Shown here one piece after another: positions 1 to 46,358 of a DNA stretch of 46,358 nt; the first letter of the stretch is position 1; each line of letters starts with the position of its first letter. Location of the stretch: contig CAIXKV010000078.1 of the NCBI GenBank assembly GCA_903920145.1, positions 1-46,358 on the forward strand, read 5' to 3'. The notes under the pieces were generated by a model. The model did no database searches and was not told where the DNA came from. It saw only the letters and a list, made by a program, of their open reading frames with translations. Both the position numbers and the translations under genes were made by a program. This DNA is from an uncultured Rhodospirillales bacterium (GTDB taxonomy: Bacteria; Pseudomonadota; Alphaproteobacteria; Azospirillales; Azospirillaceae).

Positions 1-296
1 CAAGGCTGCCCTCAGACGCCGGGCGGGCGCATCCGCGCCCTTGGCTTCGCGTCCACGAGGACGCGGGGCCGCCGTCGCGGCCCGATACCATCAAGCCTTG
101 TTGACCAAGGCTGCCCTCAGACGCCGGGCGGGCGCATCCGCGCCCTTGGCTTCGCGTCCACGAGGACGCGGGGCCGCCGTCGCGGCCCGATACCATCAAG
201 CCTTGTTGACCAAAGCTACCCTCAAACACCGAGCGGGCGCATCCGCGCCCTTGGCTTCGCGCGGGCCGCCCCCTTCCCCCCCCTCCCACAAAAGCG
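1..296. repeat. Tandem copies of the GC-rich palindromic repeat (105-bp unit)
   Basis: Two near-identical 105-bp units start at 1 and 106. A third, degenerate and shortened copy starts at 211 and decays by about 290. Each unit carries the core seen elsewhere in the window at 14964, 19554, 34971 and 46237: a GGGCGGGCGC...GCGCCC hairpin, a GCGTCC-ACGA-GGACGC hairpin and a GGGCCGCCGTCGCGGCCC hairpin. Here units are joined by a short AGCCTTG...CAAGGCT hairpin instead of the full right end of the dispersed element. The stop-free frame at 41-301 is a by-product of the repeat and is not called as a gene. The array may continue left of the window. Confidence 0.9.
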
Positions 297-300
297 CCTG

Positions 301-634
301 ATATTGCGACCGACGCGCAACACCGTGAAAAAGTTTGGGCGCTTTAACGAAGATGGATTGACGGCGGACCTTTCATCGCGATGATAGGGTGCGACTATGG
401 CTAGTGGCTACTCGTCTTTCCGATCCTGTTTTACCCGTAATTTCGGGAACCGCACTCTATCGCATATGAAAGCAAGCGACAGACACCAAACCAAGAGCAA
501 CCGCGCGTCCGGCGTCATGCGTTATTCCGATACTCATTGATCAGAGTCCGTCTGCTTGAGGTACGGGTTTGGTCAAGAGTTGATGTGAGTGACATGATCA
601 CGGTTTTCCGCCTTCGCTCCGAAAGTTTCTCTGG
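301..634. other. Intergenic region upstream of the TonB receptor
   Basis: This is 334 bp without a convincing gene. It is less GC-rich than the repeat to its left. It presumably carries the promoter of the receptor gene, but I see no clear -35/-10 pair, Fur box or riboswitch. The short reverse-strand frame at 515-781 mostly overlaps the start of the receptor and has no recognisable features. Confidence 0.5.
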
Positions 635-2845
635 ATGTTCAGACGCTTCCTTATGACCGCCGCCGGTTTTGTCGCAGTCGGAACAGTTTCGGTTACGGCG
701 AAAGCAGACAGCGTCGATTATGGCTCGTTGGAACAGATGTTCGGCGAACCCGTCACCACCAGCGCCACGGGGAAGCCTCAAAGGGCTTCGGATGTGCCGA
801 TGGCGATGATCATCATCACAGCGGATCAGATCCGGCGCGCGGCAGCGATTGACTTGCCGGGAATTCTAAAAGAATACACCGACCTCGACGTGCTTCAATT
901 CACCCGAGGCTCTAGTGATGTCTCCGTCCGGGGCTATGACACCGCCATGGAGCCACGATTGTTGGTTCTGGTGAATGGCCGTCAGGTCTATGTTGACTAT
1001 TTCGGTTTTACCAACTGGGATGCAATTCCGGTTGAACTGGCGGAAATCCGGCAGATCGAAGTGGTTAAAGGCCCCAACAGCGCACTGTTCGGCTTTAATG
1101 CGGCGGCGGGGGTGGTGAATATCATCACGATGAATCCCCTCTATGACAGCGTAAACGAGGCCTCGGCTCGAATTGGAACCCAAGGCGACAAAGAGCTATC
1201 CGCCGTTGGAACCGCCCATGTCGGCGACAGTCTAGGAGTCCGGCTATCGGCAGGCGGTTACAATGCCCAACCCTTTAATGACACCTTGACCAATCTATTG
1301 ACCGCGCCCTTGACCCAAAATCCGTTCCGACGGGCGGTCAATCTGGATGTGCGAGGGCAAATCAATGACGATTTGCAAGTCGGGTTCGAAGCCAGCCACA
1401 GCCTCGTGGCTCAAAATCAATGGATGCTGTCCTACCTCGCCCGCCCCAATCAATTAAGATCGGACTCTCTCAAAGCTAACTTCAGCGCCAATTCAGGAAT
1501 TGGCCTGATTGATGGCGAAGTTTATAAGAATTTTGTCTTCACAAATTACTCGATGATTGATTCAGTCCCTGGTATGGTTGAAGACCTCGCCGTTGGCGAT
1601 CAACTGAGCACTCGAGAATCAGTCACTTCGGCCAAGCTTCAAGACCTATTCAAAATCGGGGCCGACCATACGCTGCGCCTTGCCGGTGAATACCGCTATA
1701 ACACTATGAACTCGGTGCCAATCGAAGACGTCCAAGCAGGATATACCGTCTATTCTGGGTCTGGACTGTGGGATTGGGCGATCACGCCGGAGATCGACCT
1801 CAACAACGCCTTGCGCTTCGATCATCTTCAACTCGAGCGCAGCGGTCCGAGTTCCAACGGCCCGAGTCCCATCACCAACACCATCCCAAGTCCAGCTCTC
1901 AACGCCATGACCGACGCTGCTTTAGCTAACGCGTTGGTGTCAAGCAATCCAGTGACATGGCCCTACACCAATGCCAACTTCAACAGTAAAAACATTAACG
2001 AGGTTAGTGCCAATTCCGGTTTGGTGATCAAAGCCAGTGAATTCGATACCATTCGCCTGTCTTACGGTCGCGGCATTCAAATGCCCCCACTCGTTGATTA
2101 TGCTTGGTATGAACCGATCCTGCGGACAGTCCCACTGGGGGGCGGCGCTACGGCTCAAATTCCGGCGCTTGTCAATGGCAATCCGTCGCTTGAGCCAACC
2201 ATTGTAACCAATTATGAACTCGGCTACACACGAGACCTCAGCCACCTGTCATCAAAGCTCTCGACGTCGGTATTTTACGATACCTATGAAAATTTAAGCT
2301 CAACCGATCCTTTTACCCATCGGGCGATCACCGGAAACCAAACTTTGCTGGAGAGTGAAAATATCGGTAATTCCCATTCGATCGGTCTGGAAGTCGGGCT
2401 TGACGGTCATACCGACAGTTGGCGCTGGGGATTCAACTATCGACTAGAGTCCATCCATGATAAATTAAATTTTTCTCAATACGACTCCAATGGTAATCTG
2501 GTCGTTGATTTGTTATATCAAGGCTCATCACCCAGCCATTTGTTAACATTACGAGGTGGATATAGTTATAAAAGTTGGGATTTTGATTTATTTGGTCGTT
2601 ATTCATCATCTTTTTCGCTCCCGAACCCAAATCCACAATTCGGCATTTATGGATTGATGGGAGGAACCTTTAACAAATATACTATTCCGGCGTATGTCAC
2701 CATTGACGCCCGAATTGCCTATAACCTTACCGATAAGCTCTCGGTCGCGATCAATTTGGTCAATTTTCAGTCAAAGTCGACACCATTTTCCAATGCCCCG
2801 CCGGTTGAGCGCCAAGGCTACCTGACCCTTGGGATCAAATTCTGA
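635..2845 (+). CDS. TonB-dependent outer-membrane receptor
   Basis: A 736-residue outer-membrane receptor. A Sec signal peptide (residues 1-24, hydrophobic AAGFVAVGTVSV core, likely cleavage after AKA) leads into a plug domain at about residues 45-170. Plug signatures are visible: ITADQIRRA, a VSVRGYD segment, LVLVNGRQVY, and EIRQIEVVKGPNSALFG followed by AAAGVVNIIT. The rest is a beta-barrel with alternating aromatic strands, and the protein ends in Phe (TLGIKF), as outer-membrane barrels do. The plug resembles receptors whose mature N-terminus reads like SLEELMNIEVTS, a group often annotated as iron-complex or vitamin B12 receptors. The substrate cannot be told. Codon use is more AT-rich than the neighbours, especially near 2450-2650, which hints at transfer. 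ATG 635 fits the signal peptide although the ribosome-binding site is weak; ATG 653 is the alternative. Confidence 0.9.
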   Translation: MFRRFLMTAAGFVAVGTVSVTAKADSVDYGSLEQMFGEPVTTSATGKPQRASDVPMAMIIITADQIRRAAAIDLPGILKEYTDLDVLQFTRGSSDVSVRGYDTAMEPRLLVLVNGRQVYVDYFGFTNWDAIPVELAEIRQIEVVKGPNSALFGFNAAAGVVNIITMNPLYDSVNEASARIGTQGDKELSAVGTAHVGDSLGVRLSAGGYNAQPFNDTLTNLLTAPLTQNPFRRAVNLDVRGQINDDLQVGFEASHSLVAQNQWMLSYLARPNQLRSDSLKANFSANSGIGLIDGEVYKNFVFTNYSMIDSVPGMVEDLAVGDQLSTRESVTSAKLQDLFKIGADHTLRLAGEYRYNTMNSVPIEDVQAGYTVYSGSGLWDWAITPEIDLNNALRFDHLQLERSGPSSNGPSPITNTIPSPALNAMTDAALANALVSSNPVTWPYTNANFNSKNINEVSANSGLVIKASEFDTIRLSYGRGIQMPPLVDYAWYEPILRTVPLGGGATAQIPALVNGNPSLEPTIVTNYELGYTRDLSHLSSKLSTSVFYDTYENLSSTDPFTHRAITGNQTLLESENIGNSHSIGLEVGLDGHTDSWRWGFNYRLESIHDKLNFSQYDSNGNLVVDLLYQGSSPSHLLTLRGGYSYKSWDFDLFGRYSSSFSLPNPNPQFGIYGLMGGTFNKYTIPAYVTIDARIAYNLTDKLSVAINLVNFQSKSTPFSNAPPVERQGYLTLGIKF

Positions 2846-2854
2846 TCGGCGCCT

Positions 2855-2905
2855 GATACCGGCGAGCCATAAGACCGCCGGTCCTCGGGCCGCAGTCGCG
2901 GCCCC
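2855..2905 (-). repeat. Fragment of the palindromic element downstream of the TonB receptor
   Basis: It starts GATACCGGCGAGCC, the inverted right end of the 146-bp element, followed by a CCGCCGGTCCTCGGGCCGC segment matching its terminal and first inner hairpins. The rest of the element is missing. It could act as a transcription terminator between the receptor and the repeat protein. Bases 2906-3066 contain no other gene; the last stretch supplies the ribosome-binding site of the next gene. Confidence 0.65.
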
Positions 2906-3066
2906 ATCGCCGTCTGGTCTAAGCCAAAATCCGAGCGCAAGAATCATAAGACCCCAACGTATAAAGGGGAGGAGGCGGGAGACCGAGCCCACTCCGGCAG
3001 CGGTGACGATCCCAGCGCCCTGCTCTCAAATAGGCTCTCGCCAATGGGACATGAGAGGGGGCTGCC

Positions 3067-6000
3067 GTGGTATCCTCTGTGTCGTCATACACTGCGACGC
3101 AAATCCTCAATCTGTCGAAGACGACGATTGCCGGCCTGAAAGCCGCAGATATCGCGGCATTGTCGGCAACCCAGATCGGGGCGTTCAGCACGACAGAGAT
3201 CCAGGAACTGAGTTCGGCTCAGATATCGTGGCTGTCCACCACGCAAATGCAGGAATTGGCGACGACCCAGATCGCGGCCTTAACAAAAAGTCAATTGGCT
3301 TTCAGTTCCTCCCAACTCTCGGTTCTGTTGGATGTCCAAATCGAGGCCCTCGGAACCGATATTGCGGCCCTCAATAGCACCCAACTCAGAGGCCTAACCA
3401 GCACCGAAGTCAGTGCCCTGACCACCGACCAAATCAGCGCCCTGGCGTCAACCCAGCTCGCAGCCCTGACCACCACCGGCATTACCGGCCTGGACGATAC
3501 CCAGATTGCGGAGCTGACTACCACTCAACTGAGCGGCCTGACCGCAGCCCAAGTCGTGGCCTTGAGCACCACCCAGATCACTCAGCTCTCCACCAACCAG
3601 CTCGCGGCCCTCACCACCATCCAACTCAAGGGATTGAGCAGCACCGACATCGGGGTGCTGTCGTCATCCCAACTCGCCGCCCTCAGTTCCACACAAATTG
3701 GGTCTTTTAACACCTTCCAGATCCAGGGCCTGACCGGCGACCAGATTGCTGCTCTGACCACAACCCAATTCGGAGCCCTAACCACCACCGAACTGGGGGG
3801 CATGACCACAACCCAGATTGCTCAATTATCCACCACCCAGATCGCGGCGCTCACCGGAACCCAGCTTACCGGCCTTGCCAACACCGGGATCGCCGCGCTC
3901 TCCGGTGACCAAATCGCCGCCCTCAGTACGTCCCAGGTCTCCTCGCTCACGACCACCCAGATCCGGGGTCTGACCAGTGCCGAAGTCGGCGCTTTAAGTA
4001 CGGCCCAACTCGGCGCCCTCACCTCGACCCAAATGGCCGCCCTGAGCGCCACCGGGCTTGGCGGTTTGGTCGACACCCAGATTGCGACGCTGACCACCAC
4101 CCAACTGGCCGGACTTGCCTCGACTCAACTGACGGCCTTGAGTTCAACCCAGATTGACCTGTTGTCCACCAACCAGCTCGCAGCCCTGACGTCCACTCAG
4201 ATCAAGGGCCTGACCAGCACCGGCATTGGCACGCTGTCCACCGCCCAGATCAGCGCGCTCTCGACCACCCAAGTTGCGGCGCTGGCGGCGACACAAATCG
4301 CCGCTCTGAGTGGCGACCAAATCGCCGCCCTCGGCACCACTCAACTGGGCGTCTTAACCACCACCCAGATGCGGGGCTTGACCAGCACCGAAGTCAGTGG
4401 TCTGAGCACAATCCAACTCGGCGCCCTCAGTTCCACCCAAATCGGAGCTTTGTCCTTCGCCGGAACCGGCGGCTTGGCCGATACCCAGATCGCGGCGCTG
4501 TCCACCACCCAACTGGCCGGATTGACCTCAACCGAAATGAGTGGGCTGTCCGCCACGGCACTGGGCGCCCTGTCCACCACCGCATTAGCGGCCTTCAGCA
4601 CCACCCAATTAAGCGGTCTAACCAGCACGGGCATCGGCGCGCTATCCACCACTCAATTCACCGCTCTCGGCACCAGCCAGATTGCGGCGCTGACGACGCT
4701 CCAGGTCTCGGGCCTGACCGGCGACCAACTCGGCGCCCTGACCGGCACCCAACTTGGCGCCTTGACCGCAACCGAACTCGGGGGCCTGACCACCACCCAG
4801 GTCGGCCTGCTGTCCTCAACTCAAATCTCGGCGTTCACGGCCACCCAGATCAAAGGCTTGACCAACACCGGCCTCGCCGCCTTGTCCGGGGACCAGCTCG
4901 GAGCCTTGACCACCACCCAAATCGCGGCGCTCACCACCGCTCAGACCCGAGGACTGACCAGCACCGTAATCGGCGCCCTCACCACCACCCAGATTGGCGC
5001 CCTGACCGCCACCCAAATTGCTGCACTATCCGCCGCTGGCATCAACGGCCTCGCCGATACTCAGATTGCCACCCTGAGTCCCACTCAACTGGCCGGACTG
5101 ACTCCAACTCAGATGGGCGCCCTGTCCAGCACGGCGGTTGGTGCCCTGACCACCACCGAACTGACGACCCTGACCACCACCCAGTTGGATGGCCTGACCA
5201 GCACCGGAATCAGCGCCCTCTCCGCCACCCAGCTTGACATCCTCAGTACCAAGCAAGTCGCATCCCTGACCGCCAGCGAGATCAAGACTCTCAGCGGCGA
5301 TCAGCTCGGCGCTCTGACCGCAACCGAACTCGGGGCGCTGACCGCAACCGAGCTTGGCGCCCTGACCGCCACCCAGGTCGGCCTGCTGTCCTCAACTCAA
5401 ATTGCCGCCCTAACCACCACTCAACTTCAAGGATTGACCAGCACCGGCATCGGGGCCTTGTCCGGGGATCAACTCGGCATTCTGTCCACCACCCAACTGG
5501 CGGCGCTGATCTCGACCCAACTTAGAGGATTGACCAGCACCGAGGTTGGGACACTCACCACCACCCAGCTTGGCGCCCTGGCCTCGACCCAAATCGCCGC
5601 CCTGACCGCCACCGGAGTTGGTGGGCTGGCCGATACCCAAATCGCGGCGCTGACCACCACCCAACTGAGCGGCCTGACTTCCACCCAAATCGTCGGGCTA
5701 TCCAGCACGGCCGTCGGCGCCCTGACCGCGACTGAACTGACGGCCTTGTCCACCACCCAACTGGCTGGCCTGACCAGCACCAACATCGGCGCCCTGTCCA
5801 CCGCCCAACTCGGCTTGTTGAGCACCAGACAAATTGCGGCCCTGACCGTAACCCAAGTCGAAGGCTTAACCAGCGGTCAGTTGGCCGCCTTGGCCCCAAC
5901 CCAGCTCGGTGCGCTGACCGCAACCGAACTCGGAGGCCTGACCACCACCCAGATCGGCCAACTCTCCACCACCCAGATTGCAGCCCTGACCACCACCCAA

Positions 6001-9000
6001 GTTAGAGGTCTGACCAGCACCGGACTGGCCGTGCTCTCCACCAATCAACTCGGCGCTCTGACCACCACCCAACTGGCCGCTCTGACCACCAATCAAGCCA
6101 GGGGCCTGACCAGCACCGAAGTCAGCGCCCTGACCACCACCCAATTGGGCGCCTTCACCGCGACCCAGATCGGCGCCTTGACCGGGGTTGGCGGGTTGGC
6201 CGATACCCAAATTGCGGCGTTGACCACCACTCAGTTGGCCGGCCTAACGTCAACCCAGATGGCCGGGTTATCCACCACGGCGATCAGCGCCCTGACCGCG
6301 ACCGAATTGGCGGCGCTGTCCACCACCCAGTTGAGCGGCCTGAGCAGCACCGGCATCGGGGCGCTCTCCACCACTCAGTTTGGCGAACTGAGCACGAGAC
6401 AGGTTGCGGCCTTGACCGCAGCCCAGATCGCTGATCTGAGCAACGACCAGCTTGGCGCCCTGATCTCAACCCAGGTCGGCGCCCTGACCACCACCGAGCT
6501 TGGAGACCTGACCAGCACCGAAATCGGCGCCTTGACCACCACCCAACTGGGCGCACTCAGTTCCAGCCAAATCGCCGCGCTGTCCGCCGCCGGGATCGCC
6601 GGGTTGGTCGACACTCAGATGGCGGCCCTGTCCACCACTCAGCTCGCCGGCTTCACCGCAACCGAAATGGGGGCGCTGTCCAATACAGCACTGAGTGGCC
6701 TGACCACCTCCGAACTGGCAGCCCTCACCACCACCCAGCTCAGTGGCCTGACCAGCACCAGCATTGGGGCGTTGTCCACGGCCCAGTTCGGCGCCTTGAG
6801 TGCCAAGCAAATTGCGGCCCTGTCCACCACCCAGATTAAGGGCCTAACCAGCGATCAGCTTGGCGCCCTGACCACCACCCAGCTTGGCGCCTTGACCGCC
6901 ACCGAATTGGGGGGGCTGACCGCAACCGAAGTGGGCGGACTGTCGACAGCCCAGATCGCGGCTCTTTCCACCACCCAGATTCAGGGCTTGACCAGCACCG
7001 GACTGGCCGCGCTGTCCATAAATCAGCTCGGTGCCCTGTCCACCAGCCAGCTTGGCGCTCTGACCACCACCCAACTGGGCGGCCTGACCAGCACCGAAGT
7101 CGGCGCCTTGACCACCACCCAATTGGCCACTCTGACGGCCACCCAACTGGGGGGCCTGTCCGCCGTCGGAATGACCGGGCTGGCCGATACCCAGATGGCG
7201 GCGCTCACCACCACCCAACTGACCGGCCTGACCACAACCCAAATGGCGGCGCTGTCCACCGCCCAGATGGACCTGCTATCCAATACGCAACTGGTGGCGT
7301 TCACGTCGACACAACTTAATGCACTGGCTGGCAGCGATATTGCGGGCCTCAGCACAACCCAGCTTGCCGCTCTGACCACCACCGAGATTGCGGCCCTCTC
7401 CACCACCGAAATCAGCAATCTGAGCAGCGCCGAGATCGCAGCCCTTAGCGCAACCCAACTCGCGGCCCTCACCACCACTCAATTAGCGGTGTTGACCACC
7501 ACCGAGGTCGGCGCCCTGACCACCACTGAATTAGCCGCACTGACCACCCGGCAAGTGGCGGGGCTAACCGGAACCGAAATAGCGGCGCTATCCACCACCC
7601 AACTTGGCACATTGGCCGCAACCCAAATGGCGGCACTGTCCACCAGTGAAATGCGGGGCCTGACCAGCACCCAGGTTGGAGCCTTGACCACAGCCCAACT
7701 CGGCGCGCTCAACGCCACTCAGATTGGCGCCCTATCTACCACCGGCATCGCTGGACTGACCAGTTCCCAGCTCGCCGCCCTGACCGCCACCCAGCTCACC
7801 GGCCTGACCGCCACCGGAATGGGAGCACTGTCGACCACAGCGGTCACAGCCCTAACCGCAACCGAGCTGGCCGCCCTGACCTCCACCCAGATCAGGGGGT
7901 TGACCAGTACCAGCATCGCCGCCTTAACAACGGGCCAATTGGGTAGCCTGAGCGCCTCCCAAATCGCACAGCTCACCACCACCCAGGTTAAGGGCCTGAC
8001 CGGCACCGAAATGGGCGCGTTGTCCACCACCCAGCTCGCGGCTTTAACCACAACGCAAATCGGGGCTCTCTCCACCACCGGCATTGGTGGCCTGACCCCG
8101 ACCCAGTTGGCTGGACTGACGACAAACCAGATCGCCGCCATGACGGCGACACAGATCGGGGGGCTATCCCAAACACAAATCCAGTCGCTGACCACCGGGC
8201 AACTGGCCGCCCTGACCACCACCGAAATGGCCGGCCTAACCAACACCCAAATCGCAGCACTCTCAACGACCCAGACGGCGGCCCTGACCACCACCCAGTT
8301 CGCGGCGCTATCCACCACCACCGTTAGTGGCCTGTCGACAACCGAAGTGGCGGGGCTGTCCACCACGCAACTCACGGCGTTGACCGCCACCGGCATTGGC
8401 GATCTGACCGACAGCCAAATTGCGGCCCTAACCCCCACCGAAATCGGCAGCCTGACCACCACCCAGATCAAGGGCCTGACCACCACTCAGATCGGCGACC
8501 TCACCACCGCCCAATTGGGAGCGTTGACCACCACCCAGGTCAGGGCACTGTCCACCACCGAGATCAGCGGCCTGACCTCGACCCAGGTTGGCGCCCTGAC
8601 CACCACTCAGATCGGCGCCTTCTCCACCACCGCCATCGCCGCCCTTACCACCACCGCCGTCAGCGGCCTGACCACCACCGAGCTGGCGGCATTGTCCACC
8701 ACTCAGTTGACCGCCTTAACGTCCTCCCAGTTCGGTGCCTTGTCCACCAGCCAACTGGCGACCCTAACCTCCTCGCAACTGAGCGCCCTCAGCACCACCG
8801 AACTTCGCGGTCTGGTCGATACCCAGATTGCCGCCCTGACGGCAACCCAGATCGGCGCTCTGTCGGCCACACAGATCGCGGCCTTGTCCACCACCGGGAT
8901 CAGCGGCCTGACCACCAGTGAAATGGCAGCCTTGTCCACGACCCAGTTGGCCGCCCTGACCGCGACCGAAGTCGGCGCCCTGGTCGATACCCAGATGGCG

Positions 9001-12000
9001 GCGTTGAACACCACCCAGTTGGGCGCCCTGACAACGACAGAAATCACGGCTCTTTCGACCACGGCCGTCAGCGGCCTAACCACCAGCGAACTCGCGGCCT
9101 TGTCCACCCAGCAACTCGCCGCCCTGACCCCAGCGCAAGTGGGAACGCTGGCAGAAACTCAAATATCGGCCTTCTCCACCGCCCAGATTTCGGCTCTCTC
9201 GACCACGGGACTCAGCGGCCTGCTCGACACCCAGATGGCGGCCTTGTCCACAAGCCAGCTTGCCGCCCTGTCCAGCAGCCAAATCGCGGCCTTAAGCACC
9301 ACCGCCATAAGCGGACTGACCACCGCCGAAATCGTGGCGCTGTCCACCACTCAAGCCGCCGCCCTAACCACCACCGAAATCAGCAGCCTGGCCACCACCC
9401 AGATTGAGGCCCTGACGTCCGCCAACCTTGCCAGTCTGACCACCACCCAGATTCGGGGCCTAACCGCCACCGGAGCCGGCGCCCTGCTTCCCTCCCAGAT
9501 CGGCGCGTTCAACATCACCCAGGTCGCGGCCCTCTCCACCACCGCCATGGGCGCCTTGACCAGCAGCGCCGTCAGTGCCCTGACCACCACCCAGTTGGGC
9601 GCCCTGACCACCACCCAGGTCGCGGCCCTCAGCACCACGGGCGTTGCCGGCCTGACCTCTACCGAACTCGCCGCCCTAACCACCCGGCAGCTCCAGGCCC
9701 TCACCCCGTCACAATTCGGAGCCCTGTCCACCACCCAGCTCGCAGCCCTGACCACCACCCAACTCGGTGTCCTGACCACCACGGAGATCAGCGGGCTGGT
9801 GGATACCCAGGTTGCCGCCCTGACTGCGACCCAGATCGCGGCGCTGAACACCACCCAGATCGGGGCCCTGAGCACCACCGGAGTCAGCGGCCTGACCTCG
9901 AGCGAAATCGCAGCGTTGTCTTTCACCCAACTGGGCGAACTGACCTCGACCGAAATTGGGGCCCTGACCACCACCCAGATGGCGGCCTTGTCCACCACTC
10001 AGCTTTCGGCCCTGACCACCACCCAAGTCAAAGGCTTGACCAGCACCGAGCTTTCGGCCCTGACCACCACCCAGCTTGGCGCCCTGACCGCTTCGCAAAT
10101 AACGGCCCTGACCGCCGCCGAGATCGGCGGGTTGACCAGCAGCATCGTGACCGCCCTAACCACGACTCAGGTGGGCGCCCTAAGCCCGACCCAAATGGCC
10201 GCTCTCAGCCCCACCGGCATTACGGGCCTCACCACCACCCAACTGGCGGCCCTGACCTCCCGACAACTGGCAGCCCTCACCGCCACCGAAGCCGGCGCTC
10301 TGACCACCACCCAACTGGGGGCTCTGACCACCACCCAACTGGGCGTCCTGACCACCACCGAGATGAGTGGCTTGGTCAGTAGCCAAATCGCCGCCCTGAC
10401 CACCACCCAACTGACCGCCCTCTCGACCACCCAACTGGCGGCGCTATCGGCCACCGCTATTGATGGCCTGTCATCCAGCCAGATCGCGGCCCTAACCGCC
10501 ACCGCCCTCGGTGCGCTCACCGCCACCGAACTGGGTAACCTGACCATCACCCAAGCCAGCGAACTGACCACCGCCGACATGGCGGCCTTGACCTCGACCC
10601 AACTCAACGGCTTGACCAGTACTGAAGTCGGCGCCCTGACCACCACCCAAGTGGACGCCCTAAGCCCCTCACAATTGGCCGCGCTCGGCACCACCGGCCT
10701 CTCCGGTCTGACCAGTACCCAGGTTGCGGCCCTGACCACGACACAGATGGCTGCCCTCAGCACGACACAGATGGCCGCTCTCAGCACCACCGGCATTCCT
10801 GGTCTCACCACCACCCAACTGGCGGCCTTGACCACCCGGCAACTGGCGGCGCTCACCGCCACCGAAACCGGCGCCTTGACCTCGACCCAGGTCGCGGCCT
10901 TGACCACGACTCAACTGGGGCTGCTATCCCCAGCTCAAATCAGCGGATTGAGCGATACCCAGGTTGCCGCCTTGACCTCGACTCAGATCGCGGCCCTGGC
11001 TTCGACCCAAATTGCGGCGCTGTCTCCCACCGGGATCAGCGGCCTGACTGATAGCCAAATCGCGGCCTTGAGCACCACCCAGCTTGGCGCCCTAACCGCA
11101 ACCGACATGGCGGCGCTATCAACCACCGCGCTCGCGGGCCTCACCACCACCAACATTGCGGCCCTGACTTCGACTCAGCTTGAAAGTCTGTCGGCGACGG
11201 GAATGGCCGCCCTGACCACCGCCCAGATTGCCAGCCTGACCACCACCCAGACCGCACTCCTGTCCACCACAGAAATTGGTGGGCTGGTGGATACCCAGGT
11301 CGCCGCACTCTCCACGGCTCAGATTGCGGCGCTGTCCACAACCCAGATCGAGGCCCTGTCCACCACCGGAGTCAGCGGTCTGGTCGACACCCAGATTGCG
11401 GCGCTGACCACAACCCAAGTGGCGGCTTTGACGCCAACCGACATGGCGGCCCTATCGACCACGGCGATTTCCGGCCTGACCGCCCGTGAATTCCAAACAC
11501 TCACCACCACCCAATTTATGAATCTGTCGGCCACCGGCATCACCGGGCTGTCGACCACCCTGATCAGTAACCTGAGCACAACCCAGATCGGGCTCCTGTC
11601 CACCACGGAAATCAGCGGTCTGGCTCCAGCCCAGATTGCGGCGCTGTCCACCACCCAATTCGCAACCCTGACGCCAACGCAAGTCGGCGCCCTTTCAGCC
11701 ACCGGAATCACCGGCCTGACCGAAGGCGAGATTGATTCCATGACCCTGACCCAGATCAGCGGCTTGACCACCTCGCAAATCGGCGCCTTGATGACCACCG
11801 AAATTGGGCTCTTTTCCAGTACCGATATTGCAGCGATGACCGTCACGCAACTTGGCGCTCTGGTGCGGATGCAGCTCAGAACCCTGAGCGTATCCCAGCT
11901 TAACGCCCTGTCCACCACTCAAGTCTCGTCGTTGGGCACCGATCAGGTTTCGAATCTGACCGCAACCCAGTTAAGCACTCTGACAACCACTCAATTGGGC

Positions 12001-12264
12001 GCCTTGACCTCGAGCCAGCTCGGCGCCCTGACCGCCACTGAACTTGGCGCCCTAACCACCACCCAAATCTCATCCCTGGCGGCAACCCAGATCAGCGGCC
12101 TGACCACCACCACCGTTGCGGGCTTGACCGCCACCACCATCGCCGCCCTGACCACCACAGAACTGGAAGCCTTCACCCCCACTCAGATCAGCGCCTTTAC
12201 CAGCACTCAACTCGGTAGCATGACCGCCGATCAGATCGCGGCCTTGAATGATGCCGCGCTATAA
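3067..12264 (+). CDS. Giant Ser/Thr-rich octapeptide-repeat protein
   Basis: A 3065-residue protein made almost wholly of about 380 copies of an eight-residue unit. The consensus is x-[AG]-L-[ST]-[ST/x]-[TS]-[QE]-[ILVM], for example AALTTTQI or GLTSTEV. Roughly a third of residues are Ser or Thr. Aromatic and basic residues are rare and I saw no Cys. Register is strict for thousands of bases; exceptions are two seven-residue units near the N-terminus and one six-residue unit near 6180. Start is GTG 3067, preceded by a strong GAGAGGGGG ribosome-binding site. No signal peptide, membrane segment, RTX motif or autotransporter barrel is visible, so the export route and location are unknown. The next gene, 69 bp downstream on the same strand, is an OGT-like glycosyltransferase, so I infer O-glycosylation of the repeats. 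I do not recognise the family; such proteins are often loosely labelled adhesin or beta-strand repeat protein. An intracellular scaffold is also possible. Confidence 0.9.
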   Translation: MVSSVSSYTATQILNLSKTTIAGLKAADIAALSATQIGAFSTTEIQELSSAQISWLSTTQMQELATTQIAALTKSQLAFSSSQLSVLLDVQIEALGTDIAALNSTQLRGLTSTEVSALTTDQISALASTQLAALTTTGITGLDDTQIAELTTTQLSGLTAAQVVALSTTQITQLSTNQLAALTTIQLKGLSSTDIGVLSSSQLAALSSTQIGSFNTFQIQGLTGDQIAALTTTQFGALTTTELGGMTTTQIAQLSTTQIAALTGTQLTGLANTGIAALSGDQIAALSTSQVSSLTTTQIRGLTSAEVGALSTAQLGALTSTQMAALSATGLGGLVDTQIATLTTTQLAGLASTQLTALSSTQIDLLSTNQLAALTSTQIKGLTSTGIGTLSTAQISALSTTQVAALAATQIAALSGDQIAALGTTQLGVLTTTQMRGLTSTEVSGLSTIQLGALSSTQIGALSFAGTGGLADTQIAALSTTQLAGLTSTEMSGLSATALGALSTTALAAFSTTQLSGLTSTGIGALSTTQFTALGTSQIAALTTLQVSGLTGDQLGALTGTQLGALTATELGGLTTTQVGLLSSTQISAFTATQIKGLTNTGLAALSGDQLGALTTTQIAALTTAQTRGLTSTVIGALTTTQIGALTATQIAALSAAGINGLADTQIATLSPTQLAGLTPTQMGALSSTAVGALTTTELTTLTTTQLDGLTSTGISALSATQLDILSTKQVASLTASEIKTLSGDQLGALTATELGALTATELGALTATQVGLLSSTQIAALTTTQLQGLTSTGIGALSGDQLGILSTTQLAALISTQLRGLTSTEVGTLTTTQLGALASTQIAALTATGVGGLADTQIAALTTTQLSGLTSTQIVGLSSTAVGALTATELTALSTTQLAGLTSTNIGALSTAQLGLLSTRQIAALTVTQVEGLTSGQLAALAPTQLGALTATELGGLTTTQIGQLSTTQIAALTTTQVRGLTSTGLAVLSTNQLGALTTTQLAALTTNQARGLTSTEVSALTTTQLGAFTATQIGALTGVGGLADTQIAALTTTQLAGLTSTQMAGLSTTAISALTATELAALSTTQLSGLSSTGIGALSTTQFGELSTRQVAALTAAQIADLSNDQLGALISTQVGALTTTELGDLTSTEIGALTTTQLGALSSSQIAALSAAGIAGLVDTQMAALSTTQLAGFTATEMGALSNTALSGLTTSELAALTTTQLSGLTSTSIGALSTAQFGALSAKQIAALSTTQIKGLTSDQLGALTTTQLGALTATELGGLTATEVGGLSTAQIAALSTTQIQGLTSTGLAALSINQLGALSTSQLGALTTTQLGGLTSTEVGALTTTQLATLTATQLGGLSAVGMTGLADTQMAALTTTQLTGLTTTQMAALSTAQMDLLSNTQLVAFTSTQLNALAGSDIAGLSTTQLAALTTTEIAALSTTEISNLSSAEIAALSATQLAALTTTQLAVLTTTEVGALTTTELAALTTRQVAGLTGTEIAALSTTQLGTLAATQMAALSTSEMRGLTSTQVGALTTAQLGALNATQIGALSTTGIAGLTSSQLAALTATQLTGLTATGMGALSTTAVTALTATELAALTSTQIRGLTSTSIAALTTGQLGSLSASQIAQLTTTQVKGLTGTEMGALSTTQLAALTTTQIGALSTTGIGGLTPTQLAGLTTNQIAAMTATQIGGLSQTQIQSLTTGQLAALTTTEMAGLTNTQIAALSTTQTAALTTTQFAALSTTTVSGLSTTEVAGLSTTQLTALTATGIGDLTDSQIAALTPTEIGSLTTTQIKGLTTTQIGDLTTAQLGALTTTQVRALSTTEISGLTSTQVGALTTTQIGAFSTTAIAALTTTAVSGLTTTELAALSTTQLTALTSSQFGALSTSQLATLTSSQLSALSTTELRGLVDTQIAALTATQIGALSATQIAALSTTGISGLTTSEMAALSTTQLAALTATEVGALVDTQMAALNTTQLGALTTTEITALSTTAVSGLTTSELAALSTQQLAALTPAQVGTLAETQISAFSTAQISALSTTGLSGLLDTQMAALSTSQLAALSSSQIAALSTTAISGLTTAEIVALSTTQAAALTTTEISSLATTQIEALTSANLASLTTTQIRGLTATGAGALLPSQIGAFNITQVAALSTTAMGALTSSAVSALTTTQLGALTTTQVAALSTTGVAGLTSTELAALTTRQLQALTPSQFGALSTTQLAALTTTQLGVLTTTEISGLVDTQVAALTATQIAALNTTQIGALSTTGVSGLTSSEIAALSFTQLGELTSTEIGALTTTQMAALSTTQLSALTTTQVKGLTSTELSALTTTQLGALTASQITALTAAEIGGLTSSIVTALTTTQVGALSPTQMAALSPTGITGLTTTQLAALTSRQLAALTATEAGALTTTQLGALTTTQLGVLTTTEMSGLVSSQIAALTTTQLTALSTTQLAALSATAIDGLSSSQIAALTATALGALTATELGNLTITQASELTTADMAALTSTQLNGLTSTEVGALTTTQVDALSPSQLAALGTTGLSGLTSTQVAALTTTQMAALSTTQMAALSTTGIPGLTTTQLAALTTRQLAALTATETGALTSTQVAALTTTQLGLLSPAQISGLSDTQVAALTSTQIAALASTQIAALSPTGISGLTDSQIAALSTTQLGALTATDMAALSTTALAGLTTTNIAALTSTQLESLSATGMAALTTAQIASLTTTQTALLSTTEIGGLVDTQVAALSTAQIAALSTTQIEALSTTGVSGLVDTQIAALTTTQVAALTPTDMAALSTTAISGLTAREFQTLTTTQFMNLSATGITGLSTTLISNLSTTQIGLLSTTEISGLAPAQIAALSTTQFATLTPTQVGALSATGITGLTEGEIDSMTLTQISGLTTSQIGALMTTEIGLFSSTDIAAMTVTQLGALVRMQLRTLSVSQLNALSTTQVSSLGTDQVSNLTATQLSTLTTTQLGALTSSQLGALTATELGALTTTQISSLAATQISGLTTTTVAGLTATTIAALTTTELEAFTPTQISAFTSTQLGSMTADQIAALNDAAL
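3487..11616 (+). repeat. 576-bp (24-octad) higher-order repeats within the octapeptide gene
   Basis: The variant octad with core GL[AVDS]DTQ recurs with fixed spacing. In the first half it starts at 3487, 4063, 4471, 5047, 5623, 6193, 6601 and 7177. Spacings are 576, 408, 576, 576, 570, 408 and 576 bp, that is 24, 17, 24, 24, 24 (minus 2 residues), 17 and 24 octads. In the second half it starts at 8809, 8977, 9217, 9793, 10369 (GLVSSQ variant), 10945, 11281 and 11377, with further 576-bp steps between 9217 and 10945. The 408-bp spacing is 576 minus 168 bp (7 octads), and 168 bp also occurs alone (8809 to 8977). The gene therefore grew by duplication of long blocks as well as single 24-bp units. 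Confidence 0.85.
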
Positions 12265-12265
12265 T

Positions 12266-12302
12266 ACCGGAGAGCCATAATACAGATAGAGTGCCGGTAT
12301 AA
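12266..12302. repeat. Short inverted repeat after the octapeptide gene
   Basis: ATACCGG and CCGGTAT arms enclose a 20-odd-base AT-rich loop. The left side (ATACCGGAGAGCC) resembles the inverted right end of the 146-bp element with substitutions. It lies between the repeat-protein stop and the glycosyltransferase start and could attenuate read-through. Confidence 0.45.
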
Positions 12303-12332
12303 GATAGAGAAAAAGAGAGCGAGCAATTCATC

Positions 12333-14333
12333 ATGACCGACCTATTAACGCCGGCTTTGATTCAATCGATGGCACGAACCTTTACATTAATTGATCTAAT
12401 TCGTACCGCAGAATCTCTGAAGCAAAACGGACCGGAGCGTTCGGTAGAAACGCTTTACGCCATCTGGATTCAATATAATAGTGATCATCCGTTATTATAT
12501 GCTGCTCTTTTTAATTACGCCGTGATTTTATCAGACTCTGGAAATTTACCGATGGCTCGGGAATGTCTTGAGCGGGCCCTTTCACTAAACGCAGAATTCA
12601 CCCCGGCTTACATCAATCTGGGGCGCATTTACGAGCGCCTGGGGGCGACCGGCGCGGCGGTGATGCAATGGTCCACCGTTCTCGAGAAACTGGCCGCCGT
12701 CACCGGCACCGCGATTGCCCATAAAACAACCGCGTTGAACCAGATTGCCCGCACCCTGGAAACTGCCAACGAGGATGACGTCGCCGAAGACAGGCTCCGA
12801 CAAAGCCTGGAACTCGACAGCCACCAACGGGAAGTCGCCCAACATCTTCTGGCGTTGCGGCAACGGCAATGCAAATGGCCGGTGGTCACGCCCTGGGAAC
12901 GGGTGGGGCAAGAAGCCCTGATAACCGGACTCTCACCACTGTCGGCGGCAGCCTATACCGACGACCCACTGCTACACCTCGCGATGGCTTGGCACTACAA
13001 CAAAACCGACGTCGGCTTGCCCGCTGCGGCCCTAACCGAGTGGCCAAAAGCCATGGCAGCCTCTGGCCCGCTGCGGATCGGCTATCTTTCGTCTGATTTA
13101 CGTGAGCATGCCGTCGGCTACCTAATGGCCGATGTTTTCGCCTGCCATGACCGCAGCGCGGTCGAAGTGTTTGCCTATTACTGCGGTCCCGAAGCCCAAG
13201 ACCCAACGCACCGGCGATTCCAGACTACGGCGGATCACTGGCGATCCATCAATGATCTAGACGACGTCGCCGCTGCCCGCCACATTGCCGATGACGGTAT
13301 CCAAATTCTCATTGACCTGAACGGCTATACCCGAGAGGCCCGATTTAAACTGGTGGCGCTCCGACCGGCACCGATCATTGTCAACTGGCTGGGATTTCCC
13401 GGAACCATGGCGAGTCCCTATCACCATTACATCATTGCCGATGACTGGATTATCCCCAAGGACTCCGAGATGTATTATTCGGAACAGGTGCTCCGGCTGC
13501 CCTGTTACCAACCCAACCAGCGCCAACGCACCACCGCGCCGCGTCCGCCCTCTCGAACCGAGGCCGGACTGCCCGAAACCGGAATGGTCTATTGCTGCTT
13601 TAACGGCGCTCACAAGATCACCCGCTTTACCTTCGAACGGTGGTTGACGATTCTGGCCGGGGTTCCTGACAGTGTCCTGTGGCTCCTCAGCAGCACCGAA
13701 GCCACCCACGAACGCTTAAGGCGCACCGCCGCCTTGCATGGGATCGCTCCCAACCGCTTGATCTTCGCCCCCAAACTGGCCAATCCGGATCACCTGTCCC
13801 GGTATCAGTTGGCGGATCTGTTCCTGGACACCACCCCCTACGGAGCCCACACCACGGCGTCGGACGCGCTCTGGGCCGGTGTGCCGGTCTTAACCCTGAA
13901 TGGCCGCTCGTTCGCATCCCGCGTGTGCGGCAGTCTGGTGCGGGCGGCGGGCCTGCCGGACCTCGTCTGCATGACCGCCACGGAGTATGTTGAGCGCGCC
14001 ATAGCCTTGGGTACGGATCCGGTCCAATTGCGCTCTTACCGAGAGCGGCTAGCATCTGGGCGAGACACCTGCACCTTATTCGACACGCCCTTGCTGGTTC
14101 GCCAGCTTGAAGGGCTGTACGCGACCATGTGGCAAAATCGGATCCAGGGAACCCTCCCCCAGCCTGATCTCTCCAATCTTGATGTCTATCTTGAAGTCGG
14201 AACCCAAGCCAAACATGAAGAGATCGAGGTTCAAACCCTTGAAGACTATCATGGCTGGTGGCGGGAAGCCCTGCTCCGCCGGCATCGCTTGCGCCCGATT
14301 GATCCCGATCGCCGGCTTACAGGCGCTCTGTGA
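12333..14333 (+). CDS. TPR / SPINDLY-family (OGT-like, GT41) glycosyltransferase 1
   Basis: A 666-residue predicted cytosolic enzyme that would transfer a sugar, classically GlcNAc from UDP-GlcNAc, to Ser/Thr of proteins. An N-terminal TPR region (about residues 40-190, e.g. NLPMARECLERALSLNAEFT) is followed by the split OGT catalytic domain from about residue 246 (LRIGYLSSDLREHAVGYL). Conserved features are the His in REHAVGY (about residue 257), a Lys in FNGAHKITRFTFERW (about residue 428, aligned by eye with the UDP-binding Lys of OGT), and HTTASDALWAGVPVLTL (His about 506). SRVCGSLVRAAGLPDLV follows as usual. All key residues look intact, so this is the best candidate for an active enzyme. 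It begins 69 bp after the octapeptide-repeat gene on the same strand, preceded by an AAAGAGAGCGAG stretch that can serve as ribosome-binding site. I infer co-transcription and that the repeat protein is its substrate. Confidence 0.9.
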   Translation: MTDLLTPALIQSMARTFTLIDLIRTAESLKQNGPERSVETLYAIWIQYNSDHPLLYAALFNYAVILSDSGNLPMARECLERALSLNAEFTPAYINLGRIYERLGATGAAVMQWSTVLEKLAAVTGTAIAHKTTALNQIARTLETANEDDVAEDRLRQSLELDSHQREVAQHLLALRQRQCKWPVVTPWERVGQEALITGLSPLSAAAYTDDPLLHLAMAWHYNKTDVGLPAAALTEWPKAMAASGPLRIGYLSSDLREHAVGYLMADVFACHDRSAVEVFAYYCGPEAQDPTHRRFQTTADHWRSINDLDDVAAARHIADDGIQILIDLNGYTREARFKLVALRPAPIIVNWLGFPGTMASPYHHYIIADDWIIPKDSEMYYSEQVLRLPCYQPNQRQRTTAPRPPSRTEAGLPETGMVYCCFNGAHKITRFTFERWLTILAGVPDSVLWLLSSTEATHERLRRTAALHGIAPNRLIFAPKLANPDHLSRYQLADLFLDTTPYGAHTTASDALWAGVPVLTLNGRSFASRVCGSLVRAAGLPDLVCMTATEYVERAIALGTDPVQLRSYRERLASGRDTCTLFDTPLLVRQLEGLYATMWQNRIQGTLPQPDLSNLDVYLEVGTQAKHEEIEVQTLEDYHGWWREALLRRHRLRPIDPDRRLTGAL

Positions 14334-14408
14334 TACCGGCGAGCCCTGATACCGGCGAGCCCTGATACTGACACATCGCCGGTATCGGGCTGCGACGGCG
14401 GCCCGAGG
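14334..14408 (-). repeat. Partial palindromic element between convergent glycosyltransferase genes
   Basis: Two consecutive ATACCGGCGAGCCCTG ends are followed by GATACTGACACATCGCCGGT and a CGGGCTGCGACGGCGGCCCG hairpin. This is the inverted right part of the 146-bp element, with the rest missing and the terminal segment duplicated. It lies between the stops of the two convergent genes, where it can fold into a GC-rich hairpin and may serve as a bidirectional terminator. Confidence 0.7.
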
Positions 14409-14415
14409 ATCGGCA

Positions 14416-16797
14416 TCAACCACACACACGCTCCCGCCAAGCCTGCCGGTAGAAGGCCTCCAATGCCGGAACCGCAGAAGCGTTGCGGTCCTGTTGAAAC
14501 ACCATAGAATTGGCACGCAGGATCGTCCGAAGCTGGAACAAAGCGGGGCGATTCTTGGCAAGGGCAACGGCGGTCGCCACATAGTCATCTTCGCTGGCGG
14601 CGGCATAGAGTCCCAACTCGGGACAGGCTGCAACACCCAAGCGAATCAAAGGTAAGCCCATCCATTGCAGCAGGGTGGCGGTGGTTCCGGCGGTGTAGGG
14701 GAATGGATCCAGGACGATATCAATCTCGGTCAGATACTCGAGCCACGCTTCGAACTGGCATTCGGGACGAAGATCCAGGCGTTCGGGTGGAAAACCGAGC
14801 GCAGCCAATTGCTCAAGCCGCTTTTGCGCGGTGTGCTCCCTCTCGACTCCCGGAGCGACCAGCAACAGGCGGGCATCGGGCAACGCCTCGAGAATCCGGA
14901 TCCAGGCTCGTTGTGCGGGGACACTCACTTTAACGAGGCGGCTCACCGAGCCAAAAGTAATCATCCCCTCGAGCCTTGATGTTGAGTCATCAAGTCTGCC
15001 CTCAGACGCCGGGCGGGCGCATCCGCGCCCTTGGCTTCGCGCGCATGGGCGCGCGGGGCCGCCGTCGCGGCCCGATACCGGCAGTGTGTCATCGTTATAG
15101 CTCGCCGGTATCATTCTCTTCCCACGTAAGAAAGGCGGCGGTGACACTTGGGGCAAAGTCGCCGGGGCGGCAAAAGGCAGAATCAGGAGCGCGACCGCCT
15201 CGGTGCTAAATCGAGGCTCGTCACTGTTCTTGGCGCCACTGCGACTGACAAGCCGATAATCGATCCGGGTCAAGCCGGTTGTGCCAGGATAACCGAGGCA
15301 ACTGATCTGCACCGGCGCCGGTTTCGCCGCAAAGACTGGCAACAGATTCCAGGCGGTATGGCCGGCAATATCGACCAAAATATCAATCCGGTCGTGACGG
15401 ATAGTCTCGATCGCCCCGGCAATGTCCTCGAAAGCCAATATCCGCCAATGATCCGCCTTGCCCCGCAACCGGGCGGTCACAGCATCCGTTTTGCGGGGAA
15501 TGTGGTAGCAAAAAATCTCGAACTGCGTTCGATCATGGCCATCAAGCAGAGGTTCAAAGAAAAATGTGACGGCATGATCGCATAAATCGGGAGAAACATA
15601 ACCAATACGCAGTCTTCGCCCCGCCAATTCCGTCTGATCCGGCGGCAGAAAGGCCGGAGTCGGAAAGCGACTTTCCCAGAAACGGCCAAAGGCTTGGTGC
15701 TCAATAAAAACGTCTTCTGGAGAGGTGGCCGCGTCATGCAACAGACAAAAGAGCAGGTTGCTGTGAAGCGCATAACAGTCGGGGTGACGTTGAAGGCCAG
15801 TGCGAAAGACTTTTGCCGCTTCGCCGGTACACCCGGATAACGCCAAAGCCTTACCCAACGCCGCGTAGCTTTCGGTTGAGCCCTGGCTGTCGACCGCAAG
15901 CCGAGCCGTGCGAATGGCGGTGGCCATATCATCGTCTTTAAGCGCAACCTCGCTGCGGAGCAGATTGAGCTTGGGATCGTTGGGGACTTTCCGCAACGCC
16001 CCATCCAGCCAAGCAGCGGCCTCGATGACCCGGCCCATTTCGCATAGACAGCGCGCCAGCCCCAACAGCGAGGGCTGGTGATCGGGATGGTCAACGGAAA
16101 GGCGCAAGAAACGATCGAGAGCATCGGACAGACGCCCTTCGCTCATCAACAGCTCGCCCTCCAGAGAACGCAACTCTACAGTTTTTCCAGCCTCTGGAAC
16201 TCGCGCCAGCACTGCATGAGCCTCAGGCCATTGGCCCTGGCGCAACAGGAGCAATACGGTATTAGCCACCACGTCCGGGCGCGGCCCCAGGTGCGTGAGG
16301 GCCATTCGGTAAGCGTCGCCGGCCTCGGCCAACCGCCCCAACGCCAACAGGCCGTTCGCCAGATTATACCAAGCATGTCCATGCCCCGGCGCCTGTTCAA
16401 CCAGTGTGCGGTAAGCCGCAACGGCTTCGGCGGTTTTCCCCAGCCGCCGCAAGGCCCACGCCAAGTTAAAACGGGCATCCTGGAGATCGGGCCGATCTGC
16501 GAGCTGGCGAGAAAACCACTCGACCGCTTCGACAATCGCTCCGCATTCCAACGCCGCCACGCCGACTTCATAGGCCAGTTCCGGGTGGTGAGGCGTCAGC
16601 GCCGCCGCCTGTTTCAAAATCGCCAGCGCCTCGTTGGACCGACGAGCCTTCAGCAACAGCTTGCCCATCAGCCGCATCCCTTCCACATGCTGCGGCATCA
16701 CCCGCAGCAGCGACTCAAGGGTGGCTATACTATCCGCACCACGACCGGCCAGAGCCTGATCAAGGGCCTCGCGAAAAAGCACATCGGAATGAGTCAT
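14416..16797 (-). CDS. TPR / SPINDLY-family glycosyltransferase 2, interrupted in frame by a repeat element
   Basis: A 793-residue OGT-like protein. About ten TPR-like units fill residues 5-360, followed by a GT41 catalytic domain starting near residue 400 (LRIGYVSPDLCDHAVTFFF, His about 408; VDIAGHTAWN; ISCLGYPGTTG). The second half resumes at ITFGSVSRLVKVSVPAQRAW (Lys about 623). The nucleotide-site loop is divergent (AGTTATLLQWMGLPL instead of GGHTT..LWAG). Residues about 563-612 (SGRDGGPARPCARSQGRG and flanks) are encoded by a copy of the 146-bp palindromic element and are foreign to the family. Removing them gives a normal FLRGKR-MITFGS junction. The insert lies between the two catalytic lobes, so activity is uncertain. 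ATG 16797 is chosen because the longer frame to 16863 starts inside another repeat copy; AAGAGG lies upstream. The gene is convergent with glycosyltransferase 1 and divergent from glycosyltransferase 3. Confidence 0.85.
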   Translation of the reverse strand: MTHSDVLFREALDQALAGRGADSIATLESLLRVMPQHVEGMRLMGKLLLKARRSNEALAILKQAAALTPHHPELAYEVGVAALECGAIVEAVEWFSRQLADRPDLQDARFNLAWALRRLGKTAEAVAAYRTLVEQAPGHGHAWYNLANGLLALGRLAEAGDAYRMALTHLGPRPDVVANTVLLLLRQGQWPEAHAVLARVPEAGKTVELRSLEGELLMSEGRLSDALDRFLRLSVDHPDHQPSLLGLARCLCEMGRVIEAAAWLDGALRKVPNDPKLNLLRSEVALKDDDMATAIRTARLAVDSQGSTESYAALGKALALSGCTGEAAKVFRTGLQRHPDCYALHSNLLFCLLHDAATSPEDVFIEHQAFGRFWESRFPTPAFLPPDQTELAGRRLRIGYVSPDLCDHAVTFFFEPLLDGHDRTQFEIFCYHIPRKTDAVTARLRGKADHWRILAFEDIAGAIETIRHDRIDILVDIAGHTAWNLLPVFAAKPAPVQISCLGYPGTTGLTRIDYRLVSRSGAKNSDEPRFSTEAVALLILPFAAPATLPQVSPPPFLRGKRMIPASYNDDTLPVSGRDGGPARPCARSQGRGCARPASEGRLDDSTSRLEGMITFGSVSRLVKVSVPAQRAWIRILEALPDARLLLVAPGVEREHTAQKRLEQLAALGFPPERLDLRPECQFEAWLEYLTEIDIVLDPFPYTAGTTATLLQWMGLPLIRLGVAACPELGLYAAASEDDYVATAVALAKNRPALFQLRTILRANSMVFQQDRNASAVPALEAFYRQAWRERVCG
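14964..15109 (+). mobile_element. 146-bp palindromic element inserted in frame in glycosyltransferase 2, ATCA target duplication
   Basis: The element starts TCCCCTCGAGCC and ends GCTCGCCGGT. It is flanked by ATCA at 14960-14963 and 15110-15113, so insertion added 150 bp, a multiple of three. Going inward it shows an AGCCTTGATG...ATCAAG hairpin, a GGGCGGGCGC...GCGCCC hairpin, a GCGCGC-ATGG-GCGCGC hairpin, a GGCCGCCGTCGCGGCC hairpin and a terminal ACCGGC...GCCGGT hairpin. On the gene's strand the frame is open throughout. It has no coding capacity of its own, so it must be moved by factors encoded elsewhere, as MITE- or RPE-like elements are. The copy at 34971 has exactly the same length and also 4-bp flanking repeats. 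Confidence 0.85.
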
Positions 16798-16798
16798 A

Positions 16799-16918
16799 CC
16801 GGCGAGCCTCTTGATTGACACATCGCCGGTCTTCGGGCTGCGACCGCCGCCCCGCGCGCTCATGCGTGCGAAGCCAAGGGCGCGAACGCGCCCGCCCAGC
16901 GTCTTGAGGGCGGCGATG
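16799..16918 (-). repeat. Palindromic element copy between glycosyltransferases 2 and 3
   Basis: A diverged, inverted copy: ACCGGCGAGCC end, CATCGCCGGT, a CGGGCTGCGACCGCCGCCCC arm, then GAAGCCAAGGGCGCGAACGC, ending in GTCTTGAGGGCGGC. The left terminal hairpin is missing. It occupies the space directly upstream of both divergent genes, so it may affect their expression. It also produces spurious N-terminal extensions on both, which I excluded from the gene calls. Confidence 0.8.
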
Positions 16919-17065
16919 GCTGGAAAAGTCCGGGAGGATCAGCGCCTTTCCAACAGGCGGATTCTGGTGTCGATCCTCAAGCCTATCCACTATGGTACCG
17001 ATAGGCTCAGACAAGCCTGCTTCGAAACGCCGTTCTGTGCGGAATGCCCATCTGAAAGTGTGCAC

Positions 17066-19492
17066 ATGAGCAACGATCCCGCAAAAAACGAACAAACGTC
17101 CCAGCTTGATACCTGCCTGACCCTGGCCGGACATTACCATGTGAACGGGCAACTGCGAGAGGCGGAAACGCTCTATCGGCAGATTCTCGCCGTCGACCCC
17201 AATCACCTTATCACACTCAAAAATCTTGGTATTCTACTCTCCAACTCCAATCGCCTCGACGACGCCGCCGATCTGCTAGAACAAGCCAGCCGACTGGATG
17301 CCACCAATGTTTCCCTTGCCACCACCGTTGGCTCGCTCTTGATCCAACTTGAGCGGTATGAGGAAGCGACCTCGCCCTTTCTCCGGGCAATCGCCATTTG
17401 CCCGAACGCCAGCGATGCCCACCTGAACCTCGGCGTTGCATGGTTGCGAGCCGGCATTCCGCGACGGGCCTTACGCAGCCTGCGCCGAGCCGTAGCCCTA
17501 TCGCCCAACCAGAGCAAAACCCATTACTATTTTGGCCGATGCCTACAGGCCACAAACAGCCTTGACGAGGCTGAAATTTGCTATCGCCGCGCCATTGAGC
17601 ATAAAGCGGACCTCGCCGATGCTTGGATGTATCTGGGCATATTACAACTTGAACGGGGCAATATCGCCAAGGCCATCGACGACTGCCGTCGAGCGAGCGA
17701 ACTCGCTCCGAATCAAGCCACGGCCTTCACCAGCCTTGGAAATGCGCTGAATGCTGCGGGGCAGCGTGAAGAAGCCTGCGCCATCTATTGCCGAGCCATT
17801 AAGCTGGATTTTATACAAGAGGAAGCTAACAAAAACTTTGCAAACCTTCTACAGAGTTTATGGAATTCTAATAAATTAAGAAATATTGTTGAATTTTACC
17901 ATTATGCCCGTCAATTAAATCATAAATACAGGCGCTATCTCTTTAAGGGCATGAATGACGTAACGCGTTATGAAATCGACGACAATAAACCAGAAACAAT
18001 GGATGAAACCAGAGTTAGGGCTATTTTCTTTTTTTCAGATATTCTTGAAGATATTGGTCGCGGTAACGAGGCCGAGCAGTGTGCTACGGCTCACCTTAAC
18101 GCGCCGATGGCAGGCGCTCTTTACCATAATTTGCTCGGGTTGTTCTATGGCCGCTCTGGCATCCTTAATAAGGCTGTGGCTGCCCATGATCGAGCGGCCG
18201 CTCTTGATCCCGACAACGTCGTCTACCGCTCCAATCAAATCTTTATGCGTCTTCTTGAACCGGATATGACGAATCATCGTCTTTTTGAGTTCACCAGGAC
18301 CGCCGAATTCAACTCCAATCGCATGATTCAGACTCGCCACTTGACCAAGAAACCTGACAAAGAAAAAACATTACGCATTGGCTATGTCCTTGATCTTCTT
18401 CTATATTCTGATAATATTTATAAATATCTTATGGGACCGATAGTCCATTTCTTAAATACTGAAAAATTTGAGGTCTTTATTTATGGCGACTCTGAGCGTG
18501 GCGTTGAAGAGTCATTAATAAAAATGTTTCCAAAAATTCGCGCATGGAGAAATACTTATGGATTAACGCGCGATCAAGCCCATGATCTTATTCAATCTGA
18601 CGATATTGATATTCTAGTTAATTTGGTTGGTCGGGGTTATTTTATCGAAGATCGGACGCTATCATTCTTTTACAGTCGACCGGCCCCAATCCAGGTCACG
18701 CTTGGCGCCTCAATGACCACCGGCCTTGACGCCATTGATTACTTTATTGCTGATCCCTGGCTGGTCCCGCGTACCGGAACCGAGCAATTTTCCGAGCGTG
18801 TTGTCCGCATTCCCCATGTGTTTGCTTTTCCTCCAAATTTTTGCCTAGCGCCGCCCGTTGCGCGGCCTCCGATGCTTCACTGTGGTCGAATGTCGTTTGG
18901 TTTCTTTGGCAGCACATGCAAACTCAACGACGAGGTGATCGCTCTTTGGTCTGAGGTTCTCACTGCCGTAGAAAATTCCCAACTGCTTATCAGAGGTGGA
19001 TTTTCGAGTGAAACCGCTCGACGATATCAACTTGACCGTTTCTCCCGCCACGGCATCGACGAAAGCCGCATAAAACTGCTACCAAGAACTTTTGAGTATT
19101 TTGATTATTTACAGGGGTACAATGAGATTGATTTATCTCTTGATCCCTTTCCCTATTGCGGTGGGCAAACCACCCTCGAATCCCTGTGGATGGGCGTCCC
19201 CATGCTCACGCTCCCCGGCGAGCGTTGTGTCGGACGGATGAGCCTGTCGATTTTAGGCACAATGGGACTTGAAGCGTTCGCCGCCCGCTCAAAGCAAGAC
19301 TATATCGATATTGCCGTAAAAATTTCGCGCAATCCCGCCCAACTTGCAACATTACGCAACACGTTGCGGGAAACCATGAGAACATCCCGACTGACCAATG
19401 CTCCCGGCTTTGCCCACAACATCGAGCGCACATGGCGTGCCTTATGGCGCCGATGGTGCGAACAGCAATGCACCGATACTGACGCGCCTTGA
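17066..19492 (+). CDS. TPR / SPINDLY-like glycosyltransferase 3 (divergent)
   Basis: An 808-residue protein. TPR units occupy about residues 25-260 (QLREAETLYRQILAVDPN; AEICYRRAIEHKADLADAW), with another TPR near 360-400. A GT41-like catalytic region starts near residue 436 (LRIGYVLDLLLYSDNIYKYL). The segment that carries the catalytic-domain His in relatives (DLREHAVG in glycosyltransferase 1) is replaced here and has no His. The Lys in FGSTCKLNDEVIALW (about residue 619) remains. The sugar-nucleotide loop reads YCGGQTTLESLWMGVPMLTL, with Gln 701 where many have His. It may have a different donor, or act as a partner or pseudo-enzyme. Base composition drops to AT-rich between about 17830 and 18700, unlike the flanks. 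ATG 17066 is chosen because the TPRs start just after it; upstream codons derive from the repeat element and leader. Confidence 0.85.
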   Translation: MSNDPAKNEQTSQLDTCLTLAGHYHVNGQLREAETLYRQILAVDPNHLITLKNLGILLSNSNRLDDAADLLEQASRLDATNVSLATTVGSLLIQLERYEEATSPFLRAIAICPNASDAHLNLGVAWLRAGIPRRALRSLRRAVALSPNQSKTHYYFGRCLQATNSLDEAEICYRRAIEHKADLADAWMYLGILQLERGNIAKAIDDCRRASELAPNQATAFTSLGNALNAAGQREEACAIYCRAIKLDFIQEEANKNFANLLQSLWNSNKLRNIVEFYHYARQLNHKYRRYLFKGMNDVTRYEIDDNKPETMDETRVRAIFFFSDILEDIGRGNEAEQCATAHLNAPMAGALYHNLLGLFYGRSGILNKAVAAHDRAAALDPDNVVYRSNQIFMRLLEPDMTNHRLFEFTRTAEFNSNRMIQTRHLTKKPDKEKTLRIGYVLDLLLYSDNIYKYLMGPIVHFLNTEKFEVFIYGDSERGVEESLIKMFPKIRAWRNTYGLTRDQAHDLIQSDDIDILVNLVGRGYFIEDRTLSFFYSRPAPIQVTLGASMTTGLDAIDYFIADPWLVPRTGTEQFSERVVRIPHVFAFPPNFCLAPPVARPPMLHCGRMSFGFFGSTCKLNDEVIALWSEVLTAVENSQLLIRGGFSSETARRYQLDRFSRHGIDESRIKLLPRTFEYFDYLQGYNEIDLSLDPFPYCGGQTTLESLWMGVPMLTLPGERCVGRMSLSILGTMGLEAFAARSKQDYIDIAVKISRNPAQLATLRNTLRETMRTSRLTNAPGFAHNIERTWRALWRRWCEQQCTDTDAP

Positions 19493-19553
19493 TCGTGACG
19501 CACCGCCGTTCTCAGGCTGCGACCGCAGCCCCGCGCACCCGCCCAGCGTCTGA
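19493..19553. repeat. Fragment of the palindromic element downstream of glycosyltransferase 3
   Basis: It contains CACCGCCGTTCTCAGGCTGC, GACCGCAGCCCCGCGCACCC and GCCCAGCGTC, matching the inverted element core with a large internal deletion. It directly abuts the full copy that follows, suggesting repeated insertion or recombination at this spot. Confidence 0.6.
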
Positions 19554-19700
19554 TACCATCGAGCCTTGATGGTGACACATCAAGGCTGCCCTCAGACGCC
19601 GGGCGGGCGCATCCGCGCCCTTGGCTTCGCGTCCACGAGGACGCGGGGCCGCCGTCGCGGCCCGAGGACCGGCGATGTGTCAGTATCAGGGCTCGCCGGT
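19554..19700 (+). repeat. Full-length palindromic element copy
   Basis: A 147-bp copy starting TACCATCGAGCC and ending GCTCGCCGGT. The third hairpin is the GCGTCC-ACGA-GGACGC type, as at 1-210 and 46237, while the copies at 14964 and 34971 have GCGCGC-ATGG-GCGCGC; both arms changed together. Flanks are CTGA on the left and ATGA on the right, so a clean 4-bp duplication is not seen. The left neighbour is itself an element fragment. Confidence 0.85.
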
Positions 19701-19999
19701 ATGAACATCAAGGCTCGGTCGCATGAGTCCACATGATGCACCATATGATCACTCTGACCTCGGCATCATACATTCCTTCAGTTACAAACAATTCATAATC
19801 AAAATAAATCGCTCTCCAGAGTGATCGCGAAACTGTTTTCCGGCGGTTTGGCCCCGAATGGCTCGCGTATCGGACACAGTTCGGCTGAAATTTTCCCGCA
19901 AACTTGACGTAAACACTTTATCAACAAAGCTATAACGTCGATACTTCTTTGGTGCGTCCACCATCTGCTGGTCTATCGCAAGGGCAAAGGAGCGGTCTC
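19701..19999. other. Intergenic region upstream of the chemoreceptor
   Basis: About 300 bp of more AT-rich sequence. There is no convincing gene; the short reverse-strand frame at 19782-19964 shows no family features. The ribosome-binding site AAAGGAG at 19985-19991 belongs to the chemoreceptor. No certain promoter was identified. Confidence 0.5.
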
Positions 20000-22078
20000 A
20001 TGTCAATTCGGGGTTTCCTCCGGGCCAGCCTCACCATCGTTGGCATTATTATCACAGTGATGGCCGGGTTGTTGATTTCAGAGCATATACAGACAACTCG
20101 TGATGCCGGCCTTGCTCGCGAAATGATTGATGTGCTGGCGGCCAGCACCGTTATCTCAGAGAAATTGGCGCCAGAACGAGGCGCGACCGGAGTCGCCATC
20201 GCGACAGCAGACGAACCGACCCGGCAGACCCTAGCCGACGCCCGCAGCAAAACCGATGCGGCTTTGGCCGAGGCCAACAGACTCATTGCAAACGCGACGT
20301 TTTCAGGCCGGGAAGACATCGCAACGGAGCTTGCGACGCTGACGGCCAGCCTCGCGGCTTTACGGGCTCGAACAGATGCGCTCTTGGCAGGAGACAAATC
20401 AGCCCGGACACCAGACGCCAATCAGGCGATCATTTCCAGCATCAACGACCTACTCGAACGTCTGGGAACCCTTGCCAATCGCATCGAACAGCAGCTTTCA
20501 ACCCTGGACGCCGAAGCGGCCAGACCGGCTGCCGTCGCTCAAGTGGCCTGGACGCTCCGCGACAGTGCCGGTCGCCAATCAATCCTGTTTCTCCAGGCGA
20601 TCAATAGCCATCAGGCAGCGCCGCCTGAAATCCATCACAAACTGGACATGGCCCAAGGAGCCATCGATCAAGTTTGGCAGCGCCTACAGGTGGTGGCGGA
20701 CTCGCCTGACAGCCCCCCGCTCTTGCGCGAAGCGATGGCGAAGGTGCGCGGAAGCTATTTCAGGGGGATGGAAAGCCTGCGCCAACGCGTCACCAAGGCT
20801 GGTCTGACGGACGGCGCCTATGACATCGACGGGGCCGGATGGCGCCGCCTCAGCGCCCCGATGCTCCAGTCAATCTTGTCGATACGGGACGCTGCGATCA
20901 CCGAAGCACGGGCCGCTGCCGACGCCCGCCAAGTCCGCGCCCGTTCCAACCTTGTGGGGGTCGTGCTTCTGTTCGGCTTTGCCCTGGTGGTGTTTGGGGC
21001 CGTGGTCCGGGCGATAAACACACGAGTTTCCCATCCCTTGACGATCCTGACCGCCGCCGTAACCCGGATGGCCGAGGGTGAACATAACGCCGCGATTCCG
21101 AGCACCGGGCGTTCCGACGAAATCGCCCACCTTGCCCAGGCCATCGAGATTCTTCGAACCAGCGTTCTCCGAGCGGACGAGATGACTCGCCGTCAGCGCA
21201 TCGAGGCCGAAGCCAGGGAAGCCGGACGCCTGCATCTGGATGGCATTACCGGCACCTTTACCTCTGTGATCGAGGCCATTACGGCAGCCGTCACCAGCGA
21301 TGCCGATGGCGTCCGTACCAGCGCCCGGACCTTGACCGACATCGCGGAAACCGCAAGTGAGCGTTCAACGTCCGTCTCCATGGCTGCCGATCAGGCAAGC
21401 GTCAACGTCCGAACCGCAGCCACAGCTTCCGAACACTTGGCCACATCCATCGGCGAGATTTCGCGGCAGGTGGCCGAAGCCTCCTCAACCAGCGGACGCG
21501 CCGTGGCCGAAGCGGGGCAAACCGGCCAAATCGTCGGCAGCTTGACAGCAGCAGCAACCCGAATCACCGATGTCGTCAAGCTGATCAGCGGCATTGCCGC
21601 CCAAACCAATCTTCTTGCCCTGAATGCCACCATCGAAGCGGCGCGGGCCGGCGAGGCTGGTAAGGGCTTTGCCGTGGTTGCAAACGAGGTCAAAGCGCTG
21701 GCCCGCCAAACGGCTCAGGCCACCGAAGACATCCACGCCCATGTCGACGACATCCGGTCCCAGACGGAAAAAGCCGTCACAGCCATCGGAGGCATTGGAC
21801 AAACCATCGCCGACGTAAACGGCCTCACCGTCAGCGTCGCCGCCGCAGTGGAGCAACAAGGCGCCGCCACACGAGCCATCGCCCATAGCATCCAGAAGGC
21901 CGCCATCGATACCGCTCAGGTTTCAATCAGCATCGGCCATGTTCTTGAAGCGACGCAGACAACCAAAAATGCAGTCAACGGACTGGCTGGATTGGCTGAC
22001 GATCTGTCCGAAAAGGCCGTGAGGCTACAGCGGGATGTCGGCGGCTTCATTTTAGGCGTGAGGCGTGCCCAGACATGA
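20000..22078 (+). CDS. Methyl-accepting chemotaxis protein (membrane-bound, two TM segments)
   Basis: A 692-residue transmembrane chemoreceptor that would signal to CheA/CheW. TM1 lies at about residues 8-29 ([15 protein letters not shown]). A helical periplasmic domain spans about 30-312; its [16 protein letters not shown] stretch and a following R..TDAAL resemble nitrate/nitrite-sensing (NIT-like) helical domains, though this is tentative. TM2 is at about 317-337 ([16 protein letters not shown]), then a HAMP domain to about 390. The C-terminal signalling domain contains the hairpin-tip signature ([20 protein letters not shown], near residues 533-552) and [15 protein letters not shown]. No C-terminal CheR-docking pentapeptide is seen. 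The upstream extension to 19949 is rejected because ATG 20000 has a strong AAAGGAG ribosome-binding site. Single gene, with the repeat element upstream. Confidence 0.93.
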
Positions 22079-22100
22079 GAAACCGGCCCCCCAGACCTTC

Positions 22101-22122
22101 GAGCCTTGAGCGCACAAGGCTG
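22101..22122. terminator. Stem-loop after the chemoreceptor gene
   Basis: AGCCTTG (22102-22108) pairs with CAAGGCT (22115-22121) across a short loop. The sequence (CGAGCCTTGAG...CAAGGCTGC) matches the left terminal hairpin of the palindromic element. It lies between convergent gene ends. No T-run follows, so a termination role is only likely. Confidence 0.5.
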
Positions 22123-22139
22123 CGGACACAGCCCCGATT

Positions 22140-22985
22140 TCAAAGCACCGTCATTAGGATCTCAGCCAAGGCATCGATACGCGCCCGCGAAGCGGCTTTG
22201 CGCCAGACCAAAAGGGTCCGAATCCGGCCTTCCGGTCCCAGTGGCAGCAACGACAGGCTTGATCGGCCTGGGTGGCTTTCGAGCAGACTCGCCGGCACCA
22301 GGGCAATGCCCATCCCGGCGGCCACGCAGCCGAGCATACCGTGATACGACGTCATCTCGACGATCCGATCCGGGATGACTCCGCGCGCCGTCACCCAATC
22401 CTCGAGGTGCTTCCGGTAGGCGCATCCCTGCACAAAGGTCAGGAGCGTCAGGCGTTTGCCATCGGGCGCCGAAGCCCCTGGCGGCATAACCACCACCAAG
22501 TCTTCGACATAGACAGCGCGGGTCTCCAGACGAGGATCCTCGACGGGTTCAGCCACCAGAGCGACATCAAGCTCCCCCTGAAGAACTTGACTGATCAGGG
22601 GGTAGGACGCACCCGTTCTCAGTTCCAAGGTAATGTCGGGATAGCGGCGGTGAAACGCCGCCAACGGGACCGGCAAACGAACGGCGGCGGTGCTTGCCAT
22701 GGTGCCCAACCGTAAATTGCCAGTTAACGTCCCACCACGAACCGCCTCGCGGGCCTCATCGGCCAGCTCAAGCATTCGCTGTGCATAGGTCAGAAGCACC
22801 ATCCCAGCGGGTGCCAGCTTCACCCCGCGACCATGGCGGCAGAACAACGCCACCCCCAGGTCTTCCTCCAGCTTTTTCATCCGGGTTGTGATGTTGGACT
22901 GAACCCGGTTGAGCCGTCCCGCCGCCTTCGTGATGCCGCCGGCTTCGACCACAGTGCGAAAGACGGCCAGATCGGACAGTTCCAT
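22140..22985 (-). CDS. LysR-family transcriptional regulator
   Basis: A 281-residue LysR-type regulator. The N-terminal winged helix-turn-helix covers residues 1-60 (DLAVFRTVVEAGGITKAAG, then LNRVQSNITTRMKKLEEDLG, then LFCRHGRGVKLAPAG). A periplasmic-binding-protein-like effector domain follows from about residue 90 (GNLRLGTMASTAAVRLP...). Length is typical. The gene is divergent from an EamA-type exporter and a tautomerase. By the usual logic of LysR regulators it probably controls those genes, responding to a small metabolite related to the exported compound. An inverted repeat in the shared promoter region is a candidate operator. Confidence 0.93.
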   Translation of the reverse strand: MELSDLAVFRTVVEAGGITKAAGRLNRVQSNITTRMKKLEEDLGVALFCRHGRGVKLAPAGMVLLTYAQRMLELADEAREAVRGGTLTGNLRLGTMASTAAVRLPVPLAAFHRRYPDITLELRTGASYPLISQVLQGELDVALVAEPVEDPRLETRAVYVEDLVVVMPPGASAPDGKRLTLLTFVQGCAYRKHLEDWVTARGVIPDRIVEMTSYHGMLGCVAAGMGIALVPASLLESHPGRSSLSLLPLGPEGRIRTLLVWRKAASRARIDALAEILMTVL

Positions 22986-23019
22986 CGATCTCTCTTTCTT
23001 GATTGTTCTCTTTTCGAGA

Positions 23020-23041
23020 TGAATTCCATCTTAACAATTCA
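23020..23041. promoter_or_regulatory. Candidate LysR-type operator between divergent genes
   Basis: TGAATT (23020-23025) and AATTCA (23036-23041) form a perfect 6-bp inverted repeat with 10 bases between. It lies 35-56 bp upstream of the regulator start and about 80 bp upstream of the exporter start. A second small palindrome, TCTC-N5-GAGA, lies just before it (23007-23019). Position and architecture fit a LysR binding site; binding is inferred. Confidence 0.4.
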
Positions 23042-23120
23042 TTATACGTGATTTATGCGGAACGGTAAAGTGTGGCTTGATGGCCCCGGATGGTGCGATC
23101 GCAGAGCCGGAGTGAGTGGC

Positions 23121-24035
23121 ATGACGAACAGCCTCCCCAATGACAGCCCCCCAATGCGCGGCTACCTGTTGGCCGCCCTGATCATCGTCATCTGGACCGG
23201 ATTCATTCTGGTTTCGCGCGTTGGCGGAACGGGATCTCTTACGCCCTACGACGTTGCCGCGATCCGAATCAGCGTTGCCGGCGTCATCGTCTTACCGTTG
23301 TGGCTGCGCATGGGACGGGCTTCACTGATGAATGGCAAAGTGGCCGCCCTGACTCTGACCGGAGGACTGGGATATACGTTACTGGCCTTTTCTGGATTTC
23401 ACACCGCACCAGCAGCCCATGCGGGAATCCTGCTGTCGGGCCTGCAACCCTTCGTCATGGCTATTTGCGCCTGGGCGGTGATGGGTGAGCGTCCCTCGCT
23501 TCAGCGGCAGCTTGGGATCGCGATCATTGCCGTTGGTGTCGGCAGCCTGGGATACGAAGTGCTTCAGAGTGGGGTGCCCACCTGGGACGGGGACATGTTG
23601 TTTGTCGGGGCTTCATTGTGCTGGGCGCTTTACACCGTGCTGGTGCGGCGCTGGCGGATTGGGGCTTGGGAGGTGACGGTCAATGTCGCGATGCTGGCGG
23701 CCCTGGTCTACCTGCCGATCTATGCCCTGGCACTGCCGAAAAACATCGGTGCGGCCAGCGTCGGCGAGATCGCTCTTCAGGCCGTTTACCTCGGGGTTCT
23801 GGCTGCCGTCATCCAGATGGTCATCTATATGCGGGCCGTGGAGCTTTTAGGAGCAACGCGCATGAGCGTTCTTGTCGCCATGGTTCCTCCTTTGGTTGCG
23901 ATTACGGCGGTCCCTGTTCTGAACGAGCCCCTAACCCCACTCATCGTGGTCAGCCTCCTGTTGGTATCGGCCGGCGTCGTTATCGGCAACTCCCGCACTC
24001 CTCCTGCCATGAGGGTATCCGAATGCCGTATGTGA
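23121..24035 (+). CDS. EamA/DMT-superfamily inner-membrane exporter
   Basis: A 304-residue membrane protein with about ten hydrophobic segments and two EamA repeats. The first repeat starts at YLLAALIIVIWTGFILVSRV with PYDVAAIRISVAGVIVLPLW; the second at MLFVGASLCWALYTVLVRRW. Members export amino acids, purine nucleosides or other metabolites; the substrate cannot be told. ATG 23121 is preferred over ATG 23055: it has a GGAGTGAG ribosome-binding site and gives the usual family length with the first membrane segment near residue 15. The stop overlaps the tautomerase start by 13 bp, so the two are very likely translationally coupled. Confidence 0.9.
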   Translation: MTNSLPNDSPPMRGYLLAALIIVIWTGFILVSRVGGTGSLTPYDVAAIRISVAGVIVLPLWLRMGRASLMNGKVAALTLTGGLGYTLLAFSGFHTAPAAHAGILLSGLQPFVMAICAWAVMGERPSLQRQLGIAIIAVGVGSLGYEVLQSGVPTWDGDMLFVGASLCWALYTVLVRRWRIGAWEVTVNVAMLAALVYLPIYALALPKNIGAASVGEIALQAVYLGVLAAVIQMVIYMRAVELLGATRMSVLVAMVPPLVAITAVPVLNEPLTPLIVVSLLLVSAGVVIGNSRTPPAMRVSECRM

Positions 24036-24226
24036 ATATCAAAATCACCCGCGAGGGGGCATCAACTGAACAAAAAGCGGCCTTGATCAGCGGCATCACC
24101 CAACTTTTGGTCGATGTCCTCGGTAAAAATCCGGCGACAACAGTGGTCGTGATTGATGAGGTCGAAACCGACAATTGGGGAATCGGCGGCGAACCTGTCA
24201 GTGCCCGACGCAAGCGCGGTCTATAA
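24023..24226 (+). CDS. 4-oxalocrotonate tautomerase family protein
   Basis: A 67-residue protein typical of small tautomerases. Pro follows the initiator Met (MPYVNIKITREGAS) and would be the catalytic base once Met is removed. KAALISGITQLLVDVLGKNP and TVVVIDEVETDNWGIGGEPV match the family's helix and second strand. It presumably acts as a small oligomer interconverting keto and enol forms of dicarbonyl compounds in the cytoplasm. The start overlaps the end of the exporter gene in another frame. Exporter plus tautomerase under a LysR regulator suggests handling of an aromatic or keto-acid metabolite. Confidence 0.9.
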   Translation: MPYVNIKITREGASTEQKAALISGITQLLVDVLGKNPATTVVVIDEVETDNWGIGGEPVSARRKRGL

Positions 24227-24251
24227 TCCCGGTTCAGAGGCTCTGTTCCGG

Positions 24252-24286
24252 CCCCACAAGGAAGCATGGCCTCCTTGTGGGGGTTT
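24252..24286 (+). terminator. Stem-loop terminator after the exporter-tautomerase unit
   Basis: An 11-bp perfect stem, CCCCACAAGGA (24252-24262) with TCCTTGTGGGG (24272-24282), closes a 9-base loop and is followed by a short T-run. It lies 26 bp after the tautomerase stop. The downstream gene is on the opposite strand, so it may serve both. Confidence 0.75.
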
Positions 24287-24297
24287 CGGGACGCCCA

Positions 24298-24759
24298 TTA
24301 GTGCAAGCGCCCTCTCCCTGTTCCCGTGCCAACCTGTGGCGGTGCCGAAACTCGCCGCAAGATGAAGGGGCTTTTCTCACTGGCCTCCTCCGCAGCCGCA
24401 GGATCGGCGGGCAAAAGCAGCAAACCAACCTTCCCAATTCTACCGTCAAGAATCTCGGATAATGCCTCTGTCGTCTCGGTGCACAGATAGACCAAGAGGA
24501 AGGCTAGGGCTTGCATCACCCTCTGATCGGTATGAGCATTCCCAATGACGGCATCCCATATCAGATGCTTGGCCCGCTCGGAATCATCACTGAATATCTT
24601 TCCAGATGCGAGATCAAGCCCCTTTACGAGAATTTTAGCTCGCTCTCTGGCCACCACAATATTATTAGAATCCATCAAGAAATGAATAATATAAGGTGGA
24701 GAGCATTCATCCTCGCCCGTTATTTCAAGTCCTTCTTTTAGGAAAACTTCGAATTCCAT
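24298..24759 (-). CDS. Hypothetical protein, 153 residues
   Basis: I do not recognise this family. The protein begins MEFEVFLKEGLEITGED and contains IIHFLMDSNNIVVARERAKI, a helical middle (HTDQRVMQALAFLLVYLCTE) and a low-complexity tail. There is no signal peptide, and the middle looks helical and soluble. ATG 24759 is preceded by a good GGAAAGGA ribosome-binding site, so I use it and not the longer frame starting at 24948, whose added residues look non-coding. It stands alone, convergent with the tautomerase unit and divergent from rpmB. Confidence 0.6.
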   Translation of the reverse strand: MEFEVFLKEGLEITGEDECSPPYIIHFLMDSNNIVVARERAKILVKGLDLASGKIFSDDSERAKHLIWDAVIGNAHTDQRVMQALAFLLVYLCTETTEALSEILDGRIGKVGLLLLPADPAAAEEASEKSPFILRRVSAPPQVGTGTGRGRLH

Positions 24760-25005
24760 CGGCACGTCCTTTCCTTTAGCCTCGTCCCTTGCTCCCATCC
24801 ACCGCCCCCAGACCTTAACAGCCGATGCCAATCCCCGCAACCGCCCCAGGCTGAGAGCAAATCGCCGCCTTAAGGCCATAACAATGGCACAAGACCGGGA
24901 TTGGGCCGTGACCACCCCGTCTAGGCAGGCTTGATGGGGCGACATCAAGACTCGATGGCCTGACCAAGAACATCATGAACACCAAGAACACCATGAAGAG
25001 CAGAC

Positions 25006-25034
25006 TTGACGATCGGCGGACTCTGGCCTACAAG
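25006..25034 (+). promoter_or_regulatory. Candidate sigma-70 promoter of rpmB
   Basis: TTGACG (25006-25011), a 17-base spacer and TACAAG (25029-25034) lie about 88 bp upstream of the L28 start. Spacing is ideal and both hexamers are close to consensus. Bases 24760-25005 upstream contain no convincing gene. Confidence 0.5.
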
Positions 25035-25121
25035 GGCGACGGTCGCCAAGCGGTCTCCGTTCGGCGCTGGGAATGTTTTATCCGCTGCCTTGTTCAGCAT
25101 TTTTGAAAAGGGATCCGTCCG

Positions 25122-25424
25122 ATGGCACGTCGGTGCGCCGTGACCGGCAAGGGCACGCAGTTCGGCAACAACGTTAGCCACGCCAACAATAAGAATCGGC
25201 GGCGCTTTCAGCCTAACCTTCAGGAAACCTCTTTGCTGAGCGATGCGCTTGGCCGGATGGTTCGTCTGCGCGTCTCGACCAATGCCATCCGTTCGATCGA
25301 GCATCGCGGTGGCATCGATGCCTTCCTGCTGTCCAGCCAGGATGCGGTGTTGAGCCTGGAGGCTCGTCGCCTCAAGAGCCAGATCGCCAAGGTCCGGGCC
25401 GCTAAGGAAGCCGTGGCCGCCTGA
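25122..25424 (+). CDS. rpmB: 50S ribosomal protein L28
   Basis: A 100-residue large-subunit protein. [20 protein letters not shown] and [14 protein letters not shown] are the canonical L28 N-terminus. The C-terminal extension ([20 protein letters not shown]) is the long form usual in alphaproteobacteria. An AAAAGGGA ribosome-binding site precedes ATG 25122. It is monocistronic, with a candidate promoter at 25006 and a stem-loop region after it. Confidence 0.97.
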
Positions 25425-25476
25425 AGCATCCGGGGGCTGCGGCCCCCCCCATAGGCGTTGGGATCAGGCTTTTCGT

Positions 25477-25518
25477 GGGTTTTGCCCACACCTGCAAAGG
25501 GCCAATTGGCCCTTTGAC
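25477..25518. terminator. Palindromic stem-loops downstream of rpmB
   Basis: A GTGGGTTTTGCCCAC hairpin (25477-25491) is followed by a perfect 22-bp palindrome at 25497-25518 (CAAAGGGCC arms around AATT). The GCCCACACCTGCAAAGGG portion matches, inverted, one arm of the larger hairpin element at 33001-33146, so both belong to a second repeat family. It lies between convergent rpmB and recX and probably ends both transcripts. Confidence 0.6.
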
Positions 25519-25635
25519 GCCTTGACGGATCAAAACCAAGGCTCGCCGGTATCACGCCTTGTGGTCAAGGAGACTGCGGTTCCTTGCAGGTTCAAGGCCG
25601 GGCTCCTGAAGTCCGCCGACAGTTTGCCCGTGTCG

Positions 25636-26208
25636 TCAATCTTGTTCGTCTTGAGGCTCGGTTTCGGCGTCGATGACCCGGCGAGCGGTTTCGTAAGCGA
25701 AACCGGCCCGCCCCAGAGACGCAAGATCGCGGGTCCGATGGGGGGTACGTTGCTCCACCGCCCGGAACGGTCCCAGGCGGCGACGGCGTGCCAGCGCCCA
25801 TGCCGCCGCTTCGTCCGCCGAATCGAGGCAATCCGAGCCACCATCCTGGTCGGTTCGCGCCAAGGCCGCACTCGCGGTTTCGGCTTCAACGCCCCGCACC
25901 GCCAACCGCTCGCGAATCGCACGCCCCGACAAGCCCCGCCGCCGCAAACTGGCGGCCTTGGCTTCGGCGTAAACCGCGTCATTTACCAACCCGCTGGCTT
26001 GGTAACGCACCAACAAGGCCTCGACCCATGCGGCCCCTTCGGTGCGGTCGGTCCCATGACTGCGGGCTGAACGCTCGACTCGTGCCAGCAGCACCCGGCG
26101 CAACTGAGCCACCGATGCGGCAAATCGCTCCAAGTAGCGCAACGCCGCCCGCTCCAAACGCTCAGGCGTCAGCGGCGGAGCCTCTTGCCGTTCAGTTGTT
26201 CTCGTCAT
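25636..26208 (-). CDS. recX: Regulatory protein RecX
   Basis: A 190-residue RecX-family protein, a cytoplasmic modulator of the RecA filament. The three-helix repeats are recognisable: LTPERLERAALRYLERFAAS, then QASGLVNDAVYAEAKAASLR with RRGLSGRAIRERL, then a third repeat ending GFAYETARRVIDAE. The acidic tail is common. The start overlaps the end of the lytic transglycosylase gene by 17 bp on the same strand, so the two are probably co-transcribed. RecX next to a transglycosylase and not to recA is an arrangement I cannot judge as rare or common. Confidence 0.88.
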   Translation of the reverse strand: MTRTTERQEAPPLTPERLERAALRYLERFAASVAQLRRVLLARVERSARSHGTDRTEGAAWVEALLVRYQASGLVNDAVYAEAKAASLRRRGLSGRAIRERLAVRGVEAETASAALARTDQDGGSDCLDSADEAAAWALARRRRLGPFRAVEQRTPHRTRDLASLGRAGFAYETARRVIDAETEPQDEQD

Positions 26209-28270
26209 GAATCGCGACCTGAGTCGCCGGAGGATTCACCGCCTGGGCGTTGCGATCGGAGCCCGGCTGGTAAAGCGGCCAACTGCCGCCAACCATAGCA
26301 TCCAGAGTTGCGAAAGGCTGGCCGAACCGCATCTGATAAATCCATAAATTCGCCAGAACCTTGTGAATATAATCGCGTGTTTCCCGCATTGGAACGCTCT
26401 CGACAAACAAAAGCGGATCGTCGATATCTCCGAGTTCGTGCCGCCAACGGGCCAAATTGGTTGGGCCGGCGTTATACGCCACCGCCAGATGAATTAGGTT
26501 CCCCGCAACCAAAGGGTTCCCGAGCAAACTGGCCATGTACCGTTGCCCCAACGCTAAATTCACCTTTGGATCGAACAGGCGCCGCCGGGCTGCCAACGCC
26601 TCGTCACTATCGCCGCCAATCTCCCGCATCCCCAAATCGCGCCCCATATCCCGAGCGGTTTCGGGCATCAACTGCATCAACCCTGCGGCTCCAGCCCGAC
26701 TGACCAAACGGGGCTCGAAACGCGACTCCTGGCGCATGATGGCAAAGAGCAAGGCGCGATCCAGGGTAAAGCCGTCGGACGGACTCCAATGAGGCAGCGG
26801 ATAGAGGACAGCGTCATAGGTGCCGCCGTCCGGAGTGGCCACGGCATTGCCAATCTGTAGGCCCAGAGCCGGTAACCCCGCCTGATCGGCCAAAGCCACT
26901 AACGCCTCGGCCAGCATGGGATTCCAACCCGAGTTGCCCGGACGAATCCGCCGCAACTCCTGTTCGGCGAGATCGTCCTCTCCTACCTGCAACAGCGCAA
27001 TGGCCCGATAGCCCGAAGCCGTCTCGGCGATGGCCGCCAGATGCCGAGCGGTCAACGGCGGCACCCGCCAATGAAACGCCGCCGTGCGCCCCAAGCCGCG
27101 CCGAGCGATCAGGCCGTAAAAAGTCCGGTCATACCGGGCGGCACGTTCCAACCAATGTTCGGCGCGATCGGCGTGCCCATGCCGAATCTCGGCTCTGGCC
27201 GCCCAGTAGGCCGCTGCTGCCGCCTCCCAGGGCGCCAAAGTGACATCCTCAGCCATGGCCCCAAAAAAATGTTCGGCGGACGCGATATCGCCCAGGCGCC
27301 ACGCCGCCAAGCCAGCAATCCAATAGGCAAGGGAAACGGTACTGCCCGAACGGGCCGCGCTGGCCGACGCCAACACCAGAGCCTCGCGCGGATTGCCGCC
27401 ATAAAACAGCGCGGCGGCAATCCTGGCCCGCAAGGTATCATACCCCACCGAAGACAAACGGCGGGTCAGGCTGTCATCTCCCAACAGCTTGATGGCGGTC
27501 CCTAGCCGCCCCTCGCGCAGGCAGTCCTCAATCCGATCGACCACCGGCCCTTCCAGCACCCGTCCCGGCGAACGGCTGCGGGGCGCAACCTCGCCCGCGC
27601 CCCAGGCAACCCGTTCTTCCAAGGCCCCTGCCAAAGGCTCGGTGTTAGGTTGGTCAGGAAGGGGGGAGGCACTGCGAGGCTGTCGGGCCTCAGCCAAAGC
27701 ATAAATACGATCCGCCCCGGCTTCGTCGCCATATCGCTTGAGCCAGAACCGTAACTCGTCATAGCCAACCTTGGCATAAGCCGGATGCAGGTAACGCTGG
27801 CGCAGGACATAGCCCAACAACCGCCGGTCCCGCAGACGATTGATCTCGGCGTCGGCGTCGCCCCAGGCGGCGGCGGCCTGGCGTTCGAAAATACGGCGGT
27901 AGCTTTGGACGTCCTCGTCAGAAAGCCGTATCTTGTCCAGTGCCGGTTGAGAGTCCGTCAAAATCCCCAGCCGGCCATGGCCCGACTCGTCGGTCGATGC
28001 CTGGGGCAGATACTCATCCCCCGCATCGGCGGCGCCCCCCGATACAGACACGGGCCCTGATGCTGACGCCGAAGCCACCACAGCAATCGTGGCCTCAACC
28101 GCCGGCTTTGCGTCCTCTGCCAGCGTCCCCGCGATGGCAGACCCCAACAGCCCCGGCGGTGACAGCGCCGGAGACACGGCAAGCCACACCCCCAGCCCCG
28201 CTGCTAATCCCCACCTCAGTTTCTGCGCGAGCGCCCGCAGTCGACTCGCCATGGAACACAATCCGAGCAT
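26192..28270 (-). CDS. Soluble lytic murein transglycosylase (Slt-type)
   Basis: A 692-residue periplasmic enzyme that cleaves peptidoglycan glycan strands, leaving 1,6-anhydro ends. A hydrophobic signal region is near residues 15-45. A long helical superhelix domain spans about 80-480. The C-terminal catalytic domain (about 500-660) carries the general acid Glu in LFAIMRQESRFEPRLVS, then AGLMQLMPETA, then AVAYNAGPTNLARW and ESVPMRETRDYIHKVL, all hallmarks of Slt70-type enzymes. ATG 28270 and ATG 28252 are both possible starts; neither has a strong ribosome-binding site. recX overlaps its 3' end. Confidence 0.93.
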   Translation of the reverse strand: MLGLCSMASRLRALAQKLRWGLAAGLGVWLAVSPALSPPGLLGSAIAGTLAEDAKPAVEATIAVVASASASGPVSVSGGAADAGDEYLPQASTDESGHGRLGILTDSQPALDKIRLSDEDVQSYRRIFERQAAAAWGDADAEINRLRDRRLLGYVLRQRYLHPAYAKVGYDELRFWLKRYGDEAGADRIYALAEARQPRSASPLPDQPNTEPLAGALEERVAWGAGEVAPRSRSPGRVLEGPVVDRIEDCLREGRLGTAIKLLGDDSLTRRLSSVGYDTLRARIAAALFYGGNPREALVLASASAARSGSTVSLAYWIAGLAAWRLGDIASAEHFFGAMAEDVTLAPWEAAAAAYWAARAEIRHGHADRAEHWLERAARYDRTFYGLIARRGLGRTAAFHWRVPPLTARHLAAIAETASGYRAIALLQVGEDDLAEQELRRIRPGNSGWNPMLAEALVALADQAGLPALGLQIGNAVATPDGGTYDAVLYPLPHWSPSDGFTLDRALLFAIMRQESRFEPRLVSRAGAAGLMQLMPETARDMGRDLGMREIGGDSDEALAARRRLFDPKVNLALGQRYMASLLGNPLVAGNLIHLAVAYNAGPTNLARWRHELGDIDDPLLFVESVPMRETRDYIHKVLANLWIYQMRFGQPFATLDAMVGGSWPLYQPGSDRNAQAVNPPATQVAIHDENN

Positions 28271-28378
28271 TTATCTCGCATATCTCGGAATATCTCAAAG
28301 CGCAAGTCTGGAATCCGGATACTAGCCATTTGCCTACCTCATTCCCTCAATCCAAGCCGCTCAATATCCGTAGACATC

Positions 28379-29206
28379 TCAGAATAATTTACTTTTTATA
28401 GCTAGAAGATCACGCCATGTCTCACGTTTATGGATGGACGAGCGCAAAAGATACGCGGGGTGATAGGTTGCCAGGGTGGGAATAGCCCGTTTCACTCCCG
28501 GCGGCTGAACATCAAACCACTGACCACGTATTTTTGTAATGCCATCAACGCGATTCAACAGGGTTTTGGCCGCCGTAGCTCCCAACAGAACCAATATCGG
28601 CGGAGCAACCAAGGCAATATGACGCTCGATGAAGGGCAGGCATAGAGCGATTTCGGCTGAAGTCGGGCTCCGGTTCCCCGGCGGTCGCCATGGTAAAATG
28701 TTAGCAATGTATACATGGTTGCGGTCAAGGCCGATGGCCGCCAGCATGCGATCCAGCAACCGACCGCTGGCCCCGACAAACGGCTTGCCTTGACGGTCCT
28801 CATCTTCGCCGGGGGCCTCGCCCACCAGCATCACCCGGCATTGGGGATTGCCGTCGGCAAAGACCAGATTCATGGCGGTATGCTTAAGACCACAGCCCTC
28901 GAATCGCTCCAGCGCCTCGGCTAGCGCGGTAAGGCTGTCGGCGCTGTCGGCCAAGGCGCGGGCATCGGCAACCTCTGGACTCGCGGCATCGGCAAGCACA
29001 CCTCTCGCTGCCACGGCTCCCCGAGTCGCGGGGGTCGGCCCCGCCACAGAGGGCCCCGACTTGGCGCCACCACCAAACGGCGTCGGGGCCAAGGGCGAAC
29101 GGCGCGCAGCCAAGGCTCGCGCCGCCCACTCGGTCCAATCGGACGGCGTTTCGGCAAGGGCTTCGTCAATGCCGATTTCGCTCTGCCAGCGCAGAGCCGC
29201 GATCAT
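28379..29206 (-). CDS. Uracil-DNA glycosylase, family 4-like
   Basis: A protein of about 275 residues that would remove uracil from DNA. The catalytic motif [17 protein letters not shown], the [14 protein letters not shown] segment and the C-terminal HPAYLLR motif are all present. Family 4 enzymes usually hold a 4Fe-4S cluster through four Cys. Here only two of the four equivalents are visible (FEGCGLK and ALCLPF); the CxxC first Cys and the Cys before RPP (here Trp) are missing. The variable Pro/Ala-rich N-terminal third is typical of alphaproteobacterial members. ATG 29206 ([16 protein letters not shown]) is preferred, with AGGACG upstream; a frame open to 29344 would add a Gly/Gln-rich stretch that looks non-coding. 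Confidence 0.88.
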
Positions 29207-29458
29207 TTCGTCCTGCCAGCACAGGGCCTCGATGCTTTCCACCCCCCTCGCCTCCCCCTGTTTCCCGCCGCCCTGCCCTTCACATTTCGGATCATGGCAC
29301 AGGCTTCGCAATTCCGACGCCTTTGTATAATGTCTGAGAGCCATCCGGTGCGTGGGTGCCGGTGGGATTCGATCAGTATCGGAGAGCCGGCTGGATTACC
29401 CCTGTCGGTGTGCCAACCGATTCACACAAAACCGATTCACACAAAAAGGGATCAGGGA

Positions 29459-31111
29459 ATGGAACGCGAAGTCATGGAGTATGACGTCGTGATCGTCGGT
29501 GGCGGGCCTGCCGGGCTGGCCGCCGCGATCCGATTGAAGCAACTTGCCGCAGAACAGGATCACGAGGTCAGCGTTTGCGTCCTGGAAAAGGGCTCGGAGA
29601 TCGGCGCCCATATCCTGTCCGGCGCGGTGATCGAGCCGCGCGCCCTCGACGAATTGCTGCCCGACTGGCGCACCCAGGGAGCGCCGCTGGTCACCCCCGC
29701 CGCCGACGACCATTTTGTGTTCCTGACCCGCAAATGGGCAATTCCCCTGCCCACACCGCCCCAAATGGAGAATCACGGTAATTACCTTGGCAGCGTCGGA
29801 CTGTTGGCCCGCTGGCTGGCGGAACAGGCCGAAGCCCTGGGCGTGGAACTCTATGCCGGCTTTGCCGCCGCCGAAGTCCTCTATGACGACGCTGGCGCAG
29901 TGCGCGGCGTTGCAACCGGCGACATGGGGATCGATAAAAATGGCGAGCGAACCGAACGCTACACCCCCGGCGTTGAACTGCACGCCCGTCAAACCCTGTT
30001 TGCCGAAGGCTGCCGTGGGTCTTTGACCAAGACCTTGTTCGATCGATTCGGTCTGTGCCGCGAGGCCGACCCCCAGGCTTACGGTCTTGGCATTAAGGAA
30101 ATTTGGGAAGTCGATCCGGCCAAACATAAAGCCGGTAAAGTCGTTCATACCATTGGTTGGCCGATGGACGCCAAGACCTATGGTGGTTCTTTCTGTTATC
30201 ACATGGAAAATAATCAAGTGGCGATCGGATTTGTGGTCGGCCTTGATTATACCAATCCTTATTTATCGCCCTATGAGGAATTTCAGAGATTTAAAACCCA
30301 CCCCGCAATTCGGCCTTTGCTGGAAGGGGGGCGGCGCATTGCCTATGGGGCCCGCTGCCTCGTGGAAGGCGGCTTTCAGGCCATCCCCAAACTGACGGTT
30401 CCGGGAGCCCTGCTGATTGGCGACGGGGCCGGCTTCCTCAATATCTCAAAAATCAAGGGCACCCACACCGCCATGAAGTCGGGCATGGTTGCCGCCGAAG
30501 CGATCTTTGATCATTTCCGCCGCCAGCCCGCCGAATCCGAAACCGCTGTAGCCGAGATTACGGCTTATTCCGAACGGCTGAAGCAGTCCTGGATTTGGGA
30601 TGAACTGTATCGGACCCGCAATGTCCGCCCCTCTTTCCAATATGGCCTGTTCCCAGCCATCGCTTATTCGGCGATTGATACCTATGTGTTTCGTGGTAAG
30701 GCGCCCTGGACGCTGCATCTTCACCACCATGATCACGAGACCTTCCGCAAAGCCTCGGAATCCCCGCGTATCGACTATCCGAAGCCCGATGGCGTGATCA
30801 CTTTTGACCGCCTGTCCTCGCTGGCCTTCGCCAACGTCAATCATGAAGAGAACCAGCCCGCGCATCTCAGGCTGCGGGATCATACGGTTCCGGTAAAAAT
30901 CAACCTGGCCCTCTATGACGCCCCAGAGCAGCGTTACTGCCCTGCTGGCGTATATGAGATCGTCAACGACCAACCCGGCGGCGCTCCGCGCCTCCAGATC
31001 AATGCCGCCAACTGCGTCCACTGCAAAACCTGCGACATCAAAGACCCAACCCAAAACATCACTTGGGTCGTCCCCGAGGGCGGCGGCGGGCCGAATTATT
31101 CGAATATGTAG
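29459..31111 (+). CDS. Electron transfer flavoprotein-ubiquinone oxidoreductase
   Basis: A 550-residue membrane-associated flavoprotein that passes electrons from reduced ETF to ubiquinone in fatty-acid and amino-acid oxidation. The FAD-binding motif DVVIVGGGPAGLAAAIRL lies at residues 8-25. The middle shows SGAVIEPRALDELLPDW, and ALLIGDGAGFLNISKIKGTH lies near residue 320. The C-terminus has the 4Fe-4S motif CVHCKTCDIKDPTQNI. Length is normal for the family. ATG 29459 has an AGGGATCAGGGA ribosome-binding region; ATG 29474 is a near alternative. It diverges from the uracil-DNA glycosylase gene. Confidence 0.96.
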   Translation: MEREVMEYDVVIVGGGPAGLAAAIRLKQLAAEQDHEVSVCVLEKGSEIGAHILSGAVIEPRALDELLPDWRTQGAPLVTPAADDHFVFLTRKWAIPLPTPPQMENHGNYLGSVGLLARWLAEQAEALGVELYAGFAAAEVLYDDAGAVRGVATGDMGIDKNGERTERYTPGVELHARQTLFAEGCRGSLTKTLFDRFGLCREADPQAYGLGIKEIWEVDPAKHKAGKVVHTIGWPMDAKTYGGSFCYHMENNQVAIGFVVGLDYTNPYLSPYEEFQRFKTHPAIRPLLEGGRRIAYGARCLVEGGFQAIPKLTVPGALLIGDGAGFLNISKIKGTHTAMKSGMVAAEAIFDHFRRQPAESETAVAEITAYSERLKQSWIWDELYRTRNVRPSFQYGLFPAIAYSAIDTYVFRGKAPWTLHLHHHDHETFRKASESPRIDYPKPDGVITFDRLSSLAFANVNHEENQPAHLRLRDHTVPVKINLALYDAPEQRYCPAGVYEIVNDQPGGAPRLQINAANCVHCKTCDIKDPTQNITWVVPEGGGGPNYSNM

Positions 31112-31136
31112 AGCTGATCCGCACAAAAACCGACAG

Positions 31137-31162
31137 ACCAGGGGGGCTTTCGCCTCCTTGGT
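31137..31162 (+). terminator. GC-rich stem-loop after the ETF-QO gene
   Basis: ACCAGGGGGG (31137-31146) pairs imperfectly with CCTCCTTGGT (31153-31162) around a short loop, 26 bp after the stop codon. Just downstream (31171-31204) GGCCCGCCTGCCCCC is directly repeated. No strong T-run is present. Confidence 0.5.
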
Positions 31163-31281
31163 TCTCGGGGGCCGGCCCGCCTGCCCCCCGGCCCGCCTGC
31201 CCCCAGGAGCTTTTTCCTGGACCAAACGAAGAACCAAGAGCCTTTGGAAACGGGGACACGAGAAACCTTATCCGGGAATCG

Positions 31282-31875
31282 TTACGGAAAAAGCCGCTCC
31301 ACCGTCCATCCACCGGCCCCTGGCCCCCGATACAGGATGCGCTCATGGAGCCGGAAGGGCCGGTCCCGCCAAAATTCGATTTCTTCGGGAATCACCCGAT
31401 AACCGGACCAATGGGCCGGACGAGGAATCTGGCTGATGCCGAACTTCAGAGCATATTCGGCGACTCGGCGTTCCAACTCCCAGGCGCTGGCCAATGGCCG
31501 GGATTGCTCCGAAGCCCACGCGCCGATTTGACTGCCACGCGGGCGGCTGTGGAAGTAGGCATCGGCCTCGTGGTCCGTCACCGATTCGACGAAGCCCACG
31601 ACTCGGACCTGACGCCTCAGGGATTTCCAATGGAAACACAGCGCCGCCCGCCCCGTGGCCTGAAGCGCCAAGCCCTTGCGACTCTCTAAGTTGGTGTAAA
31701 AAACGAATCCCCGTTGATCGACGCTTTTCAGCAGAACCATCCGCACCGACGGAATCCCGCCGGCATCCACCGTCGCCAGGGACATCGCATTGGGATCATT
31801 GGGTTCCGACCCTTCAGCCTCGGTCAGCCAAAGGCGGAACCGTTCGATCGGGTCGGCTACAGGCTCGTCACTCAT
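31282..31875 (-). CDS. pdxH: Pyridoxamine 5'-phosphate oxidase
   Basis: A 197-residue FMN enzyme that oxidises pyridoxamine or pyridoxine phosphate to pyridoxal 5'-phosphate. Visible signatures are [72 protein letters not shown] and the C-terminal [16 protein letters not shown] with WTVERLFP at the end. Length is standard. The divergent dnaJ-type gene next to pdxH is an arrangement I recall from other alphaproteobacteria. Confidence 0.96.
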
Positions 31876-32032
31876 AGGAGATTCCGCACATCACTCAACA
31901 GCCAATTCACAGGCATCATATGATGGCTTATATGAGTGTTCGCCAGTATCGTTTCGTAACACCACCCAATTTGTCGCGGCGTCCGATTGATCGGCGCGGG
32001 GCGTCTTGGAACAAGGAGGGAAGCACCAGATC

Positions 32033-32935
32033 GTGGCCACCTTGCGCGATCCGTATCAGGTTCTCGGGGTCGGTCGAACCGCCACCGCCGATGACCTCAA
32101 ACAGGCGTACCGCCGACTCGCCAAACAATATCACCCGGACCTCAATCCTGGACGCAGCGACATCGAGCAGCGTTTCAAGGAAATCTCGTCGGCTTATGGC
32201 CTCCTCTCGGATCCGGCTAAACGACGACGATTTGACCAAGGCGAGATCGACGCCGATGGCGCCGAGCGAGCGAACCCGTTTCGGACCCATGCCAACCGGG
32301 CGCGGGGACGTGGCGGCGCGGGCAGTGATCCTTTCGGCGGTTTTTCCGCCGACGACATCTTCGCCGACCTGTTTCGGGGACGGGAGGGACGCGCGCGCGG
32401 TTCCGATATCGAATACTCGGTAACAGTGTCGTTCCTGGAGGCTACCGCCGGCGGCAAGCGGCGAATCAGCTTATCCAACGGCAAAAGCATCGACCTGACC
32501 ATCCCGCCCGGCACCACCAACGAGCAAAAGCTCCGGCTTAAAGGCCAGGGCATGCCCGGTAGCGGCGGCGGCGCTGCGGGCGATGCCATCGTTGAAGTCC
32601 AGGTCGAGCCTCACCCGTTCTTCACCCGCAAAGACAACGACATTCATGTGGATGTGCCCATCACCCTGCCCGAGGCCCTACTCGGCGCCACCATTAAGGT
32701 GCCAACATTGGACGGGACGGTGGCGCTTAAAATCCCGAAGGGCTCCAACACTGGCTCGGTGCTGCGGCTCAAGGGCAAGGGAATCGCCGAGTCCAAGCAA
32801 GGCAACGGCGGGGATCTTTACGTCAAGCTCAAGGTGGTGCTCCCGGACCCACCCGATGCCGAGTTGACCCAGTTCGTCGAAAAATGGGCCCAGCGTCGTT
32901 CCTATGATGTGCGGAAAAAGGCCGGACTGGAATGA
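32033..32935 (+). CDS. DnaJ-type co-chaperone (type II J-domain protein, CbpA-like)
   Basis: A protein of about 300 residues. The J domain (residues 4-70, DPYQVLGVGRTATADDLKQA, with the HPD tripeptide in QYHPDLNPG) stimulates DnaK ATPase. A Gly/Phe-Arg-rich linker follows (GGAGSDPFGGFSADDIFADL). There is no Cys-rich zinc finger, so this is not DnaJ itself. Two C-terminal substrate-binding beta-domains follow (TIPPGTTNEQKLRLKGQGMP; VDVPITLPEALLGATIKVPT; VALKIPKGSNTGSVLRLKGK). GTG 32033 follows an AAGGAGGG ribosome-binding site (32013-32020). TTG 32042, giving the usual RDPY N-terminus, is also possible. Confidence 0.9.
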   Translation: MATLRDPYQVLGVGRTATADDLKQAYRRLAKQYHPDLNPGRSDIEQRFKEISSAYGLLSDPAKRRRFDQGEIDADGAERANPFRTHANRARGRGGAGSDPFGGFSADDIFADLFRGREGRARGSDIEYSVTVSFLEATAGGKRRISLSNGKSIDLTIPPGTTNEQKLRLKGQGMPGSGGGAAGDAIVEVQVEPHPFFTRKDNDIHVDVPITLPEALLGATIKVPTLDGTVALKIPKGSNTGSVLRLKGKGIAESKQGNGGDLYVKLKVVLPDPPDAELTQFVEKWAQRRSYDVRKKAGLE

Positions 32936-33000
32936 TCGGTCAGTGGGGACTGGCCCCGTGGACGCTAGGCCCATGGACGCCAGGATAGCGCCGTTTCCTT

Positions 33001-33146
33001 GGCTTTCGCAGGGCTCTGCCCTTGTGTCTGTACCCGCAAGGAGGCCGGCGGCCTCCTTGACCTCTCAAGACGTTATGGGAAACGTCAAGGGTTCAAAAGG
33101 CCGACCGTGGCCCTTTGCGGGTGTGTGGGCAGAGCCCGCGATAGCC
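33001..33146. repeat. About 146-bp long-armed hairpin element (second repeat family)
   Basis: GGCTTTCGCAGGGCTCTGCC (33001-33020) pairs with the arm at 33127-33146 (GGGCAGAGCCCGCGATAGCC). Pairing continues inward imperfectly through the ACCCGCAAGG and CCTTTGCGGGT segments. The loop region contains further hairpins (AGGAGGCCGGCGGCCTCCT and GACGTTATGGGAAACGTC). A shorter relative lies after rpmB. It is unrelated in sequence to the CGAGCC...GCCGGT element. It sits between convergent genes and stops one base before the kinase stop codon. Confidence 0.7.
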
Positions 33147-34232
33147 CTACCCCGACGCCGGGGCTTGGGAACCCGCTAATGGGACCAGAATCTCAAACAC
33201 CGAGCCCCGCCCAACCACAGACCGGACTCGAATCGGATGGTCGAGGATCTGCCCCAACCGCCGGGCCCGCGATAACCCCAAGCCCTGCCCTGCCCCCTCG
33301 CCAGTGCCGCCGGCAGCCGCCCGAAGCTGCTGAAACTCTTCGAAGATAGTGTCGAGATGCTCGTTGGGAATTCCGATTCCGGTATCCCAAACCTGAATCG
33401 CGAGCCAGAGTCCCCGGCGCCGGCACCCCAACAGCACTTGGCCATGATTGGCGAACTGAATGGCATTCGAAAGCAGGCTTTCGCACAGGGGCGACAGCAA
33501 GGCCGGATCGCTGTGAATCACAGCCGTTGAATGAACCCCCCGGAATACCACCCCTGAAGATGCCGCGATCGAAGCGAATCGGTCAACCAAAGGTTCAAGT
33601 ACGCTGATGATTGGCACGTCTCGTTTGTGAACTTCGATCCGCCCGGACTCTAACCGCGAGATTTCCAGCAGACCATCCAACATCGTCCGCATCGTCACCA
33701 AAGATAATCCAAGATTATCCACTAATTCAGCATGCGGTGTGCCACGCAAACGACGGCTCAATAGATCGTGAAACAACAAGCCGGCCTGAATCGGATGGCG
33801 CAGATCATGCCCGGCAGCCGCCAGAAAGCGCGATTGACTGCGATTGGCCCGCTCGGCTTCAGCTTCGGCCCCAGCCCATGCCTGGCGTATCCTTTGGAAA
33901 CGATAAGCCGCCCACCCGCTGGCTCCAATGGCCAGAACCAACAGCAGACGGTTAACGATCTCTACCAAAAGGATGCCACCGCCGCCGCACACGGGCGCGG
34001 CCAGAGTCAGCCCCACGGCCACCGCCGCAACCCCGAGCGAGGCTCGGCGCCAGGGAAGCCAAAGGGACAGGAACACGAGGCCAAGATAGGCAACGGGGAT
34101 GGCATCGCCTCCCGGCGCTTCCGCCCGCATCGCCATGTCAGCGGCAAAGACCAGCAAAGCCCCAAGGCCCACACCGGCCACCGATAGAACGCCCCTCACC
34201 CTCGGCACTAGGGGACAGCCCCCCCTAGCCAT
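33147..34232 (-). CDS. Sensor histidine kinase
   Basis: A 361-residue membrane sensor kinase. Five to six hydrophobic segments fill about residues 10-120 (GVLSVAGVGLGALLVFAADM; IPVAYLGLVFLSLWLPW; LLVEIVNRLLLVLAIGASGW) with no periplasmic or PAS domain. The HisKA dimerisation domain carries the phospho-acceptor His in RFLAAAGHDLRHPIQAGL. The ATP-binding domain shows an N-box (ESLLSNAIQFANHG), G1 (VWDTGIGIP), an F-box-like region (FEEFQQL) and G2 (GQGLGLSRARRLG). ATG 34232 overlaps the end of the response regulator gene by 8 bp (ATGGCTAG), so the pair is translationally coupled. The short upstream extension to 34298 is rejected. Confidence 0.9.
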   Translation of the reverse strand: MARGGCPLVPRVRGVLSVAGVGLGALLVFAADMAMRAEAPGGDAIPVAYLGLVFLSLWLPWRRASLGVAAVAVGLTLAAPVCGGGGILLVEIVNRLLLVLAIGASGWAAYRFQRIRQAWAGAEAEAERANRSQSRFLAAAGHDLRHPIQAGLLFHDLLSRRLRGTPHAELVDNLGLSLVTMRTMLDGLLEISRLESGRIEVHKRDVPIISVLEPLVDRFASIAASSGVVFRGVHSTAVIHSDPALLSPLCESLLSNAIQFANHGQVLLGCRRRGLWLAIQVWDTGIGIPNEHLDTIFEEFQQLRAAAGGTGEGAGQGLGLSRARRLGQILDHPIRVRSVVGRGSVFEILVPLAGSQAPASG

Positions 34233-34686
34233 AGGCTCGCTTGACGATCGAACGCAGCGTAGCCGGCGAGACCGGCTTATACAGCAAGGGAATCCCACTC
34301 TCGGCGCAGCGGGCCCGCACCTCGGGACTGACCAGCCCGGTCATCAGGCACGCCACAAAATCATCCCCCAACGCCTGACGAATCGACACAATCGCCTGAA
34401 GGCCATCGACGCCACCGGGCAAGCCATAATCGCAAATCAACAATCGGGGCCGACGGGACAGGGATAACACCAGCGCCAGAGCTGCCGCTGCACTCGAAGC
34501 GGCCAACACCTCGCATCCCAGCTCTTCTAGGAAAGCGCAGACCGCTGCCCGAACCAGCCGATCATCCTCAATCACCAGAATGGGCCCGGCATCGCAACAT
34601 ACACCGGCCTGCTCGTCGGTCTCCAGGGGCACGGCCCCCGCTACGGTCCCCGCCGCGCTTACGGCCCAGCATATGCTCACGGTCAT
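34225..34686 (-). CDS. Response regulator, receiver domain only
   Basis: A 153-residue protein with a single CheY-like receiver domain at about residues 33-150. It shows the acidic pair in ILVIEDDRLVRAAV, the phospho-acceptor Asp in LLICDYGLPGG, the Thr in CLMTGLV and the conserved Lys in PLLYKPVSP. There is no output domain, so it acts through protein contacts or in a phosphorelay with the downstream kinase. The first 30 residues are not part of the domain. ATG 34686 is used; the TTG start at 34707 is less likely. Confidence 0.88.
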   Translation of the reverse strand: MTVSICWAVSAAGTVAGAVPLETDEQAGVCCDAGPILVIEDDRLVRAAVCAFLEELGCEVLAASSAAAALALVLSLSRRPRLLICDYGLPGGVDGLQAIVSIRQALGDDFVACLMTGLVSPEVRARCAESGIPLLYKPVSPATLRSIVKRAYG

Positions 34687-34970
34687 GGTTGACGCCACCT
34701 GTCTCAACGCCCCGCACCCCCTTGGCCCGGATTCGAACTGGCGGAGTCAACAGCAGCCCCCTGCAAGCGCCAACGAGAATCGACATCGATCAACAATAGT
34801 AACGATACCGAACCCACCTTCGCTCGCCTTGCGATAGAGCTTCTTCTTTTGCAATCAAACTGACTTGCCGACGGCCAATCCCTTACCGCTTTTCTATCGC
34901 ACTCTCTGCGCTCACACCAACTGACCTTCCGCCTTAATCCATCCGGCTTTGACGGAAGAGAGGGGCCTTA
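34687..34970. other. Intergenic region upstream of the response regulator
   Basis: About 280 bp without a supported gene. It should contain the promoter of the response regulator / kinase operon on the reverse strand. If the element at 34971-35116 were excised, the nuclease gene would run into this region for only 11 more codons before a stop near 34935, so no nuclease remainder lies here. Confidence 0.5.
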
Positions 34971-35116
34971 TGCCATCGAGCCTTGATGGTGACTCATCAA
35001 GGCTGCCCTCAGACGCCGGGCGGGCGCATCCGCGCCCTTGGCTTCGCGCGCATGGGCGCGCGGGGCCGCCGTCGCGGCCCGATACCGGCGATGTGTCAGT
35101 ATCAGGGCTCGCCGGT
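34971..35116 (+). mobile_element. 146-bp palindromic element with CTTA target duplication
   Basis: It starts TGCCATCGAGCC and ends GCTCGCCGGT. It is flanked by CTTA at 34967-34970 and 35117-35120, giving the same 146-bp length and 4-bp duplication as the copy at 14964. It has the GCGCGC-ATGG-GCGCGC version of the third hairpin and an ACCGGCGA...TCGCCGGT right hairpin. Its right end supplies the last three codons and stop (T-G-E-P-stop) of the NotI-like gene on the reverse strand. Confidence 0.87.
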
Positions 35117-35620
35117 CTTAGCGGTCATCTTCCAGTTCATGCCGTACCCTTTGGTCGACGATTCCGCATCATCGGATGGCGTAAGACCCAGTTCACGGAT
35201 CAGGCATTGCCGCTCCGGCCAAACCGTTCCGGTGGTATCGAGTGTCTGTAGTTCGATACCAACAAAATCTTTTATCTTTCCCTGAGCCACCGACACCAGG
35301 ACATAGTCCACACTTCCACCGGGGATCGACACCTCGGGAACGATGTGGAGTTCGTTTCCCGGTTGGTGCAGGGTGAGGAGATGGAGACAGTCCATGAAAA
35401 TCTGACTGCGTTCAATCAGTCGGGTCGGGCAGATAATGATCGGTAAAGGTGGGTTCCCATATGTCACCGTGCATGATCCAATAGAGAGTCCTGGATCGCT
35501 TTTGCGGACTTTGTAGCATCGCTTGTTTAGATATGGGCATTGCTGGACTGAAACCAAGTTGGACCAGTCTAAGGCGGTGTTCTCTGTCGCGTGGCCGAAA
35601 AGCTCAACAACTTTGTTCAT
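35102..35620 (-). CDS. NotI-family restriction endonuclease, C-terminally truncated
   Basis: A 172-residue protein resembling the first half of NotI (about 380 residues as I recall). Shared features are the Cys-rich metal-binding pattern QQCPYLNKRCYKVRK...GSCTV, the IICPTRLIER segment and the nuclease-core strand FVGIELQTLDTTG, which aligns with LEIQTMD of NotI and holds the E-x-Q active-site residues; SVDYV probably supplies the preceding Asp. The reading frame ends shortly after (GMNWKMTAKTGEP) inside the palindromic element. Roughly the C-terminal half is absent, so the enzyme is probably inactive. Its ATG overlaps the methyltransferase stop (ATGA), a normal restriction-modification operon arrangement. 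It would recognise a GC-rich site if related to NotI, but specificity cannot be read here. Confidence 0.75.
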   Translation of the reverse strand: MNKVVELFGHATENTALDWSNLVSVQQCPYLNKRCYKVRKSDPGLSIGSCTVTYGNPPLPIIICPTRLIERSQIFMDCLHLLTLHQPGNELHIVPEVSIPGGSVDYVLVSVAQGKIKDFVGIELQTLDTTGTVWPERQCLIRELGLTPSDDAESSTKGYGMNWKMTAKTGEP

Positions 35621-36750
35621 GGGGTGGACCGAAACCTTTCCTGAGTGAGCTCAAGGTAACGTCGGGAAATGTCAATGCCGACTGACTTCCGCCCCAATAG
35701 ATGCGCGGCAACAAGGGTGGTGCCTGTTCCCGAGAATAGGTCAAGGGCTATACCTCCCGGTGGGCATGTCGCCAGCAAGGGGCGGCGACATAGGTCGGTG
35801 GGGTAGGCGGCGAAATGTGCTTCTCGGCCTTGTGTATCTTCCGGGATAATTTCCCAGACGTCTCCCGGCTTACTCCCCTTCGGGTGGTACTTCAGGAAGT
35901 AGAACCCCTTTTCGATGACTTCCTTGGCTCTGCCGGACACCTTGGCGCTATCGGAGTGGATCGTCCGCTGCTGACCTCGGATGACCATACGGAAATCGGA
36001 GAGCCTGCCCTCGGCCACATCGTTGAGGATTCGTTCCAGTGCCGTGAAGGCAGCCTTCTTCTCGGACGGTGTGAGCGCAGTCGAAAGTTCGATCTGCCTC
36101 TTATAGCGGACGCCAGAGACGCCCGTTGCAGAGATCACAGTCCCGTTGACGACTTTGGCCTCGCGCGCCTTCGAGCGGATGGCGTCGGCGTCATAATAGT
36201 AGCCCTTGGGTTGTTTGACGAAATGGAAAAGGCTTTCGTGTATGTTGGCGAGGCGGTCCTTGCTATTGTCCATCCCCCCTTTGAGTTTGTTCCACACAAC
36301 ATCGTTACGCAGAACCCAACCCTGGTTATCGGTAAGCTCAAATGCAACACGCCACGGAATGCCAACCAACCCCTTGCCGCTGTATGTGTCGCCTAGGTTT
36401 AGCCAGAATGATCCCTCGGGTTTGAGCACGCGCTTCACTTCGGCGAAGATATCCGCGAGATGCTTCACATAGTCCCGATAGTCCGGTTCAAGTCCAATGC
36501 CGCCGCTCTCGTACTCACGCTTGCCCCAGTAAGGGGGGGAGGTCATCACAAAGTCGATGGAGCAGTCTGGAAGTGATTTAAGAACTGCCCTGGCATCGCC
36601 CAGCAGCAACAGCGGCGAAACGTTACTTCCTATTCTGTAGGCCGTGAACGCATGCTCGTGATTACTTTCGATTATGGCATTTTGATCCGCTTGATGGCTG
36701 AACGGGAGGAAGCCTTCCTTAGATACCTGTTTTGCGCCTAATTTTTTCAT
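35617..36750 (-). CDS. Site-specific DNA methyltransferase (N4-cytosine/N6-adenine, beta class)
   Basis: A 377-residue modification methyltransferase. The catalytic motif TSPPYWGKREY (about residues 70-80) comes first and the AdoMet-binding motif LDLFSGTGTTLVAAHLLGRK (about 338-357) last, the permuted beta-class order. LLGDARAVLKSLPDCSIDFV precedes the catalytic motif; VGIPWRVAFELTDNQGWVLR and KPGDVWEIIP are typical of the group. The SPPY form of the motif is usual for N4-cytosine enzymes. It is the first gene of the restriction-modification pair and overlaps the NotI-like nuclease by 4 bp. If the nuclease is dead, it now acts as an orphan methyltransferase. Base composition is more AT-rich than the flanks, consistent with transfer. 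Confidence 0.92.
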   Translation of the reverse strand: MKKLGAKQVSKEGFLPFSHQADQNAIIESNHEHAFTAYRIGSNVSPLLLLGDARAVLKSLPDCSIDFVMTSPPYWGKREYESGGIGLEPDYRDYVKHLADIFAEVKRVLKPEGSFWLNLGDTYSGKGLVGIPWRVAFELTDNQGWVLRNDVVWNKLKGGMDNSKDRLANIHESLFHFVKQPKGYYYDADAIRSKAREAKVVNGTVISATGVSGVRYKRQIELSTALTPSEKKAAFTALERILNDVAEGRLSDFRMVIRGQQRTIHSDSAKVSGRAKEVIEKGFYFLKYHPKGSKPGDVWEIIPEDTQGREAHFAAYPTDLCRRPLLATCPPGGIALDLFSGTGTTLVAAHLLGRKSVGIDISRRYLELTQERFRSTP

Positions 36751-36792
36751 TTTTAATGTTCATCCACCACATCCCGAAGGGTTCGGCATTTT

Positions 36793-36855
36793 GAAGCTGC
36801 GTCTATCACCATATTATGGTTCGTTTTCGCCGATTTATGGTGAAAAACGCAGCTC
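36793..36855. promoter_or_regulatory. Imperfect inverted repeat between nrdJ and the methyltransferase gene
   Basis: Arms GAAGCTGCGTCTATCACCAT (from 36793) and, inverted, GAGCTGCGTTTTTCACCATA (ending 36855) are separated by a short AT-rich loop. It lies 18 bp after the nrdJ stop and about 40-105 bp upstream of the methyltransferase start, both on the reverse strand. It could be the nrdJ terminator or an operator by which the methyltransferase controls its own gene. No T-run follows in the nrdJ direction. Confidence 0.5.
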
Positions 36856-36872
36856 ATTATATGCTAAACCCC

Positions 36873-39800
36873 TCACGAACAGCCGGTGGTTGATCCGCAG
36901 GTGTCGCATTTTAGGCATGTGCCATTGCGGACCAGGGTCATGTTTCCGCATTCGCCGCAGGCGTCACCGACATAGCCTCGGGCGCGGGCTTCGATGATTT
37001 GTTCCCGCCGGGAGTCTGGACCGTTGCCTGAACCCGCGACCGAGCCGATCAGCGTGATCGCTTCGCCACGCACCGCGCCCTGGGCATGGCCTTGGCCTTG
37101 GCCATGACTCTGGGTGTGGCCGTGAGCATGGGTTCCTGTTCTGGCTTCGGTTCCGGTGCTGGCTAGGGCTAGGCTGGGGGTGGCGCGGTTGAGGTTGCCG
37201 CCTGGCAGAACCCGCAGATTCGAGCGGACATAGCCCTTGCTGGTCATGCGTTTGACGGTTTCTTCCAACACCGAGGCTGCCGCCGGCAGTGCACTCTGCC
37301 GTTCGCCGCCGCCAACGGTATCGGGGACCAAATCTTCGGGGGTGGCGTGGGCGAGATCGGTACGGCCAAGGTAAGAAATCGCCAGTTCGCGGAAGATATA
37401 GTCGATGACCGATGTGGCCATCTTGATGGCATCGTTACCCTGAACCGCTCCTGACGGTTCAAAGCGGGTAAAGGTGAAGGCTTCGACAAATTCTTCCAAC
37501 GGAACACCATATTGCAGGCCAATAGAAATGGCAATTGCAAAGTTGTTCATCAAGGAACGGAAGGCTGCGCCTTCCTTATGCATATCGATGAAAACTTCCC
37601 CAAGCCGTCCGTCCTCATATTCTCCGGTCCGCAAATACAGCTTGTGACCACCAACCACGGCCTTTTGAGTGTAGCCCTTACGCCTTTGGGGCAGTTTGAC
37701 CCGACCAGCGGCCCGCTCGATGACCCGTTCGATCACGCGCTCGACGATCCGTTCGGCCACCATCGGTGCCCGAATCCCGTTGGGAGCCTTGATCAGAGTA
37801 TCAATGACGCTGTCTTTGTCTTCGGCCTCATCATGGTCATGGTCATGGTCGGCGTCATGGTCAGCCAGGAGGCTGGCCGACAGCGGCTGGCTGAGTTTCG
37901 AGCCATCGCGATAAAGAGCATTAGCCTTCAGCCCCAGGCGCCAGGACAGCAGGTAAGCCTCCGCACAGTCGGTGATGGCGGCGCTGTTGGGCATATTGAT
38001 GGTTTTCGAGATGGCACCCGAGATGAAGGGTTGGGCTGCCGCCATCATACGGATATGGCTTTCCGCCGAAAGGCTGCGGGTGCCGATCCGACCGCACGGG
38101 CTGGCGCAATCAAACACCGGCAAATCCCGAGGACGCAGGAACGGCGCGCCTTCCAGGGTCATGGCCCCGCAACAATAGGTGTTGGCGGCCTCGATTTCGG
38201 CCTTGCTGAAGCCAAGCCAAGCCAGCAGGTCAAAACCCTGCCGATTTAGTTCGGCTTCCGGTACCTTCAGCACCTGTTGGCAAAAGTCGGCGCCCAAGGT
38301 CCAGCGGTTGGCGGCAAAGCGGATGTCAAAAGCCTGACCCAACGCCCCTTCCAGAGTTGTCAGGGCCGCGTCGTTGAAACCAACCGCCCGCAGGCGGGTG
38401 TGATTGACGCCGGGAGCGTCTTTCAGGGTGCCGGAGCCGGTGGCGTAACGCTCGATGGCCTCGATCTCGGCGCTGGTGTAGCCGAGCCGGGCCAGGGCTT
38501 CCGGCACCACCCGGTTGATGATCTTGAAATATCCGCCCCCGGCCAGTTTTTTGAATTTAACCAGGGCAAAATCCGGCTCGATGCCGGTGGTGTCGCAGTC
38601 CATCACAAGGCCAATGGTGCCGGTGGGGGCAACCACCGTGACCTGGGCGTTACGGTAGCCGTGGGTGCTGCCCAAGTTCAGAGCCCGATCCCAGACTCGG
38701 CGAGCCGCCTCGACCAGCGCCGGTTGTGGGCAGTCGGCGGCAATCAGCGGAACCGGCGGAATCGACAGCCCTTCATAGGCATCATCGGCAGCGGTGGAAG
38801 TGCCACTGTTGATGCCGAAAGCGGCCCGCCGATGATTGCGGATCACCCGCAACATGGCATCACGATTGGAGGCGTAGCCGGGGAAGGCGCCCAATTCCTC
38901 GGCCATTTCGGCAGAGGTGGCGTAGGCAACCCCGGTCATGATCGCGGTCAGCGAAGCCGCCAAGGCTCGGCCTTGATCACTGTCATAGGGCAGGCCCGAA
39001 GCCATCAACAGACCGCCGAGATTGGCATAGCCAAGACCCAAGGTGCGGTATTCATAAGACAATTGGGCGATGCGCGGTGATGGGTATTGGGCCATCAACA
39101 CCGAAATTTCCAACGTGACGGTCCATAACCGGCAGGCATGTTCGTATCCGCCGACGTCCACCGCTCCGTCAGCGTCCCTGAACTGCATCAGATTCAGTGA
39201 GGCCAGATTGCAAGCGGTATCGTCCAGGAACATATACTCGCTGCACGGGTTTGAAGCGTTGATCCGCCCTGAATCCGGGCAGGTATGCCATTCGTTGATG
39301 GTGGTGTCGAACTGAACGCCAGGATCGGCACAGGCCCAGGCGGCATAGCCGACCCGGTTCCACAAATCCCGTGCCCGAACGCGCTTGGAAATTTTGCCGT
39401 CGGTGCGGCGGATCAGCGGCCAATCTTGGTCCTGCTGGACCGCTTCCAGGAAATGGTTAGGGATGCGCACCGAATTATTCGAGTTCTGGCCAGCGACGGT
39501 TAGGTAAGCTTCGGAATCCCAGTCGGTGTCATAGGTGCGGAACGGAACCCCGGTCATGCCCTGGCTTTCGGCCTGTCCCGCGAACTGGATCGTCCGTTGG
39601 ACCAGGGATTCGGGGATGGCCGCTTCGCGGGCGGCCAGGATGGCCTTTCTTAGGGGCTTGTTGACCTTGGGATCGGCAGCTTCGACATCGCTGAGGCCGT
39701 CCCGGCGGGCGTCGAGCACCGCAGCGGTAATGACCTTCAACAGTTTGCTGGTGGTCACAGATCCCGCCACCAGAGCCGCAACCTTTTGCTCCTCAACCAC

Positions 39801-40691
39801 TTTCCAGTCGATGAAGGCTTCAATATCGGGATGGTCGATATCCACTGTGACCATCTTGGCCGCGCGGCGCGTGGTCCCCCCGGACTTGATGGCTCCCGCT
39901 GCCCGATCGCCGATTTTCAAAAAGCTCATCAGGCCCGAGGAGCGCCCGCCCCCCGACAAAGATTCTCCTTCGCCCCGCAATTTAGAGTAATTGGTGCCGG
40001 TGCCGGATCCGTATTTGAACAGGCGGGCTTCGCGGACCCACAGATCCATGATGCCGCCGTCGTTGACCAGGTCGTCGCCAACGCTTTGGATAAAGCAGGC
40101 ATGGGGTTGGGGATGTTCGTAGGCCGAGCTGGACGTGGTTAGCACGCCGCTGCGGAAATCGACAAAGTGGTGGCCTTGGGCCGGGCCGTCGATGCCGTAG
40201 GCCCAATGGAGTCCAGTGTTAAACCATTGTGGGCTGTTAGGCGCAGCCATCTGGCGGCACAGCATATGGCGGGTTTCGTCGAAAAAGGCGCGGGCGTCGG
40301 CTTCGGCGTCAAAATAACCGGCCTGCCACCCCCACCATGTCCAGGTTCCGGCCATGCGGTCGAACACCTGCCGGGCGTCGTTCTCGCCAACGGTGCGCCG
40401 TTCTTTGGGCATTCGGGACAGCGTCGCCGTGTCGGCGGTGCGGCGCCATAGCCAAGACGGGGTGTTGGGGTCTTCGACGGCCTTCAACGCTGCCGGGATG
40501 CCGGCTTTGCGGAAATACTTCTGGGCCAGAATGTCAGAGGCCACCTGACTCCAGGCTGCCGGCACCACGATGTCAGTTTGCTGGAATACCACCGAGCCGT
40601 CCGGATTGCGGATCTCACTGGTCACGGTGCGGAAGTCGAACATCTCGTAAGCGTCGCCGCCGTCCCTGGTAAACCGTCGTTCGATACGCAT
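36873..40691 (-). CDS. nrdJ: Adenosylcobalamin-dependent ribonucleotide reductase (class II)
   Basis: A 1272-residue class II enzyme converting ribonucleotides to deoxyribonucleotides with adenosylcobalamin. Visible signatures are [20 protein letters not shown] at the N-terminus, [38 protein letters not shown], an [19 protein letters not shown]-type segment ([20 protein letters not shown]) and the C-terminal zinc-binding module with CGECG and CLKCDTCG, ending STTGCS. Two His-rich stretches stand out: [15 protein letters not shown] near residue 945 and [18 protein letters not shown] near 1190; I do not recall either as conserved. ATG 40691 has a GGAGAG ribosome-binding site; the frame open to 40964 is rejected. 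No cobalamin riboswitch or clear NrdR box was found upstream. Confidence 0.95.
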
Positions 40692-40940
40692 GATGCTCTC
40701 CGTTGCCGCTGCCGTAAGATGTTGTCTGGTTCGCCCACCCTGACCTGGATGACGCAGGAACCGCGACATCGGGTGGCGAAGCCGTTTTAGGCCACTAGAT
40801 ATAGGAGTCAAGACGACGGATGGTTGGGGGCATCGGTGCCATCGGGAAAAGTCCAGGACTCCAAAGGCATGGGGCAGAGCGACAATTTTTTCAGGAGCCG
40901 GAGGGTGGGAAGCAAGGGCTCGAGGGGTGGAGCCTCCTTG

Positions 40941-41324
40941 ATGCCCTGGCTTGGCATGGCGCAAAACCAGATCCGAATGAAGCTTGGGGATAGCGATGGT
41001 CGATCCTCACCGCGCGTTGATGACACCATGATCCCGGTGTTGGCATCCGACGCCAACAGGAGCGACGAGGAGCGCGATACTATCGGCGAGCCTGTCCGCT
41101 ACTTGCCGGTACTCAAGGATTTAGACCCTCATCGGCTGACCGAAATGGCCAAGGCGCGTTTGGCTCTGTCGACCGACCCCGGTGGCCTTGATCCCGCCCT
41201 GGCGATGATCGAAAGCGAAGTGCCGACTCGGTTCCGCGAGGCGGCTGCACGCGCGGGGCCGGGCTTGCCGCATGACACTGTAGACCGGCAAACAATATGT
41301 GATGGCAGTCATAAGACATTATGA
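40941..41324 (+). CDS. Hypothetical protein, uncertain
   Basis: A frame of 127 residues from ATG 40941 (GGTGGAG upstream) to 41324. The C-terminal part ([20 protein letters not shown], then [20 protein letters not shown]) has plausible codon use and helix-forming composition. I recognise no family. The N-terminal 60 residues look less like protein, so ATG 41028 may be the true start. It lies between nrdJ (divergent) and the CZB chemoreceptor. It could be a non-coding leader. Confidence 0.4.
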
Positions 41325-41436
41325 CGTGTGACAGCCCGGAAAGTAGAGTATTTGGGGCGGGTGTCGGTGCCGTCCCGCCGGTCTGACGGGAAAACGGAGC
41401 AGGGACGAAAGGTTCCATTCGGAAGGAAGACAGTCG

Positions 41437-42840
41437 ATGCTGCGAGCCAAGTATCGGGATGGGGTAGGGTACTCCCTTTCTGCGACCATGGGTCTGGGGG
41501 CCACTGCCAAGCCCGTCGAACGATTGGCCAGCGATGGGGCTGCGGCGGCACTTGCCGCCCTTGATCAGCTTGCCCGAAGCGCCTACATGGACATCCCCGA
41601 CGGAACTGATCCGGTTACATGCCGAATCAAAGAGGTGGCGCGCATTTTTCAGCGCCGGGATAGCGAGTTGCTGGCAAAGCTGGTGTCTCTTTCGGTGGAT
41701 ATCAATCAGGCCGTGGCCACTTCGGTGGGCTGCATGACCAAAGACATGATGGAGGTTGACCGACGTTCGCGCCTGATCGTGGACGGCACGGAACGAATGA
41801 CTCGCCTGATTGCGGAAGTGACGGCGGTAGAGGATCAGACCAAGCGTTGTGTCGACCAAGCCGACAATGCTGCGCGGGAAGGAATCACCGCTGCTGAAAC
41901 CGCCGAACAGACCATGGGGCGAATCGTCGAGGTGGTTGCCGACGCCGGGGCCAAGGTCAACGCTCTGTCCGAAGCGTCTAACAGCATCGGTAAAATCGTT
42001 TCCCAGATCGAAGCCATTGCTAAACAGACCAATCTGTTGGCGTTGAACGCCAGCATTGAAGCAGCACGGGCTGGCGATGCAGGGCGGGGATTTGCCGTGG
42101 TGGCGGGCGAGGTCAAGGCTCTGGCCCGGAAAACCGCCGAGGCCACCGTCGACATTCGCCAGCGGATCGAGGTGTTACGCCGGGATATGAACGAGATCGT
42201 CCAGTCCATTGGCGAGGGCCACGCGGCGGTGGATCAGGGGCGGACGGCGGTTGCGTCCAGCAATCAACAGATGCACGCCACTTCAGATCATATCGCCGGA
42301 ATCACCGGCCTGATGACCGAAGTCGCTCGGGCGATGACCGAAGAAACCGAGGCTGCCGGTGAAATGGCCGGCGGAATCGCCGTAATCGGACGTCTAGCCG
42401 CCAATAATGTCAAACAGGTCAATGATCTGGCCGACGGCATGAGCCGAGCCAACACCAGTCTGGTGGCATCGCTGGATATGTTGACCACGTCGCATGTGGA
42501 AAATTCGACGGTTTTGCGGGCTAAATCAGATCATATGATTTGGAAGAAGAATTTGGCTGATATGCTAATCGGTCGGGTTATTCTCAAGCCCGAGCAGTTA
42601 GCCGATCATCATGCGTGCCGATTGGGAAAGTGGTACGATCAGCAGCAAGGGACCGATCTGTGCCGTCATCGGGCCTTTATCGCTTTGGAAGTTCCTCATC
42701 GCGCCGTTCATCACCATGGCATTCATGCGGCCCGTTGCTATGCTGAGGGTGATTTGGATGGGGCGCTGGCTGAGATCGAAAAGGTCGATCACGCTTCGGT
42801 CGACGTGTTGAAGCTGCTCGACGAGTTGGCGAATCGATAG
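41437..42840 (+). CDS. Cytoplasmic chemoreceptor with C-terminal zinc-binding CZB domain
   Basis: A 467-residue methyl-accepting protein without membrane segments. The signalling hairpin is clear ([20 protein letters not shown], then [20 protein letters not shown]). The last 110 residues form a CZB domain: [12 protein letters not shown] (His about 366), CRLGKWYD (Cys about 394) and a His-rich [12 protein letters not shown] segment give the His/Cys set that binds zinc in this family, whose zinc site can respond to oxidants such as hypochlorous acid and to zinc levels. No PAS or other sensory domain is seen in the N-terminal 100 residues. ATG 41437 follows a GGAAGGAAG ribosome-binding site. Confidence 0.93.
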
Positions 42841-42848
42841 GTCTAGCC

Positions 42849-43547
42849 TTACCAAACCGGACAGCGGGCGGTGATATTGGCATATTCCTGGGGCGTGTCG
42901 AGGGCACTGTTGCGCCGCCCCATCCGGTCGGCGATGTCTTGGAGAGTCCGATTCAGGGGAGACATGAAATAGTCCGAGAGATAGTGTTCTCCGGCTTTAG
43001 GATCGCTGACGCGAATGGGAAGCGCGGCGTTTGCTAAAGCCGCCTTCATGGTTGTTTCGATCTGAGAGAGCCCAGCCTTCATTTCATCATGATTGATCAT
43101 CACATGCTTATTCTCATGAAAGATAATCGCTAGCCGTTGGCAACTGTCTTTGGGATAATGTTTGTCGACATAAACCGTCATATCTTTGAAGCCAGCCTGG
43201 ACCGTGATCGAACTTGGCATCAGACACCAATCGGTTCCGATCTTTTGGGTCTGGTAGGTCAAAGCCAATCGTCCCACGAGATGGTGAACCGTCAGGCCGC
43301 GCAGGGTGGCGTTGGATGGTAAGGGCAGAGGATTGATGGCCTTGAAATCCTCGCCACTGCGACTGAAAATATAGACTAATTTTGCGTCTATGGGTTGTAT
43401 TGTGAGCGTGACATCCCGCGTTGATCCAAGGCAGGCCCGCCCGTCACCATCGGCCCAAGCCGGTTTCAGCCCGCACCCCAAGGCGATCAGCCCGAGCAGC
43501 AATAGGCTGATCCGTGGCCATGACATCGATGGCATAAAATAGGGCAT
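42849..43547 (-). CDS. Secreted protein with an HExxH zinc-protease-like motif
   Basis: A 232-residue protein. A signal peptide (residues 1-32, ISLLLLGLIALGCGLKPAWA, cleavage probably after AWA) implies periplasmic or external location. The mature part begins with a small beta-rich domain, followed by CQRLAIIFHENKHVMINHDE (about residues 135-155), which contains HExxH, the usual zinc-peptidase signature. Two Cys pairs may form disulphides. I do not recognise the family. The Cys in ALGC is not a good lipobox. ATG 43547 has an AGGAGG ribosome-binding site. It is convergent with the CZB chemoreceptor (8-bp gap) and divergent from the CBS-type gene, with a CRP-like site between. Confidence 0.75.
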   Translation of the reverse strand: MPYFMPSMSWPRISLLLLGLIALGCGLKPAWADGDGRACLGSTRDVTLTIQPIDAKLVYIFSRSGEDFKAINPLPLPSNATLRGLTVHHLVGRLALTYQTQKIGTDWCLMPSSITVQAGFKDMTVYVDKHYPKDSCQRLAIIFHENKHVMINHDEMKAGLSQIETTMKAALANAALPIRVSDPKAGEHYLSDYFMSPLNRTLQDIADRMGRRNSALDTPQEYANITARCPVW

Positions 43548-43613
43548 CTGACATCCTCCTGGTGCGGGGTGGGCTCAAAAGAAGCTCTTATTTAAGCGAC
43601 TTTTTCGGGGTAT

Positions 43614-43629
43614 TGTGACGTTGGTCACA
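43614..43629. promoter_or_regulatory. Perfect CRP/FNR-family binding site
   Basis: TGTGACGTTGGTCACA matches the CRP consensus TGTGA-N6-TCACA exactly. It lies 67 bp upstream of the secreted-protein start and about 87 bp upstream of the CBS-type gene, so it may control either or both. Which CRP/FNR-family regulator binds in this organism is unknown. Confidence 0.6.
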
Positions 43630-43715
43630 GCCCCGCTGGCTCTGACCCGACAAGATGAATCCCGTTACCGGCCAACCGATCGCGTTTCTGGCCGGGCTTG
43701 CGTGGAGACGATCCG

Positions 43716-44000
43716 ATGGCCCTAAGTCAACAGCTTTCCCAGACCCTGCGCGAGATGACTTTGGTGTCGCTGTCTCCCGACAACACGGTGCATTTTGCTG
43801 CACGAATCATGTCGGAATATCGGGCCGATGTGGTGGTCTTAAAGCGGCGGGGATGCGTGGTGGGGATGCTGACCCTGCGCGACCTTGCGGCTCGAGTCTC
43901 GGCGCTGGGGCGCGATCCCGAAGTTACCGCGCTGTCGGCGGTCATGACTGCAGCCAGCGCCGCAAGCATGACCGGCGGGATCGGGATGGCCGGTCGTTGA
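43716..44000 (+). CDS. Small CBS-domain-like protein
   Basis: A 94-residue protein. LVSLSPDNTVHFAARIMSEY, then ADVVVLKRRGCVVGMLTLRDLAARV read as one CBS motif (beta-alpha-beta-beta-alpha) ending in a GxLTLRDL-like turn; DPEVTALSAVMTAAS looks like the start of the linker to a second CBS, which is missing. Such units bind adenine nucleotides when paired, so this one would have to dimerise. ATG 43716 has a GGAGACG ribosome-binding site. It is convergent with the bacteriohemerythrin gene 12 bp away. Confidence 0.7.
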   Translation: MALSQQLSQTLREMTLVSLSPDNTVHFAARIMSEYRADVVVLKRRGCVVGMLTLRDLAARVSALGRDPEVTALSAVMTAASAASMTGGIGMAGR

Positions 44001-44012
44001 GGGCTCTTGGCC

Positions 44013-44420
44013 CTAAATCACGCCAAAACAGCCGTTATCCTTGAGGTAGGTACAGAAGAGGCCGTCATAGCCGCGCATGTGATCGGCAAGAGCTGAGGCC
44101 GTGAGATTCAGGGCGCGCAGCAGAGCCTCTTGGCCTTCGGCGTCTCGGATCATGGTGGTGGTCAGTCGCACCAGTTCTTGGTGGGCGGTGCGGTGCTTAT
44201 GGACAAAGGGATAGCTAAAGTCGCGCATGATCTGTTCTTCATGCTCGAAATGCTCTTCCGTGCGGACCAGGATAGCCAACAGACTGTCACTCACCGCTTG
44301 GGTGTCTGATTGGTCGGCCATGGTCCGTTGGGTCTCGTTGACCAGATCGACCAAGTCCCGATGTTCGCGATCGATCAAGCTGTGGCCGACAACGAAGCTC
44401 TCGCTCCACTCCACCAACAT
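44013..44420 (-). CDS. Bacteriohemerythrin
   Basis: A 135-residue oxygen-binding non-haem di-iron protein. The iron ligands are visible: FVVGHSLIDREHRDLVDLVN, HFEHEEQIM, HKHRTAHQELV and HMRGYDG, which give the H...HxxxE...HxxxH...HxxxxD pattern. It probably stores, scavenges or senses oxygen in the cytoplasm. ATG 44420 follows a GGGGAGGGGG ribosome-binding site; the longer frame to 44606 is rejected. Hemerythrins next to chemoreceptor genes are common in motile microaerophilic alphaproteobacteria. Confidence 0.95.
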   Translation of the reverse strand: MLVEWSESFVVGHSLIDREHRDLVDLVNETQRTMADQSDTQAVSDSLLAILVRTEEHFEHEEQIMRDFSYPFVHKHRTAHQELVRLTTTMIRDAEGQEALLRALNLTASALADHMRGYDGLFCTYLKDNGCFGVI

Positions 44421-44580
44421 GGTCCCCCTCCCCGGATGCCTGGCCCCGGTTGGCTTCGATGGCTCACCCCCTCCGCTACCACATATGGGCCGGACGAAAC
44501 AAAGACCCGTTCGGGACCGCAGCGATATGCCGCATGACGGAATCGAGGGTATGAGTTGGGACTTTGTCAAAACAAGACGC

Positions 44581-44609
44581 TTGACAGAGGCAAGCCTACT
44601 CGTCACTAT
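44581..44609 (+). promoter_or_regulatory. Candidate promoter of tRNA-Ala
   Basis: A perfect -35 TTGACA (44581-44586), 17-base spacer and CACTAT (44604-44609) lie about 40 bp upstream of the mature tRNA 5' end. The spacing and distance fit a tRNA promoter; the -10 is a weak match. Confidence 0.5.
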
Positions 44610-44648
44610 CCCCCCGTTCCCGTCGCGGGGTTGATCGCGAAGGGTGGT

Positions 44649-44724
44649 GGGGCCGTAGCTCAGCTGGGAGAGCGACGCGTTCGCAATGCGTAGGTCGTGA
44701 GTTCGATCCTCATCGGCTCCACCA
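44649..44724 (+). tRNA. tRNA-Ala (anticodon CGC)
   Basis: A 76-base cloverleaf with encoded CCA. The acceptor stem GGGGCCG/CGGCTCC includes the G3:U70 pair that identifies alanine tRNAs. The D arm contains AGCTCAGCTGGGAGAGC. The anticodon stem ACGCG/TGCGT encloses TTCGCAA with anticodon CGC (reads GCG). The T arm has GTTCGATCC. Confidence 0.97.
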
Positions 44725-44783
44725 ATTCATCTCCAGAGATGACGTCGAAGGCTTGGCTGGAAACAGTTGGGCCTTTTTTTGCG

Positions 44784-44808
44784 TTCCGGGGGAGCCTCCC
44801 ATTTTTTT
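44784..44808 (+). terminator. Candidate terminator after tRNA-Ala
   Basis: A short GGGA-GCC-TCCC hairpin is directly followed by a run of seven T (44802-44808). A first T-run of seven lies just upstream (44774-44780). Rho-independent termination of the tRNA transcript is likely. Bases 44809-45029 hold no supported gene. Confidence 0.5.
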
Positions 44809-45029
44809 CGGAGAGTCGCAAATTGCATCGCGCTTCGCAGGGGCGGGCGGGGGTGCGGAAGGCGGTATGCGGGTTCCTATTGGGAAAATCCTTCGTCGAA
44901 GCGGCCTTGGGACGTGGTACGGCATTTGCTTTAGATTTGCGGAGATTGCCAGGGGCCATGTTTCGACCGACCATAACGGCGATGGGTGCCGGTCGGCGGC
45001 AGGCCAGAAGATGCCCGGGGGGGTAGGCC

Positions 45030-45212
45030 ATGTATTATCCAGCATATGACCAGACGACGGCCAGCGAGATCGAGTATCATGTCGTGCGCCAGTTCGCCCG
45101 CTTGCTACGTTTGCAGGCGCGGATGCTGGATGCCGATGGGGACCACAAAGAGGCGGCGCAATTGCGGTTCCGTGCGGCCCGCAGCGAGCGGGCCGTGTTG
45201 GGACATCTGTAA
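45030..45212 (+). CDS. Small hypothetical protein, 60 residues
   Basis: MYYPAYDQTTASEIEYHVVR is followed by a basic, probably helical stretch (FARLLRLQARMLDADGDHKE; AAQLRFRAARSERAVLGHL). It is preceded by a G-rich ribosome-binding region (GGGGGGGTAGG) 4-5 bases before ATG. No family recognised. Codon use fits the genome. The stop codon abuts a perfect 18-bp stem-loop, which supports a real transcription unit. Confidence 0.5.
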   Translation: MYYPAYDQTTASEIEYHVVRQFARLLRLQARMLDADGDHKEAAQLRFRAARSERAVLGHL

Positions 45213-45254
45213 TACCATCGGGCCTTGATGAGTCACCATCAAGGCCCGATGGTA
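45213..45254. terminator. Perfect 18-bp stem-loop between convergent genes
   Basis: TACCATCGGGCCTTGATG (45213-45230) and its exact complement (45237-45254) enclose the loop AGTCAC. The arm equals the left-terminal hairpin of the palindromic element family (CCATCGAGCCTTGATG) with one change compensated in the opposite arm, so it is probably a derived, minimal copy. It likely terminates the small gene and the metal-binding protein gene. Confidence 0.7.
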
Positions 45255-45322
45255 TATACCGGCAATCGGCATGCACGAAGGTCAGGGCATCACGGCTGGG
45301 GCCGTGGCGCTGTCCTCTGGTC

Positions 45323-46207
45323 TCAATTGGCCAGCATGCCGATTTTCATGGTCTCAATGTTATAGCGGATCATTTTAAGATAGCTGGTGGCCGGGCCGTC
45401 GCTTTTGGATAGGGCTTCGGCATAAAGCGTGCCGCCTAACTGGGCGCCGGTCTCTTTGGCGATTTGTTGGACCAAGCGAGGGTCTGTGGCGTTTTCCAAG
45501 AACACCGCTTTGATGCCATCATGGCGAATCTGCTCGATGAGGGCTGCCACCTGTTGACCAGAGGCCTCGGCTTCGGTGGAAAAGCCCACGGGAGCCCGAA
45601 ATTCGATGCCGTAGGCCGCTCCCAGATAGCCAAAAGCGTCATGGCTGGTGATGACCTTGCGTTTGGCTGGCGGGATGGCGTTGATTTCTTGGTGAACCCA
45701 GGCGTCCAGTGCCTTGAGGTCGGCGATATAACGGCCGCCATTGGCCCGGAATCGAGCCGCGTCTTCGGGGTCGGTGGCCTCTAGGGCTTTTTCAATGTTC
45801 GCGGCGTAGAGTTCGGCATTCGCAACACTGTTCCAGGCGTGGGGATCGGTGATCAGTTTGCCAGCGGTTTCGCCGTCATTTTTGTTGGCATCGTCATCAT
45901 CGAGCATCGTGCGGGATGAGACCCCCTGGGATGCCACCGTCACCGTGCCCTTGTAGCCCGAGGCGGTGATCAGGCGGTCCATCCAGCCTTCGAGCCCCAG
46001 GCCACTGACGAACACCGCATCGGCGTGAGCCAAGGCGGCGCCGTCGCTCGGGGTTGGCTCGTAAACATGGGGATCGCCATTGGGGCCGACTAGGGATCGC
46101 ACCGTTACATGATCGCCGCCGACTTCGCGGACCATGTCGGCCAGGATCGTAAAACTAGCCACAACATGAAGGTCGCGCGCCGAGGCTGGGCTGGTGACGG
46201 CGCACAA
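45323..46207 (-). CDS. Zinc/manganese-type ABC transporter substrate-binding protein, 5' end disturbed
   Basis: A protein of about 294 residues in the ZnuA/SitA-like cluster A-I family of periplasmic metal-binding proteins. DLHVVASFTILADMVREVGG, VGPNGDPHVYEPTPSD (metal His), DPHAWNSVANAELYAANIEK (metal His), VITSHDAFGYLGAAYGIEF (metal His) and AVFLENATDPRLVQQIAKET are diagnostic. A short acidic, Asn-containing stretch (MLDDDDANKNDGE) stands where zinc proteins have a His-rich loop, so manganese is possible. The frame continues upstream as a good signal-peptide core (ITAATLAVFGLCAVTSPASA) but meets the palindromic element at 46237 before any ATG, and stays open to the window end. TTG 46207 is only a formal start; the real one was displaced by the insertion or lies outside the window. 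Confidence 0.88.
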   Translation of the reverse strand: MCAVTSPASARDLHVVASFTILADMVREVGGDHVTVRSLVGPNGDPHVYEPTPSDGAALAHADAVFVSGLGLEGWMDRLITASGYKGTVTVASQGVSSRTMLDDDDANKNDGETAGKLITDPHAWNSVANAELYAANIEKALEATDPEDAARFRANGGRYIADLKALDAWVHQEINAIPPAKRKVITSHDAFGYLGAAYGIEFRAPVGFSTEAEASGQQVAALIEQIRHDGIKAVFLENATDPRLVQQIAKETGAQLGGTLYAEALSKSDGPATSYLKMIRYNIETMKIGMLAN

Positions 46208-46236
46208 TCCGAAGACGGCCAGTGTCGCAGCGGTTA

Positions 46237-46358
46237 TGCCATCGAGCCTTGATGGTGACTCATCAAGGCTGCCCTCAGACGCCGGGCGGGCGCCTCCGCG
46301 CCCTTGGCTTCGCGTCCACGAGGACGCGGGGCCGCCGTCGCGGCCCGATATACCATCG
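46237..46358 (+). repeat. Palindromic element copy at the right window edge
   Basis: It starts TGCCATCGAGCC, identical to the left end of the copy at 34971, and runs through the GCGTCC-ACGA-GGACGC and GGCCGCCGTCGCGGCC hairpins. It then switches to ATATACCATCG, so a second unit probably follows in tandem, as at 1-296. The left flanking 4-mer is GTTA; the right flank is outside the window. It cuts into the 5' end of the metal-binding protein gene. Confidence 0.85.

Follow-up and report, generated by a model that had tools for sequence, protein, structure and literature searches.

The original prediction for this locus described a palindromic segment that sits in frame inside a glycosyltransferase gene, which raises the question of what this segment is and how it came to lie in a gene that remains open from end to end. 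To answer it, we analyzed the whole contig stretch of 46,358 nucleotides from an uncultured Rhodospirillales bacterium (the window), the remainder of the same genome, and the genomes of relatives.

A palindromic element lies in frame within a GT41-type glycosyltransferase gene

The host open reading frame (ORF) occupies positions 14416 to 16863 on the minus strand and encodes, as read, an 815-residue protein with TPR and GT41-type glycosyltransferase regions (Pfam TPR families and Glyco_transf_41, 98 bits). No stop or frameshift occurs across the 815 codons, insert included, and the segment is indeed strongly palindromic: as single-stranded DNA, positions 14950 to 15120 reach −48.3 kcal/mol compared with −31.85 kcal/mol for shuffled sequence, beating all 200 shuffles (z = −5.27). 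Using an nhmmer model of 66 copies, we located the element at 14964 to 15110 on the minus strand (155.6 bits; TACC... in the coding orientation). The predicted start at 14964 was correct, whereas comparison with other copies extends the predicted 146 bp, ending at 15109, to 147 bp ending at 15110. The window copy differs from the family consensus at 6 of 147 positions. On either side lies an identical trinucleotide, TCA on the plus strand at 14961 to 14963 (TGA on the coding strand) and again TCA at 15111 to 15113. The family termini are TACC...GGTA, and the 3′ end of the window copy carries point changes (GGGA).

In the coding frame, the insert translates as IPASYNDDTLPVSGRDGGPARPCARSQGRGCARPASEGRLDDSTSRLEGM, and the approximately 50 added residues are rich in Gly, Arg, Ser, Pro, Ala, and Asp. 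We found that residues 450 to 626 and 635 to 843 of SPINDLY (7y4i) match residues 383 to 558 and 616 to 811 of the window protein, with the break at the insert. This split agrees with the predicted position between the catalytic lobes, and the alignment would place the insert in the linker ahead of the second lobe. An AlphaFold model of the protein, computed from a three-sequence alignment, has a pLDDT of 59.8 overall and below 50 over residues 396 to 631.

The true start of the gene is probably Met23 (position 16797), judging from the sequence comparison: the alignment with the orthologue from a same-genus genome (G001) begins at this residue, and residues 1 to 22 of the frame as read fall inside a second, partial copy of the element (16792 to 16920, plus strand, model positions 4 to 130, 97.5 bits), which overlaps its 5′ end. 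A third partial copy (14346 to 14404, plus strand, 37.7 bits) is found just downstream of the stop codon.

The element belongs to a high-copy family with a 3-bp target duplication

A 28-bp core pattern, allowing up to three mismatches, has 477 matches in the 4.26-Mb genome, compared with none for the reversed-pattern control; our first search of this genome with the element had returned at least 58 matches (40 of 868 candidates scored). For a closer description, we applied the 66-copy model to a sample of 80 stretches plus the window (1.13 Mb), the stretches being picked by the presence of a copy on the contig or by contig number and not for in-frame copies. This yielded 351 matches, of which 173 are nearly full-length. 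Together, the matches cover 3.5% of the sampled bases, a proportion that may exceed the genome average since most of the sampled stretches were already known to carry a copy. Among the matches listed, many copies lie at contig ends of the 269-contig assembly, and the true copy number may therefore surpass the assembled one.

The window itself contains a tandem array of 105-bp core units at one contig end (1 to 263, minus strand), a partial copy at the other (46234 to 46353, minus strand, 124.1 bits), near-full copies with a TCA duplication at 19551 to 19705 (minus strand, 156.1 bits) and with a TAA duplication at 34968 to 35120 (minus strand, 156.6 bits), and a solo end module of the element at 45222 to 45256 (plus strand, 20.9 bits; an inverted match to 34969 to 35003). 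A weak inverted match at 19475 to 19587 overlaps the first of these near-full copies.

Both flanks were available for 116 of the 173 near-full copies, and 78 of these have recognizable termini with TNA on both sides. The two flanking TNA agree in 63 of these 78 copies, compared with 26 expected from base frequencies, and a fourth matching base fits only 15 of the 63. Consequently, the target duplication is 3 bp long, and the 4-bp ATCA duplication originally predicted for the window copy is to be replaced by TCA, its additional A being a coincidence. The remaining copies comprise 38 of 116 without clear ends or TNA and 15 of 78 with unequal TNA. The modal length is 147 bp (33 of 78), and the length is divisible by three in 45 of 78. 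The element ends are TACCNNCGAGCC, flanked by the TNA duplications; the terminal inverted repeats are imperfect (TACC..CGAGC..), and the core consists of short hairpins. Over the 28-nt consensus ends, 17 of 28 positions agree as inverted repeats, a level reached by 1 of 20,000 shuffles, while a second variant of the 5′ end shares 23 of 33 positions with the 3′ end.

TNA targets are known from IS5-like groups. Taken together, the TNA duplications and terminal inverted repeats point to a DDE-type transposase as the probable mover. None of the five DDE_Tnp_1 matches in the genome is enclosed by element ends with equal TNA; one locus has element copies on both sides with unequal TNA, and two others have weak end-like matches. 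Within the 1.13-Mb sample, seven pairs of ends lie 400 to 3,500 bp apart with equal flanks. Read by eye, the longest frames of four wide pairs include none that resembles a DDE transposase; we take them to be a fumarase, an IS607-like serine recombinase, an alanyl-tRNA synthetase, and an OmpA-like protein, and the recombinase frame lies between two complete copies of the element. The other three pairs hold frames of 80, 89, and 356 amino acids, the last again OmpA-like.

Relatives carry empty sites at two loci

An empty site in sister strains had been proposed as a check, and we found one in the same genus. Where the window protein reads PPFLRGKRM, the insert, and ITFGSVSRL, the G001 orthologue (a 770-residue frame) reads PPFLRQGRITFGSVSKL. 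With the flanks joined without the insert, the two proteins are 67% identical over 747 positions. The insert is absent from all six aligned GT41 homologues (G001, three from Azospirillum, and two from metagenome-assembled genomes named Thiotrichaceae and Parabeggiatoa). Seven homologues were compared, of which L276 was left out owing to a wrong frame; locus L064, which matches only TPR residues 60 to 247, was also left out.

Each of the six homologues shows a single gap of 51 residues at the insert. The element and its duplication amount to 150 bp and thus explain 50 of them, as predicted, but the homologues are 51 codons shorter and not 50. Likewise, deleting the element rejoins the reading frame, as had been expected, yet the resulting FLRGKR-MITFG junction is one Met codon longer than the orthologue's FLRQGR-ITFG. 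The insertion alone leaves this extra codon unexplained, and we take it to be a small independent change.

A second empty site was found for a DUF4175 gene on contig C137 (an 865-residue frame, 602 bits to PF13779), where exactly 50 residues are absent at one and the same position in three same-genus relatives (three of four relatives were aligned; L263 was not recovered). At two further genes, the relatives also have no insert, but the site is variable, so the gap length is not fixed: a variable linker of an Fe-S protein, compared with its orthologue in G009, and GTP cyclohydrolase II, compared in four relatives. For an inserted methyltransferase (contig C148), no match at E ≤ 1e-30 was obtained in 33 other genomes, and its flank as a search query also had no match.

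The element appears to lie in frame in other genes as well

In total, we judged ten copies in nine genes, window gene included, to be in frame. In the sample, we examined 284 element matches that span 60 or more columns of the model. They gave 20 open frames that extend 60 codons to either side, and we judged six of these convincing by Pfam and by reading by eye. We took the other 14 to be frames that are open by chance, that run upstream past a likely start, or that arise from nested elements. Moreover, 114 of the 351 matches are no more than 160 bp away from the end of a stretch and could hardly reveal a spanning frame. Since only 6 of the 284 examined copies are convincingly in a gene, the element is mainly intergenic.

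Besides the window gene, the in-frame cases are a TPR glycosyltransferase with the element between TPRs (C4:1702-1857; frame +0, TTA duplication), the methyltransferase mentioned above, whose Methyltransf_11 domain is matched in two stretches (C148:10516-10670), an unnamed protein with a truncated element and no Pfam match (C148:13328-13436), the Fe-S protein (C133:27789-27943), the receiver domain of a hybrid kinase, where the PF00072 match ends at the insert (C243:11372-11526), the DUF4175 gene, a nonribosomal peptide synthetase (NRPS) on C137 with two copies in the condensation region of its 2,433-residue frame (one just before an MHHAVGDG motif), and GTP cyclohydrolase II (C171). The four copies on C137 and C171 are not part of an unbiased sample, as these stretches were chosen mostly for long frames and were reached through a frame +2 peptide search (at least 150 matches) and earlier matches.

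The reading frames of the element may help to explain how it can be tolerated. The 147 bp of the element and 3 bp of duplicated target add up to 150 bp, and the host frame is therefore kept. No stop occurs in frames +0, +2, and −0 of the 33 copies that measure 147 bp, where approximately 3.4 to 4.3 would be expected; frames +1 and −1 always contain a stop, and frame −2 does so in 19. Among the 45 well-bounded copies of any length, frames +0, +2, and −0 carry stops in some. Frame +0 reads the duplicated TNA as a codon, often TGA or TAA, and consequently many frame +0 peptide matches have frames no longer than the element. Frame +2, which does not read the TNA as a codon, is used by five of the six convincing sample cases. 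We saw no sign of selection for one frame, since +0, +2, and −0 are equally clean in these 33 non-independent copies. A coding-potential classifier with 60-codon windows separated coding from non-coding sequence poorly and was dropped.

Transposition of a non-autonomous element best explains the insert

Altogether, we assign a probability of about 0.85 to the explanation that a non-autonomous, TNA-targeting, MITE-like palindromic element transposed into the GT41-type gene and resembles the Rickettsia palindromic elements (RPEs) in its behavior. In this scenario, a MITE-like element with terminal inverted repeats and a hairpin core, moved in trans by a DDE-type transposase, would have entered the glycosyltransferase gene, whose product would have gained approximately 50 residues, translated with the remainder, in the linker that joins the two catalytic lobes. 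Tolerant linkers and loops may account for the survival of such inserts, and the same element appears to have inserted likewise in at least eight other genes.

Several other explanations were weighed against this one. That the gene is a decaying pseudogene whose frame is open by chance seems unlikely, but it has an argument in its favor: with three of six frames stop-free in the 147-bp copies, up to half of all insertions into genes could be open by chance, and 50 residues beside a catalytic lobe could inactivate the enzyme. Against this stand the 815 codons without stop or frameshift, the 67% identity to the orthologue, and a Lys shortly after [ILV]TFG that is kept in all aligned GT41 sequences. 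Similar insertions in the DUF4175 gene and in GTP cyclohydrolase II, for which its own genome and four sister genomes each have a single match (E ≤ 1e-40), argue in the same direction. We consider it improbable that a RAYT, an IS200/IS605-like tyrosine transposase, moved the insert as a REP/REPIN-type element. The element is palindromic, high-copy, and clustered (65 of 277 neighboring matches lie less than 30 bp apart), as this explanation would have it, but it measures 147 bp and has terminal inverted repeats, compared with 20 to 40 bp for a REP, and its termini read TACC...GGTA, compared with a GTAG or CGTC end in a REP. To our knowledge, single-strand insertion of the RAYT type is not expected to duplicate its target, whereas a 3-bp TNA duplication was measured here. 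In favor of the RAYT explanation, REPs within ORFs are described for several bacteria in the relevant part of PMC3733652.

The multi-hairpin structure, with stems that covary across genera (see below), could also suggest that the protein lacks the insert, either because it is cut out of the transcript or because translation bypasses it. However, the frame is open throughout, which makes removal unnecessary, and no Rfam family reaches its gathering score for the insert; thus, we give this explanation very little credence. Equally little speaks for a misjoining of repeat copies into the gene during assembly. An assembly of 269 contigs with many listed copies at their ends would invite such an error, but the window copy departs from the consensus at six positions and is bounded by a matched duplication, the sequences on its two sides form one gene and align to one orthologue, and several independent in-frame cases exist. 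The possibility that the segment is an ancient GT41 domain shared by all relatives, by which the original prediction could have failed, or one lost elsewhere, is the most remote of all: it is missing from six of six aligned homologues, its sequence is a genome-wide repeat, and no supporting point was found.

A bolder version of the transposition explanation holds that the element is shaped to be readable and could spread from gene to gene as a portable disordered peptide. The family would then invade proteins, would have evolved apart from RPEs, and would have a structure-conserved hairpin core across Azospirillaceae. This version builds on the divisibility by three of the modal length plus duplication and on a frame (PASYNND...) that is unaffected by which TNA is duplicated. 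We regard this version as doubtful.

The family behaves like Rickettsia palindromic elements

RPEs (Ogata et al. 2000, 2002, as cited in parts of PMC10969869 and PMC2229807) are described in the pertinent passages of PMC10969869, PMC2229807, PMC3733652, and PMC2635572 as elements of approximately 105 to 150 bp that lie in frame in Rickettsia genes, and an RPE-bearing Rickettsia Gmk is presented as translated and active in a section of PMC2229807. The resemblance that was predicted holds for a high-copy palindromic repeat that is in frame in unrelated protein genes and has an empty site in a sister genome. By the description in that section of PMC2229807, both families are also comparable in size (105 to 146 bp for RPEs), palindromic with terminal inverted repeats, and open in frame, with genic in-frame and intergenic copies. 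They differ in that the RPE duplication is entered as "?" in the portion of PMC2229807 concerned, while the present element has a measured 3-bp TNA duplication, far more copies (by the core matches), and a GC-rich multi-hairpin core. In addition, the present host is close to Azospirillum, whereas the RPE host is obligate intracellular. By this comparison of behavior and description, the family appears to work like RPEs, and it has the structure of a MITE: it is shorter than 300 bp, high in copy number, and without a transposase gene, with imperfect terminal inverted repeats and a TNA target duplication.

Like Correia/NEMIS, RUP, and ERIC, the element is short, lacks its own transposase, and combines terminal inverted repeats with target duplication and high copy number. 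However, most of those are A+T-rich with TA ends, according to the part of PMC2229807 that treats them, in contrast to the TNA and GC-rich core observed here. Neither the end-pairs in the 1.13-Mb sample nor the five DDE_Tnp_1 matches identified a parent insertion sequence. The GTAG/CGTC REPs, as portrayed in the sections of PMC3733652 concerned, likewise enlarge proteins in frame as palindromic repeats, outside Rickettsia too, and include shorter REPs inside ORFs of non-Rickettsia bacteria. Those are 20- to 40-bp units or dimers, the GTAG ones often tied to tyrosine transposases, whereas the present element is mostly a unit of 147 or 165 bp with a target duplication. Among the titles and abstract openings of the open-access literature searched, we found no description of this family.

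In the portions of the literature cited above, the best-known cases of palindromic repeats invading proteins in frame come from Rickettsia (and Wolbachia), which are obligate intracellular bacteria. The present case adds another such family, at high copy and with a measured target duplication, in a relative of Azospirillum whose sister genomes contain almost no copies according to the pattern applied. Metabolic genes such as that for GTP cyclohydrolase II took up the element, and the filled and empty pairs make it possible to study protein tolerance of a 50-residue insertion and to ask if such events are neutral.

Related copies extend to Azospirillum and Niveispirillum

A 38-bp core pattern has 444 matches in the own genome, whereas the four remaining genomes of the genus hold 5, 1, 0, and 0. 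This difference suggests a recent burst of the element in this lineage, provided that the pattern does not miss diverged copies. A search with the complete element matched 20 of 59 genomes, counting the own genome; beyond the genus, among the matches listed, coverage is mainly of the core. The expectation that the family belongs to an alphaproteobacterium of a different order from Rickettsia is plausible, given related copies in Azospirillum and one Niveispirillum and the placement of A. ramasamyi in the Rhodospirillales.

The core was compared in 17 copies, one own and 16 of 31 from relatives. Across its three hairpins, 95.1% of the cells are paired and 11 of 20 pairs have changed on both sides, and the covariation score is 0.376, compared with 0.098 for shuffled and 0.014 to 0.052 for slid alignments. 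The choice of copies favors helix 2 in this count, as the 15 others were excluded for being repeats or near-duplicates of the same copy, for having a replaced hairpin 3, or for being weak. Since the stems covary across genera, the hairpin core is kept as a structure. Template-switching repair of imperfect palindromes could yield the same covariation pattern without selection. At gathering score, Rfam finds only a tRNA in the window, and positions 14900 to 15180 have two matches far below gathering.

A plasmid search with the window copy returned no match, while one with the relatives' copies found matches in Azospirillum and Niveispirillum. Two copies in G031 show the whole architecture at a length of 156, with TCA..TCA and TGA..TGA duplications, and copies of the G031 type are present in 16 Azospirillum records. 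A MarC gene and paaK converge in A. lipoferum and A. ramasamyi, and the interval between their ends is occupied by a copy of the element.

Variation in the ends and core of the element

In three of the stretches examined (L003, L086 and L089), the same core of the element is preceded by different 5' modules (TACCAACGGCCCTAGACAATG...CCGTTGG). Such alternative modules on a shared core suggest that the ends of the element are mosaic and exchangeable. The core itself also varies, with a longer stem taking the place of core hairpin 3 in one genus (relatives' stretches L044, L046, L050 and L061), and some of the copies in these stretches stand immediately upstream of a possible start codon. In two Azospirillum species, A. 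lipoferum and A. ramasamyi (L270 and L271), a copy occupies the short gap between the convergent stop codons of MarC and paaK, where it could serve as a terminator.

Further copies in the window's own genome

Two additional copies lie in frame within one NRPS condensation region on contig C137 (L220, 12296-12451 and 13250-13386), each adjoined by further partial element sequence; the NRPS motif MHHAVGDG immediately follows the first. Another in-frame copy (L221, 4920-5075; contig C171) was found in a GTP cyclohydrolase II gene, the sole one found in the genome at E<=1e-40. On contig C211 (L134, 48-2976), two near-full copies stand on either side of a frame that was read by eye as an IS607-like serine recombinase.

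Within the window, the GT41 ORF as read shares its 5' end with a partial element (16792-16920); residues 1-22 fall inside this element, and Met23 is the first residue aligned with the orthologue. A tandem array of 105-bp core units occupies the contig end (1-263). The window also holds a 3,065-aa ORF (3067-12264) built from very many 24-bp (8-residue) repeats and a tRNA gene (44649-44721; Rfam RF00005).
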